A stretch of 64,000 bases of DNA, taken from NCBI GenBank assembly GCA_017856545.1, contig JAFMEV010000002.1, positions 1 through 64,000 of the forward strand. The letters run 5' to 3'. The position numbers and the translations under genes were made by a program. The stretch comes from Chitinophagaceae bacterium. GTDB lineage: Bacteria > Bacteroidota > Bacteroidia > Chitinophagales > Chitinophagaceae. This document shows, piece after piece, positions 1-64,000 of this stretch; position 1 is the first letter of the stretch; the number at the start of each line of letters is the position of its first letter. The notes beneath the pieces were generated by a model. The model saw only the letters and a list, made by a program, of their open reading frames with translations, made no database searches and was not told the DNA's origin.

Positions 1-951
1 ACTATTTTAACAAAGTTTCAAAACGATATAAGAAATAGTGAGTCTCAAGTAATGGAGTATTGTCATAAAGAAATTGGTGAAGTTGAATTGGTGTATGATC
101 AGTTTAATGCATTTGCTTCTTCAAATTCTCAATACTTGATGTCTGGAGAAGAATTAGTAATTACCGCTGGCGTGGGGGCATTTAGTAGTGCAGCAAAGCC
201 TACTATTAGTATTGACGGAGCTGTTTTACCAATTGGCCCAGATGGGACTGCTTCTTATAAATCAGTTGCAGGTTCTCCTGGTCAAAATAGTAAGCGTGTT
301 AGAATTTCTTTCTTAAAACCAAATGGTGAAACTGCAGTAGTAGAGAAAGATGTAAAATATACTGTTGGAACACCTACTGGATTGGTCGTTTCAACTGATA
401 AGACCAGAGTATTTTATAAAGGTTTGGATAATCCTTTAAGTGTAACAGGTGGTGGTGGAGCAGAAAAAGTGAATGTAAGTGTGGAGAGTGGTGCAGCAAC
501 TGTTAGAAAATCTGGACCTGGTCAATATGTGGTAAATTGTACTCAATTAGGTTCAGTTACTTTAAATGTGAACGATGGTAAATCTACTAGCAAAGTAACC
601 ATACCTGTAAAAAGAGTACCAGATCCAATTGCCATTGTGGGTGGAAGTGCTGGTGGCAATATGGCTGCAAGTGTTTTCAGAGCTCAACAAGGGGTTATTG
701 CAGACCTTAGAGATTTTGTGTTTGAAGGCATTAAGTTTAATGTAGTTTCTTATTATGTTATTTGCACTGGTAAAGGATTTGATGAGCCTGATTTTGAAGA
801 AGTAACAGGTGCAAGATTTTCAGGCGGGGCTTCGGCTTTAATCAAGCGCTGCCAACCAGGGACTACAGTAACGATAGGCGAAATTAAGGTAAGTGAGCCA
901 GGTGGTGGTACAAGAAAATTAGATCAAACAATCACTTTTATTCTACAATAA
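1..951 (+). CDS. gldM: Gliding motility/T9SS protein GldM, C-terminal part (5' end outside window)
   Basis: Frame +1 is open from base 1 through the listed ORF; GldM-like C-terminal repeats; directly followed by a GldN-like gene. Confidence 0.85.
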   Translation, partial: TILTKFQNDIRNSESQVMEYCHKEIGEVELVYDQFNAFASSNSQYLMSGEELVITAGVGAFSSAAKPTISIDGAVLPIGPDGTASYKSVAGSPGQNSKRVRISFLKPNGETAVVEKDVKYTVGTPTGLVVSTDKTRVFYKGLDNPLSVTGGGGAEKVNVSVESGAATVRKSGPGQYVVNCTQLGSVTLNVNDGKSTSKVTIPVKRVPDPIAIVGGSAGGNMAASVFRAQQGVIADLRDFVFEGIKFNVVSYYVICTGKGFDEPDFEEVTGARFSGGASALIKRCQPGTTVTIGEIKVSEPGGGTRKLDQTITFILQ

Positions 952-977
952 GTAAAGTGATTTTAAAATAAGTTGTT

Positions 978-2048
978 ATGAAAAAGACCTATTTAGTTTT
1001 GTTGGTATTTGTTTCATTATTTGTACAAACAAATAGTTTTGCGCAATTTAATCTGCCAAAGAAAAAGGGTACAGCCAATAAAACAACAACAGATAAAGTG
1101 GCGCCTAGTTCTTCGAATGTAGAAACTGCTCCTGTGCAAGTTGTTCCTGCCCCTACAATAAATAACAATACAGTTGATCCAAATATTAAGCCTACTAAAG
1201 TAGTAGATACCACAGTAGTGGGTGGCTTTAATAGTAACAATAAGAAAAGTCTTAGAAACAACTATGCTTTTTTCTCTGAAACTAAAAAGAGAAAAGGGGT
1301 ACAAGAGCGTTTGCCTTTACCTTATGAAAATTTAAGAGAAGAGGATGCATTATTTAGTGAATTTGTATGGGAAGAAATTGATGCAAGAGAAAAGATCAAT
1401 AGACCTTTTATCTATCAGGCATATGATGATAATGGAGATCAAAGATTCTTTGCAATTTTATTGAGAGCTATTGAAAAAGAGGGTATTACTGCATTTGGAG
1501 CGGAGGATGATCGCTTTACAACGCCTTTAAGCATGGATGAAATAAATGCTAGCTTAAAAGGAACATTAGATACACAATTGGTACAGAATGTAGATAATCC
1601 AAATATATATGATACTTCGGTGATCTATAATACTAAATTAGCACCACAGCCTGATTCTATTTATACTTTTAGATTAAAAGAACAATACATTTTTGATAGC
1701 AAAACTAGTAGAATGTATTGTAGAATCATTGGTATAGCTCCAGTGGCTTCCATTCAAATCAGAGACAAAGTCATTAAAAGACCGTTGTTCTGGGTGTACT
1801 ATCCAGATTTGAGACCTATTTTAGCACGTAATGAAGTATACAATCCTAAAAACTTTTCAAGTAGAATTACTTGGGAGGAATTATTTGAAAGTAAGTTCTT
1901 TAATGGGTACATTATTAAATCTACATTGGACAACTACAATGATAAGCCATTAAATGCTTTATACAAGGATCCAATCAGACGTTTGATAGAAGGAGAAAAG
2001 ATCAGACAAAAAATCTTTAATTTCGAACAAGAACGTTGGGTGTATTAA
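978..2048 (+). CDS. gldN: Gliding motility/T9SS protein GldN
   Basis: Signal peptide, GldN-like core (RPFIYQAYDDNGDQRFF..., WVYYPDLRPILARNEVYNP); adjacent to gldM. Confidence 0.88.
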   Translation: MKKTYLVLLVFVSLFVQTNSFAQFNLPKKKGTANKTTTDKVAPSSSNVETAPVQVVPAPTINNNTVDPNIKPTKVVDTTVVGGFNSNNKKSLRNNYAFFSETKKRKGVQERLPLPYENLREEDALFSEFVWEEIDAREKINRPFIYQAYDDNGDQRFFAILLRAIEKEGITAFGAEDDRFTTPLSMDEINASLKGTLDTQLVQNVDNPNIYDTSVIYNTKLAPQPDSIYTFRLKEQYIFDSKTSRMYCRIIGIAPVASIQIRDKVIKRPLFWVYYPDLRPILARNEVYNPKNFSSRITWEELFESKFFNGYIIKSTLDNYNDKPLNALYKDPIRRLIEGEKIRQKIFNFEQERWVY

Positions 2049-3850
2049 TTTTCTTCTTTAGCAAAAGCCTCTAACAAGATTTTTGTTTTTTGCGCTCCAA
2101 TAATTTCCTTTAGCAATGCAGGGCTAGCCTTCTTTACCTTATTGGCAGATTTAAAATACTGCAATAGTATTTCTTTAGTTTTAGGTCCAATGCCTTCAAT
2201 ATGGTCCAATCCTGTTTCTAAAGCTCCTTTGGAACGTTTGTTTCTGTGAAATTGAATACCAAATCGGTGAACCTCGTCTCTGATATTTCGAATCAATTTA
2301 TGTGCCTCACTATTCCAGTTGAGCAAAATAGAATTGCTATCACCTACAAAAAATAATTCTTCTATATTTTTTGCCAAACCCACCATGGTTACTTTATCTT
2401 GAATTCCTAGTTCTGTTAATGCTTCCAATGCAGCATTCAATTGTCCTTTGCCACCATCGATAATCACTAATTGAGGTAGTGCTTGGTTTTTAGTTATTAC
2501 AGAATGATATCTTCTATATACCGATTCCTTCATGCTGGCAAAATCGTTGATACCCACCACGGTTTTGATATTGAACTTTCTATAATCCGATTTACTTGGT
2601 ACACCATTTTTAAAACAAACCATTGCAGAAACAGGATAAGCACCTTGGAAATTAGAGTTGTCAAAACATTCTATATGGGTAGGCACTTGCCCAAGGTGTA
2701 AAACCTCTTTCATCTCTTCTAATACGCTATTAGGACTGGTATCAGTGACTAATAGTAAAGCTTGTTTGTGTTTCCATTCTTTTAGTGCGTAGTCGGCATT
2801 TTTTTGAGAGAGGGCTAATAATTGTTCTTTCTCTCCAACTTTTGGAATGGTGTATTTGATTGAAGGAATGATGTCTTCGGGTTCAAATGGCACTATAATT
2901 TCGTTGGCAGTAGATCCAAGATTGGATCTAAAATAATGAATGGCAAAAGCTAGGACTGTTTCTTTGGACTCTTCTAATGGAATTGATAAAGGTAACATAT
3001 GTGTTTGAACGATTCTGCCATCTTGTACCATTAAGTAGTTTACATAGGCTTGATCTTCAAAATGTGCAATACTAAACACGTCCATTGCATGTTGTTGTTT
3101 AATATATACCACAGATTTTGTTTGGTATTGCTCTAGTTCTTCTATCTTTTTTTTGGTAAGCGCTGCTTTTTCAAAAGCTAAAGCACTTGCTTGCTCATTC
3201 ATTTCCTTATTCAAATGGGCAATCAAAGGTTTTACATTGCCTTTCAATAAATGGGTAACCTGCTCTAAAGATTTTTCATAATCTTCTTCTGTTTGCAATC
3301 CTTGACATGGACCTTTACAATTGCCTAGATGGTATTCCAAGCAAACTTTAAATTTTCCTTTTTCAATATTTTTTGGTGAGAGTGGGAGGGTACATGTTCT
3401 TAAAGCAATACTCTCTTTGATATGTTTGATCAATTCTCTAACTGCAAATACATGTGTATAGGGTCCATAATAAGTGGAGCCGTCTTTTATTTTTCTTCTA
3501 GTCAAAAATACCCTTGGAAAGTGTTCATTTTTGATAACGATATAAGGATAAGTTTTATCGTCCTTTAAATTAATATTATACTTTGGTTGATAGTTTTTGA
3601 TCAACTCATTTTCTAAAATGAAAGCATCATGTTCTGAGTTTACAATGGTAAACTGAATATCTTGTATCTTTTGAACCAGTTCGATGGTCTTTAAACTATG
3701 TTGGTTAGCATTAAAATAAGAACTCACTCTGTTTCTTATATTTTTAGCCTTCCCTACGTACAAAAGCTTGCCCTTTTCATCAAAATATTGATAAATCCCT
3801 GGTTCCTGAGGTAGGCTGGCCTGTATTTTCTTGAAAATTTCTCTTTCCAT
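2045..3850 (-). CDS. uvrC: Excinuclease ABC subunit C
   Basis: GIY-YIG N-terminus (PGIYQYFDEKGKLLYVGKAKNIRNRVSSYF), UvrC RNase H-like region (ECFDNSNFQG, VIDGGKGQLNAA), C-terminal HhH. Confidence 0.97.
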   Translation of the reverse strand: MEREIFKKIQASLPQEPGIYQYFDEKGKLLYVGKAKNIRNRVSSYFNANQHSLKTIELVQKIQDIQFTIVNSEHDAFILENELIKNYQPKYNINLKDDKTYPYIVIKNEHFPRVFLTRRKIKDGSTYYGPYTHVFAVRELIKHIKESIALRTCTLPLSPKNIEKGKFKVCLEYHLGNCKGPCQGLQTEEDYEKSLEQVTHLLKGNVKPLIAHLNKEMNEQASALAFEKAALTKKKIEELEQYQTKSVVYIKQQHAMDVFSIAHFEDQAYVNYLMVQDGRIVQTHMLPLSIPLEESKETVLAFAIHYFRSNLGSTANEIIVPFEPEDIIPSIKYTIPKVGEKEQLLALSQKNADYALKEWKHKQALLLVTDTSPNSVLEEMKEVLHLGQVPTHIECFDNSNFQGAYPVSAMVCFKNGVPSKSDYRKFNIKTVVGINDFASMKESVYRRYHSVITKNQALPQLVIIDGGKGQLNAALEALTELGIQDKVTMVGLAKNIEELFFVGDSNSILLNWNSEAHKLIRNIRDEVHRFGIQFHRNKRSKGALETGLDHIEGIGPKTKEILLQYFKSANKVKKASPALLKEIIGAQKTKILLEAFAKEEN

Positions 3851-3861
3851 GTGAGTAAGGG

Positions 3862-3869
3862 CAAAAATA
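3862..3869 (-). promoter_or_regulatory. Candidate -7 element TATTTTTG for uvrC
   Basis: Minus-strand TATTTTTG matches Bacteroidota TAnnTTTG, 11 nt upstream of the uvrC ATG. Confidence 0.45.
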
Positions 3870-3874
3870 TGAAG

Positions 3875-3882
3875 TATTTTTG
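3875..3882 (+). promoter_or_regulatory. Candidate -7 element TATTTTTG for the DUF2721 gene
   Basis: TATTTTTG-ggct-ATG(3887); 4 nt before the best start codon. Confidence 0.45.
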
Positions 3883-3886
3883 GGCT

Positions 3887-4330
3887 ATGGAATTATCTGT
3901 AAATATACCTGCACTTTTATTTCCGGCAATCAGCTTGATTATGCTGGCCTATACCAATCGTTTCTTGGCTTTATCTAATAGGGTAAGGGTTTTGCATGAA
4001 AAATACAATCAATTGGAACAAAGACATATCATCTTTGGTCAAATTAAGAATATCAAATATAGAATCAAATTAATCCAAAGTATGCAATCCTTTGGCGTGG
4101 CATCTTTATTACTATCTATTGTTTCTATGTTCTTTATTTATATTCAATATCAATTGGTCGCACAATTTGTATTCGGGATAAGTTTGATTACTTTTTGTAT
4201 TTCTATAACTATTTCACTTCTTGAAATTAGATTAAGCACCAAAGCTATCGAGCTTGAGTTAAGTGATATGGAAGGATTGGAAGATCCTACGGTAATGGAA
4301 TACTTAAAAAAGAAATTTGAAAGAGAATAA
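3887..4330 (+). CDS. DUF2721 family membrane protein (start trimmed from the 3851 GTG)
   Basis: MELSVNIPALLFPAISLIMLAYTNRFLALSNRVR resembles DUF2721; in-frame ATG at 3887. Confidence 0.75.
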   Translation: MELSVNIPALLFPAISLIMLAYTNRFLALSNRVRVLHEKYNQLEQRHIIFGQIKNIKYRIKLIQSMQSFGVASLLLSIVSMFFIYIQYQLVAQFVFGISLITFCISITISLLEIRLSTKAIELELSDMEGLEDPTVMEYLKKKFERE

Positions 4331-4331
4331 A

Positions 4332-6131
4332 TTAATTGGATTTTCTTTCTCCAATCTGTTGTCTCCACATGGCATAATACAAACCTTTCTCTTCTAACAA
4401 ACTTTGGTGTGTCCCTTCTTCAATCACCTTTCCTTTTTCTAGTACATAAATTCTATTGGCATGAATAATGGTACTTAATCTATGCGCAATCATAATAGTT
4501 ATCTGATCTCTCTCTGTAGATAGTTCCCTGATGGTATCTGTAATAGATTCCTCTGTTATACTATCTAAACTAGAAGTGGCTTCATCAAATATTAATAAAT
4601 GTGGATGTCTTAATAGCGCTCGAGCAATGGATAATCTTTGCTTTTCTCCACCCGATAATTTTAATCCACCTTCTCCAATCACTGTGGCTAATCCATTTCC
4701 ACCCTTGTCTAATATATTGGTGCAACTTGCTTTGGTTAAGGCTTCTAACATGGCTTCGTCTGTGGCTTCAGGTGCTACAAAGGCAAGGTTTTCTTTGATG
4801 GTTCCTGCAAATAGCTGGGTATCTTGAGTAACAAAACTTATTTGATTTCTCAAGGCATTCATATCAATATTTCTGGTATCTGTTCCATTCACCAATATCG
4901 ATCCTTCTTGATTGGTATATAACCCTACTAATAGTTTTACCAATGTACTCTTTCCTGCACCGGAAGGTCCAACAAATGCCACTGTCTCTCCTTTTTTAGC
5001 AATAAAATTGATATTATCAATCGCTTTGAAATTAGCAGTTTGATGTTGAAAGCCTACATTTTCAAATGCCAATTGTTCTATAGCACCTACATTGGTTGGG
5101 TTAGAAGGTGTTTGTTCAGTTGGCTTATTCATCAAGGCTTCAAAATTTTGTAATGAAGCTTCTGTTTCTCTATAGCTCATGATGATGCTGCCAATTTCTT
5201 GCAAGGGTCCAAATATAAAGAAGCTATAAAATTGCAAGGATATTAATTGACCTACCGTTAATATCTCTTTAAAAATTAACCACATTAAGGTAAATGTGAT
5301 CACTTGTCTAAGTGCATTCACCATAGTTCCTTGAATAAAACTTAGGGAACGAATATTTTTAACCTTCTTTAATTCTAATGCAAGAATTTTATAAGTATTG
5401 TTATTTAATCTATTAATTTCTTGTGTAGTTAATCCTAGGCTTTTCACTAACTCTATATTTCTTAAGCTTTCTGTGGTAGTTCCTGCTAGGGTAGTGGTTT
5501 CCTTGACAATATTTTTTTGAATAGATTTAATCTTCTTGCTTAATAAATTGGTTACATAAGCAATCATACTTGCACCCCCAATATAGATAGGTATAATGGA
5601 CCAATGTAATCTAGTAGCGTAGATACTCACAAATACTACACTCACGATGATGCCAAACAAGACATTCACCACATAGCTAATGAATTTTTCACAATCAGTT
5701 CTCGCTTTTGTTAAGATAGATAGGGTTTCACCACTTCTTTGATCTTCAAAAGCCTGATAAGGTAATTGCATGGAATGTTTTAATCCATCTGTAAATAAGG
5801 CAGCCCCAAACTTTTGAATAATTACATTCACTACATAGTCTTGAAATGCCTTTGCGATTCTACTGACCATGGCAGTGCCTACCAATAATAATAGCATATT
5901 GCCCACGCCCTTTAAAAAAGCTGCTTCATCTCTAGCATTGCCATTGGCATCCATAAAAGGACTTTTAGCAAACTGATCAATTAATTTACCAAAAATCATT
6001 GGATCAAATAAAGAGAAGGTTTGATTAATGGCAGCTAATACAAATGCCAATAAAACCAATGGCCTGTAAGGCCTAATATATTTAAAAAGTATTTTCATAA
6101 AATGTTGGTTGAATCTAATGCTATTTAGCAT
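4332..6131 (-). CDS. ABC transporter, fused permease/ATPase (MsbA-like exporter); start may be 6098
   Basis: ABC transmembrane domain, Walker A GPSGAGKST, signature LSGGEKQRL, Walker B LLIFDEATSSLD; TAATG overlap with the engB stop. Confidence 0.93.
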   Translation of the reverse strand: MLNSIRFNQHFMKILFKYIRPYRPLVLLAFVLAAINQTFSLFDPMIFGKLIDQFAKSPFMDANGNARDEAAFLKGVGNMLLLLVGTAMVSRIAKAFQDYVVNVIIQKFGAALFTDGLKHSMQLPYQAFEDQRSGETLSILTKARTDCEKFISYVVNVLFGIIVSVVFVSIYATRLHWSIIPIYIGGASMIAYVTNLLSKKIKSIQKNIVKETTTLAGTTTESLRNIELVKSLGLTTQEINRLNNNTYKILALELKKVKNIRSLSFIQGTMVNALRQVITFTLMWLIFKEILTVGQLISLQFYSFFIFGPLQEIGSIIMSYRETEASLQNFEALMNKPTEQTPSNPTNVGAIEQLAFENVGFQHQTANFKAIDNINFIAKKGETVAFVGPSGAGKSTLVKLLVGLYTNQEGSILVNGTDTRNIDMNALRNQISFVTQDTQLFAGTIKENLAFVAPEATDEAMLEALTKASCTNILDKGGNGLATVIGEGGLKLSGGEKQRLSIARALLRHPHLLIFDEATSSLDSITEESITDTIRELSTERDQITIMIAHRLSTIIHANRIYVLEKGKVIEEGTHQSLLEEKGLYYAMWRQQIGERKSN

Positions 6132-6775
6132 TATTTGTTTTCAGTCTCGTCTTTATATAATTGATTGTATCTGTCTAAGCAGGCAATTACTTCTGCCACG
6201 CCTTCTTTCTTTTCTGCACTTGTTACAAAAGCTTCAGGTAGGAATGGGAAATGCTCCTTTAAAGTATCCAACATGGCTTTTACGTTGCGTGCCACTACGC
6301 CTGGCTTTTCTTTATCAGATTTAGTGAAAATTAAAGTTATAGGTATTTCCCATTGATACATCTGTTCTATAAATTCAAGATCAATTTTTTGAGGAGCATG
6401 CCTGCTATCAATTAATACAAAAACCCTACATAAATTGGGGCGTTTTCTTAAATAGTTCTCAATCATTTGCTCCCATCTTCTTCTGCTGCTTTGAGAAACT
6501 TTTGCGAAGCCATATCCTGGTAAATCTACAATATACCATTTATCAGAAGGGCCTTTAACACCACTATTGCTTATAACTTCGAAGTGATTGATTAATTGTG
6601 TTTTTCCAGGAGTCCCCGATGTTTTAGCCAAATTTTTTTGTTGCACAATGGCATTAATGATAGAGGATTTACCAACATTACTTCTTCCTATGAATGCATA
6701 TTCTGGAGCCTGTAGTTTTGGACAAAGGTCAAAACTAGGACTAGATATTAAATAAGTGGCTTTGGTTATTTTCAT
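6131..6775 (-). CDS. engB: Ribosome biogenesis GTP-binding protein YsxC/EngB
   Basis: GRSNVGKSSIINA, GKTQLINHFE, VDLPGYGFAKVS, FTKSDK motifs. Confidence 0.96.
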   Translation of the reverse strand: MKITKATYLISSPSFDLCPKLQAPEYAFIGRSNVGKSSIINAIVQQKNLAKTSGTPGKTQLINHFEVISNSGVKGPSDKWYIVDLPGYGFAKVSQSSRRRWEQMIENYLRKRPNLCRVFVLIDSRHAPQKIDLEFIEQMYQWEIPITLIFTKSDKEKPGVVARNVKAMLDTLKEHFPFLPEAFVTSAEKKEGVAEVIACLDRYNQLYKDETENK

Positions 6776-6789
6776 GTATTGGTAGTACT

Positions 6790-8307
6790 TTAAATGAGTA
6801 CTTCTCCTGTCATCTCTTTTGGTATTGCAATATCCATCATTTTTAATATACTTGGAGCAATATCTCCAAGTTTACCTGCTTTCACAGTGCCCTTCCACTC
6901 CTTATCAATGACGAACAATGGAACTAAGTTGAGGGTATGTGCAGTATTGGGGCTTCCATCCTCGTTGATCATAAAATCTGCATTACCATGATCTGCGGTT
7001 AGGAAGATAGTATATCCATTAGCTAATCCAGCAGTTACAATTTTTTCAACACAGCTATCTACTGTTTCAACAGCTTTTACGACTGCACTAAAAATACCTG
7101 TATGACCGACCATGTCTGCGTTGGCATAATTCAAGCATATAAAGTCTGCAGTACTTGCATTAATTTCTGGCAATAATTTATCGGTTAATTCTGCTGCGCT
7201 CATTTCTGGTTGTAAATCATAGGTAGCTACTTTTGGAGAAGCGGCCATGATTCTTGATTCACCTTCAAAGGGAACTTCTCTACCACCACTAAAGAAGAAA
7301 GTAACATGAGGGTACTTTTCTGTTTCAGCAATTCTGATTTGTTTTTTATGATTAGCTGCTAACACTTCACCTAATGTATTCACAAGATTATCATTTTCAA
7401 AAATCACATGAACATTTTGAAATGTTTCGTCATATTTGGTAATGGTGGTATAGTGTAAAGAAAGCTTTTTCATATTAAACTCATGAAAATCTTTCTGCGT
7501 CAATACTTCTGTAATTTCTCTACATCGATCTGTTCTAAAATTGAAACACAATACTGCATCGCCTGCTTCGATGGTTGCAATAGGTGATCCGTTTTCTACT
7601 AAAACGGTAGGCTTGATAAACTCATCTGTGATATTTTTTGCATAGTTCGATTCAATAGCCGCTGAAGCACTAGTAGCCGTTTCTCCAATACCGTTCACTA
7701 AAGCATCATATGCTAATTGAACTCTTTCCCAACGCTTATCTCTATCCATTGCATAATATCTTCCACTCACAGTAGCTATTTTGCCTACTGATCCAGCTAA
7801 GGCTTTTTCTACATCTGTCACAAAAGTCAATCCACTTTTAGGATCGGTGTCTCTTCCATCTGTAAAAGCGTGAATAAATACTTTTTCTAAACCCTCTGCT
7901 TTGCATATTGCACAGATTGCTTTTAAGTGACTCGTATGTGCATGAACACCACCATCACTTACTAAGCCTAACAAATGTAAAGGCTTATTATTTTCCTTGG
8001 CATATTGAATAGAAGCCAGCAAGGTAGGGTTGGATGCCAATTCACCTTCTCTAATAGCCACATTAATTCTTTGCAATTCTTGGTATACAATTCTACCTGC
8101 TCCTAAATTCAAGTGGCCCACTTCGCTATTACCCATTTGACCATCAGGTAAACCTACTTGCTCCCCGCAGGTAACCAAAGTGCTATGAGGATATTGATTA
8201 TATAGACTACTTACAAAAGGAACGCTTGCATTCTGAATCGCATCTGCTTTTGAAACCTGTCCCAAGCCCCAACCATCCATGATGACTAATATTACTTTTT
8301 TCGACAT
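6790..8307 (-). CDS. gpmI: 2,3-bisphosphoglycerate-independent phosphoglycerate mutase (start trimmed)
   Basis: MSKKVILVIMDGWGLG..., GNSEVGHLNLGAGRIVYQ, TADHGNAD; canonical start at 8307 rather than 8433. Confidence 0.96.
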   Translation of the reverse strand: MSKKVILVIMDGWGLGQVSKADAIQNASVPFVSSLYNQYPHSTLVTCGEQVGLPDGQMGNSEVGHLNLGAGRIVYQELQRINVAIREGELASNPTLLASIQYAKENNKPLHLLGLVSDGGVHAHTSHLKAICAICKAEGLEKVFIHAFTDGRDTDPKSGLTFVTDVEKALAGSVGKIATVSGRYYAMDRDKRWERVQLAYDALVNGIGETATSASAAIESNYAKNITDEFIKPTVLVENGSPIATIEAGDAVLCFNFRTDRCREITEVLTQKDFHEFNMKKLSLHYTTITKYDETFQNVHVIFENDNLVNTLGEVLAANHKKQIRIAETEKYPHVTFFFSGGREVPFEGESRIMAASPKVATYDLQPEMSAAELTDKLLPEINASTADFICLNYANADMVGHTGIFSAVVKAVETVDSCVEKIVTAGLANGYTIFLTADHGNADFMINEDGSPNTAHTLNLVPLFVIDKEWKGTVKAGKLGDIAPSILKMMDIAIPKEMTGEVLI

Positions 8308-8327
8308 AAAATCTTTAATTTGTACCT

Positions 8328-8358
8328 CAAAGGTCCAAAAGAGTAAGCACATTTCAAA
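8328..8358 (-). promoter_or_regulatory. Candidate gpmI promoter TTTG-N19-GACCTTTG
   Basis: Minus strand TTTG (8355-8358) and GACCTTTG (8328-8335) spaced 19 nt; one mismatch to TAnnTTTG. Confidence 0.5.
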
Positions 8359-8384
8359 CTTTAAGCCCTTATAATACCTATAAA

Positions 8385-8774
8385 ATGCAGCTATTTCGTA
8401 AATACCTACTGATAATTTCTTTTTTATTTTCATTTAGTAGTCTTTTTGCTCAAAATGATACTGAAAACCTCGTGCAAATTTTACAAACAGCCAGTTTTAA
8501 TAATCTCTTACCTTATTGGGGTCAACAAGTAGAAGTAAATATTATACAGCAAATCAATCAAAAACAACTAAGTGCAAATGCTGCGAATGAGCAATTACAA
8601 GCATTTTTTAATCAACAAAATATTATTGGTTTTGAGAAAACAGCAGAACGTAAATTGGGAAACACTATTTATGTCACAGGTAAATTAATTTCATCGAAAA
8701 ATAAATACAGCCTCACCTTATTGTTAGAAATTTCTAAAAAAGGGATTGAAATTCTTAGTGTCAGAATAAGTTAA
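8385..8774 (+). CDS. Secreted DUF4783-like small protein
   Basis: Signal peptide MQLFRKYLLIISFLFSFSSLFAQ; conserved length and layout; followed by SUI1-like gene. Confidence 0.65.
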   Translation: MQLFRKYLLIISFLFSFSSLFAQNDTENLVQILQTASFNNLLPYWGQQVEVNIIQQINQKQLSANAANEQLQAFFNQQNIIGFEKTAERKLGNTIYVTGKLISSKNKYSLTLLLEISKKGIEILSVRIS

Positions 8775-8779
8775 ATTGT

Positions 8780-9121
8780 ATGAGTAAGAAAAACAAAGGG
8801 ACATCAAGTCCCATGGTATATAGTACGGATCCAAACTTTAAAATAGAAGTAGAAGAAGAAAATATCGAAACTTTGGCTCCTGCAGACCAAGTATTAAGCG
8901 TTATTTTAGAAACCAAACATAGAGCCGGTAAAACTGTTACTATAGTGTATGGATTTGTGGGTGCAGAAGAGGACATGAATGTTTTAGGTAAGTCCTTAAA
9001 AAATCATTGTGGCACTGGAGGTTCAGTAAAAGATGGTGAAATCATTATTCAAGGGGATCACCGTCAAAAAGTTTTTCAGTATTTACAAAAGAATGGATAT
9101 AAAAAAGTGAAATTAAATTAG
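8780..9121 (+). CDS. SUI1/eIF1-like translation initiation factor family (YciH-like)
   Basis: RAGKTVTIVYGFVG...LKNHCGTGGSVKDGEIIIQGDHRQKVFQYLQKNGYKKVK. Confidence 0.9.
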   Translation: MSKKNKGTSSPMVYSTDPNFKIEVEEENIETLAPADQVLSVILETKHRAGKTVTIVYGFVGAEEDMNVLGKSLKNHCGTGGSVKDGEIIIQGDHRQKVFQYLQKNGYKKVKLN

Positions 9122-10938
9122 AAGTATACTTCTAGATTTAAACGATCCTTTAATTCTTTCACCAAGGGATATTGTTCCGCAATTCTTTCAAATTTTTGCT
9201 TGCTGTTCAATCTTAAATGTAAAGGCACGTCTTCTTTTTCGCCTGCAGCAACTAAGATGCTAAATTGAATGGCTCTATTTTGAAAACGATCCCATATTTT
9301 TTCCATTACACTCATTCTTTCCTGCTCTACAAATTTTTGTGCCACCAATGCTGGCACTGTTACAGTAAAATGAATAGGATCTTCTATTTGTAATTCAGCT
9401 AACTTAAAAGTACCTGCAGAAGAATGCTTGGTAGTGGTTTCTAAATAAGCAGTGTATTCATTCCAAACGGCTTGTAAGGTTTCGATGTCCAATGGTTTGG
9501 ATTCTTTGACTTCTTCAATTTGGTATTGACTTCCGTATTTTTCTTGCAGTGCTGCTAATAAGTTTTTCTTATTGCCATTTTGATCTACTGGAAGACTCGT
9601 AATAGATTTGGTATCTTTTGCTGGTGTAGATTCAGCAACCATTTGATTCATTGGCTCTGCTGCTTTAGCAGTAGGAGACGCTTGCTTCTTTACAGGAATA
9701 TCTACAGCAGTTTCAATAACTAATTTGGCTTCTTTGGAAACAACAATATTACTTAAAGGAATAATTTTTTTGGTCTTGATAGGATAGTGTACGTCAACTA
9801 ATTTTTTTTTTACTAGTTGGCCATCTTCCATACTCAATGATAATGCTTGTTGTAAAAAGTTCAACTTAATCAATGCTAGTTCAACATGTAACCTTTTATT
9901 TCTAGCCATTTTAAATTGAATCTCGGACTCATTTAAAATATTTAATGCACTTACTAAATAAGAAGTATTCACTTTTTGGGCTGTACTAGCATATTGCTCT
10001 CTCCATCCCTCAATAGATTCTAATAGGTGAGCGCTGGCTTTGTCTTTACAAACTAATAAGTTTCTTATAAAGCCTGCAAATCCATATAGTACCGTATCTC
10101 CTTCAAATCCTTTTTGATTGATTTCATCATACAAGAGCATTGCATTGGTTAAATCCTGTGCTGTTAAGTAATCTAATAGTTTGAAGAAATAGGCTTCGTC
10201 TAAAATATTTAAATGCTCTAAAGTGTTGGTATATGTTAAAGCGCCATTTGAAAAGCTTACAATCTTGTCTAAAATACTTAAAGCGTCGCGCATACAACCC
10301 TCGCTTTTTTGAGCGATTAATTGTAATGCATTTTTTTCTGCTTTGATATGTTCTTTTTCTACAATTTCTTCTAAATGCACTACTGTGTCATTATTGGTGA
10401 TTCTTTTAAAATCAAAAATTTGACATCTACTTAAAATGGTAGGAAGAATTTTATGTTTTTCAGTAGTCGCTAAGATAAAAATGGCATAAGGTGGAGGTTC
10501 TTCTAAGGTCTTCAAGAATGCATTAAATGCACTTGCACTTAACATGTGTACCTCGTCCACAATATATACTTTGTATTTTCCTGCTTGAGGAGCAAATCTT
10601 ACTTGCTCAACCAAAGCTCTAATATCATCAACAGAGTTATTGCTAGCAGCATCTAATTCGTGGATATTCATGCTAGCACCTTTCTCAAAAGATACACAGC
10701 TCTCGCAAGTATTACATGCTTCCCCTTCTTTGGTGATTTGAGTACAGTTAATGGTCTTTGCTAAAATTCTTGCACAGGTAGTTTTGCCTACACCTCTTGG
10801 ACCACAAAATAAAAAAGCATGTGCTAAATGGTTGTTGAGTATGGCATTCTTTAGGGTAGTGGTAATATGTGCCTGTCCCACCACTGTATTAAAGTTTTGG
10901 GGCCTATATTTCCTAGCTGAAACAACAAAATTTTCCAT
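9118..10938 (-). CDS. dnaX: DNA polymerase III subunits gamma/tau
   Basis: RPQNFNTVVGQAHIT, GPRGVGKTTCARILAK, zinc module CTQ...CNTCESC, VDEVHMLS, LEEPPPYAIFILATTE. Confidence 0.97.
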   Translation of the reverse strand: MENFVVSARKYRPQNFNTVVGQAHITTTLKNAILNNHLAHAFLFCGPRGVGKTTCARILAKTINCTQITKEGEACNTCESCVSFEKGASMNIHELDAASNNSVDDIRALVEQVRFAPQAGKYKVYIVDEVHMLSASAFNAFLKTLEEPPPYAIFILATTEKHKILPTILSRCQIFDFKRITNNDTVVHLEEIVEKEHIKAEKNALQLIAQKSEGCMRDALSILDKIVSFSNGALTYTNTLEHLNILDEAYFFKLLDYLTAQDLTNAMLLYDEINQKGFEGDTVLYGFAGFIRNLLVCKDKASAHLLESIEGWREQYASTAQKVNTSYLVSALNILNESEIQFKMARNKRLHVELALIKLNFLQQALSLSMEDGQLVKKKLVDVHYPIKTKKIIPLSNIVVSKEAKLVIETAVDIPVKKQASPTAKAAEPMNQMVAESTPAKDTKSITSLPVDQNGNKKNLLAALQEKYGSQYQIEEVKESKPLDIETLQAVWNEYTAYLETTTKHSSAGTFKLAELQIEDPIHFTVTVPALVAQKFVEQERMSVMEKIWDRFQNRAIQFSILVAAGEKEDVPLHLRLNSKQKFERIAEQYPLVKELKDRLNLEVYF

Positions 10939-10959
10939 ACTTGACGCGCAATATACTAA

Positions 10960-12141
10960 TTATTTGGCACTGTAGTCCATTTCTGGATGGCGCTCAAAAG
11001 GGTGTTGATTTTCATTGAAAATGTACCTATATGTAACCATCTGTCTACTGGGTTGTGCACCTAAGCTTTTATAAATATTTACCATTTTTGGATTCCAGTC
11101 TGCAGCCCATCCCATTTCATATTGATGATAAGACTTGATTTTATACAACAATAAAGCACTGGAATAGATCAAGAAGCTATCCACCCCTAAAGATTGGTAT
11201 TTAGGCACTACACCAAATGCCAAACCTGTTAGTCTAGTATTTTGTTTGCGCCATTTCATCCATAGTAAATGAATTTTTTGAAGCAGTCCTAATTGGCCAT
11301 CAAAATGTTTGAAATATTGATTCACATCTGGAATATTGATAAACATCGCAATAGGATCTTCTTTGTAGTATGCAAACCATATCACTCTTTCATCCATCAC
11401 TGGGCTGAGTGTTTTAAATAGTTTCATAATTTGTTCATGTGTAATCGCTTTTGCTTCGCCATGTTGCGCCCAAGCTTCGTTGTAAATAGTTACAAAGTCT
11501 TGCGCATATTTTGCTAAATGTTTTTTATCCAAATGCCTTGCTTGATATTCTGGTTTTGCGTTGAATTTGTCATAACGCTCTTTGAATCTAGGTGGCAACT
11601 CATCAAATACATTGAGTTTATAATAGTATTGATTGTAATAATTCTTAAAACCATACTCTTCTAATAAGGTTTGATAGTAAGAAGGGTTAAATGACATGCC
11701 ATACATGGGTTCTCTGTCAAAACCATCAATCATTAATCCCCACCATTTATCTCTATCTCCAAAATTCACAGGACCATCCATAGCTTCCATCCCATTTTCC
11801 ATCAACCAAGCTTTAGCAGTATCCAATAATAAAGTGGTTGCTTTGATATCGTTTATACAGTCAAAAAAACCAACACAACCTGTAGCGTATTCTGTTCCTT
11901 TGTTTTTATACTTTGGGTAGTAAAATGCTGCAACTCTTCCAATCCACTTGCCCTCATCAGATTGCAACAACCAGCGCTTTGCATTTCCTTCTTTAAATAA
12001 TTTATTTTTTGTAGGATCAAATACTTGTAATACTTCGTTGTCTAATGGTCGAATGTAATGAGGATTGAATTTGTTTAAGTCTGCATTGACTTGACAAAAA
12101 GCTTTATCTAAATTAGGGTTATTGACTTCTACAATTCTCAT
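10960..12141 (-). CDS. Conserved GNAT-like hypothetical protein
   Basis: 393-aa intact ORF with acetyltransferase-like layout (FGVVPKYQSLGVDSFLIY). Confidence 0.6.
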   Translation of the reverse strand: MRIVEVNNPNLDKAFCQVNADLNKFNPHYIRPLDNEVLQVFDPTKNKLFKEGNAKRWLLQSDEGKWIGRVAAFYYPKYKNKGTEYATGCVGFFDCINDIKATTLLLDTAKAWLMENGMEAMDGPVNFGDRDKWWGLMIDGFDREPMYGMSFNPSYYQTLLEEYGFKNYYNQYYYKLNVFDELPPRFKERYDKFNAKPEYQARHLDKKHLAKYAQDFVTIYNEAWAQHGEAKAITHEQIMKLFKTLSPVMDERVIWFAYYKEDPIAMFINIPDVNQYFKHFDGQLGLLQKIHLLWMKWRKQNTRLTGLAFGVVPKYQSLGVDSFLIYSSALLLYKIKSYHQYEMGWAADWNPKMVNIYKSLGAQPSRQMVTYRYIFNENQHPFERHPEMDYSAK

Positions 12142-12151
12142 AATAACAAAA

Positions 12152-12853
12152 CTAAAATGTTTTTAATACACTTAAGGCAAATAATCCAGCGGTTTCTGTT
12201 CTTAATCTAGTTGGGCCTAATCCAATGGGTTGAAATTGTGCTTGCATGGCCATCTCAATTTCTTGCATAGTAAAGTCGCCTTCAGGTCCAATGGCAATCA
12301 TCAACTCTTTACTTTGGGGTAGGTCTTTGATAGATGTTTTTACAGTTGGTTCACAATGTGCAATATATTTATCTGTAGCATTGTATTGATGGATGAACTC
12401 TTTGTAAGGAATGGGTTCTGATAAGTAGGGTAGCCAAGCTTGTTGACTTTGAATCATGGCAGATTGAATAATATTATTCATTCTATCTGATTTAAACCTT
12501 TCGTGAATGGTGCGTTCGCACAATAATGGAACAATAGTATGCACACCCATTTCAGTTGCTTTTTCAAAAAGCCATTCTAATCTCACTGCATTTTTTAAAA
12601 TAGAAATCCCTAAAATTATTTTTTGAGAAGCGCTAGCTACAGCATGTTCTTTAATAATTTGAACAGTCGTATTTTTTTTATGCGCTTCTACAATGGTTGC
12701 CTCAAAAACACCACCCATACCATTGGTAATTTGTATTGCATCGCCTCCCTGCATGCGCAGCACCTGTACACAGTGTTTGCTGGTTTCTTCACTACAAGTA
12801 AAACTGGTGGCGCCTAGATTAATTTGAGGTTCGTAAAAATAAGGTGCAGACAT
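12152..12853 (-). CDS. rsmE: 16S rRNA m3U1498 methyltransferase RsmE
   Basis: KHCVQVLRMQGGDAIQ, IGPEGDFTMQEIEMA, LGPTRLRTETAGL motifs. Confidence 0.95.
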   Translation of the reverse strand: MSAPYFYEPQINLGATSFTCSEETSKHCVQVLRMQGGDAIQITNGMGGVFEATIVEAHKKNTTVQIIKEHAVASASQKIILGISILKNAVRLEWLFEKATEMGVHTIVPLLCERTIHERFKSDRMNNIIQSAMIQSQQAWLPYLSEPIPYKEFIHQYNATDKYIAHCEPTVKTSIKDLPQSKELMIAIGPEGDFTMQEIEMAMQAQFQPIGLGPTRLRTETAGLFALSVLKTF

Positions 12854-12865
12854 CTTGACTAGAAA

Positions 12866-14443
12866 TTAAAATGGTGAAGCGTCATCATCAATGCCATCAT
12901 CAAATGATCCGCCATTCATCTTGCTTCCTTGAATGAAAAATCTTCCTCCGTCATTATCACCTCCACCAAGTCCTGGAGTGATAGGCTTGTAATTGCTTCC
13001 TAATCCAGGAATGCCACCACCACTATCACCGTCCCAGTCTTCAAATCTTTGTATATCTAATCTTGCTCTTAATTTAACAATATCCAAAGATCCATTTCTA
13101 TGCTTCGCAATTCTAATATGGGTTTCACCTTGTGTACTTTCTCCCATTTCGTTGCTCATTACTTCATAGTATTCTGGTCTGTATATAAACATAACCATAT
13201 CCGCATCTTGTTCAATGGCACCAGATTCACGTAAGTCGCTCAATTGAGGCATCTTACTTTCTTTTCTAGTTTCCACAGCACGACTCAATTGAGATAAAGC
13301 GATAATTGGAATTTGTAACTCTTTTGCTAATGCTTTTAAACTTCGAGAGATATTACTGATCTCTTGTTCACGATTACTATTTCTGTCTCCTGAACCACTC
13401 ATTAATTGTAAGTAGTCAATAATAATCATTTTAACCTGATGCTTATTCACCAATCTTCTTGCCTTCGCTCTAAATTCAAAAATATTTAAAGCTGCAGTAT
13501 CGTCGATATAAATGGGAGCAGTCTCTAATTTTTTAATACCCTTACTATGTAATTGTTGGTATTCATGTTCTTCTAGTTTACCTCTAGAAATTTTTTCCAT
13601 TTTAATTTCACTCTCAGCACTTAAAATTCTTTGTACCAATTGTGCAGCACTCATTTCCAAACTAAAAAATCCAACAGCCTGTGGTTTGGTAGGATGTAAA
13701 GCGGCGTTTCTAGCTAAGTTCAATGCAAAGGCAGTTTTACCCACAGAAGGTCTAGCTGCTAAAATAATTAAATCGGTAGGTTGCCATCCAAAAGTGATTC
13801 TATCTAAACTAGTGAAACCACTTGGCACACCAGAAATCTCATCTTTTTGTTTTCTGAGTTCATCAATTCTATTAACAGCTCTAGCAAGTGCATCTCCAAT
13901 GTCAACGAAATTCTTTTTTAAATAGTTATTAGTGATATTGAACATCTTCGTTTCACTATCATCTAATAGATCAAACACATCCGTACTATCTTCGTATGCA
14001 TTAGCAATTACCTCGCCACTAATTCTAATGAGTTCTCTTTGAATAAATTTTTGTAATACAATTCTAGCGTGTGCTTCAATATTGGCAGTAGAAACAACAA
14101 CATTGGTTAATTTAGAAATATAGTAAGCGCCTCCAATTAAATCTAATTGCTCTCTTTTCTTTAATGCTTCCACCACAGTCAACATGTCAATAGGCTGATT
14201 ATCCAATTGCAATTGTTGCATGGTTTGGAAAATCATTTGATGTGCTTCAACATAAAAACATTCTGGTTTTAATACTTCTGTAACAGTATCAAAAGCACTT
14301 TTTTCCAAAAGAATAGCTCCCAAAACCGCTTCTTCCAATTCCCTAGCTTGAGGTGGAATCTTGCCATACATCATAGTACTGATTTCGGCAGAAGGACTTT
14401 TTTTTCTAATACTTCTATTGGTATTTATATTTGGAAGCGGCAT
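12866..14443 (-). CDS. dnaB: Replicative DNA helicase
   Basis: DnaB N-domain, ARPSVGKTAFALN, IIIDYLQLMSG, LSQLSRAVETR, LRESGAIEQDADMVMFIYRPEYY. Confidence 0.97.
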   Translation of the reverse strand: MPLPNINTNRSIRKKSPSAEISTMMYGKIPPQARELEEAVLGAILLEKSAFDTVTEVLKPECFYVEAHQMIFQTMQQLQLDNQPIDMLTVVEALKKREQLDLIGGAYYISKLTNVVVSTANIEAHARIVLQKFIQRELIRISGEVIANAYEDSTDVFDLLDDSETKMFNITNNYLKKNFVDIGDALARAVNRIDELRKQKDEISGVPSGFTSLDRITFGWQPTDLIILAARPSVGKTAFALNLARNAALHPTKPQAVGFFSLEMSAAQLVQRILSAESEIKMEKISRGKLEEHEYQQLHSKGIKKLETAPIYIDDTAALNIFEFRAKARRLVNKHQVKMIIIDYLQLMSGSGDRNSNREQEISNISRSLKALAKELQIPIIALSQLSRAVETRKESKMPQLSDLRESGAIEQDADMVMFIYRPEYYEVMSNEMGESTQGETHIRIAKHRNGSLDIVKLRARLDIQRFEDWDGDSGGGIPGLGSNYKPITPGLGGGDNDGGRFFIQGSKMNGGSFDDGIDDDASPF

Positions 14444-14481
14444 ATCTAGTTCACTGTTTTCTTATTGCGAATTTAACCCAG

Positions 14482-14489
14482 CAAACTTA
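14482..14489 (-). promoter_or_regulatory. Candidate -7 element TAAGTTTG for dnaB
   Basis: Minus-strand TAAGTTTGC, 38 nt upstream of the dnaB ATG. Confidence 0.4.
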
Positions 14490-14602
14490 GACTTCCTTGT
14501 TTTGGTGTAAATGTTGTTTTTCACAGTGGAACATCGATAGTAATTCACAGCAATTTTGGACTTATTAACAGGTATTGCACCTTTTTTTAGGTTAAAATTT
14601 AG

Positions 14603-14610
14603 TATTTTTG
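14603..14610 (+). promoter_or_regulatory. Candidate -7 element TATTTTTG for pheT
   Basis: TATTTTTG 23 nt upstream of the pheT ATG; no well-spaced -33 found. Confidence 0.4.
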
Positions 14611-14633
14611 AAGCCATACTTTAAAGCTACAAC

Positions 14634-17039
14634 ATGACCATAAGTTACCATTGGCTGAGTGAATACCTACCGCAGACCATAAGTCCTGAAAAATTATCCA
14701 CGATATTGACTTCAATTGGATTGGAAGTAGAATCTTTAGAAAAATATGAGAATTACAAAGGAGGGCTTGCAGGATTAGTAGTGGGAGAAGTATTAGAAGC
14801 AGTTCAACATCCTAATGCAGATAAACTAAAAATCACCAAGGTTCATGTTGGGACAGATACACCATTGAATATTGTTTGTGGTGCATCGAATGTAGCCGTT
14901 GGACAAAAAGTAGTAGTGGCAACGATTGGTACAACTATTTATCCAAAAAATGGTGCGCCTTTAACCATGAAATTGGCAAAAATCAGAGGAGAAGCATCAG
15001 AAGGAATGATTTGTGCAGAAGATGAAATTGGATTGAGTGATAACCATGATGGTATTATGATATTGGATGCGTCTATAAAAGTGGGCACTCCTGTAGCAAG
15101 TTTGTTTGATTATTATGAAGATTGGATTTATGAAATTGGTTTAACACCGAATAGAATGGATGCCATGAGTCATTATGGTGTTGCTAAAGATGTTTGTGCA
15201 TATTTATCTTATCATGAAACCCCAGTAAGTGCTAAAAGCCCTTATGGCAAGACATTGAACATTGATCAGGCAGTTCCAACGTATCAAGTAACTATCGAAG
15301 ATCAGAAAGCATGTGCAAGATATGCAGGAGTGGTGATTGAAGGTGTTCAAGTGAAAGCATCGCCAGCATGGTTAAAAAATAAATTACAATCTATCGGATT
15401 AAGATCTATTAATAATATTGTAGACATCACCAATTATATTTTACATGAAACCGGTCAACCATTGCATGCTTTTGATGCATCAGTGATCAAAGACCAACAT
15501 GTTGTAGTAAAGACGTATCCTGCTGGAACAAGTTTTATTAGTTTAGATGGTACAGAAAGAAAATTAACTGCTTCAGATTTAATGATCAGTGATACGGAGA
15601 AGCCTATGTGTATTGCAGGGGTGTTTGGAGGATTGAATAGTGGAGTGAAAGATGCTACTACTTCTATTTTCTTGGAAAGCGCATGGTTTAATAATGTGAG
15701 TATTCGTAAAACTTCTGTTCACCATGGTTTAAGAACAGATGCAGCAACGCGTTTTGAAAAAGGAGTGGATATTGATAATACAGTGAAAGTATTAGAAAGA
15801 GCTGCATTAATGATTCAAGAAATCGCAGGTGGGAAAACTGGAAAAGTAGTAGACGTATATCCCCATCCTGCCACCAAAACCAAAGTGGTATTGCCTTTAG
15901 CGTATTTGAAAAAATTAAGCGGTAAGGTTTATCCTACTGAAAAAGTAATTACTATTTTAAAAAGTTTAGGATTTGAATTGCTTCAACAAACTGATGATCG
16001 TATTGAAGTAGCTGTGCCATATCATAAGCCTGATATTAGTTTACCTGCAGATATTGTTGAAGAGGTTTTGAGAATAGATGGTTTAGACAATATTGCTATT
16101 CCAAGTGTGATTACCATGAGTCCATCTATTGATCCATTGGAGCAAAAAGAAAAGTTCAAAGATAAAATTGCACAATATTTGGTGGGAAAGGGCTTCACTG
16201 AAATTTTAACGAATTCAATTACGAATAGCAAATACTTTTCAGAAGAAAGTTTACAACATGCTGTAAAGATGTTGAATAATTTGAGCGCAGATTTGGATGT
16301 GATGAGACCTTCTATGTTAGAGACTGGATTAGAAGCAGTGGCTTATAATATTAACAGAAGAAATCAACAGATCTCTTTCTTTGAAATGGGTAAAGTGTAT
16401 ACTGTTAATGCCTCTGGTAAATACCATGAAGGAGAGCAATTGGCAATGTATCTTTCTGGAAAGCAACATGAAGATGGATGGAGAGAAAAAGGTGTCACCC
16501 AAGATTTTTTTGTGGCTAAAGGAATTGCAGAAGCGATTTTGAAAATCACTGGATTTGATGAAATAAGTTATCAAACAAAGGGATCTTCTGTTCAAATAAT
16601 GTATCAAAAGAAAATACTAGGTACTATTGAAGTAGTGGGTAATAAAAAATTACAAGCTTTTGATATCAAACAAGGCGTTGTATATATTCAATTTGATTTG
16701 GCAGTTTTATTAGATCAATATCAACAACATAAAGTGGTTTACCAAGAAGTGTCTAAATATCCTTCTGTAGAAAGAGATTTGGCATTGGTATTGCCTCAGT
16801 CAATCACTTATGAAGCCATTGAAGCATGTATTCAAGCAGCTCAATTAAATGCTTTATCTACAACAAGAGTTTTTGATGTATTTGAAAGTGATAAATTAGG
16901 ACATCAGAAAAAATCAGTAGCCATCAACTTTGTATTCAATGCATCAGATAAAACATTAACGGATACCGAAATAGATGGTATGATGAAAAAGCTTGTAGGA
17001 CAATTTGAAAAAAATATCCAAGCGGAAATCAGAAAATAA
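14634..17039 (+). CDS. pheT: Phenylalanyl-tRNA synthetase beta subunit
   Basis: tRNA-bind domain, B3/B4 and B5 domains, C-terminal FDX-ACB (YPSVERDLALVLP). Confidence 0.97.
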   Translation: MTISYHWLSEYLPQTISPEKLSTILTSIGLEVESLEKYENYKGGLAGLVVGEVLEAVQHPNADKLKITKVHVGTDTPLNIVCGASNVAVGQKVVVATIGTTIYPKNGAPLTMKLAKIRGEASEGMICAEDEIGLSDNHDGIMILDASIKVGTPVASLFDYYEDWIYEIGLTPNRMDAMSHYGVAKDVCAYLSYHETPVSAKSPYGKTLNIDQAVPTYQVTIEDQKACARYAGVVIEGVQVKASPAWLKNKLQSIGLRSINNIVDITNYILHETGQPLHAFDASVIKDQHVVVKTYPAGTSFISLDGTERKLTASDLMISDTEKPMCIAGVFGGLNSGVKDATTSIFLESAWFNNVSIRKTSVHHGLRTDAATRFEKGVDIDNTVKVLERAALMIQEIAGGKTGKVVDVYPHPATKTKVVLPLAYLKKLSGKVYPTEKVITILKSLGFELLQQTDDRIEVAVPYHKPDISLPADIVEEVLRIDGLDNIAIPSVITMSPSIDPLEQKEKFKDKIAQYLVGKGFTEILTNSITNSKYFSEESLQHAVKMLNNLSADLDVMRPSMLETGLEAVAYNINRRNQQISFFEMGKVYTVNASGKYHEGEQLAMYLSGKQHEDGWREKGVTQDFFVAKGIAEAILKITGFDEISYQTKGSSVQIMYQKKILGTIEVVGNKKLQAFDIKQGVVYIQFDLAVLLDQYQQHKVVYQEVSKYPSVERDLALVLPQSITYEAIEACIQAAQLNALSTTRVFDVFESDKLGHQKKSVAINFVFNASDKTLTDTEIDGMMKKLVGQFEKNIQAEIRK

Positions 17040-17054
17040 TCCCAATTTTATTAC

Positions 17055-17342
17055 ATGATTAATTTGCAAACATCTTTACAAGCACTTCAGGAAAAACTTC
17101 AGGTTTTATTAAAAAACTATGCAGCGCTTGAAAAAGAAAATCAGCAATTGAAATCAAAAATGGGACAAGCCGAGCAGCAAGAACAAAAACTCAGGGATCA
17201 ATTAAAAGAGGTAGAAACCAAATTGGCTGCTGCAAGTTTGCACCAAACCAATATGGATCCAGCTGACAAAGCAAAATTAATGAAGCAGATAGATCAATAT
17301 ATTAAAGAAATTGATCATTCGATTCAAAATCTAAATCCTTAA
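17055..17342 (+). CDS. Small coiled-coil protein upstream of zapA
   Basis: 95-aa heptad-rich ORF (LQEKLQVLLKNYAALEKENQQLKSKMGQAEQQEQKLRDQLKEVETKLA), 10 bp before zapA. Confidence 0.7.
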   Translation: MINLQTSLQALQEKLQVLLKNYAALEKENQQLKSKMGQAEQQEQKLRDQLKEVETKLAAASLHQTNMDPADKAKLMKQIDQYIKEIDHSIQNLNP

Positions 17343-17352
17343 TAACCCTGCC

Positions 17353-17655
17353 ATGTCTAGTCAAGAAGAAATGATTCCGGTAAATATCACCATCGCCGAT
17401 AGAACCTACAGGGTAAAAGTGGCACCAAAAGATGAGGAAGCGGTGAGAAAGACGGCAGCCATTATCAACCAAAAAATGGTTGAATTTAAAGGAGCTTATG
17501 CCGGAAAAGACATGCAAGACTATATTTCTATGGTGCTTTTATGGTTTGCCACCGAACAACAACAGTCTGGACAGAATCTATATGAGCTAGAAAACGTTCA
17601 AAATCAGATAGAAACGTTAAAAAATAGCATTGAAAGGGCCATTTCTGGTACTTAA
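17353..17655 (+). CDS. zapA: Cell division protein ZapA family
   Basis: VNITIADRTYRVKVAPKDEEAVRKTAAIINQKM...DMQDYISMVLL typical of ZapA. Confidence 0.88.
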   Translation: MSSQEEMIPVNITIADRTYRVKVAPKDEEAVRKTAAIINQKMVEFKGAYAGKDMQDYISMVLLWFATEQQQSGQNLYELENVQNQIETLKNSIERAISGT

Positions 17656-17752
17656 TCCCTTCCGTCTTTACAATTTGATTATTAATTGATTATCTTCGTT
17701 CCCGTCACGAAAAGGGGCAGTATGTATTTTTTAAAACATCAAGACTTTAACA

Positions 17753-19318
17753 ATGGACCAATCAATATTATTTATCATCATAGGAGCATCCTCTTTGGTT
17801 GGAGGACTCATAGTAGGCAAATTGGTTTTTGCCAGAAATACTAAGAAACAAGTAGAAGAAGCAGAGGCACAAGCAGCAAATATTCTAAAAGAAGCTGAAC
17901 TAAGAGCGGAGACTATTAAAAAGGAGAAGCAATTAGAAGCCAAAGAGCGTTTTGTTCAATTAAAAGCCGATCACGAAAGAGAAATCTTAGAACGAAATAA
18001 AAAAATTAGTGAAGCTGAAAATCGCATCAAGCAAAACGAACTAAACATCAATCAGAAGACAGTTGCCTTAGAAAAACAAATCAAAGACAACGATGTTATC
18101 AAAGAAAAATTAAATCGTGAGATTGATGTTGTGAATCTTAAGCGAACTGAATTAGAAAAGCATCAAGAAGAGCATATTCGTAGATTAGAAAAAATTGCGA
18201 ATCTAAGTGCTGAAGACGCGAAGCAACAATTAATTGAAAGCTTAAAGAACGAGGCTCAAAGCCAGGCCCTTGCTTTACAACAGGATATTATTGAAGAAGC
18301 AAAGCAAAAAGCCAATAAGGAAGCACGTAAGATCATCATCCAATCTATTCAAAGAACAGCAGCTGAAGTAGCTATTGAAAATACAGTGACTGTATTCAAT
18401 TTAGAGTCTGATGAAATGAAAGGTCAAATCATTGGTAGAGAGGGTAGAAATATCCGTGCCATTGAAGCAGCTACAGGAGTTGACTTAATTGTGGACGATA
18501 CACCGGAAGCTATTTTATTATCTTCATTTGATCCATTGCGTCGTGAGATCGCAAGATTGAGTTTACAAAGATTAGTAGCAGATGGCCGTATTCACCCTGC
18601 AAGAATTGAGGAAGTGGTAGAAAAAACAAGACGTCAATTAGAAGAGCAAATTGCAGAGATCGGTGAAAGAACAGTGATTGAATTAGGAATTCATGGTTTA
18701 CATAAAGAATTGATTAGAATCATCGGTAAAATGAGATTCAGATCTTCTTATGGACAGAACTTATTAATGCACTCTAGAGAAACCGCTAATTTGTGTGGTA
18801 TCATGGCAGCAGAATTAGGCTTGAATCCTAAATTGGCTAAGAGAGCAGGTTTGTTACATGATATTGGTAAGGTACCAGATGAGGAGACTGAATTAAGCCA
18901 CGCATTATTAGGGGCTAAGTTGGCAGAGAAATACGGGGAGAACCCTGCGGTGGTGAATGCAATTGGTGCCCACCACGACGAAATGGAAATGCAATATGTC
19001 ATTTCTCCAATCATCCAGGCTTGTGACGCGATCAGCGGTGCTAGACCAGGTGCTAGAAGAGAAATCATGCAACAATATATTCAGAGAATCAAGGACTTAG
19101 AGAATTTGGCAATGAATTATCAAGGGGTGGAAAAAGCCTATGCGATTCAAGCTGGTAGAGAATTAAGGGTGATTGTTGAGGCTGAAAAAGTAACAGATCA
19201 GTCATCTGACCAATTAAGCTTCGAAATTGCTCAGAAAATTCAGACCGAAATGACCTATCCTGGACAGATCAAAGTGACCGTTATCCGTGAAAAACGTGCT
19301 GTAAACATCGCTAGATAG
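17753..19318 (+). CDS. rny: Ribonuclease Y
   Basis: N-terminal TM + coiled coil, KH ([27 protein letters not shown]), HD (LLHDIGKV...GAHHDEME). Confidence 0.97.
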
Positions 19319-19366
19319 TCTAAAATGGCTCTGGAAAGCCCTGAATTTAATATTTGGATCAAATAA

Positions 19367-19398
19367 TTTGGATAATAGCAAGGGTAACCCTACCTTTG
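19367..19398 (+). promoter_or_regulatory. rplS promoter TTTG-N20-TACCTTTG
   Basis: TTTG at 19367-19370 and TACCTTTG at 19391-19398, 20-nt spacing; fits the Bacteroidota -33/-7 consensus; 22 nt before the rplS ATG. Confidence 0.75.
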
Positions 19399-19420
19399 CC
19401 GTCCGCAAAAAACAAGAATT

Positions 19421-19771
19421 ATGAGCGCAGCAGTAAAGTTTGTACACGAGCAATTGACAGCAAAAAAAGAGTACCCAGCCTTCAAAGCTGGTGATAATAT
19501 TACCGTAAACTACAAGATTGTAGAGGGTGGTAAAGAGCGTATCCAGTCTTTCCGTGGTGATGTCATCAAATCACAAGGAAATGGCGCTACAGCTTCTTTT
19601 ACTGTTCGTAAAATCTCTGATGGTGTAGGTGTGGAGCGTTTGTTCCCATTCTTATCACCAAACATTGATTCAATCGTATTGAACAAATCTGGTAAAGTAC
19701 GTCGTGCTAAATTGTACTACTTAAGAGAAAGAAGTGGTAAAAGTGCTCGTATTAAGGAAAAAAGATTCTAG
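19421..19771 (+). CDS. rplS: 50S ribosomal protein L19
   Basis: [26 protein letters not shown]...[18 protein letters not shown]...[20 protein letters not shown]. Confidence 0.98.
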
Positions 19772-19792
19772 TACACAAAGAATTTCTATACA

Positions 19793-19820
19793 AAGCAACC
19801 CTTCGAGGTTGCTTTTTTTT
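19793..19820 (+). terminator. Intrinsic terminator after rplS
   Basis: AGCAACC-CTTCGA-GGTTGCT perfect 7-bp stem followed by T-tract. Confidence 0.9.
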
Positions 19821-19870
19821 GTCTTTTAATTACCGATTTACCGTACCTTTAATATTCTAAATTTATAACC

Positions 19871-20059
19871 ATGGGCAACTTAGGATTTCAAGAATTATTA
19901 ATTATTGGTGTTGTTATTTTAGTAATGTTCGGTGGAAGAAAAATACCTGAATTCATGAAAGGATTAGGCAAGGGTATTCGCGAATTCAACGATGCAAAAA
20001 ATAACGTAAAAAAAGAAATCGAAGACGGCATTAAAGAAAAAGACGAGAAGTCTGCTTAA
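19871..20059 (+). CDS. tatA: Sec-independent translocase TatA/TatB family
   Basis: GNLGFQELLIIGVVILVMFGGRKIPEFMKGLGKGIREF. Confidence 0.95.
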   Translation: MGNLGFQELLIIGVVILVMFGGRKIPEFMKGLGKGIREFNDAKNNVKKEIEDGIKEKDEKSA

Positions 20060-20070
20060 AAATTTAGGCT

Positions 20071-21501
20071 TTGTTTCTTTTCAAAAACATTAATGAATAC
20101 CAAGCTGCACTTTTAGCTGGTGAACAAAGCTGTGTTCAAGCCGTACAATATTATCTGGATCAAATTAACAAGCATCAAGATCTCAATGCATTTATAGAGG
20201 TATTTGCAGAGGATGCATTAGCACGTGCCAAAACATTAGATCAAGTTTCCCAAAAAAATCAATTAGTGGGTAAACTTCATGGTGTGGTTATTGGCATCAA
20301 AGATGTGCTTTGCTATAAAGATCATCAAGTAAGTGCCGCATCCCATATCTTAGAAAATTATACTGCTATTTATTCTGCAACGGCTATTGAAAAATTATTA
20401 GCAGAAGGTGCAATTATTATAGGTCGTCAAAATTGTGATGAATTTGCGATGGGGAGCAGCAATGAAAATTCAGCCTATGGTCCTGTAAAAAATGCAATGA
20501 ATACAGATTTGGTTCCTGGAGGTTCCTCTGGTGGATCTGCGGTGGCTGTGCAAGCAGGTTTATGTATGCTAAGCTTGGGTTCTGATACGGGAGGATCTGT
20601 AAGACAGCCGGCAGCTTTTTGTGGAGTAGTTGGATTAAAACCTAGCTATGGAATGATTTCTAGATATGGTTTAATTGCCTATGCTTCTTCTTTTGATCAG
20701 ATTGGTATATTCTCTAGCAATATTGAAGACGCTGCTTTGGTATTAGAAGTCATTGCTGGTGCAGACAATTTTGATAGTACGGTATCTGATAAACCAGTAC
20801 CCAGTTTTTCAAAAACCATTCATTCAGAAGGGACTCCTACAAAAGTGGCTTATTTTAAAGAGACCTTATCGCATCCAGGTTTGGATCCAGAAATCAAGCA
20901 ACAAACCGAAGCTTATTTAGATGAATTAAGTGCAAAAGGATATATGGTTGAAGCGGTTGATTTTTCTTTACTCCCTTATTTGGTTCCCACTTATTATGTA
21001 TTAACCACCGCAGAAGCAAGTAGTAATTTATCCAGATTTGATGGAATTCGCTTTGGACATAGAACATCAAAGCCATTGGATGATTTAACTGAACTATATA
21101 AGTTGAGTAGAACAGAGGGATTTGGTGAAGAAGTACAAAGAAGAATTTTATTAGGCAGTTTTGTTTTGAGTGCAGGTTATTTTGATGCCTATTTTACAAA
21201 GGCGCAACAAGTAAGACAACAACTCGTAGACTTAACCAATCGTTTATTCAGTCAGTATGATATCATAGTATCACCTACTGTTCCTTCTACCGCATTTGAA
21301 TTAGGAAGACATCAACATTCTGCAACAGAAATGTTCTTGGCAGATATTTATACAGTGTACGCCAATCTAGTAGGGATACCAGCTATTTCCATTCCTTTAT
21401 TTAAACACAGTAATGGAATGCCTTTTGGCTTGCAAGTAATGAGTCAATCATTTAATGAAACGGCATTATTACAATTTTCAAAAAAAATGATGAGTGTATG
21501 A
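20071..21501 (+). CDS. gatA: Glutamyl-tRNA(Gln) amidotransferase subunit A (TTG start)
   Basis: Amidase signature GGSSGGSAVAVQAGLCMLSLGSDTGGSVRQPAAFCGVVGLKPSYGMISRYGL. Confidence 0.94.
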   Translation: MFLFKNINEYQAALLAGEQSCVQAVQYYLDQINKHQDLNAFIEVFAEDALARAKTLDQVSQKNQLVGKLHGVVIGIKDVLCYKDHQVSAASHILENYTAIYSATAIEKLLAEGAIIIGRQNCDEFAMGSSNENSAYGPVKNAMNTDLVPGGSSGGSAVAVQAGLCMLSLGSDTGGSVRQPAAFCGVVGLKPSYGMISRYGLIAYASSFDQIGIFSSNIEDAALVLEVIAGADNFDSTVSDKPVPSFSKTIHSEGTPTKVAYFKETLSHPGLDPEIKQQTEAYLDELSAKGYMVEAVDFSLLPYLVPTYYVLTTAEASSNLSRFDGIRFGHRTSKPLDDLTELYKLSRTEGFGEEVQRRILLGSFVLSAGYFDAYFTKAQQVRQQLVDLTNRLFSQYDIIVSPTVPSTAFELGRHQHSATEMFLADIYTVYANLVGIPAISIPLFKHSNGMPFGLQVMSQSFNETALLQFSKKMMSV

Positions 21502-22466
21502 TGAATCGAATCAGGATGTATATACTATCTTTTTTACTCACCTCATTAATTACCCTTAATGGGTATGCTCAAGAAGCCAATGGAGACAGAGTAGGCTTTT
21601 CTAGTTTATTTACAGTGGTTAAAGCAGACACACAAGCTAATGCTACACAATACCAATTAAATCCTAAGGCAGTTAGTTTTATACAATCTTATTTAGAGAA
21701 ACAAGGTCCAAGTTTGCAAAAAATGAAAACATGGGCTAAACCTTATTTTAATTTATACGATCAAATATTGATTGCTAATGGAGTGCCCACTACTTTAAAG
21801 TACTTAAGTGTGATAGAAAGTAGTTTAAATGCAGAAGTAGTTTCCTGGGCAGGAGCTGCGGGTCCATGGCAAATTATGCCTGAGGAAGCTAAGCGGTTGG
21901 GTTTAAAATTAACTCCGGTGGATGAAAGAATGGATTATGAAAAGAGTACCCAAGCAGCTGCAACGATATTGAGGGAATCCTTTGCTGAGTTTGGTGATTG
22001 GTTATTAGTGGTAGCCGCCTATAATGGAGGGGCAGGTAGGGTTCGACAAGCCATCAAAAAAAAGGGAACCAAAGATTTCTGGATCATACAATATGACTTG
22101 CCTTTAGAAACAAGAAATCATGTAAAGAAATTTATTGCAACTCAATATATTTTTGAAACGGAACAATATGAATCAAATCAAGTAAGATCATCTTTGATGA
22201 AGATGAAGAAAACTGATAGAAACACATCCAATGAAAGTTTTGATGTTGTAATCATTAGCGGAAGGTATCAATTAGCCATTATTGCTAAAATGCTTTCAAT
22301 CAATTTACAATTCTTACAAGAAAATAATCCAGGGATAGAAAAGTTATTGGCATCTGGCAAATCTTATGAATTAAAATTACCAAAGGGTATGCTGGAAAAA
22401 TTTGAGGCCCGTAAAAATGAAATTTTACAGGCCTCTTTGAATGCTTTGTTTGCTATAGATAATTAA
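21498..22466 (+). CDS. Lytic transglycosylase (SLT domain)
   Basis: Signal peptide; VIESSLNAEVVSWAGAAGPWQIMPEEAKRLGL...AAYNGGAGRVRQAIKK; ATGA overlap with gatA. Confidence 0.92.
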   Translation: MMNRIRMYILSFLLTSLITLNGYAQEANGDRVGFSSLFTVVKADTQANATQYQLNPKAVSFIQSYLEKQGPSLQKMKTWAKPYFNLYDQILIANGVPTTLKYLSVIESSLNAEVVSWAGAAGPWQIMPEEAKRLGLKLTPVDERMDYEKSTQAAATILRESFAEFGDWLLVVAAYNGGAGRVRQAIKKKGTKDFWIIQYDLPLETRNHVKKFIATQYIFETEQYESNQVRSSLMKMKKTDRNTSNESFDVVIISGRYQLAIIAKMLSINLQFLQENNPGIEKLLASGKSYELKLPKGMLEKFEARKNEILQASLNALFAIDN

Positions 22467-22813
22467 TAGTCGTCTTCAAAATCATCTTCTTTATCTCCAA
22501 ATAAATCATCGTCATCCAAGCTTAGATCATCATCTAAACCAAGATCGTCGTCTTCTTCCTTACCTTTTTTTCCTTTACCAGCTTTCTTTGGAGTTTTGCT
22601 TTTTGGGATATCAAATTCGTCAAAATCAGGATCCCAGCTATCCTCTTCTTCGTCTGCTTTTCCCCAATCATCATCCATCTCGTCTTCATCTTCTAAGTCA
22701 TCATCATCGTCCAATACTTTTTTCTTAGAAGCTGTTTTGCTCACTTTTTCCGCTGCATCAAAATTTGATTTCTTTGTTGCGGACTTTTTTGCTTTTTCTG
22801 TTTTTACTGCCAT
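22463..22813 (-). CDS. Highly charged low-complexity protein (Lys-rich N-terminus, Asp/Glu-rich tail)
   Basis: 116-aa ORF with AT-rich start region and own candidate promoter; core WDPDFDEFDIPKSK flanked by poly-acidic blocks. Confidence 0.75.
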   Translation of the reverse strand: MAVKTEKAKKSATKKSNFDAAEKVSKTASKKKVLDDDDDLEDEDEMDDDWGKADEEEDSWDPDFDEFDIPKSKTPKKAGKGKKGKEEDDDLGLDDDLSLDDDDLFGDKEDDFEDDY

Positions 22814-22821
22814 AGGTATTA

Positions 22822-22829
22822 CAAAATTA
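22822..22829 (-). promoter_or_regulatory. Candidate -7 element TAATTTTG for the acidic protein gene
   Basis: Minus-strand TAATTTTG, 8 nt before the ATG. Confidence 0.4.
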
Positions 22830-22863
22830 CAACGTAAAATTTCAAATCATTTCTTTATTTACC

Positions 22864-22885
22864 AAAAAAAAGTACTCTTTTTTTT
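22864..22885 (-). terminator. Candidate terminator downstream of purA (A8-G-TACT-C-T8)
   Basis: Perfect 9-bp symmetrical stem AAAAAAAAG/CTTTTTTTT with 4-nt loop, 7 nt past the purA stop; AT-rich so only moderately stable. Confidence 0.45.
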
Positions 22886-22891
22886 ATCAAA

Positions 22892-24154
22892 TTATAAGTG
22901 TATAATTTGGTCTCTACCAGGTCCATTCGAAACGTATTTTACGTCAACCCCTAGGTAGCTATTAATAAATTCAATATATGTTTTCATGGTGCTAGGAACT
23001 TCAGAAGCATTTTTCATTTTACTTGAATCTATATTCCAGCCCTCCATTTTTTTCCAAATAGGTTTAACAGGTGTGCCAACTAGTTGAAAAGGAACAAAAT
23101 CTATTTGTTTGCCTTCCATTTCATAAGCAATACCTAATTCTAATTCTTTGAATGAATCCAATATATCCGCCTTGGTCATGATAATTTGTGTTACACCATT
23201 AATCATACAGGTATATTTCAAAGCTACCAAGTCAATCCAACCACAACGACGAGGCCTTCCTGTTGTTGCACCGAATTCAGATCCGATTTTTCTTAATTCT
23301 TCTCCTTTTTCGTCAAACAGTTCAGTAGGGAAGGGTCCGCTACCCACTCTTGTGCAATAGGCTTTAGTTATACCAAATACTTCACCAATTTGTTTAGGAG
23401 AAATTCCTAAGCCAGTACAAACACCCGCAGAAATAGTATTGGAGGAAGTTACAAATGGGAAGGTTCCAAAATCAATATCCAACATAGAACCTTGTGCGCC
23501 TTCAGCTAATACTTTTTTACCTTTGGAGATTTGCTCATTGATAAAGTACTCGCAGTTGATAATATTTAAAGTCTTTAAGAATTCTATTGCTTCAAAAAAC
23601 TCGGATTCCATTTCAGAAATATCTTCATTAAAATTGTAGCTATCCAAAATCTTTTGATGCTTCATTCTTAAGGCAATGTATTTGCTAATGAATTTCTTAT
23701 CTAATAAGTCACCTACTCTCAAAGCGTTTCTACCAGTTTTATCCATATAAGCTGGACCAATACCTTTTAATGTAGAACCAATTTTGGCTTCGCCTTTAGA
23801 TAATTCAGATGCTTTATCCAATGCTCTATGAGATGGGATAATAATATTGGTGCGCTCAGAAATAAATAAATTCTTTTTTACATCCACACCCATAGTAGCT
23901 ACTGCATCACATTCTTTCTTTAGCGTAACTGGATCCAATACAACACCATTTCCAATAATGTTGATTTTATCCTGATGAAAAATACCAGAAGGTATTTGAT
24001 GCAATACCATTTTAGTGCCATTCACATATAAGGTGTGCCCAGCATTAGGTCCGCCTTGGAATCTAGCGATGACATCATAATTGGGAGCAAAATAATCTAC
24101 AATTTTACCCTTTCCCTCGTCGCCCCATTGAAGGCCTAAAATTACATCTACCAT
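22892..24154 (-). CDS. purA: Adenylosuccinate synthetase (start trimmed)
   Basis: MVDVILGLQWGDEGKGKIVDYFAP, GGPNAGHT, GTTTGRPRRCGW-like ATTGRPRRCGW. Confidence 0.97.
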   Translation of the reverse strand: MVDVILGLQWGDEGKGKIVDYFAPNYDVIARFQGGPNAGHTLYVNGTKMVLHQIPSGIFHQDKINIIGNGVVLDPVTLKKECDAVATMGVDVKKNLFISERTNIIIPSHRALDKASELSKGEAKIGSTLKGIGPAYMDKTGRNALRVGDLLDKKFISKYIALRMKHQKILDSYNFNEDISEMESEFFEAIEFLKTLNIINCEYFINEQISKGKKVLAEGAQGSMLDIDFGTFPFVTSSNTISAGVCTGLGISPKQIGEVFGITKAYCTRVGSGPFPTELFDEKGEELRKIGSEFGATTGRPRRCGWIDLVALKYTCMINGVTQIIMTKADILDSFKELELGIAYEMEGKQIDFVPFQLVGTPVKPIWKKMEGWNIDSSKMKNASEVPSTMKTYIEFINSYLGVDVKYVSNGPGRDQIIHL

Positions 24155-24172
24155 GATTTTGTATTTGAGCAA

Positions 24173-24180
24173 CAAAAATA
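24173..24180 (-). promoter_or_regulatory. Candidate -7 element TATTTTTG for purA
   Basis: Minus-strand TATTTTTG, 18 nt before the purA ATG. Confidence 0.4.
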
Positions 24181-24188
24181 AGTTTTTT

Positions 24189-26450
24189 TTACACGCTCTC
24201 GGTGTCAAATCTATCAACTCGCTGAATTCCGTTTAAAGATTTTATTTTATCCACAAGTACTTCCAATTCGTCCTTGTCATGTACATACACTTTAATAGTG
24301 CCCTGGAACAATCCTTCAGTGGATTCTATGGTTAAAGCGGCAATATTGATCTTTAATTCTCCGCTGATAATGTTAGTAATTTTATTGACTACACCTACAT
24401 CATCCAGCCCAATTATACGAAGACCTGTTAAGAAAGAAATCTCTTTATTTTTAGCCCATTTGGTTTTCACTACTCTATGCCCGTAATTGGCCAATAACTG
24501 AGTTGCATTGGGGCAATTGATTCTATGAATGATTAAGCCTTTACCTGTACTTACAAAACCAAATACATCATCTCCTGGAATGGGATTACAACATTTTCCT
24601 AAACTATATTGAATCTTATCACTCGATTCACCAAAGATGACCAATTCTGAGTCTTTCTTATTGTAGGTTTTTTGAGTAGGATCGTATACAGTTGTTTCGG
24701 AATCATTGATCGGTAGAATGGGTTTGGGCGCTTCAATTTTATCACCAATTACTTGGAACAATTTAAGGTCTTTTAAATCATTCTTTTTAATAGCAATATT
24801 GTAGTGTAAATCTAAATGACTAGATAGTTTGTAATAGTTTACTAATTGATCAATATTGTAAGGGCTATAAGAAGCACCTAATCCTTCTAATTTTCTTTGT
24901 AAAGTATATTTGCCTTCCTCTGCAATAGATTTTTTCTCTTCTCTTAAGGCATCTTTGATACTGTTTTTAGCTTTTGCAGTAACCACTAAGTTCAGCCAAT
25001 CCTCTGTTGGTTTTTGTTTATTACTGGTGATGATTTCAATTTGATCACCACTTCTTAAAGTATGCCCAATGGGAACTAATTTATGGTTTACTTTGGCGCC
25101 AATGCACTTGGATCCAATTGCGGTATGTATATAAAATGCAAAATCTAATGCAGAGCTATTCGTTGGAAGCATTTTAACTTCACCTTTTGGCGTATACACA
25201 TAAATTTCTTCCGCTAAAAAAGAGGTTTTAAAATCTTGTAAAAAATCTATGCCTTCTTCTTGTTGATTACCTAAAGCTTCTCGTATTTGTATAAACCATT
25301 TATCAAATCGATCTTCCGAAGGAGTACCTTCCTTGTATTTAAAATGAGCAGCCAAACCCTTTTCTGCAATCTCATTCATTCGCTTGGTTCTAATTTGCAC
25401 TTCCACCCATTTACCCTGCGGTCCCATCACAGTAGTGTGCAAAGCTTCATATCCATTACTCTTAGGATTACTTAGCCAATCACGTAATCTTTCTGGGGAG
25501 GGGAGGTATTCGTCTGTAATTAAGGAATATACTTTCCAACATGCTTCTTTTTCAATCTCTAATGGCACGTCTAAAATAACCCTGATGGCAAACAAATCAT
25601 ATACTTCTTCAAAACTCACTCCTTTCTTTTTTATTTTGTTCCAAATAGAATGAATGCTTTTTGGACGACCGTAGATTTCAGTAGGGTATTGCGTATTCGT
25701 TAATTTATCTTTTAATGGTCTGATAAATTCGTTGATATATTTTGTTCTTTCTCTCTTGGTTTCTGCAAGTTTTTTAGCAATCTCTCTGTACTTATCTGGC
25801 TCTAAATATTTCATAGACAGATCTTCTAATTCTGTCTTGATATTGTACAAGCCCATTCTATGAGCTAATGGTGAGTATACCCAAATGGTTTCAGAAGCAA
25901 TCTTTAATTGTTTTTCTTGCTTCATAGCATCCATAGTACGCATATTGTGCAATCTATCAGCCAATTTGATTAGTATAACTCTAGGATCATCTGTAAGCGT
26001 TAATAAAATCTTTTTAAAATTTTCTGCTTGTTGGCTACTATTCGTAGTCATTACTGTAGAAATCTTTGTTAAGCCATCTACAATTTTTGCTATCTCATTT
26101 CCAAATTCATTCTTGATATCATCCAAAGAAACATCTGTATCTTCTACCGTGTCATGTAATAATGCACAAATGGTACTTCTAACTCCAAGTCCAATTTCAT
26201 CCACACAAATCATTGCTACAGCAATGGGATGAAGGATATAAGGTTCACCACTTTTTCTACGCATGGTTTTATGCGCATTGGCTGCCATTTCAAAAGCAGC
26301 TCTTAATAATTCCTTGTCCCCTTTTTTTAATTTGGATTTTAGTATTTTCAATAAGGCACGATAATGTCGAACAATTTCTTTTTTCTCTTGTTCTTCATCT
26401 AAATCCCAGTTTTTGATGACTGGATGGATATCGTTTTCTATATTGTCCAT
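24189..26450 (-). CDS. Bifunctional (p)ppGpp synthetase/hydrolase RelA/SpoT
   Basis: HD domain (LLHDTVEDTD), RelA_SpoT domain (EIYGRPKSIHSIWNKIKKK), TGS (VYTPKGEVKMLP), ACT. Confidence 0.96.
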   Translation of the reverse strand: MDNIENDIHPVIKNWDLDEEQEKKEIVRHYRALLKILKSKLKKGDKELLRAAFEMAANAHKTMRRKSGEPYILHPIAVAMICVDEIGLGVRSTICALLHDTVEDTDVSLDDIKNEFGNEIAKIVDGLTKISTVMTTNSSQQAENFKKILLTLTDDPRVILIKLADRLHNMRTMDAMKQEKQLKIASETIWVYSPLAHRMGLYNIKTELEDLSMKYLEPDKYREIAKKLAETKRERTKYINEFIRPLKDKLTNTQYPTEIYGRPKSIHSIWNKIKKKGVSFEEVYDLFAIRVILDVPLEIEKEACWKVYSLITDEYLPSPERLRDWLSNPKSNGYEALHTTVMGPQGKWVEVQIRTKRMNEIAEKGLAAHFKYKEGTPSEDRFDKWFIQIREALGNQQEEGIDFLQDFKTSFLAEEIYVYTPKGEVKMLPTNSSALDFAFYIHTAIGSKCIGAKVNHKLVPIGHTLRSGDQIEIITSNKQKPTEDWLNLVVTAKAKNSIKDALREEKKSIAEEGKYTLQRKLEGLGASYSPYNIDQLVNYYKLSSHLDLHYNIAIKKNDLKDLKLFQVIGDKIEAPKPILPINDSETTVYDPTQKTYNKKDSELVIFGESSDKIQYSLGKCCNPIPGDDVFGFVSTGKGLIIHRINCPNATQLLANYGHRVVKTKWAKNKEISFLTGLRIIGLDDVGVVNKITNIISGELKINIAALTIESTEGLFQGTIKVYVHDKDELEVLVDKIKSLNGIQRVDRFDTESV

Positions 26451-26479
26451 TGGTCTACGAAAATACGTAAAAATGAGTG

Positions 26480-26487
26480 TAACTTTG
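26480..26487 (+). promoter_or_regulatory. Candidate -7 element TAACTTTG for downstream ABC exporter
   Basis: TAACTTTG, 7 nt before ATG 26495. Confidence 0.45.
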
Positions 26488-26494
26488 AGGACTT

Positions 26495-28309
26495 ATGTCA
26501 GAACAACCCGCTAAGAAAATATTTAAATTGGCCTTACTTTCTAGGGTATTCTCTTTTGTAAGACCGTATCGATTTATTTTCTGGGGTAATTTAGTATTGG
26601 CCATTTTATTGGCTTTTGCTACGCCTATTAGACCTTATATTATTCAAGTAACTGTCAATACGGCCATTGGTAAGGCGGTGACTTTACCTTCTTGGCTTCA
26701 TTGGGTTTTGCCTGGCAATGCTTTTTCATCTGCTGTACAACTCATTTTAGCATTGACTATTTTTCAAGTAGCTTTTATAGTAGTAGAAACCGTTTTTAGA
26801 TTTTTGTTCACTTTTGGTATGGCCTGGTTGGGACAACAAGTGATTAGGGATTTAAGAAATCAGGTATATGAAAAAATTATGCTCTGGGAAATGCGTCAGT
26901 TTGATAAAACGCCCATTGGTACTTTAACAACCAGAACCATCAATGATATTGAAAGCATCAACGATATTTTTTCGGATGGGCTAATTCCAATTTTAGCAGA
27001 TTTTTTAACCATCATTGTTACTTTAATAACGATGTTTTTTATCAATTGGAAATTGACATTGATTTGTTTAGTGCCTTTTCCCATTATGCTCATCGCAACT
27101 TATTTTTTTAAAGAGAGCGTGAACAAAAGTTTTATTCAGGTTAGAAATGCTGTAGCTGCATTGAATGCATTTGTACAAGAGCATATTTCTGGAATGCAGG
27201 TAATACAAGCTTTTGCTGCAGAAGAAAGAGAAATGAAAAAATTTGATAAAATCAATCAACAACATAAGTTGGCTAATATTAAAGCCATTTTTGCTTATTC
27301 TGTATTTTTCCCGGTAGTAGAAGTAGTGTTGGCATTGAGTATTGGTTTAATCGTATGGTGGGTGGCGGATAGTTCTTTGGATGCTGGTTTGTTAGTAGCT
27401 TTTATTTTATTCATCAACCAAATTTTTAGACCACTCAGAATGATTGCAGATAAATTCAATGTTTTGCAAATGGGTATGGTGGCTGCTGAAAGAGTGTTTA
27501 AAGTATTGGATAACAAAGATGTCACCATGAATGATGGACAATATGAGCCTAGTTCGATTCAAGGTGCTATAGAATTTAATAAGGTTCAATTTGCTTATGA
27601 TCCGCCAATATGGGTGTTGAAAGACGTAAGCTTTAAAGTAGATGCAGGCAAAACCATTGCATTGGTTGGTCATACAGGAAGTGGCAAAACCTCTATCATC
27701 AGTATTCTGAATAGATTGTATCCTTATCAAGGTGGTCAAATACTTTTAGATGGGCAACCACTTGAATCTTATTCTTTGAATTCACTAAGAGGTTCAATTG
27801 GAGTGGTCCTCCAAGATGTATTTTTATTTTCAGGATCTATTGTGGATAATATCACTTTAAGAAATCCATCCATTGGAATGGATAAAGTGATCAGGGCTGC
27901 TAAAATGATTGGTATGCATGATTTCATTATGCAATTGCCTGGGGGTTACCATTATCAAGTAATGGAAAGGGGTGCTACTTTAAGTTTGGGTCAAAGACAG
28001 TTATTGAGTTTTATCAGAGCACTTTTATATGATCCAGCTATTTTAATTCTTGACGAAGCCACTTCTTCTATTGATACAGAAAGTGAACAAATGATTGAAA
28101 AAGCCATTGACACTTTGATCAAGGGAAGGACTTCAGTAGTCATTGCACACCGACTTTCTACCATTAGAAAAGCGGATGCAATTATCGTTTTGGAGAAGGG
28201 AGAAATTAAAGAAATGGGCACCCATGAAGCATTGGTGGAAAAGGGGGGTTATTATGCTCGTTTAATTGAGATGCAAATGGCCTCTGTAAGCGCCACAAAT
28301 AAATCCTAA
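26495..28309 (+). CDS. ABC transporter, fused permease/ATPase
   Basis: Walker A GHTGSGKTS, signature LSLGQRQLL, LILDEATSSIDTESE, H-loop. Confidence 0.94.
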   Translation: MSEQPAKKIFKLALLSRVFSFVRPYRFIFWGNLVLAILLAFATPIRPYIIQVTVNTAIGKAVTLPSWLHWVLPGNAFSSAVQLILALTIFQVAFIVVETVFRFLFTFGMAWLGQQVIRDLRNQVYEKIMLWEMRQFDKTPIGTLTTRTINDIESINDIFSDGLIPILADFLTIIVTLITMFFINWKLTLICLVPFPIMLIATYFFKESVNKSFIQVRNAVAALNAFVQEHISGMQVIQAFAAEEREMKKFDKINQQHKLANIKAIFAYSVFFPVVEVVLALSIGLIVWWVADSSLDAGLLVAFILFINQIFRPLRMIADKFNVLQMGMVAAERVFKVLDNKDVTMNDGQYEPSSIQGAIEFNKVQFAYDPPIWVLKDVSFKVDAGKTIALVGHTGSGKTSIISILNRLYPYQGGQILLDGQPLESYSLNSLRGSIGVVLQDVFLFSGSIVDNITLRNPSIGMDKVIRAAKMIGMHDFIMQLPGGYHYQVMERGATLSLGQRQLLSFIRALLYDPAILILDEATSSIDTESEQMIEKAIDTLIKGRTSVVIAHRLSTIRKADAIIVLEKGEIKEMGTHEALVEKGGYYARLIEMQMASVSATNKS

Positions 28310-28318
28310 TGAATGGAT

Positions 28319-28351
28319 AATCAATAAGTTATAACTCTATTGATTTTTTTT
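28319..28351 (+). terminator. Intrinsic terminator after ABC exporter
   Basis: AATCAATA-agttataactc-TATTGATT (8-bp perfect stem) followed by T8. Confidence 0.75.
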
Positions 28352-28404
28352 ATGCACTTATTCAATTTCTATCAAGAATTAAGGCTTTTCAAGAACTTTA
28401 TTAC

Positions 28405-28412
28405 TATCTTTG
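28405..28412 (+). promoter_or_regulatory. Candidate -7 element TATCTTTG for the atp operon
   Basis: TATCTTTGCC 20 nt before ATG 28433. Confidence 0.55.
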
Positions 28413-28432
28413 CCGCAAATTTTGAGATAGGT

Positions 28433-29578
28433 ATGTACTTAAATCGTTTTAAATCTTTGCTGGTAGTGAGTTTGAGCCTTATGGCCATCATATTTTCAAC
28501 AGCTGTTATGGCGAATGAAAATCATGCTACAGCGGATACCAATCATGCAGCATCTACTGCAGCAACCACTGCTCCGCATGAAGCAAAAGAAGAAGGTGAT
28601 TTTAATGTTACAGAAACTATTTTAGAACATATTAAAGATGACCACAGCTGGCATTTATGGGGTCACACATCTCTTCATTTACCGGTAATTTTATATACAT
28701 CTAAAGGTCTTGAATATTTTTCTTCTGAAAAATTAGTGGACGAACATCATGAGCCAGCAGTGTATCATGGAAATTTTGATTACAAATTAGTAGAAGGTAA
28801 AACAAAGATTGTAGATGCAAACGGAAATGTTGACATAGCAGCAAGCAAACAACTTTGGGATTTCTCTATTACAAAAAACGTAGCAAGTTTATTTATCTCT
28901 GTTATCATATTATTGGTGGTGCTTTTATCAGCTGCCAATGCATATAAAAGAACAGGTATCAAATCTGCGCCAAAAGGTTTACAATCCTTCATGGAGCCAA
29001 TTGTATTATTTGTGCGCGATGAAGTTGCTATTCCTAATATTGGTGCAAAAAAGTACGGAAAGTACATGCCTTTTTTATTGACTATTTTCTTTTTGATTTT
29101 AACCAACAACTTTTTAGGTTTAATACCTTTCTTCCCAGGTGGTGCTAACGTGAGTGGTAATATTGCTTTCACAATGACTTTGGCAGTATGTGTATTTATT
29201 GTAGTAAACTTAAATGCTAATAAAAGTTATTGGGAGCATATATTTTGGATGCCAGGTATGCATTGGAGTATGAAGTTATTCCTTGCCCCTATTGAATTAA
29301 TTGGTGTGTTCACCAAGCCCATTTCATTAATGATTCGTTTGTTTGCGAACATTACTGCTGGTCACATTCTTGTATTAAGTTTGATTTGTTTAATCTTCAT
29401 ATTTAAGACGGTTTTTGCTTCTGCTATTGCAGTTCCTTTTGCAGTATTTATTGGCATGATTGAATTATTGGTTGCTTTCTTACAAGCATTCATTTTCACC
29501 ATGTTGGCTGCTATGTATATTGGAATGGCTACTGAGGAGCATCACCATGAGTCACATGAAGGTGCAGCACATCACTAA
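28433..29578 (+). CDS. atpB: ATP synthase F0 subunit a (start trimmed from 28340)
   Basis: Subunit a core (SLMIRLFANITAGHILVLSLI, LLVAFLQAFIFTMLAAMYI); the 28340 start lies inside the preceding terminator and upstream of the predicted promoter. Confidence 0.95.
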   Translation: MYLNRFKSLLVVSLSLMAIIFSTAVMANENHATADTNHAASTAATTAPHEAKEEGDFNVTETILEHIKDDHSWHLWGHTSLHLPVILYTSKGLEYFSSEKLVDEHHEPAVYHGNFDYKLVEGKTKIVDANGNVDIAASKQLWDFSITKNVASLFISVIILLVVLLSAANAYKRTGIKSAPKGLQSFMEPIVLFVRDEVAIPNIGAKKYGKYMPFLLTIFFLILTNNFLGLIPFFPGGANVSGNIAFTMTLAVCVFIVVNLNANKSYWEHIFWMPGMHWSMKLFLAPIELIGVFTKPISLMIRLFANITAGHILVLSLICLIFIFKTVFASAIAVPFAVFIGMIELLVAFLQAFIFTMLAAMYIGMATEEHHHESHEGAAHH

Positions 29579-29608
29579 AAAATAATTAAGTAAAGATTTT
29601 TTCAATAA

Positions 29609-29839
<231 letters not shown>

Positions 29840-29861
29840 TCTTGGTAAAGGATTTCAAATG

Positions 29862-29903
29862 AATTAAAGGCCCAAGCACAGGGCAAAAGGCCTTTAATTT
29901 TTT
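29862..29903 (+). terminator. Intra-operon hairpin/T-tract between atpE and atpF
   Basis: AATTAAAGGCC ... GGCCTTTAATT perfect 11-bp arms (29862-29872 / 29889-29899) then T run. Confidence 0.75.
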
Positions 29904-29937
29904 ATTGAAAATTTATTCATGAGTTAATAAGAAAACT

Positions 29938-30447
29938 ATGTTATTAGAAATTAATCCTTTGGTGTTGCCTGATATTGGTTTAGTGTTTTGGAACACTATT
30001 GCTTTTCTAGTGCTATTGATTGTATTAGGAAAGTTTGCTTGGAAGCCAATGTTAAAAGCAATCAACGAGCGTGAGTCTGGCATCGAAGAAGCTTTATTAA
30101 AGGCAGATAAGATGAAGGCAGAAATTACTGCAATGCAAAATGAAAATGAAGCATTGTTAGCAAAAGCTCGTGAAGAAAGAGCTACCATTATTAAGGAAGC
30201 TAAAGAAGCTTCAGAGAAAATGGTGAACGAAGCTAAAGACAAAGCAAAATCTGAATACGAAAGAATCATTTCAGACGCACAAGCTGCTATCGCACAACAA
30301 AAAAATGCTGCAATGGTAGATGTGAAAAATCAAGTAGGTGCATTGGTAATTAATGTGGCTGAAAAGGTTTTACGTAAGGAATTATCTAATAAAGCAGATC
30401 AAGAAAGCTATATTAAACAAATAGCTGAAGAAGTTAAATTAAATTAA
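29938..30447 (+). CDS. atpF: ATP synthase F0 subunit b
   Basis: N-terminal TM, FAWKPMLKAINERESGIEEAL, long charged helix. Confidence 0.95.
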   Translation: MLLEINPLVLPDIGLVFWNTIAFLVLLIVLGKFAWKPMLKAINERESGIEEALLKADKMKAEITAMQNENEALLAKAREERATIIKEAKEASEKMVNEAKDKAKSEYERIISDAQAAIAQQKNAAMVDVKNQVGALVINVAEKVLRKELSNKADQESYIKQIAEEVKLN

Positions 30448-30457
30448 AAACAGATTC

Positions 30458-31018
30458 ATGTCTAACGCACGTTTAGCAGGCAGATACGCAAAAAGTTTAG
30501 TTGATTTAGCGACAGAGCAAAATCAATTAGAAACTGTATACGCAGATATGAAGTATATTCAATCTGTTTGTAAAGCAAGTTCTGAGTTTGTTAATCTTTT
30601 GCGCAGCCCCATTATCAAGGCTGATCAAAAAAATAACATCATCGGAGTTGTTACAAAAGATAAAGTGAGTTCATTGACTAATGCTTTCACTGTTTTAATT
30701 GTAAAGAAAGGAAGAGAAAGTGCATTGCCTGAAATTGCAAATGCATTTATTGAACAATACAACGAAATCAAAGGAATTCATCAAGTTACATTAACAACAG
30801 CTGTTGCCGTTAGTGATGAAATGAAACAATCTATTGAACAAAAAGTAAAATCAGCTAATCAGTTCACTACAGTTGAATTAACAACTAAAGTAGATGAGGC
30901 CTTAATTGGTGGATTTGTTTTAGAGTTCAATAATAATTTATTGGATGCTAGTATCGCAAGAGATTTAAAAGATATCAAGAAGCAATTTTTGAATAACGAA
31001 TTTATAAGTAAAATATAA
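30458..31018 (+). CDS. atpH: ATP synthase F1 subunit delta
   Basis: ARLAGRYAKSLVDLATEQNQLE..., VDEALIGGFVLEFNNNLLDASIARDLKDIKKQF. Confidence 0.95.
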   Translation: MSNARLAGRYAKSLVDLATEQNQLETVYADMKYIQSVCKASSEFVNLLRSPIIKADQKNNIIGVVTKDKVSSLTNAFTVLIVKKGRESALPEIANAFIEQYNEIKGIHQVTLTTAVAVSDEMKQSIEQKVKSANQFTTVELTTKVDEALIGGFVLEFNNNLLDASIARDLKDIKKQFLNNEFISKI

Positions 31019-31046
31019 AATAACAATTACATTAAAATAGACAGTT

Positions 31047-32624
31047 ATGGCGGACATTAAACCTGATGAAATATCAGCAATACTAAGACAGCAATTGAGT
31101 AATTTCAATGCTTCGGCTGATTTGGAAGAAGTGGGAACCGTATTACAAGTGGGTGATGGTATTGCCCGTGTATATGGTTTAAATGGCGTTAGAAGTGGTG
31201 AATTGGTGGAGTTTGAAAACGGCGTTAAAGCAATTGCATTGAACTTAGAAGAAGACAATGTGGGTGTGGTATTGATGGGAGATAGTAAGTCAATCAAAGA
31301 AGGAAACAAAGTAAAGAGAACTGGTCAGATCGCTTCTATCAAAGTAGGAGAAGGTTTGGTGGGTCGTGTTATTAATATGTTAGGAGAACCAATTGATGGT
31401 AAAGGTCCTATCAAAGGTGATTTATATGAAATGCCATTGGAGCGTAAAGCACCAGGGGTAATCTTTAGAGAGCCAGTAAAAGAACCATTACAAACTGGTA
31501 TCAAAGCGATTGACGCAATGATTCCAATTGGTCGTGGTCAACGTGAATTGGTAATTGGTGACCGTCAAACTGGTAAGACTGCTATTTGTATTGATACCAT
31601 TATCAATCAAAAAGAGTTTTACGATGCAGGCCAACCAGTATATTGTATCTATGTTGCCATTGGGCAAAAAGCATCTACTATCGCTGGTGTGATGAAAACA
31701 TTAGAAGAGAATGGTGCAATGGCTTATACAACAATCGTTGCAGCTTCTGCAGCGGATCCAGCTCCTCAACAGTTCTATGCTCCATTTGCTGGTGCAGCTG
31801 TAGGTGAGTTCTTCCGTGATTGTGGTAAACCAGCTTTGATTGTATTTGATGACTTATCAAAACAAGCGGTTGCATATCGTGAGGTATCATTGTTATTAAG
31901 AAGACCTCCAGGACGTGAAGCATATCCTGGTGATGTATTCTATTTACATAGTCGTTTATTAGAGCGTGCAGCGAAAGTAATTGCAAACGATGAGATTGCT
32001 AAGAATATGAATGATTTACCAGAATCAATCAAGCACTTAGTAAAAGGTGGTGGTTCATTAACAGCATTACCTATTATCGAAACGCAAGCTGGTGACGTAT
32101 CTGCATACATCCCAACCAACGTAATCTCTATTACAGATGGTCAGATCTTCTTGGAAGGTAACTTGTTCAACGCAGGTATTCGTCCAGCGATTAACGTAGG
32201 TATCTCTGTAAGTCGTGTGGGTGGTAATGCACAGATTAAATCAATGAAGAAAGTATCTGGTACCTTAAAATTAGACCAAGCATTATACCGTGAGTTAGAA
32301 GCTTTCTCTAAGTTTGGTGGTGATTTAGATGCTGCAACTAAGAATGTAATTGATAAAGGTGCTAGAAACGTAGAAATCTTAAAGCAAGCACAATATTCTC
32401 CTTTCACTGTGGAGAAGCAAGTAGCGATTATCTATTTAGGTACTCAAGGTTTACTAAAAGAAGTAGCAGTAAGCAAGGTAAAAGAATTTGAAGCACATTT
32501 CTTATTAGAGATGGCGAATAAATTACCTAATGTTTTAGCTGAATTCAAAAAAGGTAACTTACCTGAAGATGGATTAAAACAAATGGTGGATCTTGCCAAC
32601 GGTTTGATTCCTCAATACAAATAA
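31047..32624 (+). CDS. atpA: ATP synthase F1 subunit alpha
   Basis: [61 protein letters not shown]. Confidence 0.98.
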
Positions 32625-32632
32625 ATTCAATG

Positions 32633-32661
32633 AAAGCCCCGAACTAAATTCGGGGCTTTTT
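32633..32661 (+). terminator. Intrinsic terminator after atpA
   Basis: AAAGCCCCGAA-CTAAA-TTCGGGGCTTT + T-tract; 11-bp stem. Confidence 0.93.
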
Positions 32662-32672
32662 GTTATAAGTGT

Positions 32673-33581
32673 ATGACCATCATTAATGTAGCGTCCTTGT
32701 GTAAAAATTTTGGCAGTCTTGAAGCAGTCAAGGACTTATCTTTCGAAGTGAATGAAGGGGAGATCTTTGGCTTTTTAGGCCAGAATGGTTCTGGGAAAAG
32801 CACCACTATTAGAATGTTACTTTCTTTGATTCATCCAACCAGTGGTCATATTGAAATTTTTGGACAAGATATTGTTGCGCACCGCAATCAGATTGCCAAA
32901 AAAATGGGTGCTATAATTGAGCGACCAGATTTATATCCTTATTTAACTGCCAAAGAGCATTTACAATTATTTGCCAAACTAAGTCAGAAAAAAATTAGCG
33001 CAAGTCAAATAGAACATACTTTACAACAAGTAGGTTTATCGAATAGAGCATTTGATAAAGCACAGACATTTTCTTTGGGAATGAAGCAGCGTTTAGGTAT
33101 TGCTATTGCTTTAGTGCATCAACCAGAGTTGGTTATTTTAGATGAGCCTACCAATGGATTGGATCCTCAAGGTATCGCAGATATTAGACATTTAATTAAA
33201 GATCTTGCTCAAAAAGAAGGTAAGACCATTTTGGTATCTTCTCATTTACTTACAGAGATTGAGCAAATGGCACATCAGATTTTAATTATACATCAAGGTA
33301 AAAAAATTGCGCTAGGACCTACTGCTACTTTATTAGATCCTGCTAAATCTTTAATGAAGCTCAATACAACCAATGATGTATTATCCAAAGAAAAAATAGC
33401 AGTCTCTGAATTTGCTGCTTTTCAATTAGATAGAGAAGAGGGTATTTATTTCTCTATTCCCACAGAAAAAATAGCATCATTGCATCAGTTTATTGTCAAT
33501 GCTGGAATACCTATTGTTTCACTTGAATCAAAGCGTTCTTTAGAAGACTATTTCTTACAAATCACTTCTCAATCCAATTAA
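32673..33581 (+). CDS. ABC transporter ATP-binding protein
   Basis: GQNGSGKSTTIRMLL, SLGMKQRLGIAIALVHQPELVILDEPTNGLDP. Confidence 0.94.
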   Translation: MTIINVASLCKNFGSLEAVKDLSFEVNEGEIFGFLGQNGSGKSTTIRMLLSLIHPTSGHIEIFGQDIVAHRNQIAKKMGAIIERPDLYPYLTAKEHLQLFAKLSQKKISASQIEHTLQQVGLSNRAFDKAQTFSLGMKQRLGIAIALVHQPELVILDEPTNGLDPQGIADIRHLIKDLAQKEGKTILVSSHLLTEIEQMAHQILIIHQGKKIALGPTATLLDPAKSLMKLNTTNDVLSKEKIAVSEFAAFQLDREEGIYFSIPTEKIASLHQFIVNAGIPIVSLESKRSLEDYFLQITSQSN

Positions 33582-34457
33582 ATGTGGTCGATCATACAAA
33601 TAGAATTATATAAAATTTACAAAAGGCCAAGAACCTATATTGCTTTTGGAGCTATTGCTGCATTGATTTGGGTGATACAAATGGGCTTAAAAATTGACGG
33701 AGAAGCATATGCGGCTTTTTTGATGAAGGATATCAACAATACTTTGATTGTAGATGGTAAAGTATTGAATGGTTATTTAATCTGTTATATTTTATTACAA
33801 TTGCTTTTGGTGCATGTTCCATTATTGGTTGCATTGATTGCGGCAGATATGTTATCAGGAGAAGCGAATTTGGGCACATTAAGATTGCTTTTTACCACAC
33901 CTTATAGTAGAACGCAATGGGTTTTGGCCAAATTTATTGCAGCAAGTATTTATACCATTTTATTATTGATATGGTTGGCAGCCTTGGCTTTGTTTTTGAG
34001 TATGTATATTTTTGGAACGGATGATTTATTCTTGATGAAGTCAAATTATGTGGTATTGATTGAAACACAGGATGTATTTTGGAGATATGTGGGCGCATTT
34101 GTTTTTGCCAGCTTCTCTTTATTAACAGTGACTGCTTTGGGTTTTTTAATGTCTAGTTTAGCCAATAACTCCATCGGACCTATTGTGGCAACTATTAGTG
34201 CTATTGTCTTTTTTACCATTTTAAGTACGCTAAATATTCCTTTATTCAATCTGGTTAAGCCTTATCTATTCACCACTCATATGAATAATTGGAAAGAATT
34301 TTTTGATATTCAGGTAACTGAAAACAATGAAGCTATTACTGGTAGTATATTAAATATTCAAAAGATCAAAACATCTTTATTGGTATTGAGTATTCATATT
34401 GTTTTATTTGTTGGGGCAAGTATATTGATCATGAAAAAGAAAGATGTTTTAAGTTAA
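33582..34457 (+). CDS. ABC-2 type transporter permease
   Basis: Six-TM layout; adjoins ATPase with no gap. Confidence 0.85.
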   Translation: MWSIIQIELYKIYKRPRTYIAFGAIAALIWVIQMGLKIDGEAYAAFLMKDINNTLIVDGKVLNGYLICYILLQLLLVHVPLLVALIAADMLSGEANLGTLRLLFTTPYSRTQWVLAKFIAASIYTILLLIWLAALALFLSMYIFGTDDLFLMKSNYVVLIETQDVFWRYVGAFVFASFSLLTVTALGFLMSSLANNSIGPIVATISAIVFFTILSTLNIPLFNLVKPYLFTTHMNNWKEFFDIQVTENNEAITGSILNIQKIKTSLLVLSIHIVLFVGASILIMKKKDVLS

Positions 34458-34461
34458 TATT

Positions 34462-35151
34462 ATGAAAATTAAAAGCTTAACTATAATTGGTTTATTGTTT
34501 TTCGTATCATACTCTATGAATGCGCAAAATAATGCAGTGGTTGAAAAAGTGAGACAAAAATTAGCTACAGTGAATGATTATGTCGCAGAAGGTGTGATGA
34601 AAACAGATGTGTCTTTTATCAAGGCTTCATTGGGTAAAGTGAAAGTGTATTATAAAAAGCCTAATCTTATCAAAGTAAAAAAAGATGGAGGTATTTCTTT
34701 GCTTCCCAAAGGTGGTGTATCCATTACCATGAATTCCTTATTGAATACGGATCAATACATCGCCATTGCTTCTGGAAAGCAAGTATATAATGGCAAGAAC
34801 CTAGAAGTATACAAGCTGGTTCCAACAGATGATCAATTAGAATGGGTCATTTCTACTTTATGGATTGATCCTGTGGAGTCTTTGGTCTACAAAACATTTA
34901 CTACCACTAAAGAGAATGGAAGCTTTGAAATTACTATGGAATATGGCGCTTATGCAAATTATGGGCTGCCTTCAAAGATCATTTTTGGGTTTAACACAAA
35001 AGATTATAAACTACCCAATGGCATCACATTAGAATTTGGTGATGAAGCTCCTATTAGTAAGGAGAAAGCAAAGAAGAATAAAAAAGGAACTATTGAAATT
35101 ACTTATAGTAAGTATACGATCAACAAAGGGGTATCCAATACTAACTTTTAA
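34462..35151 (+). CDS. LolA-like/outer-membrane lipoprotein-sorting fold secreted protein
   Basis: Signal peptide; GKVKVYYKKPNLIKVKKDGGISLLP and beta-rich pattern resemble LolA-like families. Confidence 0.55.
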   Translation: MKIKSLTIIGLLFFVSYSMNAQNNAVVEKVRQKLATVNDYVAEGVMKTDVSFIKASLGKVKVYYKKPNLIKVKKDGGISLLPKGGVSITMNSLLNTDQYIAIASGKQVYNGKNLEVYKLVPTDDQLEWVISTLWIDPVESLVYKTFTTTKENGSFEITMEYGAYANYGLPSKIIFGFNTKDYKLPNGITLEFGDEAPISKEKAKKNKKGTIEITYSKYTINKGVSNTNF

Positions 35152-35177
35152 ATAGAAACCACTAATTTTAAGGGTAG

Positions 35178-35810
35178 ATGCGCAATTTTATATTCATATG
35201 CATTTGTTTTTGTTTTACCCAGGTACAAAGTCAATCTGTGCAGTTTGCTACAGAAATGAATCTTGCTGTAAAGTCTTTTGATTTGGCTCAATCAGCAAAA
35301 GAATATCAAGCTGTTTTATTAAAATTGGAGCCCATTGCAAAAACACATACCAATGAATGGCTTCCTTTGTATTACATGTCCCTTACAACAGCTAGAATGT
35401 CCATGTTAAAAATGGACAATGCAGACGATTTAGCGGATCGATCTATCGAACTTATTGAAAAGGCTAAAAAAATTCAAGTAAATGATGAAATACTTTGTGT
35501 AGAGAGTTTAGCTTACACTGCAAAGATGTCTGTAAGTCCCTATACTAGATGGTTAAGATATGAACGCAAGATAAAATCTCCATTAATAGCCGCTAAAAAA
35601 ATCAATAAAGAAAACCCAAGAGTTTATGCATTAGAGGCAAGCTTGCAGTATCATATGCCTGTTATGTTTGGTGGAGGTTGTGCTAAGTCTTATGCTATTG
35701 CACTTATTGCTTCTGAGAAATTAAATGCACAAGCAAAATGGAATACCCAATATTATATGCCACATTGGGGCATCAATGTCATTCAAGAGATTATGGATAA
35801 ATGTAAATAG
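35178..35810 (+). CDS. Secreted helical/TPR-like hypothetical protein
   Basis: Signal peptide; repeated helical segments; intact ORF. Confidence 0.55.
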   Translation: MRNFIFICICFCFTQVQSQSVQFATEMNLAVKSFDLAQSAKEYQAVLLKLEPIAKTHTNEWLPLYYMSLTTARMSMLKMDNADDLADRSIELIEKAKKIQVNDEILCVESLAYTAKMSVSPYTRWLRYERKIKSPLIAAKKINKENPRVYALEASLQYHMPVMFGGGCAKSYAIALIASEKLNAQAKWNTQYYMPHWGINVIQEIMDKCK

Positions 35811-35812
35811 TA

Positions 35813-36901
35813 CTAAGCTTCGTCTAATCTTTCATCCACCGCTCCTGCAAACATTCTGGCACTCATTTTCTTTAGAGGATTTAATCGCATGTCATGATAT
35901 CCTTGTCTAGCATGAATAATTCTAACACATTCAAAAATACTTGCAGTAAATGAACTAGCATCTGCTTTATTTTTACCTGCAATATCAAATGCCGTGCCGT
36001 GATCTGGACTAGTTCTCACAATTGGAAGTCCAGCAGTAAAATTCACACCTTCTCCAAAAGCCAATGACTTAAATGGAATTAAACCTTGATCGTGGTACAT
36101 GGCCAAAACGCCATCAAATTTCTCATGCGCACCTCTTGCGAAAAATGCATCTGCAGAATAAGGTCCAAACACCAATATATTTTGCTTGCTTTCTTTGATA
36201 GCAGGCTTAATGATTTCAATTTCTTCTTTACCAATTAATCCTTCGTCTCCTGCATGTGGATTCAAAGCCAATACTGCAATACGCGGTTTATCTACGCCAA
36301 AATCTTTTTGTAAACTACTATGTAGAATAGCTAGCTTCTGTTTGATTTTGTCTTTTGTAATATGTTTTGCAATATCGCCAATAGTTACATGCTCTGTAAC
36401 CAATGCCATCCTTATATTATCCGCAACCAACAACATTAGATTTTCTGTGTTTCCAAATGCGTGTTGTAAATAGGGTGTATGGCCACTAAAATTAAATGCA
36501 TCGGATTGTATATTCTTCTTATGAATTGGAGCAGTCACTATGCCATCAATTGTTTTTTGCTTTAATGCTTCTACTGCTTTTTCTAAAGAAATGAGTGCAT
36601 ATTTACCACCTGTTGCAGTTAATTCACCAGGAGTGATTTCTACTTCTTCTTCCCAACAATTCAACACATTAACTTGTTTGGGATTGATTTTAGAAAGATC
36701 GTTTAAAACGGCAAAATTGAGGTTGAATTCTGGTAAGCCTTTTCTATAAAAATTGATGGATTTATTATTTGCAAAAACAACCGGAATCATGAAATCAAGC
36801 ATTCTGCTATCAGACAAAGACTTAATAATTAATTCTAAGCCTATGCCATTCAAGTCACCACAAGTAAAGCCAATAACCGGTTTTCTGATCTCAGTACTCA
36901 T
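35813..36901 (-). CDS. pdxA: 4-hydroxythreonine-4-phosphate dehydrogenase
   Basis: GFTCGDLNGIGLELIIKSL, TAPIHKKNI, GHTPYLQ, MYHDQGLIPFKSLAFGEGVNFTAGLPIVRTSPDHGTAFDIAGK. Confidence 0.96.
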   Translation of the reverse strand: MSTEIRKPVIGFTCGDLNGIGLELIIKSLSDSRMLDFMIPVVFANNKSINFYRKGLPEFNLNFAVLNDLSKINPKQVNVLNCWEEEVEITPGELTATGGKYALISLEKAVEALKQKTIDGIVTAPIHKKNIQSDAFNFSGHTPYLQHAFGNTENLMLLVADNIRMALVTEHVTIGDIAKHITKDKIKQKLAILHSSLQKDFGVDKPRIAVLALNPHAGDEGLIGKEEIEIIKPAIKESKQNILVFGPYSADAFFARGAHEKFDGVLAMYHDQGLIPFKSLAFGEGVNFTAGLPIVRTSPDHGTAFDIAGKNKADASSFTASIFECVRIIHARQGYHDMRLNPLKKMSARMFAGAVDERLDEA

Positions 36902-36939
36902 ATCCTATTGATTAGGCTGTAAAAGTACGCACAAAAACC

Positions 36940-36947
36940 TAACTTTG
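36940..36947 (+). promoter_or_regulatory. Candidate -7 element TAACTTTG for rsmA
   Basis: TAACTTTG-ctac-ATG(36952). Confidence 0.5.
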
Positions 36948-36951
36948 CTAC

Positions 36952-37713
36952 ATGCAATACACACTTAAAAAATCGCTCGGTCAGCATTTCTTAATTGACA
37001 AGACTGTTTGTGAAAAAATTCGTGCTGTATTGATGGAACAGCCCATAAATCAGCTGGTAGAAGTAGGGCCTGGAGCAGGGGCATTAACAGAGTTTATTTA
37101 CAAGATTCCCACTAATGCTTACAAGGCTATAGAATTAGATACCGAGAAAGTGAATTACTTATTACATGCTTATCCAGATTTGGCGGGAAAATTGATCAAT
37201 GAAGATTTTTTAGAAACAGCTATTCCATTTGAAGGATCCTTTGTTCTAGTAGGTAATTTCCCCTACAATATTTCAACACAGATCGTATTTAAAGTATTGG
37301 ATTGGAAAGAACAAGTTCCCATGATGGTGGGTATGTTTCAAAAAGAAGTGGCAGAAAGAATTGCAGCAAAGCCGCATTCAAAAGCTTATGGTATTTTAAG
37401 TGTATTGGCACAGGCATTTTATGAAGTGACTTATTTATTTGATGTACCTCCTTCGGCATTTAATCCACCACCCAAAGTAGACAGTGGTGTTATAATGTTC
37501 AAAAGAAAAGCAATTTTTCCGGCGATGGCATCCGAAAAAAGTTTTTATCATATTGTAAAAATGGCGTTTGGACAAAGAAGAAAAATGTTGCGTAATCCTT
37601 TAAAGCCCTATTTTACTTCAGCACAATTAGAAGATCCAATTTTTACAAAGAGAGCAGAAAATTTAACTTTTGAAGACTATGCGGCGCTTACATTTAAAAT
37701 GCATAATCCATAA
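36952..37713 (+). CDS. rsmA: 16S rRNA dimethyladenosine transferase RsmA/KsgA
   Basis: KKSLGQHFLIDKTVCEKI, VEVGPGAGALTE, LVGNFPYNIS, AFGQRRKMLRNPLK. Confidence 0.97.
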   Translation: MQYTLKKSLGQHFLIDKTVCEKIRAVLMEQPINQLVEVGPGAGALTEFIYKIPTNAYKAIELDTEKVNYLLHAYPDLAGKLINEDFLETAIPFEGSFVLVGNFPYNISTQIVFKVLDWKEQVPMMVGMFQKEVAERIAAKPHSKAYGILSVLAQAFYEVTYLFDVPPSAFNPPPKVDSGVIMFKRKAIFPAMASEKSFYHIVKMAFGQRRKMLRNPLKPYFTSAQLEDPIFTKRAENLTFEDYAALTFKMHNP

Positions 37714-37719
37714 TATACC

Positions 37720-38649
37720 ATGTCATCTAAAGTAATCATTACAGCACCAGTGCATCCATATATGTTGGAAACCCTTTCCAGCAAAGGTTTTGACTGTGTA
37801 TATATGCCTTCTATAACTTATGAAACATTGGGCGATCAAATTGTAGATGCTGTTGGTATTATTGTAACGACTAGATTAACAATTGATGCTGCCATGATAG
37901 ATAAAGGGGTTCAATTAAAATGGATTGGAAGATTAGGCAGTGGGATGGAATTAATTGATACAACATATGCAGCAACAAAAGGGATACAATGTGTATCTAG
38001 TCCGGAAGGCAATCGAACAACCGTTGGAGAGCATAGCTTAGGATTATTATTAAGTTTAATGAATCGTATTCATTCATCCTATTCAGAAATTCAAGAAGGT
38101 AAATGGGTTAGAGATCTAAATAGGGCAGATGAACTTACTGGAAAAACAGTTGGTATTATTGGCTTTGGAAATACAGGATCAGCTTTTGCAAAACTGTTAA
38201 CTGGCTTTGATGTTCAAATTTTGGCAGTAGATATTTTACCAAAAACTTTTGAAAGTCCCCATATTCGATTGGCAAGTTTACAAGAAGTACAAGATCAAGC
38301 GGATGTGATTAGTCTGCATTTGCCACTTACAGAGTTGACCTATCATTATGCCAATGAAGCCTTCTTTGCGGGTTTGCAAAAGCAGCCTTATTTTATCAGC
38401 ACTTGTAGGGGTCAGGTGACCAATACCAGTGCTTTGTTAAAAGCTCTTCAAAATCAATCAATTAGAGCAGCCGGTTTGGATGTTTTAGAGAATGAACAAT
38501 TGGCTACATATACAGCAGTTGAAAAGGAGCAATTGGATCAATTGATGGCTATGCCACAATTCCTTGCAACCCCTCATATTGCTGGGTATAGCCATGAAGC
38601 TTACCAAAGAATGGCTAAAGTTACACTTGAAAAATTAGGCATCATTTAA
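37720..38649 (+). CDS. D-2-hydroxyacid/phosphoglycerate dehydrogenase family
   Basis: TVGIIGFGNTGSAFAKLL Rossmann motif, STCRGQVTNTSALLKAL, ATPHIAGYSHEA. Confidence 0.88.
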   Translation: MSSKVIITAPVHPYMLETLSSKGFDCVYMPSITYETLGDQIVDAVGIIVTTRLTIDAAMIDKGVQLKWIGRLGSGMELIDTTYAATKGIQCVSSPEGNRTTVGEHSLGLLLSLMNRIHSSYSEIQEGKWVRDLNRADELTGKTVGIIGFGNTGSAFAKLLTGFDVQILAVDILPKTFESPHIRLASLQEVQDQADVISLHLPLTELTYHYANEAFFAGLQKQPYFISTCRGQVTNTSALLKALQNQSIRAAGLDVLENEQLATYTAVEKEQLDQLMAMPQFLATPHIAGYSHEAYQRMAKVTLEKLGII

Positions 38650-38660
38650 GCTATTTTTTA

Positions 38661-38668
38661 TATATTTG
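38661..38668 (+). promoter_or_regulatory. Candidate -7 element TATATTTG upstream of greA
   Basis: TATATTTG; no well-spaced -33 found. Confidence 0.35.
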
Positions 38669-38674
38669 TGTACT

Positions 38675-38709
38675 GCAACGCTACAATTATGTGGCGTTGT
38701 ATTTTTTTT
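38675..38709 (+). terminator. Hairpin + T8 in greA upstream region (terminator or leader attenuator)
   Basis: CAACGCTACA-ATTA-TGTGGCGTTG (10 bp including one wobble) followed by TATTTTTTTT. Confidence 0.75.
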
Positions 38710-38728
38710 ATAGACAAAACAGAAGGAT

Positions 38729-39205
38729 ATGAGTGAAATTAATGCATACGTAACCCAGGAGACATTTGATAAAATGCGTGAAGAGCTTCATCAACTTAAA
38801 TCAGTAGATCGTCCTGCTGCATCTAGAGCTATTGCTGAGGCAAGAGAAAAAGGAGATTTAAAAGAAAATGCTGAATATGATTCTGCCAAGGAAGCACAAG
38901 GTATGTTAGAAGCAAAAATCAAACAATTAGAAGCTACTATCTCCAATGCAAAGATTGTGGATACAAGTACCATTGATACGAGTAAAGTAACTATTTTAAC
39001 CAAAGTGACTATTACCAATATGGCTACTAATAAAACGATTACTTATCAAATAGTAGGAGAGAAAGAAGCGGATTTAAAAGCGGCTAAAATTTCTGCTACT
39101 TCACCTATTGGTAAAGGGTTATTGGGTAAAAAAGTAGGAGAGGTTGCTGAGGTTCAAGCTCCGAATGGTACCATGAAGTTTAAGGTAGATAATATCACCG
39201 TATAA
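38729..39205 (+). CDS. greA: Transcription elongation factor GreA
   Basis: RPAASRAIAEAREKGDLKENAEYDSAKEAQGMLEAKI; C-terminal SPIGKGLLGKKVGEVAEV. Confidence 0.97.
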   Translation: MSEINAYVTQETFDKMREELHQLKSVDRPAASRAIAEAREKGDLKENAEYDSAKEAQGMLEAKIKQLEATISNAKIVDTSTIDTSKVTILTKVTITNMATNKTITYQIVGEKEADLKAAKISATSPIGKGLLGKKVGEVAEVQAPNGTMKFKVDNITV

Positions 39206-39208
39206 AAA

Positions 39209-39598
39209 ATGACTATTTTTTCTAAAATTATTGCAGGCGATATTCCTTCTTATAAAATTGCAGAATCGGAATTGTTTTTTGCATTTCTAGACATTGCCCC
39301 TTTACAAAAAGGACACACTTTAGTAGTGCCTAAAGTAGAAATAGATAAAGTGTTTGATCTGCCCTCTAATTATTTAGCAGAAATGCTGGTATTTGCTCAA
39401 CCCATTGCAAAAGCAATAGAAACATGTTTTCCTTGCAATAGAATTAGCATGGTAACAGTTGGATTAGAAGTGCCTCATGCACATTTACACTTAATTCCCA
39501 TTAATGAGGCAAATGATATTCATTTTGGACAGCCTAAATTGAGTTTGACTGCAGAAGAATTCAAGGCAATACAAGCAAGTATTCTGCAGCATTTATAG
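39209..39598 (+). CDS. HIT family protein
   Basis: IFSKIIAGDIPSYKIAE, PLQKGHTLVVPK, HAHLHLIPI. Confidence 0.95.
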   Translation: MTIFSKIIAGDIPSYKIAESELFFAFLDIAPLQKGHTLVVPKVEIDKVFDLPSNYLAEMLVFAQPIAKAIETCFPCNRISMVTVGLEVPHAHLHLIPINEANDIHFGQPKLSLTAEEFKAIQASILQHL

Positions 39599-39602
39599 AT
39601 AC

Positions 39603-40193
39603 CTATTTATTTTTCTGTACGCGTTCTGGATTTTTAGCAATAAAATTGGTCCAGCTATTGGATTTTTTTGCAGATTTCTTTCCTTTTACAACTGTTTTCT
39701 TAGGTATTGATAATCCTCTTGATTGTTGGTGATGACATAATGCTACAGCCAAGGCGTCAGTTGCGTCATAGTATTTGGGTTGCTTCTTGATGGTGAATAC
39801 ACGCTCTAGCATTTTCCAAATCATTTCTTTATCTGCATTACCATTGCCTGTGATTGCTTGTTTGACTTTTTTAGGAGCGTATTCTGCTACAGGCAAATCG
39901 TAATGCATTGCTGCAGCAATAGCTACACCTTGTGCCCTGCCTAGTTTTAACATACTTTGTACATTCTTGCCAAAAAAAGGAGCTTCAATAGCAAATTCAG
40001 TGGGGTGATGTTTCTCAATCAGCTCAATTATTTTTGCATGAATTAACTGCAGTCTGGCATAAATATCTTTTTCTTTGGTCAATTTAAGAACATCCATCTC
40101 TATCAACATTGGTTGAGCACCTCCTTTTAAAAGAGCATATCCAAGAATTTGTGTACCTGGATCAATTCCAAGAATAATAGGTGTTGTAGACAT
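39603..40193 (-). CDS. ruvC: Holliday junction resolvase RuvC
   Basis: ILGIDPGTQILGYALL, FAIEAPFFGKNVQSMLKLGRAQGVA, DATDALAVALCH. Confidence 0.96.
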   Translation of the reverse strand: MSTTPIILGIDPGTQILGYALLKGGAQPMLIEMDVLKLTKEKDIYARLQLIHAKIIELIEKHHPTEFAIEAPFFGKNVQSMLKLGRAQGVAIAAAMHYDLPVAEYAPKKVKQAITGNGNADKEMIWKMLERVFTIKKQPKYYDATDALAVALCHHQQSRGLSIPKKTVVKGKKSAKKSNSWTNFIAKNPERVQKNK

Positions 40194-40241
40194 CTACAAT
40201 AAAGTTACATATATCATATCAATTTCCGAACTTTGTGGTCT

Positions 40242-41159
40242 ATGTTATCTACAACAGCTAATAGAATCATTGCCCTGGGAAAGAAAGGGGTGGGTATCTT
40301 CTTATTTATTATTTGTAGTGTTGCTATTTATAGAGAAGTGGGTAGTAACGAGAATGTAGTTCAATATGGCGCTCAAATTAAGATTCAATTTCAGAAAATT
40401 GCCATTTATCAATGGGCCATTTTATTTTTCTTAATGCTACTTAATTTTTTAGTGGAGTCATTTAAATGGAAAATTGTATTGAAGTCAGAAACTGCTATTA
40501 GTATTTTTACGGCGCTCAAAAGTGTATTCGTTGGCCAAGCATTTGCCTTTTATACACCTAACAGAATAGGAGAGTATGTTGGAAGAACCATGATGTTGGA
40601 GACAGAAAATAAAATCATTGCCGTAGGAAGGATGGCATGGGCCTCTTATGCACAAATGATTGTGACAATTATTATGGGAGCCATTGCTATTTATATCAAT
40701 CCCCCATTTTTACCTTGGTTAAGATGGGCTACTCCTTTATTATTGATATTTGCATTGATTGTTTATTTTCACAAAGTAACTTTCTCTGGTATTTTAAAAT
40801 CATTTAATTTTTTACAAATTGAAATACCCGTAAAAAAGAAGTTATTGGCATTGTCTTTTTTAAGATACAGTGTTTACTTAGCTCAATATACTTGGGCTGC
40901 ACATATATTGAATATTCCTATTCCGTTTATCACACTTTGGGTGGCTTTGGCAGTGATGTTTTTAAGTTTGAGTATTGTACCTACTATCAGTATCACAGAA
41001 TTGGTCATTAGGGGACAGCTTATTTTGTTGCTTTTGTCACCATGGTATCAAAATAGTTTGATGTTAATTTCATTATCTACGATTATATGGGCTGTTAATT
41101 TTTTATTACCTGCCATAATTGGCGCTTTTTTATTGTTGGGTTTTAGATTAAAGCAATAA
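40242..41159 (+). CDS. Lysylphosphatidylglycerol synthase TM-region (UPF0104-like) membrane protein
   Basis: Multi-TM ORF with GQAFAFYTPNRIGEYVGR; ATG 40242 preferred over TTG 40233. Confidence 0.75.
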   Translation: MLSTTANRIIALGKKGVGIFLFIICSVAIYREVGSNENVVQYGAQIKIQFQKIAIYQWAILFFLMLLNFLVESFKWKIVLKSETAISIFTALKSVFVGQAFAFYTPNRIGEYVGRTMMLETENKIIAVGRMAWASYAQMIVTIIMGAIAIYINPPFLPWLRWATPLLLIFALIVYFHKVTFSGILKSFNFLQIEIPVKKKLLALSFLRYSVYLAQYTWAAHILNIPIPFITLWVALAVMFLSLSIVPTISITELVIRGQLILLLLSPWYQNSLMLISLSTIIWAVNFLLPAIIGAFLLLGFRLKQ

Positions 41160-41174
41160 CTTTAATTTACCCTT

Positions 41175-41963
41175 ATGATATTTATTCAATTATTTTTAAT
41201 CCTAATTTCTTTCTTTACACCAGCAGATAATAATATTTGCAAGCAGCCAAATACATCTTATAAAGATGGAGAAAAAATAAAGTACAATATTTACTATAAT
41301 GTTATTGGGATTTATGTTGGAGCTGGTAAAGCAGAGTTTACTACGCAATTAGGTAGTTTTGAGGGAAAAGATGTGTATACATTTACTGCTATTGGGAAAT
41401 CAAATAAAAGATATGATTGGATCTTCAAAGTAAGAGATGTATATGAATCTATCGTTGATAGCAAAACATTATTACCTTATCAGTTTACAAGAAACATCAA
41501 TGAAGGTAGCTTTCACCAAACTGATTTTATCAGCTTTAATCAAAAAGCAAGAAGTGCAACTACATTGGGGGTGACTTATCCAACTTCAGATTGCACCTAT
41601 GATGTGATAAGTGCAATTTATGCAGCAAGAAATATTCATTATGAGAACTTGCAAATCAACGAAAAAGTATATTTGAATTTTTTTTTGGATAAAGAACTAT
41701 ATCCTTCTTATTTTAAGTATTTAGGAAAAGAGCAGATCACTACTCAGTATGGTACATTCAATGCAATTAAATTAGCTCCATTATTGGTCAAGGGATCCAT
41801 GTTTAAAGGTGGGGAGCAAATGACAATTTGGGTTACAGATGATTCTAACCATATACCCGTTAGAATTCAAACACCCATCATTGTGGGTAATATAAAAGTG
41901 GATATGGTAGGCTATGAAAATTTAAGACATCCATTGAACTCATTGATTGAATTAGTTCAATAG
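41175..41963 (+). CDS. DUF3108 domain-containing protein
   Basis: GEKIKYNIYYNVIGIYVGAGKAEF ... MTIWVTDDSNHIPVRIQTPIIVGNIKVDM. Confidence 0.8.
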   Translation: MIFIQLFLILISFFTPADNNICKQPNTSYKDGEKIKYNIYYNVIGIYVGAGKAEFTTQLGSFEGKDVYTFTAIGKSNKRYDWIFKVRDVYESIVDSKTLLPYQFTRNINEGSFHQTDFISFNQKARSATTLGVTYPTSDCTYDVISAIYAARNIHYENLQINEKVYLNFFLDKELYPSYFKYLGKEQITTQYGTFNAIKLAPLLVKGSMFKGGEQMTIWVTDDSNHIPVRIQTPIIVGNIKVDMVGYENLRHPLNSLIELVQ

Positions 41964-42824
41964 TAATTCGTTTAATGTAAAAGTTTTAGCGGCTCTGATT
42001 CCTTTTTCTGTCATCTCCAAAGAACAACATTCATTCAAAGGATCATGTTCAAAGAATAACTGATAATTGTTTTTCAAAGCTTCTTGCAAGAAGATGTCTT
42101 TTTCGTTGAGCGTAAGCAATGGTTGCATATCATATCCCATTACATATGGAAGTGGAATATGCCCTGTAGAAGGAAGCAAATCTGCCATATAAACAATGGT
42201 TTTATCCTTATATTGAATTTTGGGCAATAACATTCCCTCTGTGTGGCCATTTACTACAATACAGCTTATCGATTTTGTAAAATGAATGGTCTGAAGACTA
42301 TCCTTACTTTGAAAAGGAGGTAGACTGATTATTTTTAATTGACCACTTTCCAATAATGGATTTATATTTTCTTTTAAGAAGGATGCTTTCTCTCTTCTAT
42401 TGGGGTGTTGCGCAGTTTCCCATTGTGGCTCACTCACCCAATAAGTCGCATTAGGAAAACTTACTTTTAATTGATGGTCTTTGATACTAACAGCACCACC
42501 TACATGATCAAAATGTAAATGGGTTAATAACACATCGGTAATATCCTCCATTTCTAATTGCAGCTTTGCTAAACAAGCTGCTATAGTTTGGGTATTGCTT
42601 AAATGGTAATGCCCCATAAACTTATCATCTTGTTTATTACCCATCCCAGTATCAATCAATATTTTTCGATCGCCTTCAATGACTAACAAACACCTTAGTG
42701 CCCAGTCACATAAATTGTTTTCGTCTGCAGGATTGAGTTTATTCCAAATAATTTTTGGAACTACACCAAACATGGCACCGCCATCTAATTTAAAATTTCC
42801 GGTATGAATACTATGCAGTTGCAT
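41952..42824 (-). CDS. MBL-fold metallohydrolase
   Basis: ILIDTGMG, LTHLHFDHVGG, VNGHTEGM, MADLLPS, FFEHDP. Confidence 0.93.
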   Translation of the reverse strand: MQLHSIHTGNFKLDGGAMFGVVPKIIWNKLNPADENNLCDWALRCLLVIEGDRKILIDTGMGNKQDDKFMGHYHLSNTQTIAACLAKLQLEMEDITDVLLTHLHFDHVGGAVSIKDHQLKVSFPNATYWVSEPQWETAQHPNRREKASFLKENINPLLESGQLKIISLPPFQSKDSLQTIHFTKSISCIVVNGHTEGMLLPKIQYKDKTIVYMADLLPSTGHIPLPYVMGYDMQPLLTLNEKDIFLQEALKNNYQLFFEHDPLNECCSLEMTEKGIRAAKTFTLNELLLN

Positions 42825-44121
42825 TTTTTTGATATTGTGCTGTTCTATATAATAATGCTAATCCAATGACAAAGAAGCTACCTAAAACCAACACTGAATT
42901 TCTTTGAGAACCAGTTAACTCATTGATAAAGCCAAAGCTAAACATGCCAATTACAATAGCAATCTTTTCTGTGACATCAAAGAAACTAAAAAAGCTTGCA
43001 GTATCATAAGTGACTGGCATGAGTTTTGAATAGGTACTTCTACTTACAGATTGTATACCACCCATTACAAATCCTACAATCACCGCTAAGACATAAAATA
43101 AATACACATCATTTCTAGGCAGTAAATAACCCATTACACAGCCGCCAATCCAAATAAGCACTGCCACCATTAAAGTATTAAAATTGCCCCATGAAGTGGC
43201 TAATTTGGCCATTACGTGGGCGCCTGGAATAGCAACTATTTGAATAATAAGTATTGCAATAATTAGATTCGTTGTTGGAATATTTAATTCACTTTTTCCG
43301 TATAGTGTAGCCGCTAGCATTACAGTTTGAACACCCATATTATAGAAGAAGAAAGCGGTTAAGAATCTTTTTAGTAAGGGTAAGTGAATTAATTGTTTCC
43401 ATACCTTATGCAATTCTTTATACCCTGAAGTGAAAATATTTTCTTGCTTCCTGCCACTTGCAATGTGTAAACCATTGGGTAATCTACCAATAGCCATCCA
43501 GCCAAAACCAATCCACCAAATGCCCACTAATAAAAAAGATATTTGTGAAGCTTTTCCAACAGTGATACCGAACAGTTCTGGTTTTAATACAAAAACAAAA
43601 CAGATCAGTTGCAACAAAACAGAACCAATATAGCCCATCATAAATCCACGTGCACTAATTCGATCTCTATCTTCAGGAGCGGCAATTTCCGGTAAGTAGG
43701 AATTATAAAAAACCAAACTACTCCAAAAACCAACACAGGCAATAATAACAGATAGAAGACCACCCATGATATGATCGCTGTCAAAGAAATATAAAGACGC
43801 GCAAGAAAGACTTCCCATGGTACAAAAGAATCGTAGAAATTGTTTCTTATTTCCTTTGTAATCAGCAATAGAAGATAAAATTGGAGACATGATGGCAACA
43901 ATCACAAATGCAATAGCTAAAACGTAGTTGTATAATGCAGTGTTGGTAAATTCATAACTACCAATTTTTACTTTATCAATCAAGGTATTTTCATTCCCAT
44001 CTCCAGTGATGGCTTCATAATAAGCTGGAAAGATAGTAGACGTGATGACTAAATTATAAACACTATTGGCCCAGTCATACATGGCCCACCCATTGACTAC
44101 TTTTTTGGAGGCAGTTTGCAT
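42811..44121 (-). CDS. MFS transporter, UMF1/Atg22-like
   Basis: VVNGWAMYDWANSVYNLVITSTIFPAYYEA and twelve-TM layout. Confidence 0.88.
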   Translation of the reverse strand: MQTASKKVVNGWAMYDWANSVYNLVITSTIFPAYYEAITGDGNENTLIDKVKIGSYEFTNTALYNYVLAIAFVIVAIMSPILSSIADYKGNKKQFLRFFCTMGSLSCASLYFFDSDHIMGGLLSVIIACVGFWSSLVFYNSYLPEIAAPEDRDRISARGFMMGYIGSVLLQLICFVFVLKPELFGITVGKASQISFLLVGIWWIGFGWMAIGRLPNGLHIASGRKQENIFTSGYKELHKVWKQLIHLPLLKRFLTAFFFYNMGVQTVMLAATLYGKSELNIPTTNLIIAILIIQIVAIPGAHVMAKLATSWGNFNTLMVAVLIWIGGCVMGYLLPRNDVYLFYVLAVIVGFVMGGIQSVSRSTYSKLMPVTYDTASFFSFFDVTEKIAIVIGMFSFGFINELTGSQRNSVLVLGSFFVIGLALLYRTAQYQKNATA

Positions 44122-44155
44122 AGCTTTTCGTTTGTATCTAAAAATACAACATTTC

Positions 44156-44959
44156 CTAGATCCAATGATTGAATAATAAGATCAATAGGGTAGTGCCCAA
44201 AATGATACGATACCATCCAAATATCGCAAACCCTTGTTTTTGAACTATTTTAATAAAAAATTGAACAGATAATAGGGCAACTATAAATGCAACAATAGCG
44301 CCAATACTTATGATGAGTAGATTGTCTGAAGCAAATACTTCAGGATTAGATTGGTATACATCCAATGTGCTTTTTGCAGACGCAGCCAACATGGTGGGAA
44401 CTGCTAAAAAGAAGGAGAATTCAGCCGCCGCTTTCTTGGTTAGTTTTTGTGACATGCCTCCAATAATCGTTGCAGCACTTCTACTTAATCCTGGGAATAC
44501 AATAGATAATACCTGAAAGCAACCAATAATAAAGGATGTTTTATAGGATTGTTCCTTTTCTTGTTCAGATGCTAGTTCGTTTGATTTAAATAATTTGTCA
44601 ATGAATAATAAAATAACACCACCCACCACCATCACTATAGCGATGGTTGTTAAATTATTTAATGCAGCATCTATGTATTTTTTTAATAATGCACCAAAGA
44701 TCAATGCAGGAATAACAGCTACAATGAGTTTAAAATAAAAACTGATTTGTCTAAAATTGAAAAATTGTTTTCTGTAAATAATCAAGACAGAAGCGATGGC
44801 TGCGAATTGAATAACAATTTCAAATAAATCTACAAATGGACTATCTGCAATACCTAATATAGGATTAGCAAATTTCATGTGTGCAGTACTTGAAATGGGC
44901 AAGAATTCAGTAATGCCTTCAATGATGGCAATTACAATAGCTTGGAAAACATTCATCAA
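44156..44959 (-). CDS. uppP: Undecaprenyl-diphosphatase UppP/BacA
   Basis: AIIEGITEFLPISSTAHM, FPGLSRSAATIIGGM. Confidence 0.96.
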   Translation of the reverse strand: MMNVFQAIVIAIIEGITEFLPISSTAHMKFANPILGIADSPFVDLFEIVIQFAAIASVLIIYRKQFFNFRQISFYFKLIVAVIPALIFGALLKKYIDAALNNLTTIAIVMVVGGVILLFIDKLFKSNELASEQEKEQSYKTSFIIGCFQVLSIVFPGLSRSAATIIGGMSQKLTKKAAAEFSFFLAVPTMLAASAKSTLDVYQSNPEVFASDNLLIISIGAIVAFIVALLSVQFFIKIVQKQGFAIFGWYRIILGTTLLILLFNHWI

Positions 44960-45199
44960 TTAGTCTTTTTTGAAGATGGCGTATATTTCAATCACAAAAC
45001 CAATGATGATAACAATTGGCGCTAAAGTGATTCTTCTAAAGCTATACACTTCATTTGCATCAAAAACATCTGGATTAGGACTTTTCCCTCCTGACATTAA
45101 AAACATGCCAATGATGATACAAACAGCTCCAATGAGCATCCAGATATAATTTGACTTACCAAAAAACTGTAGTGATTTTTTATCTTTAGATGGATTCAT
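44960..45199 (-). CDS. DUF3098 membrane protein
   Basis: NYIWMLIGAVCIIIGMFLMSGGKSPNPDVFDANEVYSFRRITLAPIVIIIGFVIEIYAIF. Confidence 0.85.
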   Translation of the reverse strand: MNPSKDKKSLQFFGKSNYIWMLIGAVCIIIGMFLMSGGKSPNPDVFDANEVYSFRRITLAPIVIIIGFVIEIYAIFKKD

Positions 45200-45209
45200 A
45201 ATATTTATT

Positions 45210-46085
45210 TTAATAAAGTTCGTCTAGTTTCATTTTTAAATACTTTACCACACTTCTGTAAGTACTTAGTACAGAAATGCCCACGCCTACCACGATTAAT
45301 CCAAAAAACAATACAAGATTATTACCCATGCCTTGCAATGTTTGTATTTGTGGGAATTGAGCTGCTGTCCATTGGATTAAGCCAAACAAAACAATCAATG
45401 CAATACCAGCACTAATTAAACCATTGATTAAAGCGCGAATCACTAATGGCTTTGAAATAAAACTTCTTGTAGCACCTACCATTTGCATTGTTTTTATTAA
45501 GAAGCGATTGCTAAACATAGCAAGTCTGATGGTATTATCAATACTAATGATTACAATAACACATAATATAATGGACATCACTAAAAAGATAATGCCCAAT
45601 TTATCAGCTCTTTCGTTTAAGCTAGACACCAAACTTTTTGGATATTGAATATCTGCAATATCGTTTTTAAACTCTGCACCAATCTTTGCTGTAAGATTGC
45701 TTAGACTATCTGGGTTTACATATTCCGCTTTTGCAAAAAAGTCAACACTTTCAGGTAGTGGATTAACGTCTAAAATTTTTGCCCAGTCTTCGCTATTTTC
45801 TGCGTTCCAAATAGCTTTTGCTTTTTCCTTATTCACATATTCCACATTCTTTGCATAAGGTTGACCTGCAATATATGCTTGTAATTTACCGATGGTATTT
45901 TTGTCGGTACTCTTCAAATACACGCTAATTCTGATATCTTCTTTGAAATGGTCACCAATAGTGCGAAGATTTAGAAATAACCACCCCATAATGCCCATAA
46001 TAAACAGTACAATCGCCACCCCAATGATGCTATAGATATAGTTGGGTTTACTGCGTTTTAAAGATGCGGAGTTGGTTCCTGCCAT
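45210..46085 (-). CDS. ftsX: Cell division ABC transporter permease FtsX
   Basis: FtsX extracellular domain, NTIRLAMFSNRFLIKTMQMVGATRSFI. Confidence 0.93.
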   Translation of the reverse strand: MAGTNSASLKRSKPNYIYSIIGVAIVLFIMGIMGWLFLNLRTIGDHFKEDIRISVYLKSTDKNTIGKLQAYIAGQPYAKNVEYVNKEKAKAIWNAENSEDWAKILDVNPLPESVDFFAKAEYVNPDSLSNLTAKIGAEFKNDIADIQYPKSLVSSLNERADKLGIIFLVMSIILCVIVIISIDNTIRLAMFSNRFLIKTMQMVGATRSFISKPLVIRALINGLISAGIALIVLFGLIQWTAAQFPQIQTLQGMGNNLVLFFGLIVVGVGISVLSTYRSVVKYLKMKLDELY

Positions 46086-46113
46086 AGTATTAAAATTTTA
46101 CTGGTTCGCTTTG

Positions 46114-46121
46114 CAAATGTA
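46114..46121 (-). promoter_or_regulatory. Candidate -7 element TACATTTG for ftsX
   Basis: TAnnTTTG match in left arm of the inverted repeat. Confidence 0.45.
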
Positions 46122-46142
46122 GGGTTTTGAGCGCTAATGACT

Positions 46143-46150
46143 TACATTTG
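46143..46150 (+). promoter_or_regulatory. Candidate -7 element TACATTTG for leuS
   Basis: TAnnTTTG match in right arm of the inverted repeat. Confidence 0.45.
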
Positions 46151-46219
46151 CAAAGGCTGAATTAGCCAAAATTTAGTCAAAAATAGGGCTATCACAGATT
46201 TTTTAAGATAATTTAAGAG

Positions 46220-48970
46220 ATGGAGTATCAATTTAGGGCCATAGAGAAAAAATGGCAGGATCAATGGAAGGTTCAAAAAGCTTATCAGGTGTCTAATCAT
46301 TCCGATAAGCCTAAGTGTTATGTATTAGATATGTTTCCTTATCCAAGTGGTGCTGGTTTGCATGTAGGGCATCCATTGGGGTATATTGCTTCAGATATTT
46401 ACAGTAGATATAAACGTCTTAAAGGATATAATGTTTTACATCCTATGGGCTATGATGCTTTTGGTTTACCTGCAGAACAATATGCTATTGAGCATGGGGT
46501 TCATCCTGCAAAAAGTACGCATGCAAATATTGACAATTTTAGAAAGCAATTAGATAATATCGGTTTTTGTTATGATTGGGATAGAGAAGTGAGAACATGT
46601 GATGCCACTTATTACAAATGGACACAATGGATTTTCTTGCAATTATTCAATGCATATTTTGATCGTCAAGCAAAAAAAGCAAGGCCCATTCATGAACTCA
46701 TTGCAACTTTTGAAAAAGAGGGTAATCAAAATAATGAATGCCCGGCCAATGCAAAACTTCATTTTGATGCTGCTGCTTGGAAAGCCATGAACGAAAAAGA
46801 ACAACAAGATATTTTAATGCAATATCGATTGGCATTTTGTGGATATGGAGAAGTGAATTGGTGTGAGGCTTTGGGTACAGTCTTAGCCAACGATGAAGTG
46901 ATCAATGGATTTAGTGAGCGAGGCGGACATCCAGTGGAGAAGAAAAAATTACGTCAATGGTATTTGAGAATCACCGAATACGCTGATAGATTGTTAAGTG
47001 GATTAGAAACCATCCAGTTTAGTGAAGCGATGAAAGAAATGCAATCTAATTGGATTGGTAAAAGCTTCGGTGCAGAAATTGATTTTAAAATACAAGGAAC
47101 TGAACATAGTTTAAAAGTATACACTACAAGACCAGATACTGTTTTTGGTGTTGATTTTATGGTGGTTGCTCCAGAGCATGAGCTCATTGAGACAATTACT
47201 CCAGCAAGTCATCAAGCAGAAGTTGAAAATTATATTGCTTATGTAAAAAGCAGAAGCGAAAGAGAAAGAATAGCAGAGAAAAAAATTACAGGTTGTTTTA
47301 CGGGTGCTTATGTAATTAATCCTTTTAATCAAAAAGCGATTCCAGTTTGGATTTCGGAATATGTATTGGCAGGTTATGGAACAGGAGCCATTATGGCGGT
47401 GCCTTGTGGAGATGAAAGAGACTTTAAATTTGCGCAACATTTTAATATCCCTATAACCAATATTATTGGAGATGCGTTTAATGGACAAGAAGCTAATCCT
47501 ACTAAGGAAGCAAAATTATCCAATAGCGATTTCTTGAACGGGATGATACAAAAAGATGCGATTGCTATCGTGAATGATAAGATAGAAGCAATGGGTATCG
47601 GTAAACGCAAAGTAAATTATAAAATGCGCGATGCTGCATTTAGTAGACAACGTTATTGGGGTGAACCATTCCCCATTAAATGGAAGAATGGTATTGCTTA
47701 TCCATTATCTGAAAATGAATTACCACTTATATTGCCTACTGTAGACCATTATGGACCTGGTCCAGAAGGTGAGGGGCCATTAGCAAATATTGATGCTTGG
47801 AAAGCCGAGCATTATGAAACCAATACCATGCCTGGTTATGCGGGAAGTAGTTGGTATTTTTTAAGGTATATGGATCCTACTAACGCAAATGAATTTTGTG
47901 GACGTAAAGCAAGTGATTATTGGGGGCAAGTAGATTTATACATTGGTGGTACAGAACATGCGGTAGGACATTTATTGTATAGTAGAATGTGGACCAAGGC
48001 ATTGTTTGATTTAGGACATATTGGATTTGATGAGCCTTATAAAAAATTATTGAATCAGGGGATGATTCAGGGTAGTTCAAGATTTGTGTATCGTAAAAGA
48101 GGCACACAGGTTTTTGTGTCTGCAGGACTTGTTGGAACACAAGAAGTAGATCAGCTGCATGTGGACGTGAACATAGTAGATGGAGTTGAACTAGATACAG
48201 AAGCCTTTAAAAAATGGAAGCCGGATTATGCCAATGCAAGTTTTGAATTAGAAGATGGTAAATATATCTGCGGGGTTGAAGTTGAGAAAATGTCTAAGTC
48301 TAAGTTTAATACAGTAAACCCAGACGATTTAGTAACAAAATACGGAGCAGATACATTTAGAATGTATGAAATGTTTTTGGGCCCAGTAGAACAGAGTAAA
48401 CCTTGGGATACAAAAGGCATTGAAGGGGTTCACAGATTTATTAAGAAGTTCTGGCGTTTGTTTTATGATGAAATAAAAGGTCAGGTATGGGTGGATGAAA
48501 CGCCTACTAATGAAGAATATAAGATCTTACATAAAACCATCAAGAAGATCGAAGAAGACACAGAGCGATATAGTTTTAATACTGCAGTGAGTGCTTTTAT
48601 GATATGCATCAATGAATTATATGATATAGGATGTCATAAAAAAGCAATTTTAGAACAAGTATTGATTCTAATCACGCCCTATGCTCCACATTTTGCTGAA
48701 GAGTTATGGACTTTGATAGGCAATAAAGGATTGATTATAGATGCGCCATTCCCAGTTTTTGAATCAAAGTATGTTATTGAGTCAAGCAAGGAGTATCCAG
48801 TAAGTATCAATGGTAAAGTAAGAGCAAATATCTCTATCGCATTAGACGCAACAGAAGATCAAGTTAAAGAGATTGTATTGGCAAATGATACTATTCAAAA
48901 ATGGGTAGAAGACAAGCCATTGAAAAAGTTGATTTTTGTGAAAGGTAAAATGATTAATATCGTTATATAA
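46220..48970 (+). CDS. leuS: Leucyl-tRNA synthetase
   Basis: MFPYPSGAGLHVGHPLGYIASD, GYDAFGLPAEQYA, editing-domain TTRPDTVFG, VEKMSKSKFNTVNPDD. Confidence 0.98.
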   Translation: MEYQFRAIEKKWQDQWKVQKAYQVSNHSDKPKCYVLDMFPYPSGAGLHVGHPLGYIASDIYSRYKRLKGYNVLHPMGYDAFGLPAEQYAIEHGVHPAKSTHANIDNFRKQLDNIGFCYDWDREVRTCDATYYKWTQWIFLQLFNAYFDRQAKKARPIHELIATFEKEGNQNNECPANAKLHFDAAAWKAMNEKEQQDILMQYRLAFCGYGEVNWCEALGTVLANDEVINGFSERGGHPVEKKKLRQWYLRITEYADRLLSGLETIQFSEAMKEMQSNWIGKSFGAEIDFKIQGTEHSLKVYTTRPDTVFGVDFMVVAPEHELIETITPASHQAEVENYIAYVKSRSERERIAEKKITGCFTGAYVINPFNQKAIPVWISEYVLAGYGTGAIMAVPCGDERDFKFAQHFNIPITNIIGDAFNGQEANPTKEAKLSNSDFLNGMIQKDAIAIVNDKIEAMGIGKRKVNYKMRDAAFSRQRYWGEPFPIKWKNGIAYPLSENELPLILPTVDHYGPGPEGEGPLANIDAWKAEHYETNTMPGYAGSSWYFLRYMDPTNANEFCGRKASDYWGQVDLYIGGTEHAVGHLLYSRMWTKALFDLGHIGFDEPYKKLLNQGMIQGSSRFVYRKRGTQVFVSAGLVGTQEVDQLHVDVNIVDGVELDTEAFKKWKPDYANASFELEDGKYICGVEVEKMSKSKFNTVNPDDLVTKYGADTFRMYEMFLGPVEQSKPWDTKGIEGVHRFIKKFWRLFYDEIKGQVWVDETPTNEEYKILHKTIKKIEEDTERYSFNTAVSAFMICINELYDIGCHKKAILEQVLILITPYAPHFAEELWTLIGNKGLIIDAPFPVFESKYVIESSKEYPVSINGKVRANISIALDATEDQVKEIVLANDTIQKWVEDKPLKKLIFVKGKMINIVI

Positions 48971-48986
48971 TTTTTAAATACGCTAT

Positions 48987-51089
48987 ATGAAAAAAGTATT
49001 TTTAGTACTAGGACTTTTGGTGATGTTGGCAGCAAATGCGCAAATGCCAGGAAATAATTTACCAAGATTTATTCGTTGGGTTGACAATGATCAAATTTTA
49101 GTGAGTACTAGATTGAATAAAGAAACTACTCCAAAGGAGTATTTGTATAATACAGTAACCAAACAATATAGTGCTGCTCCAGCTGCTACTTCAACGCCTG
49201 CGGAAAAATCAGTAGTGGTAAAGAATGCCAATATCTTCTTAAAGGAGAATGGTGCAGAGGTTCAGTTAACATTTGATGCAGATGAAGAAAAAAATCCAAC
49301 GCTTTCTCCAGATGGCAACTATGTGGGTTACACAAAGAATAATAATTTATATACCCTTAGTTTAGCTGATAAGAAAGAATATGCGATTACTTCTGAGAAG
49401 ACAAAAGGTATTTTAAATGGTTATGCTAGCTGGGTATATTTTGAAGAGATATTTGGTCGTCCTACACAATACCGTGCTTTCTGGTGGAGTCCGGACAGCA
49501 AGTATATTTCTTTTATGCGCTTTGATGAGCGTGAAGTACCTATGTTCCCAATTTACAATAGTGATGGACAACATGGTTTCATAGAAGAAACAAGATATCC
49601 AAAAGCTGGTGATCCTAATCCAACAGTTAAAATTGGATGGACGAGCCCAACCGGAGGAAACATTACCTGGGCTGATTTTAAAGAGCAAGAAGATCAATAT
49701 TTTGGTTGGCCTATTTGGAATCCCAATAACAATAGTATGTGGATGTCATGGATGGATCGTGGACAAAATAATTTAATGATTTATGAATTAGACATGACTA
49801 CTGGTGCAAAGAAAGAAGTGTATAAAGAATACCAAAAAACATGGATTGATTTAGAAGATAGAGTGAGTGGAAGAATTAATTTCTTGGCAAATAACCAAGG
49901 TTATATTGCTCAATCAGATGCATCTGGTTATAACCATTTGTATTTATACAATATGGATGGTAAATTAATCAATGCCATTACATCTGGAAAGTTTACAGTA
50001 ACAGGAATCAAGCAAATTGATGAAAAAAATAAAACCATTTATTTTACTGCACGTGGTTTAGAGAATACTGCAAGAGTTGATTTGTATGCAGTGTACTTTA
50101 ATGGAACTTCTTTGGCAAGATTAACCACTGGAGACTACAATAATAGTCAGGTATATTTATCGCCAGATACAAAGAAAATAATTACTGTCTATAGTAATGT
50201 GAATACACCTACTACCATGGGAGTAATCCATAGAAAAGATAAAACCAAAACCATTCAAGTTATTGCTACTGCCGTTGATTCTAGCTATAAGGCAGAAAAT
50301 TTTGCAAAAACAGAATTAATTCGCATTAAAAGTGCAGATGGTTTATATGAATTACCAGCTTTAGTTACTTGGCCTAAAAATATGGATCCAACAAAAAAGT
50401 ATCCAATGCTAGTAAGTATCTATGGCGGTCCTAGTGCTGGTACGGTGATGGATAATTGGTCCAATCCTGCTTATAAAGAACCTTTAGCAAAAGAAGGTTT
50501 AATTCAAGTAGCATTTGATCATAGAGCAAGTGGACATTTTGGAAAAGAAGGTGTGAACTATATGTATCGTAATTTAGGTTATTGGGAAATGACAGATTAT
50601 ATGACCATGGCAAAATGGTTTATTGAGAATGGTCATGCAGATCCAAAGAAAATTGCGATCACTGGATTTAGTTATGGTGGATATATGAGTTGCTATGCAT
50701 TGACCTTTGGATCATCTGTATTTACACATGCAATGGCAGGCGGAAGTGTTACTGCATGGGAATTGTATGACTCTCATTATACAGAAAGATTTATGGATAC
50801 GCCTAAAGAAAATCCAGAAGGATACAAGTCTGGATCTGTGATGACCCATATAAAAAACTTTAAAGGAGTATTACAATTAGTACATGGAAGTTCTGATGAC
50901 AATGTACATATGCAAAACTCCATTCAATTATTAAGTGCATTACAAGATAATGGCAAAGAAGTGGAATTCATGTTGTATCCAGGTGGAAGACATGGTTGGG
51001 GTGGTGCAAAAGGAAAACATTTTGCAGATTTAAAAACAAAATTCATTTATACTCATTTATTAGAGAAGCCAGTTCCTGCTGCTAAATAA
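48987..51089 (+). CDS. S9 family prolyl oligopeptidase / dipeptidyl peptidase IV-like
   Basis: DPPIV N-terminal domain, GFSYGGYMS nucleophile motif, catalytic GSSDDNVHMQNS and PGGRHGW. Confidence 0.95.
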   Translation: MKKVFLVLGLLVMLAANAQMPGNNLPRFIRWVDNDQILVSTRLNKETTPKEYLYNTVTKQYSAAPAATSTPAEKSVVVKNANIFLKENGAEVQLTFDADEEKNPTLSPDGNYVGYTKNNNLYTLSLADKKEYAITSEKTKGILNGYASWVYFEEIFGRPTQYRAFWWSPDSKYISFMRFDEREVPMFPIYNSDGQHGFIEETRYPKAGDPNPTVKIGWTSPTGGNITWADFKEQEDQYFGWPIWNPNNNSMWMSWMDRGQNNLMIYELDMTTGAKKEVYKEYQKTWIDLEDRVSGRINFLANNQGYIAQSDASGYNHLYLYNMDGKLINAITSGKFTVTGIKQIDEKNKTIYFTARGLENTARVDLYAVYFNGTSLARLTTGDYNNSQVYLSPDTKKIITVYSNVNTPTTMGVIHRKDKTKTIQVIATAVDSSYKAENFAKTELIRIKSADGLYELPALVTWPKNMDPTKKYPMLVSIYGGPSAGTVMDNWSNPAYKEPLAKEGLIQVAFDHRASGHFGKEGVNYMYRNLGYWEMTDYMTMAKWFIENGHADPKKIAITGFSYGGYMSCYALTFGSSVFTHAMAGGSVTAWELYDSHYTERFMDTPKENPEGYKSGSVMTHIKNFKGVLQLVHGSSDDNVHMQNSIQLLSALQDNGKEVEFMLYPGGRHGWGGAKGKHFADLKTKFIYTHLLEKPVPAAK

Positions 51090-51107
51090 TTGAATTAATC
51101 AACTATT

Positions 51108-52136
51108 ATGTCGAATCCTATTTTAGATGCAGAAAGCCCAAATTTAAATCCTCAGGATAGAGAATTTGAAAATAGTATTCGCCCTACTGCAATTGATGCA
51201 TTTTCGGGTCAACCTCAGTTAATTGAAAATATTAGCATCTTTATTAAAGCGGCTAAAATGAGAGGGGAGCCCTTGGATCATATTTTATTTCATGGCCCTC
51301 CAGGTTTGGGTAAGACAACACTGAGTCGGATTGTCGCCAATGAAATGGGTGTGCAAATCAAAGAAACTTCTGGCCCTGTAATTGATAAACCAAGTGATTT
51401 GGCTGGTTTATTGACTAGTTTGGAACCCAATGATGTATTGTTTATTGATGAGATACATCGCTTGAGTACGGTAGTAGAAGAATATTTATATGCTGCTATG
51501 GAAGACTTCAAGATCGATATCATGATTGATAGTGGTCCCAATGCAAGAAGTATTCAAATCAATTTAAATCCATTCACTTTGGTGGGAGCTACTACTAGAA
51601 GTGGATTACTAACCGCTCCATTATTGTCAAGATTTGGTATCAAATCAAGATTGGAATATTATCCTGCAACTGTTTTACAAAAGATCATCGAGCGAAGCGC
51701 TCAGATATTAACGGTAAATATTGATAGCCACGCGGCTGGTGAAATTGCAAGAAGAAGTAGAGGAACACCAAGGATTGCCAATGGTTTATTAAGAAGAGTA
51801 AGAGATTTTGCACAAGTTTTGAATGATGGGCAAGTAGATTTAGGCATTACCCAGCATGCATTAAAAGCTTTGAATGTGGATGAACATGGTTTAGACGAAA
51901 TGGATAATAGAATTTTACTTGCCATTATAGAAAAATTCAAGGGAGGGCCAGTAGGCATTTCCACTATTGCGACTGCTGTAGGTGAAGAGTCTGGCACGAT
52001 CGAAGAAGTGTATGAGCCATTCTTGATTCAAGAAGGCTTTTTACAAAGAACGCCTCGTGGACGTGAAGTCACCCACAAGGCGTATGAACATTTAGGAAAA
52101 ATAAATATTAAGGGAAATACGCAGGAATTATTTTAG
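51108..52136 (+). CDS. ruvB: Holliday junction helicase RuvB
   Basis: [61 protein letters not shown]. Confidence 0.98.
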
Positions 52137-52831
52137 TTCACCACTAATCTAAAACCGTTTCCGTGAATATTAACGATTTCAATTTTTTCGTCTTCTTTTA
52201 AGTATTTTCTCAATTTTGCAATATATACATCCATACTTCTACCATTGAAGTAGGTATCGCTACCCCAGATTTTCTTCAATGCTTTTTCTCTGGTTAATAA
52301 ATCATTTTTATGCTCAGCAAGCATTTTCAATAATTCATTTTCTTTTGGAGATAAAACTTGCACTTGTCCGTTGAATACCAATTCTCTTAATTTAGGATTG
52401 AAATGATATTTACCTAATTCAAATTCTTGGTTGTCTACTACTTTATTATCTTCTTCGTTTCTTTTAATAATGGCTTTGATCTTCATTAAAAGAACTTCAC
52501 TATCAAAAGGCTTGGTGATATAATCGTCTGCACCCAATTTATATCCAGTGATAATATCTTCTTTTAATGTTTTAGCACTTAAAAAGAATAATGGAATATC
52601 TGGATCTGAGTTTCTGATTTCTTCTGCTAATGTAAAGCCATCCATATTGGGCATCATTACATCTAATAAGCAAAGGTCAAATTTCTCTCTTTGAAAAGCT
52701 GCTAAACCTAATCGACCATCTCTTTCTAAAGTAACTTCGTATTCGTCTAATTCTAGGTAATTTTTTAATACTAAGCCTAGATTGCTGTCATCTTCACAAA
52801 GAAGAATTTTATATTTTTTCTTGTCTTCCAT
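52133..52831 (-). CDS. OmpR-family DNA-binding response regulator
   Basis: Receiver LCEDDSNLG...[11 protein letters not shown]...KPFD; winged-helix C-terminus. Confidence 0.95.
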
Positions 52832-52909
52832 ATTGATTGCTTTATGTAAAGAAACAATTTTTTACAATGCCTCTAAAATTAGGGATTCCAATCTTTTGTT
52901 AAAATATAC

Positions 52910-54640
52910 CTAATCCTTCGTACTTGTACAAATATCACAAATATTACATGAAATAGGGGATTTTTCTCCAAAATAACGTGCTAAATACTGACTTCTGCAG
53001 TCCAAATGTGCATCTTGAATATATTGGGTAAATGCCTTGATTCTTTCTAAAAATGCTTTTTTTCTGGCGGTATATTGGTCCAAATCCAATTTCATAAATT
53101 CGGCAGAAGTTCTATTCCAATTAAATTGAACAATGGGTTGGTTTTCTTTTTGATGATAATGAATCAATCCAAGTTCTGCTAAATAAATTAATTGCTTTTG
53201 AATAAAATAAATATCTCTTTGAACTAATTCTGCCAATAGTTGCTCTTGGATCATTTGAGGACTATCTAGAATGCCTCCATAGGTTCTTAATAATGTTTGT
53301 AAAACAGTTCCGGGAATCACATTATTTTTTTCAAATTGTTCAAGCGAATGCCTGTCTCCTAATACCTGCACCATGGAGGGTTTAAATGAAGCTTCAGAAA
53401 ATTTAACATGACCTTCTTGCGCAATCCATTGCAAAGCATTTCTTGCAATCGTCTTGTCTAGATCAAATACCAGGCAAAATTGTTCAAAGTCAAAAGGAAA
53501 TTGGTCTTGTTCGCCCATGCCAATAGGTAATTGAACAAAGTCTGCTAAATGTTGGTATATTTTTTTAATTACTTCAATAGGAGGGAATTTTTTATTTTGT
53601 AATGCTTCCCAGTATTCCCAATCAGATGGTTGATACATCAAAATTGCTTCAGCAGCTTTACCATCTCTACCGGCTCTTCCTGCTTCTTGATAATATTGTT
53701 CAATACTTCCAGGGATATCATAATGAATCACTGTTCTAACATCTGGCTTATTGATGCCCATGCCAAATGCACTGGTACAAACCACAATTTGAATTTGATT
53801 GTTCATCCAAGATTCTTGCACTGTTTTTCTAAGTGCAATGGGTAATCCTGCATGATATTCTTCCACACTAAATTTATATGCTTTTAAAAGCTGCGTAAGT
53901 TGTGAGACATTATTTCTAGTACCACAGTAAATTATGGTAGATCCTTTTGTTTGACTTAATATACTTCTAACACTATGAAGTTTAACAGCTACTTTTTTAA
54001 CTGCGTAACTTAGATTAGGTCTTAAAAAACTACTGGTGATGACTGTAGGATTTTTTAATTGAAGTTGTTTAATCATGTCTTCTTGTACCATGGGGATGGC
54101 TGAGGCAGTCATGGCCAGTACTGGGATAGAAGGGAATAATTTTTTAATAATATCCAATTTTCTATAAGAAGGTCTAAAGTCATATCCCCATTGAGAAATA
54201 CAATGTGCTTCATCAATGGCAATAAGCTGAATAGGGATAGTCTGTAAAAAATCTTGAAAGTTTTTTTGAGCCAATTTTTCAGGGGAGCAGTAAATAAATG
54301 AATACATACCTGCTTGAATATCTTTATATATTCTTTGCTGGGTATAAAAATCTATTTCCCCTCCCAAATTAATTGCATTGATATTTTTTGCTTTTAAATC
54401 TTTTACTTGATCTTGCATTAATGCAATCAAAGGGCTAATAACTATACCTATTCCTTTTTTACATAGCACGGGTATTTGATAGCAAATTGATTTTCCTGCA
54501 CCTGTTGGCAATAAGGTGAGTACATCTCTACCAGCTAAAACAGCTTCAATCACTTCTAGCTGTTGAGGTCTAAATTGATCATACCCCCAATAAGTTTTTA
54601 GTATTTCTTGAGGACTACTATATGTACCAGTTGCTTGCAA
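52910..54640 (-). CDS. recQ: RecQ family ATP-dependent DNA helicase
   Basis: FRPQQLEVIEAVLAGRDVLTLLPTGAGKSICYQIP, DEAHCISQWGYDFRPSYRKL, QEAGRAGRDGKAA, Zn-binding Cys cluster. Confidence 0.95.
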   Translation of the reverse strand: MQATGTYSSPQEILKTYWGYDQFRPQQLEVIEAVLAGRDVLTLLPTGAGKSICYQIPVLCKKGIGIVISPLIALMQDQVKDLKAKNINAINLGGEIDFYTQQRIYKDIQAGMYSFIYCSPEKLAQKNFQDFLQTIPIQLIAIDEAHCISQWGYDFRPSYRKLDIIKKLFPSIPVLAMTASAIPMVQEDMIKQLQLKNPTVITSSFLRPNLSYAVKKVAVKLHSVRSILSQTKGSTIIYCGTRNNVSQLTQLLKAYKFSVEEYHAGLPIALRKTVQESWMNNQIQIVVCTSAFGMGINKPDVRTVIHYDIPGSIEQYYQEAGRAGRDGKAAEAILMYQPSDWEYWEALQNKKFPPIEVIKKIYQHLADFVQLPIGMGEQDQFPFDFEQFCLVFDLDKTIARNALQWIAQEGHVKFSEASFKPSMVQVLGDRHSLEQFEKNNVIPGTVLQTLLRTYGGILDSPQMIQEQLLAELVQRDIYFIQKQLIYLAELGLIHYHQKENQPIVQFNWNRTSAEFMKLDLDQYTARKKAFLERIKAFTQYIQDAHLDCRSQYLARYFGEKSPISCNICDICTSTKD

Positions 54641-54643
54641 TCT

Positions 54644-56764
54644 TTACACTAATTTTTTCTTAAATAATCTCAAAGAGTTTAAAGCCAAGACCACGTCGCT
54701 TAAACCCATGATCAATGCACCATAAGTTGGCCCCCATGTTCCTAATAAACCAATCGCTGCAATAGGGATGGCAACAATATTATAAGAAAATGCCCAAGTA
54801 AGATTTTCTTTAATGGTTTCATAAGTTCTTCTCCCTAATCCTAAAGACATGGGTAGGTTTTTTAAACCCTGATTCATTAAAATAACCTGCGCACTTTGAA
54901 TAGCAATATGCGAAGCATTGCTTAATGAAATGCCAATTGTTGCTTTGGCTAAGGCTGGTGCATCGTTAATACCATCACCTACCATGGCAGTAGGGCATGC
55001 TTTAGTCAATGCTTCTAATTTATTTAATTTATCTGCAGGGCTTTGTTCACTAATAATTTCTTGTATGCCCAATGCCTTACCCACTAATTCGCATTTAGAT
55101 TTTCTATCACCACTCAACAAAATAGTATGAATACCTTGTTTATGCAAGGTTTCTATAACTTCTTTGGCCTCTGGTCTTATTTCATCTGTCACATCTATCC
55201 AGCCAATGAATTGATTATTTTTTTGAATATAAATATTGTGACCATCTTCAATAGTTTGATCTACCAATGTTTTAAATGAACCAGCCCAATATGTATTTCC
55301 TTCTTTATCAGTGGCTTTAATCCCCAATCCTTTTACTTCTTCAATAGCACTCCATTTTATTTCTGTTTTGGATTTCCATTCGGTGCTAATACATTTTGCA
55401 ATAGGGTGGTTGGAATATTTTTCTAAAGAGTAAGCTAATTCTTTAAAATTGCTTTCCTCGATAGCGTTGGTGAAATGAATTTTGTCAACCACAAAATGTC
55501 CAGTTGTTAAGGTGCCTGTTTTATCAAAAACAACCTGTTTGATATCTTTAAATGTTTCTAAGCTTTTTGCATTTTTAAAAATCACTCCATTGCGTGCACC
55601 TCTTCCTAATCCCACAGCAATCGCTGCGGGGGTTGCTAAGCCCATGGCGCAAGGGCAAGAAATCACTAGTACAGCAATGGCTCTTAACATACTCTCGCCA
55701 AATCCGATATTGGTAAAGAAGAAGTTGCCCAATAAAGTAATCAGTGCAATACCTAATACCAGTGGTACAAAGATGGCACTAATTTTATCTGCTAAAATTT
55801 GCACAGGTGGTTTTTCTCCCTGTGCGTTTTTTACCATTTTTAAAATATTAGCAAGCACTGTATCATCTCCAACAGCAGTTACATATGCTTTGATGGTTCC
55901 ATTTTCTATGGTACTCCCTCCTAATAAAATTTCACCAATTTTTCTGTGAATAGGTACACTCTCACCTGTTACGATAGCTTCGTTTACACTAGCTTCTCCC
56001 CACAAAATTTTACTATCCATGGGTACGGTTTCTCCAGCATTGATTAAAATAATATCTCCCACTTTTAGGGTCTTACTTTCCACATTGAAAATAACTTCCT
56101 TATGATGTTCATCAAATACAATCATATTGGCCATTACTTTCTGGGCTTTCACTAAATCCTTCAAAGCTCTTTGTGTAGATTCGATAGAAGCATCTTCCAA
56201 ATAGTTTCCAAAAAATACCAAGGTTAAAATAGTAGCTGCTGTTTCATAATAAGCAAATGCTGCACCCTGTCCAATTAAAGTACCGTACAAACTATAACCA
56301 AAAGCAGCAGTAGCACCAATAGCTACAAGCACATTCATATTGGGAATACCTTTGAAAACACTATTCCATGCACTTTTTCCAAAATAACTCATCCCAACAA
56401 TATACACTGGAAGGGTAATTCCTAATTGCACATAGGGATTCATTAAAAAATGAATATGCACACCAGGTATCATATGAATCATCAAAGGCAAGGTAAAAAC
56501 CAAACAGAAAATTGCGCGCTCTTTATTATTGTCTAAAAATCTTTTGGTGATTTTTTCCTCAGACCCTCTCACTTGAAATCCTAAACTATTAATGCCTTTA
56601 ATTAATTTTTCTTTGCTGGCCTCAAAGGGAAGTTCAAATTGCACTTCTCCTTCCATGAAATTTACTTTTGGCTCAACTACTCCTTCTGCTTCTAAATATT
56701 TATGGATAGATAAAGCACAATTCGTACAGCTCATTCCATCCACTTTCAATTGTACATTTTCCAT
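54644..56764 (-). CDS. copA: Copper-translocating P1B-type ATPase
   Basis: HMA GMSCTNCALSI, SCPCAMGLATPAA, VFDKTGTLTTG, MVGDGINDAPALA. Confidence 0.96.
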   Translation of the reverse strand: MENVQLKVDGMSCTNCALSIHKYLEAEGVVEPKVNFMEGEVQFELPFEASKEKLIKGINSLGFQVRGSEEKITKRFLDNNKERAIFCLVFTLPLMIHMIPGVHIHFLMNPYVQLGITLPVYIVGMSYFGKSAWNSVFKGIPNMNVLVAIGATAAFGYSLYGTLIGQGAAFAYYETAATILTLVFFGNYLEDASIESTQRALKDLVKAQKVMANMIVFDEHHKEVIFNVESKTLKVGDIILINAGETVPMDSKILWGEASVNEAIVTGESVPIHRKIGEILLGGSTIENGTIKAYVTAVGDDTVLANILKMVKNAQGEKPPVQILADKISAIFVPLVLGIALITLLGNFFFTNIGFGESMLRAIAVLVISCPCAMGLATPAAIAVGLGRGARNGVIFKNAKSLETFKDIKQVVFDKTGTLTTGHFVVDKIHFTNAIEESNFKELAYSLEKYSNHPIAKCISTEWKSKTEIKWSAIEEVKGLGIKATDKEGNTYWAGSFKTLVDQTIEDGHNIYIQKNNQFIGWIDVTDEIRPEAKEVIETLHKQGIHTILLSGDRKSKCELVGKALGIQEIISEQSPADKLNKLEALTKACPTAMVGDGINDAPALAKATIGISLSNASHIAIQSAQVILMNQGLKNLPMSLGLGRRTYETIKENLTWAFSYNIVAIPIAAIGLLGTWGPTYGALIMGLSDVVLALNSLRLFKKKLV

Positions 56765-56782
56765 AAGAATTCATTTATACTA

Positions 56783-56790
56783 CAAAGGTA
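56783..56790 (-). promoter_or_regulatory. Candidate -7 element TACCTTTG for copA
   Basis: Minus-strand TACCTTTG, 18 nt before the copA ATG. Confidence 0.5.
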
Positions 56791-56804
56791 CAACTCCTAT
56801 ATTG

Positions 56805-56812
56805 TATCTTTG
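56805..56812 (+). promoter_or_regulatory. Candidate -7 element TATCTTTG for tsaE
   Basis: TATCTTTG-cttt-ATG(56817). Confidence 0.5.
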
Positions 56813-56816
56813 CTTT

Positions 56817-57224
56817 ATGGAAAAAATGTATCGTATTGAGCAAATTCCATCCATCGCCAAAGAGCTGGTGGAACAATATGGAAGCCATCCCGTTTGGGTA
56901 TTTCATGCACCCATGGGTGCTGGTAAAACCACGTTGATTTCGACTATTTGCAAGGTGATGGGTGTTGAGGATACGGTATCTAGTCCTACTTTCTCTCTAA
57001 TGAATGAGTATATGGCAGGCAATAAGCTGATTGTACATATGGATTGGTATAGAATTGAAGGTGAAGAGGAAGCTGCAAGAGCTGGGTTAGCTGCAGCAAT
57101 GGATGAAGCAGATCATTGTTTTATTGAGTGGCCAGAAAAAGCCCCCCTGATTGTTCCAGAAGATGCCTTGCATCTAACTATAGAAATAGTAGACCCTATC
57201 ACTAGAAAGATAATAGTTCAATAA
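56817..57224 (+). CDS. tsaE: tRNA threonylcarbamoyladenosine biosynthesis ATPase TsaE (start trimmed)
   Basis: HAPMGAGKTTLISTICKVMGVEDTVSSPTFSLMNEY, HMDWYRI, FIEWPEK. Confidence 0.94.
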   Translation: MEKMYRIEQIPSIAKELVEQYGSHPVWVFHAPMGAGKTTLISTICKVMGVEDTVSSPTFSLMNEYMAGNKLIVHMDWYRIEGEEEAARAGLAAAMDEADHCFIEWPEKAPLIVPEDALHLTIEIVDPITRKIIVQ

Positions 57225-57262
57225 GCTCTTGCTTTTTTGTAACTTAGATAAAAATTGCTACC

Positions 57263-58480
57263 ATGAGTGCTATTAAGCCACAAATCCTCAGCTCATTTTC
57301 TTATGAAACACAGGAAGAAGTCTTGGATATTCCCTTTAAATCCAAGCCGCTCTTAATTGGCATACCTAAAGAGCGTGCTTTTCAAGAAAATAGAATTGCA
57401 TTAATTCCAGAAGCAGTGAGTGTATTGGTAGCCAATGGACATGAAGTAGTATTAGAAGCTGGTGCAGGAGCTGGAAGCCGTTATTCAGATAAGGATTATG
57501 CTGATGCAGGTGCCAAAGTAGTTGCTGATAAAACAGAAGTATATCAATGCCCTATATTGGTCAAAACAGCCCCACCTGTTGAAGCGGATCTTCCTTTTTT
57601 ACAAATGAATCAAACCATTATTTCTCCTGTACATTTATCGGCTTTGAAGAAAGAGTTGATGGAGCAATTGATGGCAAAAAAAATTACCGCTTTAGCTTTT
57701 GAAAATATTAAAGACGAAAACAATAATTATCCTATTCTAAGAAGTATGGGAGAGATTGCGGGTAGCGCGGTGATGTTAATAGCAGGTCAGTACTTAAGTA
57801 ATTTCAATCAAGGCAAAGGAGTTTTATTAGGAGGAATAAGTGGCGTACCACCTACTAAAGTGGTGATTATTGGAGCTGATATTGTTGGTGAGTTTGCAAC
57901 AAGAAATGCTTTGGCATTAGGAGCTAGTGTGAAAGTGTTTGATAACGATGTTTCAAGATTACAGAGACTACAAAATAATTTAGGACAAAGAGTTTGGACC
58001 AGTGTTTTGGAGCCAAGAATTTTAGCCAAGCAAATTAAAACCTGTGAAGTGGCAGTGGGCGCACTAAGAAGTGGTTTTGGAAGAGCGCCTATTGTGGTGA
58101 CAGAGGAAATGGTAGCATCTATGAGACCAGGAAGTATCATCATTGATGTGGCGATAGATAGGGGAGGTTGTTTTGAAACTTCAGAATTAACCAATCACGA
58201 GAATCCTATTGTGATCAAGCATGATGTAATACATTATGGTGTTCCTAATATTCCTAGTGGATTTGCTCGAACAGCTAGTCAGGCAATTAGCAATGTATTG
58301 ATGCCTTTATTGATTCAAATTGGCGATGTAGGCGGATTGGAAGAAATTATTTGGCAACATGTTCATTTAAGAGAAGGGATTTATTTATACAAAGGAGCTT
58401 TAACGGATTCTTATATCAGTCATAAATTTGACTTAAAGTATACCGATTTAAATTTATTGATTGCAAGTAGTAAGAGTTAA
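57263..58480 (+). CDS. ald: Alanine dehydrogenase
   Basis: IGIPKERAFQENRIALIPEAV, VVIIGADIVGEFATRNALALGASVKVFD, VDVAIDRGGCFETS. Confidence 0.92.
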   Translation: MSAIKPQILSSFSYETQEEVLDIPFKSKPLLIGIPKERAFQENRIALIPEAVSVLVANGHEVVLEAGAGAGSRYSDKDYADAGAKVVADKTEVYQCPILVKTAPPVEADLPFLQMNQTIISPVHLSALKKELMEQLMAKKITALAFENIKDENNNYPILRSMGEIAGSAVMLIAGQYLSNFNQGKGVLLGGISGVPPTKVVIIGADIVGEFATRNALALGASVKVFDNDVSRLQRLQNNLGQRVWTSVLEPRILAKQIKTCEVAVGALRSGFGRAPIVVTEEMVASMRPGSIIIDVAIDRGGCFETSELTNHENPIVIKHDVIHYGVPNIPSGFARTASQAISNVLMPLLIQIGDVGGLEEIIWQHVHLREGIYLYKGALTDSYISHKFDLKYTDLNLLIASSKS

Positions 58481-58482
58481 GC

Positions 58483-59091
58483 TTACTTGTAATCCATCAA
58501 GTTAATTTGCTGAGTACAAAATGCGTATTCTTCTGGATCGTTACTTCCTACAATGATTAACTTATGCATGGCATATTGCTGAATCAATTGTTTATATAAT
58601 GCATATCCTTCTTTGTCTAAATTACTGCAAGGCTCATCTAGCAATAATATCGGTGAGGTAGAAAAAATAGCCAATGCTAGTTTTAATCTTTGTTTCATAC
58701 CACTACTGAAATATCGAATTTGTTTATGCGTGGCATTTTCTAATCCTATCAATTGAATCATTTCTTGAATAGATAGGGTATCTACCAAAGATTTGAATGT
58801 GGCATGAAATTTAAAATGTTCAATAGTGGTCAATTCTTCTACCAATTCTAAATAAGGCGCTGCAATACTTATTTGATCATATGCAGTTTGACTATCTGCA
58901 TTATTCCATTCAATGGTTCCTTTGCTTAGGGTAGTATATCCTGATAAAATTTGTAAGAGGGTACTTTTACCTGATCCATTATTGCCAATGAGTGCATAGT
59001 GCTGTCCTTGCTCAAATGCAACATTCAGAGATTGAAAAATCCAATCCTTATTGAATCTTTTACCTGCATCTATGAGGCTGATTTGTTTCAT
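58483..59091 (-). CDS. ABC transporter ATP-binding protein
   Basis: GNNGSGKSTLLQILSG, FSSGMKQRLKLALAIFSTSPILLLDEPCSNLD. Confidence 0.92.
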   Translation of the reverse strand: MKQISLIDAGKRFNKDWIFQSLNVAFEQGQHYALIGNNGSGKSTLLQILSGYTTLSKGTIEWNNADSQTAYDQISIAAPYLELVEELTTIEHFKFHATFKSLVDTLSIQEMIQLIGLENATHKQIRYFSSGMKQRLKLALAIFSTSPILLLDEPCSNLDKEGYALYKQLIQQYAMHKLIIVGSNDPEEYAFCTQQINLMDYK

Positions 59092-59094
59092 GTA

Positions 59095-59892
59095 TTAATC
59101 TTCAACTACTTCACCCTTACCAAAACGCTTGATGATTCCTCTGCCACTCTCTCTAATGAAAGTAACAATTTCATCTCTTTCGTCGGTTGCTGGTAATTCC
59201 TCTTCAATAAATTCCAATGCCTGCGTAGTGTTCATTCCTTTATTGAAAATGTATCTGTAGATATCTAAAATATGATTGATTTTTTCTAAATCAAAACCTC
59301 TTCTTTTTAAACCCACACTATTGACACCACCATAGCTCAAAGGATTTCTAACTGCTTTAATATATGGAGGAACATCTTTGCTTACCAAGCTACCTCCAGC
59401 GATATAAGAGTGTTGTCCTATGTTTACAAATTGATGTACCGCACTCACACCTGCAATCCATGCATAGTCTCCTAAAGTTACATGTCCTGCCACTTGAACA
59501 CTATTGCTTAAAATACAATTATTGCCAATAATACAATCATGTGCAATATGACTATAAGCCATGATCAAACAGTTGTCACCCACTTTGGTAGTCCATCTAT
59601 CTGAAGTACCACGGTTGATGGTTACAAATTCTCTGATGGTCGTATTGTTGCCAATTTCTACGGTAGTTTTTTCACCATTAAATTTTAAATCTTGTGGATC
59701 TGCACCCAATACTGCTCCAGGAAATATTCTACAACCCTTCCCAATCTTTGTGCCTTTCATGATCGTCACATTCGATCCCACCCAAGTGCCTTCCCCAATT
59801 TCTACATCACCATGTATGACAGTGAATGGGTCAATTTTTACATTGTCTGCAATCTTTGCATTAGGATCTATGTATGTATAAGGATGTGTCAT
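59095..59892 (-). CDS. lpxA: UDP-N-acetylglucosamine acyltransferase
   Basis: Left-handed beta-helix hexapeptides, HIAHDCIIGNNCILSNSVQVAGHVTLGD. Confidence 0.96.
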   Translation of the reverse strand: MTHPYTYIDPNAKIADNVKIDPFTVIHGDVEIGEGTWVGSNVTIMKGTKIGKGCRIFPGAVLGADPQDLKFNGEKTTVEIGNNTTIREFVTINRGTSDRWTTKVGDNCLIMAYSHIAHDCIIGNNCILSNSVQVAGHVTLGDYAWIAGVSAVHQFVNIGQHSYIAGGSLVSKDVPPYIKAVRNPLSYGGVNSVGLKRRGFDLEKINHILDIYRYIFNKGMNTTQALEFIEEELPATDERDEIVTFIRESGRGIIKRFGKGEVVED

Positions 59893-59904
59893 TGTCTTTT
59901 AATT

Positions 59905-61314
59905 TTAATCGGCTCTCTTCACTACTTGTGCAACTAAATCTGCTTCTGTAGCTACTTTGCCATTAACATATACAGTACCGCGCATTTCGCAAATACCTCT
60001 ACGTATGGGTGCGGTTAATTCCATTTTCAATAACATGGTATCACCTGGCTTTACCATTTGCTTGAACTTACAATTATCAATTTTTAAAAAGTAAGTATCA
60101 TATTGTCCCTCTGGCATGGCGTTGATACAAAGAATTCCGCCTGTTTGGGCTAAAGCTTCAATTTGTAAAACACCTGGCATTACAGGGTTGCTAGGGAAAT
60201 GCCCAGGGAAGAACCATTCATTGAATGTTACATTTTTTACACCCACAATTACTTTATCAGTTAATTCGATAATCTTGTCAACAAATAAAAATGGATATCT
60301 ATGGGGCAATAATTTTTCAATCTGCTCTAAGTTAAAAACTGGTGTAATGGATGGATCGTATACTGGTACATCTTTTACATGCTTATTCTTTTTAATGTAC
60401 TGTTTGATCTTTTTAGCAAATTCCACATTGCTACTATGTCCTGGACGATTGGCAATAATTCTTGCTTTAATAGGAAAACCAATCAAGGCTAAGTCACCCA
60501 CTACATCTAAAAGTTTATGTCTTGCAGGTTCGTTTGGAAATCTTAATTCTAAATTATTTAAATAACCCTCACTCTTTACTTCAATCTTGTCTCTCTTAAA
60601 TACTTTAGCTAGTCTGGACATTTCTTCGTCTGTCACTGCCTTATCTACTACTACAATAGCATTATTGATATCTCCCCCTTTAATTAAGTCATTATCCAAC
60701 AATGCTTCTAATTCGTGTAAAAAACAAAAAGTTCTACAAGGAGCAATTTGTGATTTAAAATCTTTGATGGTATTTAATGCAGCATGTTGTGTTCCTAATA
60801 CTGGGCTATTAAAATCAATTAAAGTAGTGATTTGGTAGTCAAGAGAAGGAAGTGCTACCATTTCAACACGTTTGGCTTCATCGTAATGAAAAATATTTTC
60901 ATCAATGCTATACCAAGCTTTTGCAGCGTCTTGTTCAATAACACCAGTCTTTTCTATTTTTTCAATAAAAGGAGAAGAGCTGCCATCCATGATGGGAATC
61001 TCGGGTCCATTTAATTCTATTAAAACATTGTCAACACCCATACCAACCAATGCTGCCAAAATATGTTCCACTGTACTCACTTTTGCATCTCCCACTTGTA
61101 AGGTGGTTCCGCGACTTGTATCTGTTACTAAATCACAATCCGCTTTTATAATAGGTTGGTTCGGTAAGTCTACTCTTTGAAATTGAATCCCAAAACCAGG
61201 GTTGGCTGGATTTAATTTCATATCCACTAAAACGCCTGTATGCAATCCGGTTCCACTAATAGAAATACTTTCTTTTAATGTATGTTGCTTATCTGGATTA
61301 AAATGCTGGTCCAT
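59905..61314 (-). CDS. Bifunctional LpxC (UDP-3-O-acyl-GlcNAc deacetylase) / FabZ (3-hydroxyacyl-ACP dehydratase)
   Basis: N-terminal LpxC (TLKESISISGTGLHTG, STVEHILAAL, RHKLLDVVGDLALIG); C-terminal FabZ (LLPHRYPFLFVDKI, FPGHFPSNPVMPGVLQIEALAQTGG) in one frame. Confidence 0.97.
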   Translation of the reverse strand: MDQHFNPDKQHTLKESISISGTGLHTGVLVDMKLNPANPGFGIQFQRVDLPNQPIIKADCDLVTDTSRGTTLQVGDAKVSTVEHILAALVGMGVDNVLIELNGPEIPIMDGSSSPFIEKIEKTGVIEQDAAKAWYSIDENIFHYDEAKRVEMVALPSLDYQITTLIDFNSPVLGTQHAALNTIKDFKSQIAPCRTFCFLHELEALLDNDLIKGGDINNAIVVVDKAVTDEEMSRLAKVFKRDKIEVKSEGYLNNLELRFPNEPARHKLLDVVGDLALIGFPIKARIIANRPGHSSNVEFAKKIKQYIKKNKHVKDVPVYDPSITPVFNLEQIEKLLPHRYPFLFVDKIIELTDKVIVGVKNVTFNEWFFPGHFPSNPVMPGVLQIEALAQTGGILCINAMPEGQYDTYFLKIDNCKFKQMVKPGDTMLLKMELTAPIRRGICEMRGTVYVNGKVATEADLVAQVVKRAD

Positions 61315-61352
61315 AAGAAATAGTTTAAATACCCTAAATGGGTGATTTTCAG

Positions 61353-61360
61353 CAAAAATA
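61353..61360 (-). promoter_or_regulatory. Candidate internal -7 element TATTTTTG upstream of lpxC-fabZ
   Basis: Minus-strand TATTTTTGC 38 nt before the ATG at 61314. Confidence 0.4.
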
Positions 61361-61368
61361 CGGCTGAA

Positions 61369-62415
61369 TTAGCCTTTTTTAGACAGTTCCTGTACTAATA
61401 TTTCGAGTTCTTTAACTCTTTTTTCCAATTCTGGGAGGTTTTTAACGTAAACCTGAGACCTAAGAGTAGTCGTATGGTCAGCTGCTGGGTTTCCAGTGAA
61501 GGTTTGATGAGGGGTCTTAATGGTCTTGGTTACACCACTTTGGGCAGCTATTTTGGTGCCGTCAGCAACTGATATATGTCCTGCAAATCCCACTTGACCG
61601 CCTACCATTACGTTTTTTCCAATTTTAGTACTTCCACTGATTCCTGTTTGTGCAGCAATCACCGTATTGTTTCCCAATTCTGCATTATGGGCAATTTGAA
61701 TAAGGTTATCTAGCTTAACTCCTTTGCGAATAATCGTTGAACCAATAGTGGCTCTGTCAATGGTTGTATTGGATCCAATCTCTACATCATCTTCAATTAC
61801 CACATTACCCAATTGAGGTACTTTTTGAAAACTACCATCTGCTTTTGGTGCAAATCCAAATCCATCACTTCCAATAATACTGCCTGCATGAATGGTAACA
61901 TTATTTCCAATGACACAATCATGATAAACCACCACTCCTGGATGAATGGTAACATTGTTACCTACTTGCACATTTTCACCTAGAAATACATTGGGATAAA
62001 TTTTTACCTGGTCACCCATTTGTACATTTTCTGAAATGCATGCAAAAACTCCAATAAAATGTTGAGCACCTAATTTTGCAGAAGGGGCGATAAAGGAAGG
62101 GGTTTGAACACCTACCATATTCGCCGCTTTTAATTCTTGGTATTTTGTCAATAGGGTAGCAAATGCTGCATAAGCATCGGGCACTCTAATTAATGTTGCT
62201 GCAATTTTATCTTTTAAAACCAAGCTATCGTTGATGATGATCACAGATGCTTTAGTGCTATATAAAAATTCTTCGTATTTGGGATTGGCTAAAAAAGAAA
62301 TCTCTCCAGCCTTCGCTTCTTCTATTTTACCAAACTGCGTCACTTCAACGGTTGCATCTCCCTCGACTTTCCCTTGAATTATTTGGGCAATTTGATGTGC
62401 GTTAAATGTTAGCAT
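61369..62415 (-). CDS. lpxD: UDP-3-O-(3-hydroxyacyl)glucosamine N-acyltransferase
   Basis: LpxD N-domain, IIGSDGFGFAPKADGSFQKVPQLGNVVIEDDVEIGSNTTIDRATIGSTII. Confidence 0.96.
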   Translation of the reverse strand: MLTFNAHQIAQIIQGKVEGDATVEVTQFGKIEEAKAGEISFLANPKYEEFLYSTKASVIIINDSLVLKDKIAATLIRVPDAYAAFATLLTKYQELKAANMVGVQTPSFIAPSAKLGAQHFIGVFACISENVQMGDQVKIYPNVFLGENVQVGNNVTIHPGVVVYHDCVIGNNVTIHAGSIIGSDGFGFAPKADGSFQKVPQLGNVVIEDDVEIGSNTTIDRATIGSTIIRKGVKLDNLIQIAHNAELGNNTVIAAQTGISGSTKIGKNVMVGGQVGFAGHISVADGTKIAAQSGVTKTIKTPHQTFTGNPAADHTTTLRSQVYVKNLPELEKRVKELEILVQELSKKG

Positions 62416-62418
62416 GCT

Positions 62419-63666
62419 TTAATGGTTTTTGGGGGATGAATCATTCAGCGAACAAATGTAAAATTTTTTAACTGGGGCTGAAAGACTTTGATTAATCAAT
62501 GCATTCTGAATTTCGGAAATATTGGCTATTTCACCTGATTTAAGCAATATTTTAATCGTCTCTTCATTAGCACGGTACATCGTATTAGACGTTTCGCCCT
62601 TAAAACACAGGTAGGATAGATCTGATTCGGGTATATCAAAACTTGCTTTCACTTGCTCTGAGCTAAGTGCAAACTGAGCTGCTTCAATTGGATTGGACTG
62701 CATGAAACATTTAAATATCTGTCTATTTAAAAAGCGGGTACAAAGAATAGACAATACTTTATCAGCATGATGCTGCCATTGTTTAATGGCAAATAAAATA
62801 TCTGTATCGTCTAAGTCACAAAATGCCTTTAAATCTATAGAAGCTAATTGGCCGTCAAATTTTCCTAAAAAATAATCCAGCACCCCGCCTGTTGCAACTT
62901 CTTTATTTTGGTACTGAAATAAGTATTGAGCTCTTTCAATAATTTTCACCAACATATTTTCACTAGCCACAACTGTTTTATGTCTATATACCTGCCAGTA
63001 CATTAAACTTCTTGACACTAAAAATTTTTCTACACTATTAATTCCTTTTTCTTCAACAACCAGCTCATTGTTATGAACAGTTAACATTTTAAGAATTCGT
63101 TCATATCCTACTACACCCTCACTCACCCCAGTGAAAAAACTATCTCTTGATAAATAATCCAATCTATCCACATCCAATTGTCCGCTAATTAATTGGTGTA
63201 AGAATTTTTTGTGGTATTGATTGGTGAAAATTTGAATTGCTAAACTTAAGCTACCTTTTAAAATGGGATTGTCTGATTCGTTTAACGAGTTCATGATCAA
63301 TAAAGACATGGATTCATGATGCACGCCTTTTAACAGTACTTTTTCTAAAGCATGTGAGTAAGGTCCATGTCCAATATCGTGTAAAAGAATAGCAGCTTTT
63401 GCAGCTTGCGCTTCTTCTACTGTAATCTCTATACCCTTATCTCTTAATTCCGCAATAGCAATGGTCATTAAATGATAAGCTCCTAAGGAATGATGTAGTC
63501 TGGTATGCACTGCTCCCGGATATACCAATTGTGCCATAGCCATTTGCTGAATACGACGCAACCTTTGGTAAAAAGGATGTTTGATAATTTCAAATATCAG
63601 CGGATCATTAATTGTAATGAAACCGTGAACGGGGTCGTTAATAATTTTTCTTAAGGTAGATGCCAT
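62419..63666 (-). CDS. HD-domain phosphohydrolase (dGTPase-like), start trimmed
   Basis: HDIGHGPYSHALE, HTRLHHSLG, VDRLDYLSRDSFFTG; the TTG at 63684 falls in a promoter element, ATG 63666 preferred. Confidence 0.9.
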   Translation of the reverse strand: MASTLRKIINDPVHGFITINDPLIFEIIKHPFYQRLRRIQQMAMAQLVYPGAVHTRLHHSLGAYHLMTIAIAELRDKGIEITVEEAQAAKAAILLHDIGHGPYSHALEKVLLKGVHHESMSLLIMNSLNESDNPILKGSLSLAIQIFTNQYHKKFLHQLISGQLDVDRLDYLSRDSFFTGVSEGVVGYERILKMLTVHNNELVVEEKGINSVEKFLVSRSLMYWQVYRHKTVVASENMLVKIIERAQYLFQYQNKEVATGGVLDYFLGKFDGQLASIDLKAFCDLDDTDILFAIKQWQHHADKVLSILCTRFLNRQIFKCFMQSNPIEAAQFALSSEQVKASFDIPESDLSYLCFKGETSNTMYRANEETIKILLKSGEIANISEIQNALINQSLSAPVKKFYICSLNDSSPKNH

Positions 63667-63681
63667 AAAGTTATACTGATT

Positions 63682-63689
63682 CAAAGGTA
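63682..63689 (-). promoter_or_regulatory. Candidate -7 element TACCTTTG for HD phosphohydrolase gene
   Basis: Minus-strand TACCTTTG, 15 nt before ATG 63666. Confidence 0.5.
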
Positions 63690-63743
63690 CGAAATGTGAA
63701 TAACTCCTGGTGCTTATTTAAAGACCTGATTTCACAAAAAAAC

Positions 63744-63751
63744 TATATTTG
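63744..63751 (+). promoter_or_regulatory. Candidate -7 element TATATTTG for the truncated 3' edge gene
   Basis: TATATTTG 36 nt before ATG 63788. Confidence 0.4.
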
Positions 63752-63787
63752 TAGGGTTACTTACTACCCTATAAATCAATCCATAGC

Positions 63788-64000
63788 ATGAAATTGACGC
63801 AAACCACATTGGATAAATTGGAAGATATTTTAAGCGAATCTGAATTTGTAGTTAGATACGAAAGAGGAAACTTTCAAAGCGGTTGGTGTTTGTTAGAAGC
63901 AAAGAAAATCGTGGTCTTGAATAAGTTTTTGAATTTGGAAGCTAGAATTAATACTTTATTGGAATTGATTCCGCAGTTGGATATAGAATTCGATAAATTA
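63788..64000 (+). CDS. Conserved hypothetical protein, truncated by window edge
   Basis: Open frame MKLTQTTLDKLEDILSESEFVVRYERGNFQSGWCLLEAKKIVVLNKFLNLEARINTLLELIPQL... to the end. Confidence 0.75.
   Translation, partial: MKLTQTTLDKLEDILSESEFVVRYERGNFQSGWCLLEAKKIVVLNKFLNLEARINTLLELIPQLDIEFDKL

Follow-up and report, generated by a model that had tools for sequence, protein, structure and literature searches.

A conserved back-to-back pair of predicted promoters between ftsX and leuS in Chitinophagaceae, with a spacer near whole helical turns

The stretch of DNA analysed here (the window, 64,000 nucleotides) comes from a genome that belongs to Sediminibacterium (Chitinophagaceae). Within it, the divergently oriented genes ftsX and leuS are separated by a short intergenic region that holds a perfect inverted repeat. 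The features of the locus are:

44156–44959, minus strand: undecaprenyl-diphosphate phosphatase-like gene, immediately past the DUF3098 gene (NCBIfam E 1.7e-72, slightly under the cutoff)
44960–45199, minus strand: DUF3098 gene (Pfam PF11297), starting 10 bp past ftsX
45210–46085, minus strand: ftsX, permease-like cell-division protein (Pfam FtsX and FtsX_ECD; ATG at 46085), predicted target of the left promoter
46109–46155, no strand: perfect inverted repeat of two 13-bp arms and a 21-bp spacer, each arm predicted to be positions -12 to +1 of one promoter
46114–46121, minus strand: -7 box TACATTTG in the left arm, predicted ftsX promoter, predicted transcription start at about 46109 (box position from PMC9723704)
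46122–46142, no strand: spacer of 21 bp, close to two helical turns; its conserved form in Sediminibacterium reads SGGTTTTGANNGCTAANGNCT, and lengths in the family are phased at about 10.9 bp
46143–46150, plus strand: -7 box TACATTTG in the right arm, predicted leuS promoter, predicted transcription start at about 46155
46220–48970, plus strand: leuS, leucine--tRNA ligase (TIGR00396, 937 bits, above cutoff; ATG at 46220), predicted target of the right promoter

The ftsX product also matches TIGR00439 (E 1.6e-40, under that model's cutoff). Judging from gene spacing, the DUF3098 gene is probably co-transcribed with ftsX, and the phosphatase-like gene is probably part of the same operon.

On inspection, the repeat consists of the left arm CTTTGCAAATGTA (46109–46121), the spacer GGGTTTTGAGCGCTAATGACT (46122–46142) and the right arm TACATTTGCAAAG (46143–46155). 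The sequence-only reading had reported a perfect 13-bp inverted repeat, and both its coordinates and its letters were exact. A genome-wide search for the 13-mer, which had been proposed as a check, returned exactly two copies in the 1,872,280-bp assembly, both in this repeat. It is the sole perfect inverted repeat in the 64-kb window with arms of at least 12 bp (loop 3–60 bp). Six Markov-simulated windows held 0–1 such repeats each, so arm length by itself is only mildly unusual. What rules out chance is conservation: the outward -7 pair recurs upstream of ftsX across the genus and the family.

Both arms carry a match to TAnnTTTG, TACATTTG, pointing outward to ftsX on the minus strand and leuS on the plus strand, as had been proposed. 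In relatives the TAnnTTTG is kept in the arms, while the two central bases vary. Flavobacterial -7 boxes have been located at -12 to -5 (PMC9723704); by that placement each 13-bp arm would span -12 to +1, and the identity beyond the box would be core promoter. The suggestion that this additional identity calls for a further explanation thus finds no support: it reaches only +1 and is not conserved in relatives, in which the outer extension GCAAAG mostly varies and the kept part is only TTTGC(A). Promoter statistics drawn from stretches of three genomes fit this picture. TAnnTTTG is enriched about fourfold in the sense upstream regions of one genome (G034) relative to its whole sequence, and upstream regions of these genomes tend to have an A six bases ahead of the motif and often a C after it. 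In two of the three, a C directly follows TTTG in 40–47% of cases and is part of the promoter pattern of the genus. The two inner flanks often have AAWC in common, about four bases ahead of each box; it may represent an extended -7 or belong to a protein site spanning the two promoters.

It had also been noted that no TTTG lies at the -33 spacing, and this is true in both directions: neither arm has a TTTG about 17–23 bp upstream, a finding that is not decisive. TTG is barely enriched at this spacing in the three sampled genomes, and the introduction of PMC7366714 states that the -33 motif escaped detection in F. johnsoniae, which the ftsX/leuS pair resembles in having a weak or absent -33. 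Given the weakness of TTG here and the report for F. johnsoniae, the missing TTTG is no anomaly. Two other promoter readings were rejected. A sigma-54 site would need a GG-GC distance of 10 rather than the 9 seen, nor does the window retain the GG; and in the 11-bp spacer class, the arms could serve as each other's -33 elements only with a TTG before CAAA, which is not kept.

Absence of the repeat from close relatives had been named as grounds for refutation, and this condition does not hold. The -7 pair is kept, with a spacing of 19–22 bp, in nearly all Sediminibacterium examined; upstream of ftsX the pattern is CAAAnnTA-n-TAnnTTTG, with n=21 almost always. Across Chitinophagaceae, the outward pair is present at 107 of 116 dereplicated ftsX loci. 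The remaining nine lack a strict pair, two of them lying at contig ends, and the surveyed regions contain only a few, scattered convergent pairs. The outward pair was not found in the sampled other families of the order. leuS adjoins ftsX at 89 of the 92 loci checked.

A second sample covered 30 further genera absent from the first survey, 13 with a divergent leuS and 17 without. The pair was present in 10 of the 13 and in none of the 17. Of the genera without a divergent leuS, 15 of 17 still have the ftsX arm alone, against 0/17 for a control stretch further upstream. The distance from the left arm to the ftsX start has a median of 39 bp. Because the ftsX arm persists alone without leuS, the arms behave as separable promoters rather than as halves of an obligate operator; the left arm would by itself be the ftsX promoter, and the right arm tracks leuS. 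Of the two possibilities raised by the sequence-only reading, a symmetric divergent promoter with a -7 element in each arm is supported by the conservation in relatives, and a single dimeric operator is weakened by the lone ftsX arm. The divergent-promoter prediction is well supported.

That reading had passed over both the conserved spacer and its phasing, and phase-locking of the spacer is the new element here. Over the 116 loci, the one-turn class comprises spacers of 10 bp (3 loci) and 11 bp (18); the two-turn class 19 (1), 20 (9), 21 (34), 22 (20) and 23 bp (8); and the long classes 32 (6), 33 (2) and 64–66 bp (5). A single locus (G225) has a spacer of 47 bp, with leuS not found within 1.5 kb. 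The lengths form clusters at 10–11, 18–23, 32–33 and 64–66 bp, approximately 1, 2, 3 and 6 helical turns, with the ranges between them nearly empty. A period of 10.9 bp fits best (R=0.89, with P values that ignore relatedness). The ten further genera that have the pair show spacers of 18, 20, 21 and, in seven cases, 22 bp, all near two turns, and two loci beyond the tree set have spacers of 32 (G169) and 34 bp (G265). Exceptions to the phasing are the 47-bp spacer, one of 18 bp (L454), the 34-bp spacer of G265 and one of 56 bp in G120, which has one arm mismatch and was counted as lacking a strict pair. Caution is needed over how strong this periodicity is. The phasing is loose, since the 18–23 cluster extends over as much as roughly half a helical turn; and because the three-turn group is one clade and the six-turn group another, only a few independent jumps underlie the periodicity, mostly repeated switches between one and two turns, on an FtsX tree with many unresolved forks (47 of 113 inner branches).

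We consider it likely, from these comparisons, that the repeat is a compact back-to-back pair of primary-sigma promoters for ftsX and leuS, with a spacer near whole helical turns and a protein that meets both. The left arm would hold the -7 box of ftsX and the right arm that of leuS, and the locus would look palindromic because both arms are good copies of one extended -7 pattern, approximately AAWC-N3-TAnnTTTGC, facing outward. As the predicted starts lie 46 bp apart, a polymerase bound at either promoter would cover the other, which would make the two mutually exclusive. In Chitinophagaceae with a divergent ftsX and leuS, the boxes stay about 1, 2, 3 or 6 turns apart, a spacing that places both on the same side of the helix. 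Helical-phase dependence is expected where a bound protein bridges sites. The most probable cause is a protein that contacts both promoters on one face of the DNA, either a shared regulator or polymerase at one promoter touching the other. A bolder and less probable reading is a phase-locked unit in which a regulator or polymerase reads both promoters from one face, coupling the division and envelope operon to leucyl-tRNA synthetase across Chitinophagaceae, with a spacer that evolves by whole turns.

The strongest competitor, which we regard as possible but rather doubtful, is that these are two ordinary, uncoupled divergent promoters and that the clusters reflect founder lengths passed down by descent and altered by a few chance indels of 10–12 bp. 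Divergent promoters are common, the three- and six-turn spacers are confined to one clade each, and the fewest-changes reconstruction on the FtsX tree needs only 9 changes of spacer class. Against this, the same reconstruction needs 32 changes of exact length, and these stay almost wholly inside the clusters; the 10 previously unused genera all fall within 18–22 bp. A control pair in the same genus behaves differently. In the window this outward -7 pair lies at 56783–56812 (CAAAGGTA-14-TATCTTTG), flanked by tsaE and a copA-like P-type ATPase gene, and its spacing in the genus is not conserved (14, 23–25, 31, 44–45, 56–61 and 75 bp; R=0.35). GCAAAnnTA-n-TAnnTTTGC pairs found genome-wide in eight genomes likewise span a broad range of n and look unphased. 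We thus rejected the idea that back-to-back promoters in these genomes are phased in general.

The operator of one dimeric regulator is improbable. Here the arms would be half-sites that overlap the -7 boxes, through which both genes are repressed or activated and cell division is linked to leucine charging. Such an arrangement would account for the perfect symmetry in the window, for the identity of both variable box bases between arms at 72 of the 107 loci, for a spacer conserved within the genus and for a helical phasing that fits a protein bridging both arms. Its half-sites should, however, both be needed and should co-evolve, and neither is what we found: besides the genera that retain the ftsX arm without the right arm, one arm can alter alone (L168 and L176 carry TACCTTTG in the right arm only). 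The arms keep TAnnTTTG, which sigma alone demands, and lose the outer extension; distances from 10 to 66 bp are beyond the reach of one rigid dimer; and no regulator was identified. A palindromic operator within the spacer was likewise rejected, since the symmetry there is only mild (mean z about 1.0 in the two-turn class and 1.35 in the three-turn class).

It is very improbable that the repeat acts as an RNA hairpin, whether attenuator, terminator or leader structure, in a transcript that crosses it. The strand does fold stably (-33.3 kcal/mol, z -3.45), as follows from the inverted repeat, but the stem is AT-rich and neither arm has a T-run after it, whereas an intrinsic terminator combines a GC-rich stem with a T-run; in addition, pairing beyond the 8-bp box is lost in relatives, one-arm changes are uncompensated (L168), the leuS leader has no consensus fold, and Rfam yields only a chance-level match to a plant miRNA.

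The predicted promoter pair can be compared with known systems. Like Bacteroidota primary-sigma promoters, the arms have an outward TAnnTTTG followed by C, at a plausible distance from the gene start. Unlike the usual promoters of the phylum, the two, with starts that are predicted only, stand back to back with conserved, phased spacing and conserved inner sequence. Bidirectional promoters of E. coli and Salmonella, as described in PMC10268837 (citing Warman et al. 2021) and PMC12825309, share one pseudo-symmetric -10, and their starts are usually 18 bp apart, with 10 and 23 bp also common. The ftsX/leuS pair resembles these in its (here predicted) divergent transcription from a short symmetric segment, presumably with polymerase in one orientation at a time. 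It differs in having two whole, separate boxes, 21 bp apart in the window, and predicted starts 46 bp apart there and about 36, 46, 57 or 90 bp apart over the spacer classes. As in divergent promoters with phased regulator sites or DNA looping, for example the pLS20 conjugation switch (PMC4207663), the predicted promoters overlap; unlike in those systems, the analysis of ftsX/leuS turned up no regulator and no operator other than the -7 arms, and the phasing is deduced from evolution.

Bacteroidota promoters are poorly understood, and it is unusual to find evolutionary evidence of two promoters kept a whole number of helical turns apart. Our literature search found no study on the ftsX/leuS pair or its promoter. 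If true, a phase-locked unit would tie a cell-division operon to an aminoacyl-tRNA synthetase. With natural spacers of one, two, three and six turns at hand, polymerase competition or a hidden shared regulator can be tested directly.

Several minor observations concern the flanks and the spacer. A box close to TCTAACGATTG lies 8–10 bp past the right TTTG at leuS in much of Chitinophagaceae (for example G010 contig C1 1455131-1455154, locus L438; also L150 and L175). Genome-wide, -7 boxes show no enrichment of this box after them, and the clade to which the window belongs has a diverged version. Another conserved stretch, GTTAAAGNNNTGTTAG, is found about 55–57 bp past the right box in the leuS leaders of Sediminibacterium relatives (for example G295, G258, L150, L160) and forms no conserved RNA fold with the first leader box. 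CTAACG...GTTAG pairing in leuS leaders was rejected as RNA structure, as it is not compensated, and TAACGAT was rejected as a general promoter element (10 matches, versus 15 for the reversed pattern). Around the repeat (46095–46175), the arms of close Sediminibacterium are alike beyond the predicted starts, reading outward GYGAACAA on the left and GGTCGAATTA on the right; the likeness is weak and not strictly covarying. Finally, the three-turn spacers of loci L315–L319 (the genus of G171) contain an inner near-palindrome, TTATCC-N9/10-GGATAA, which could be a putative regulator site.
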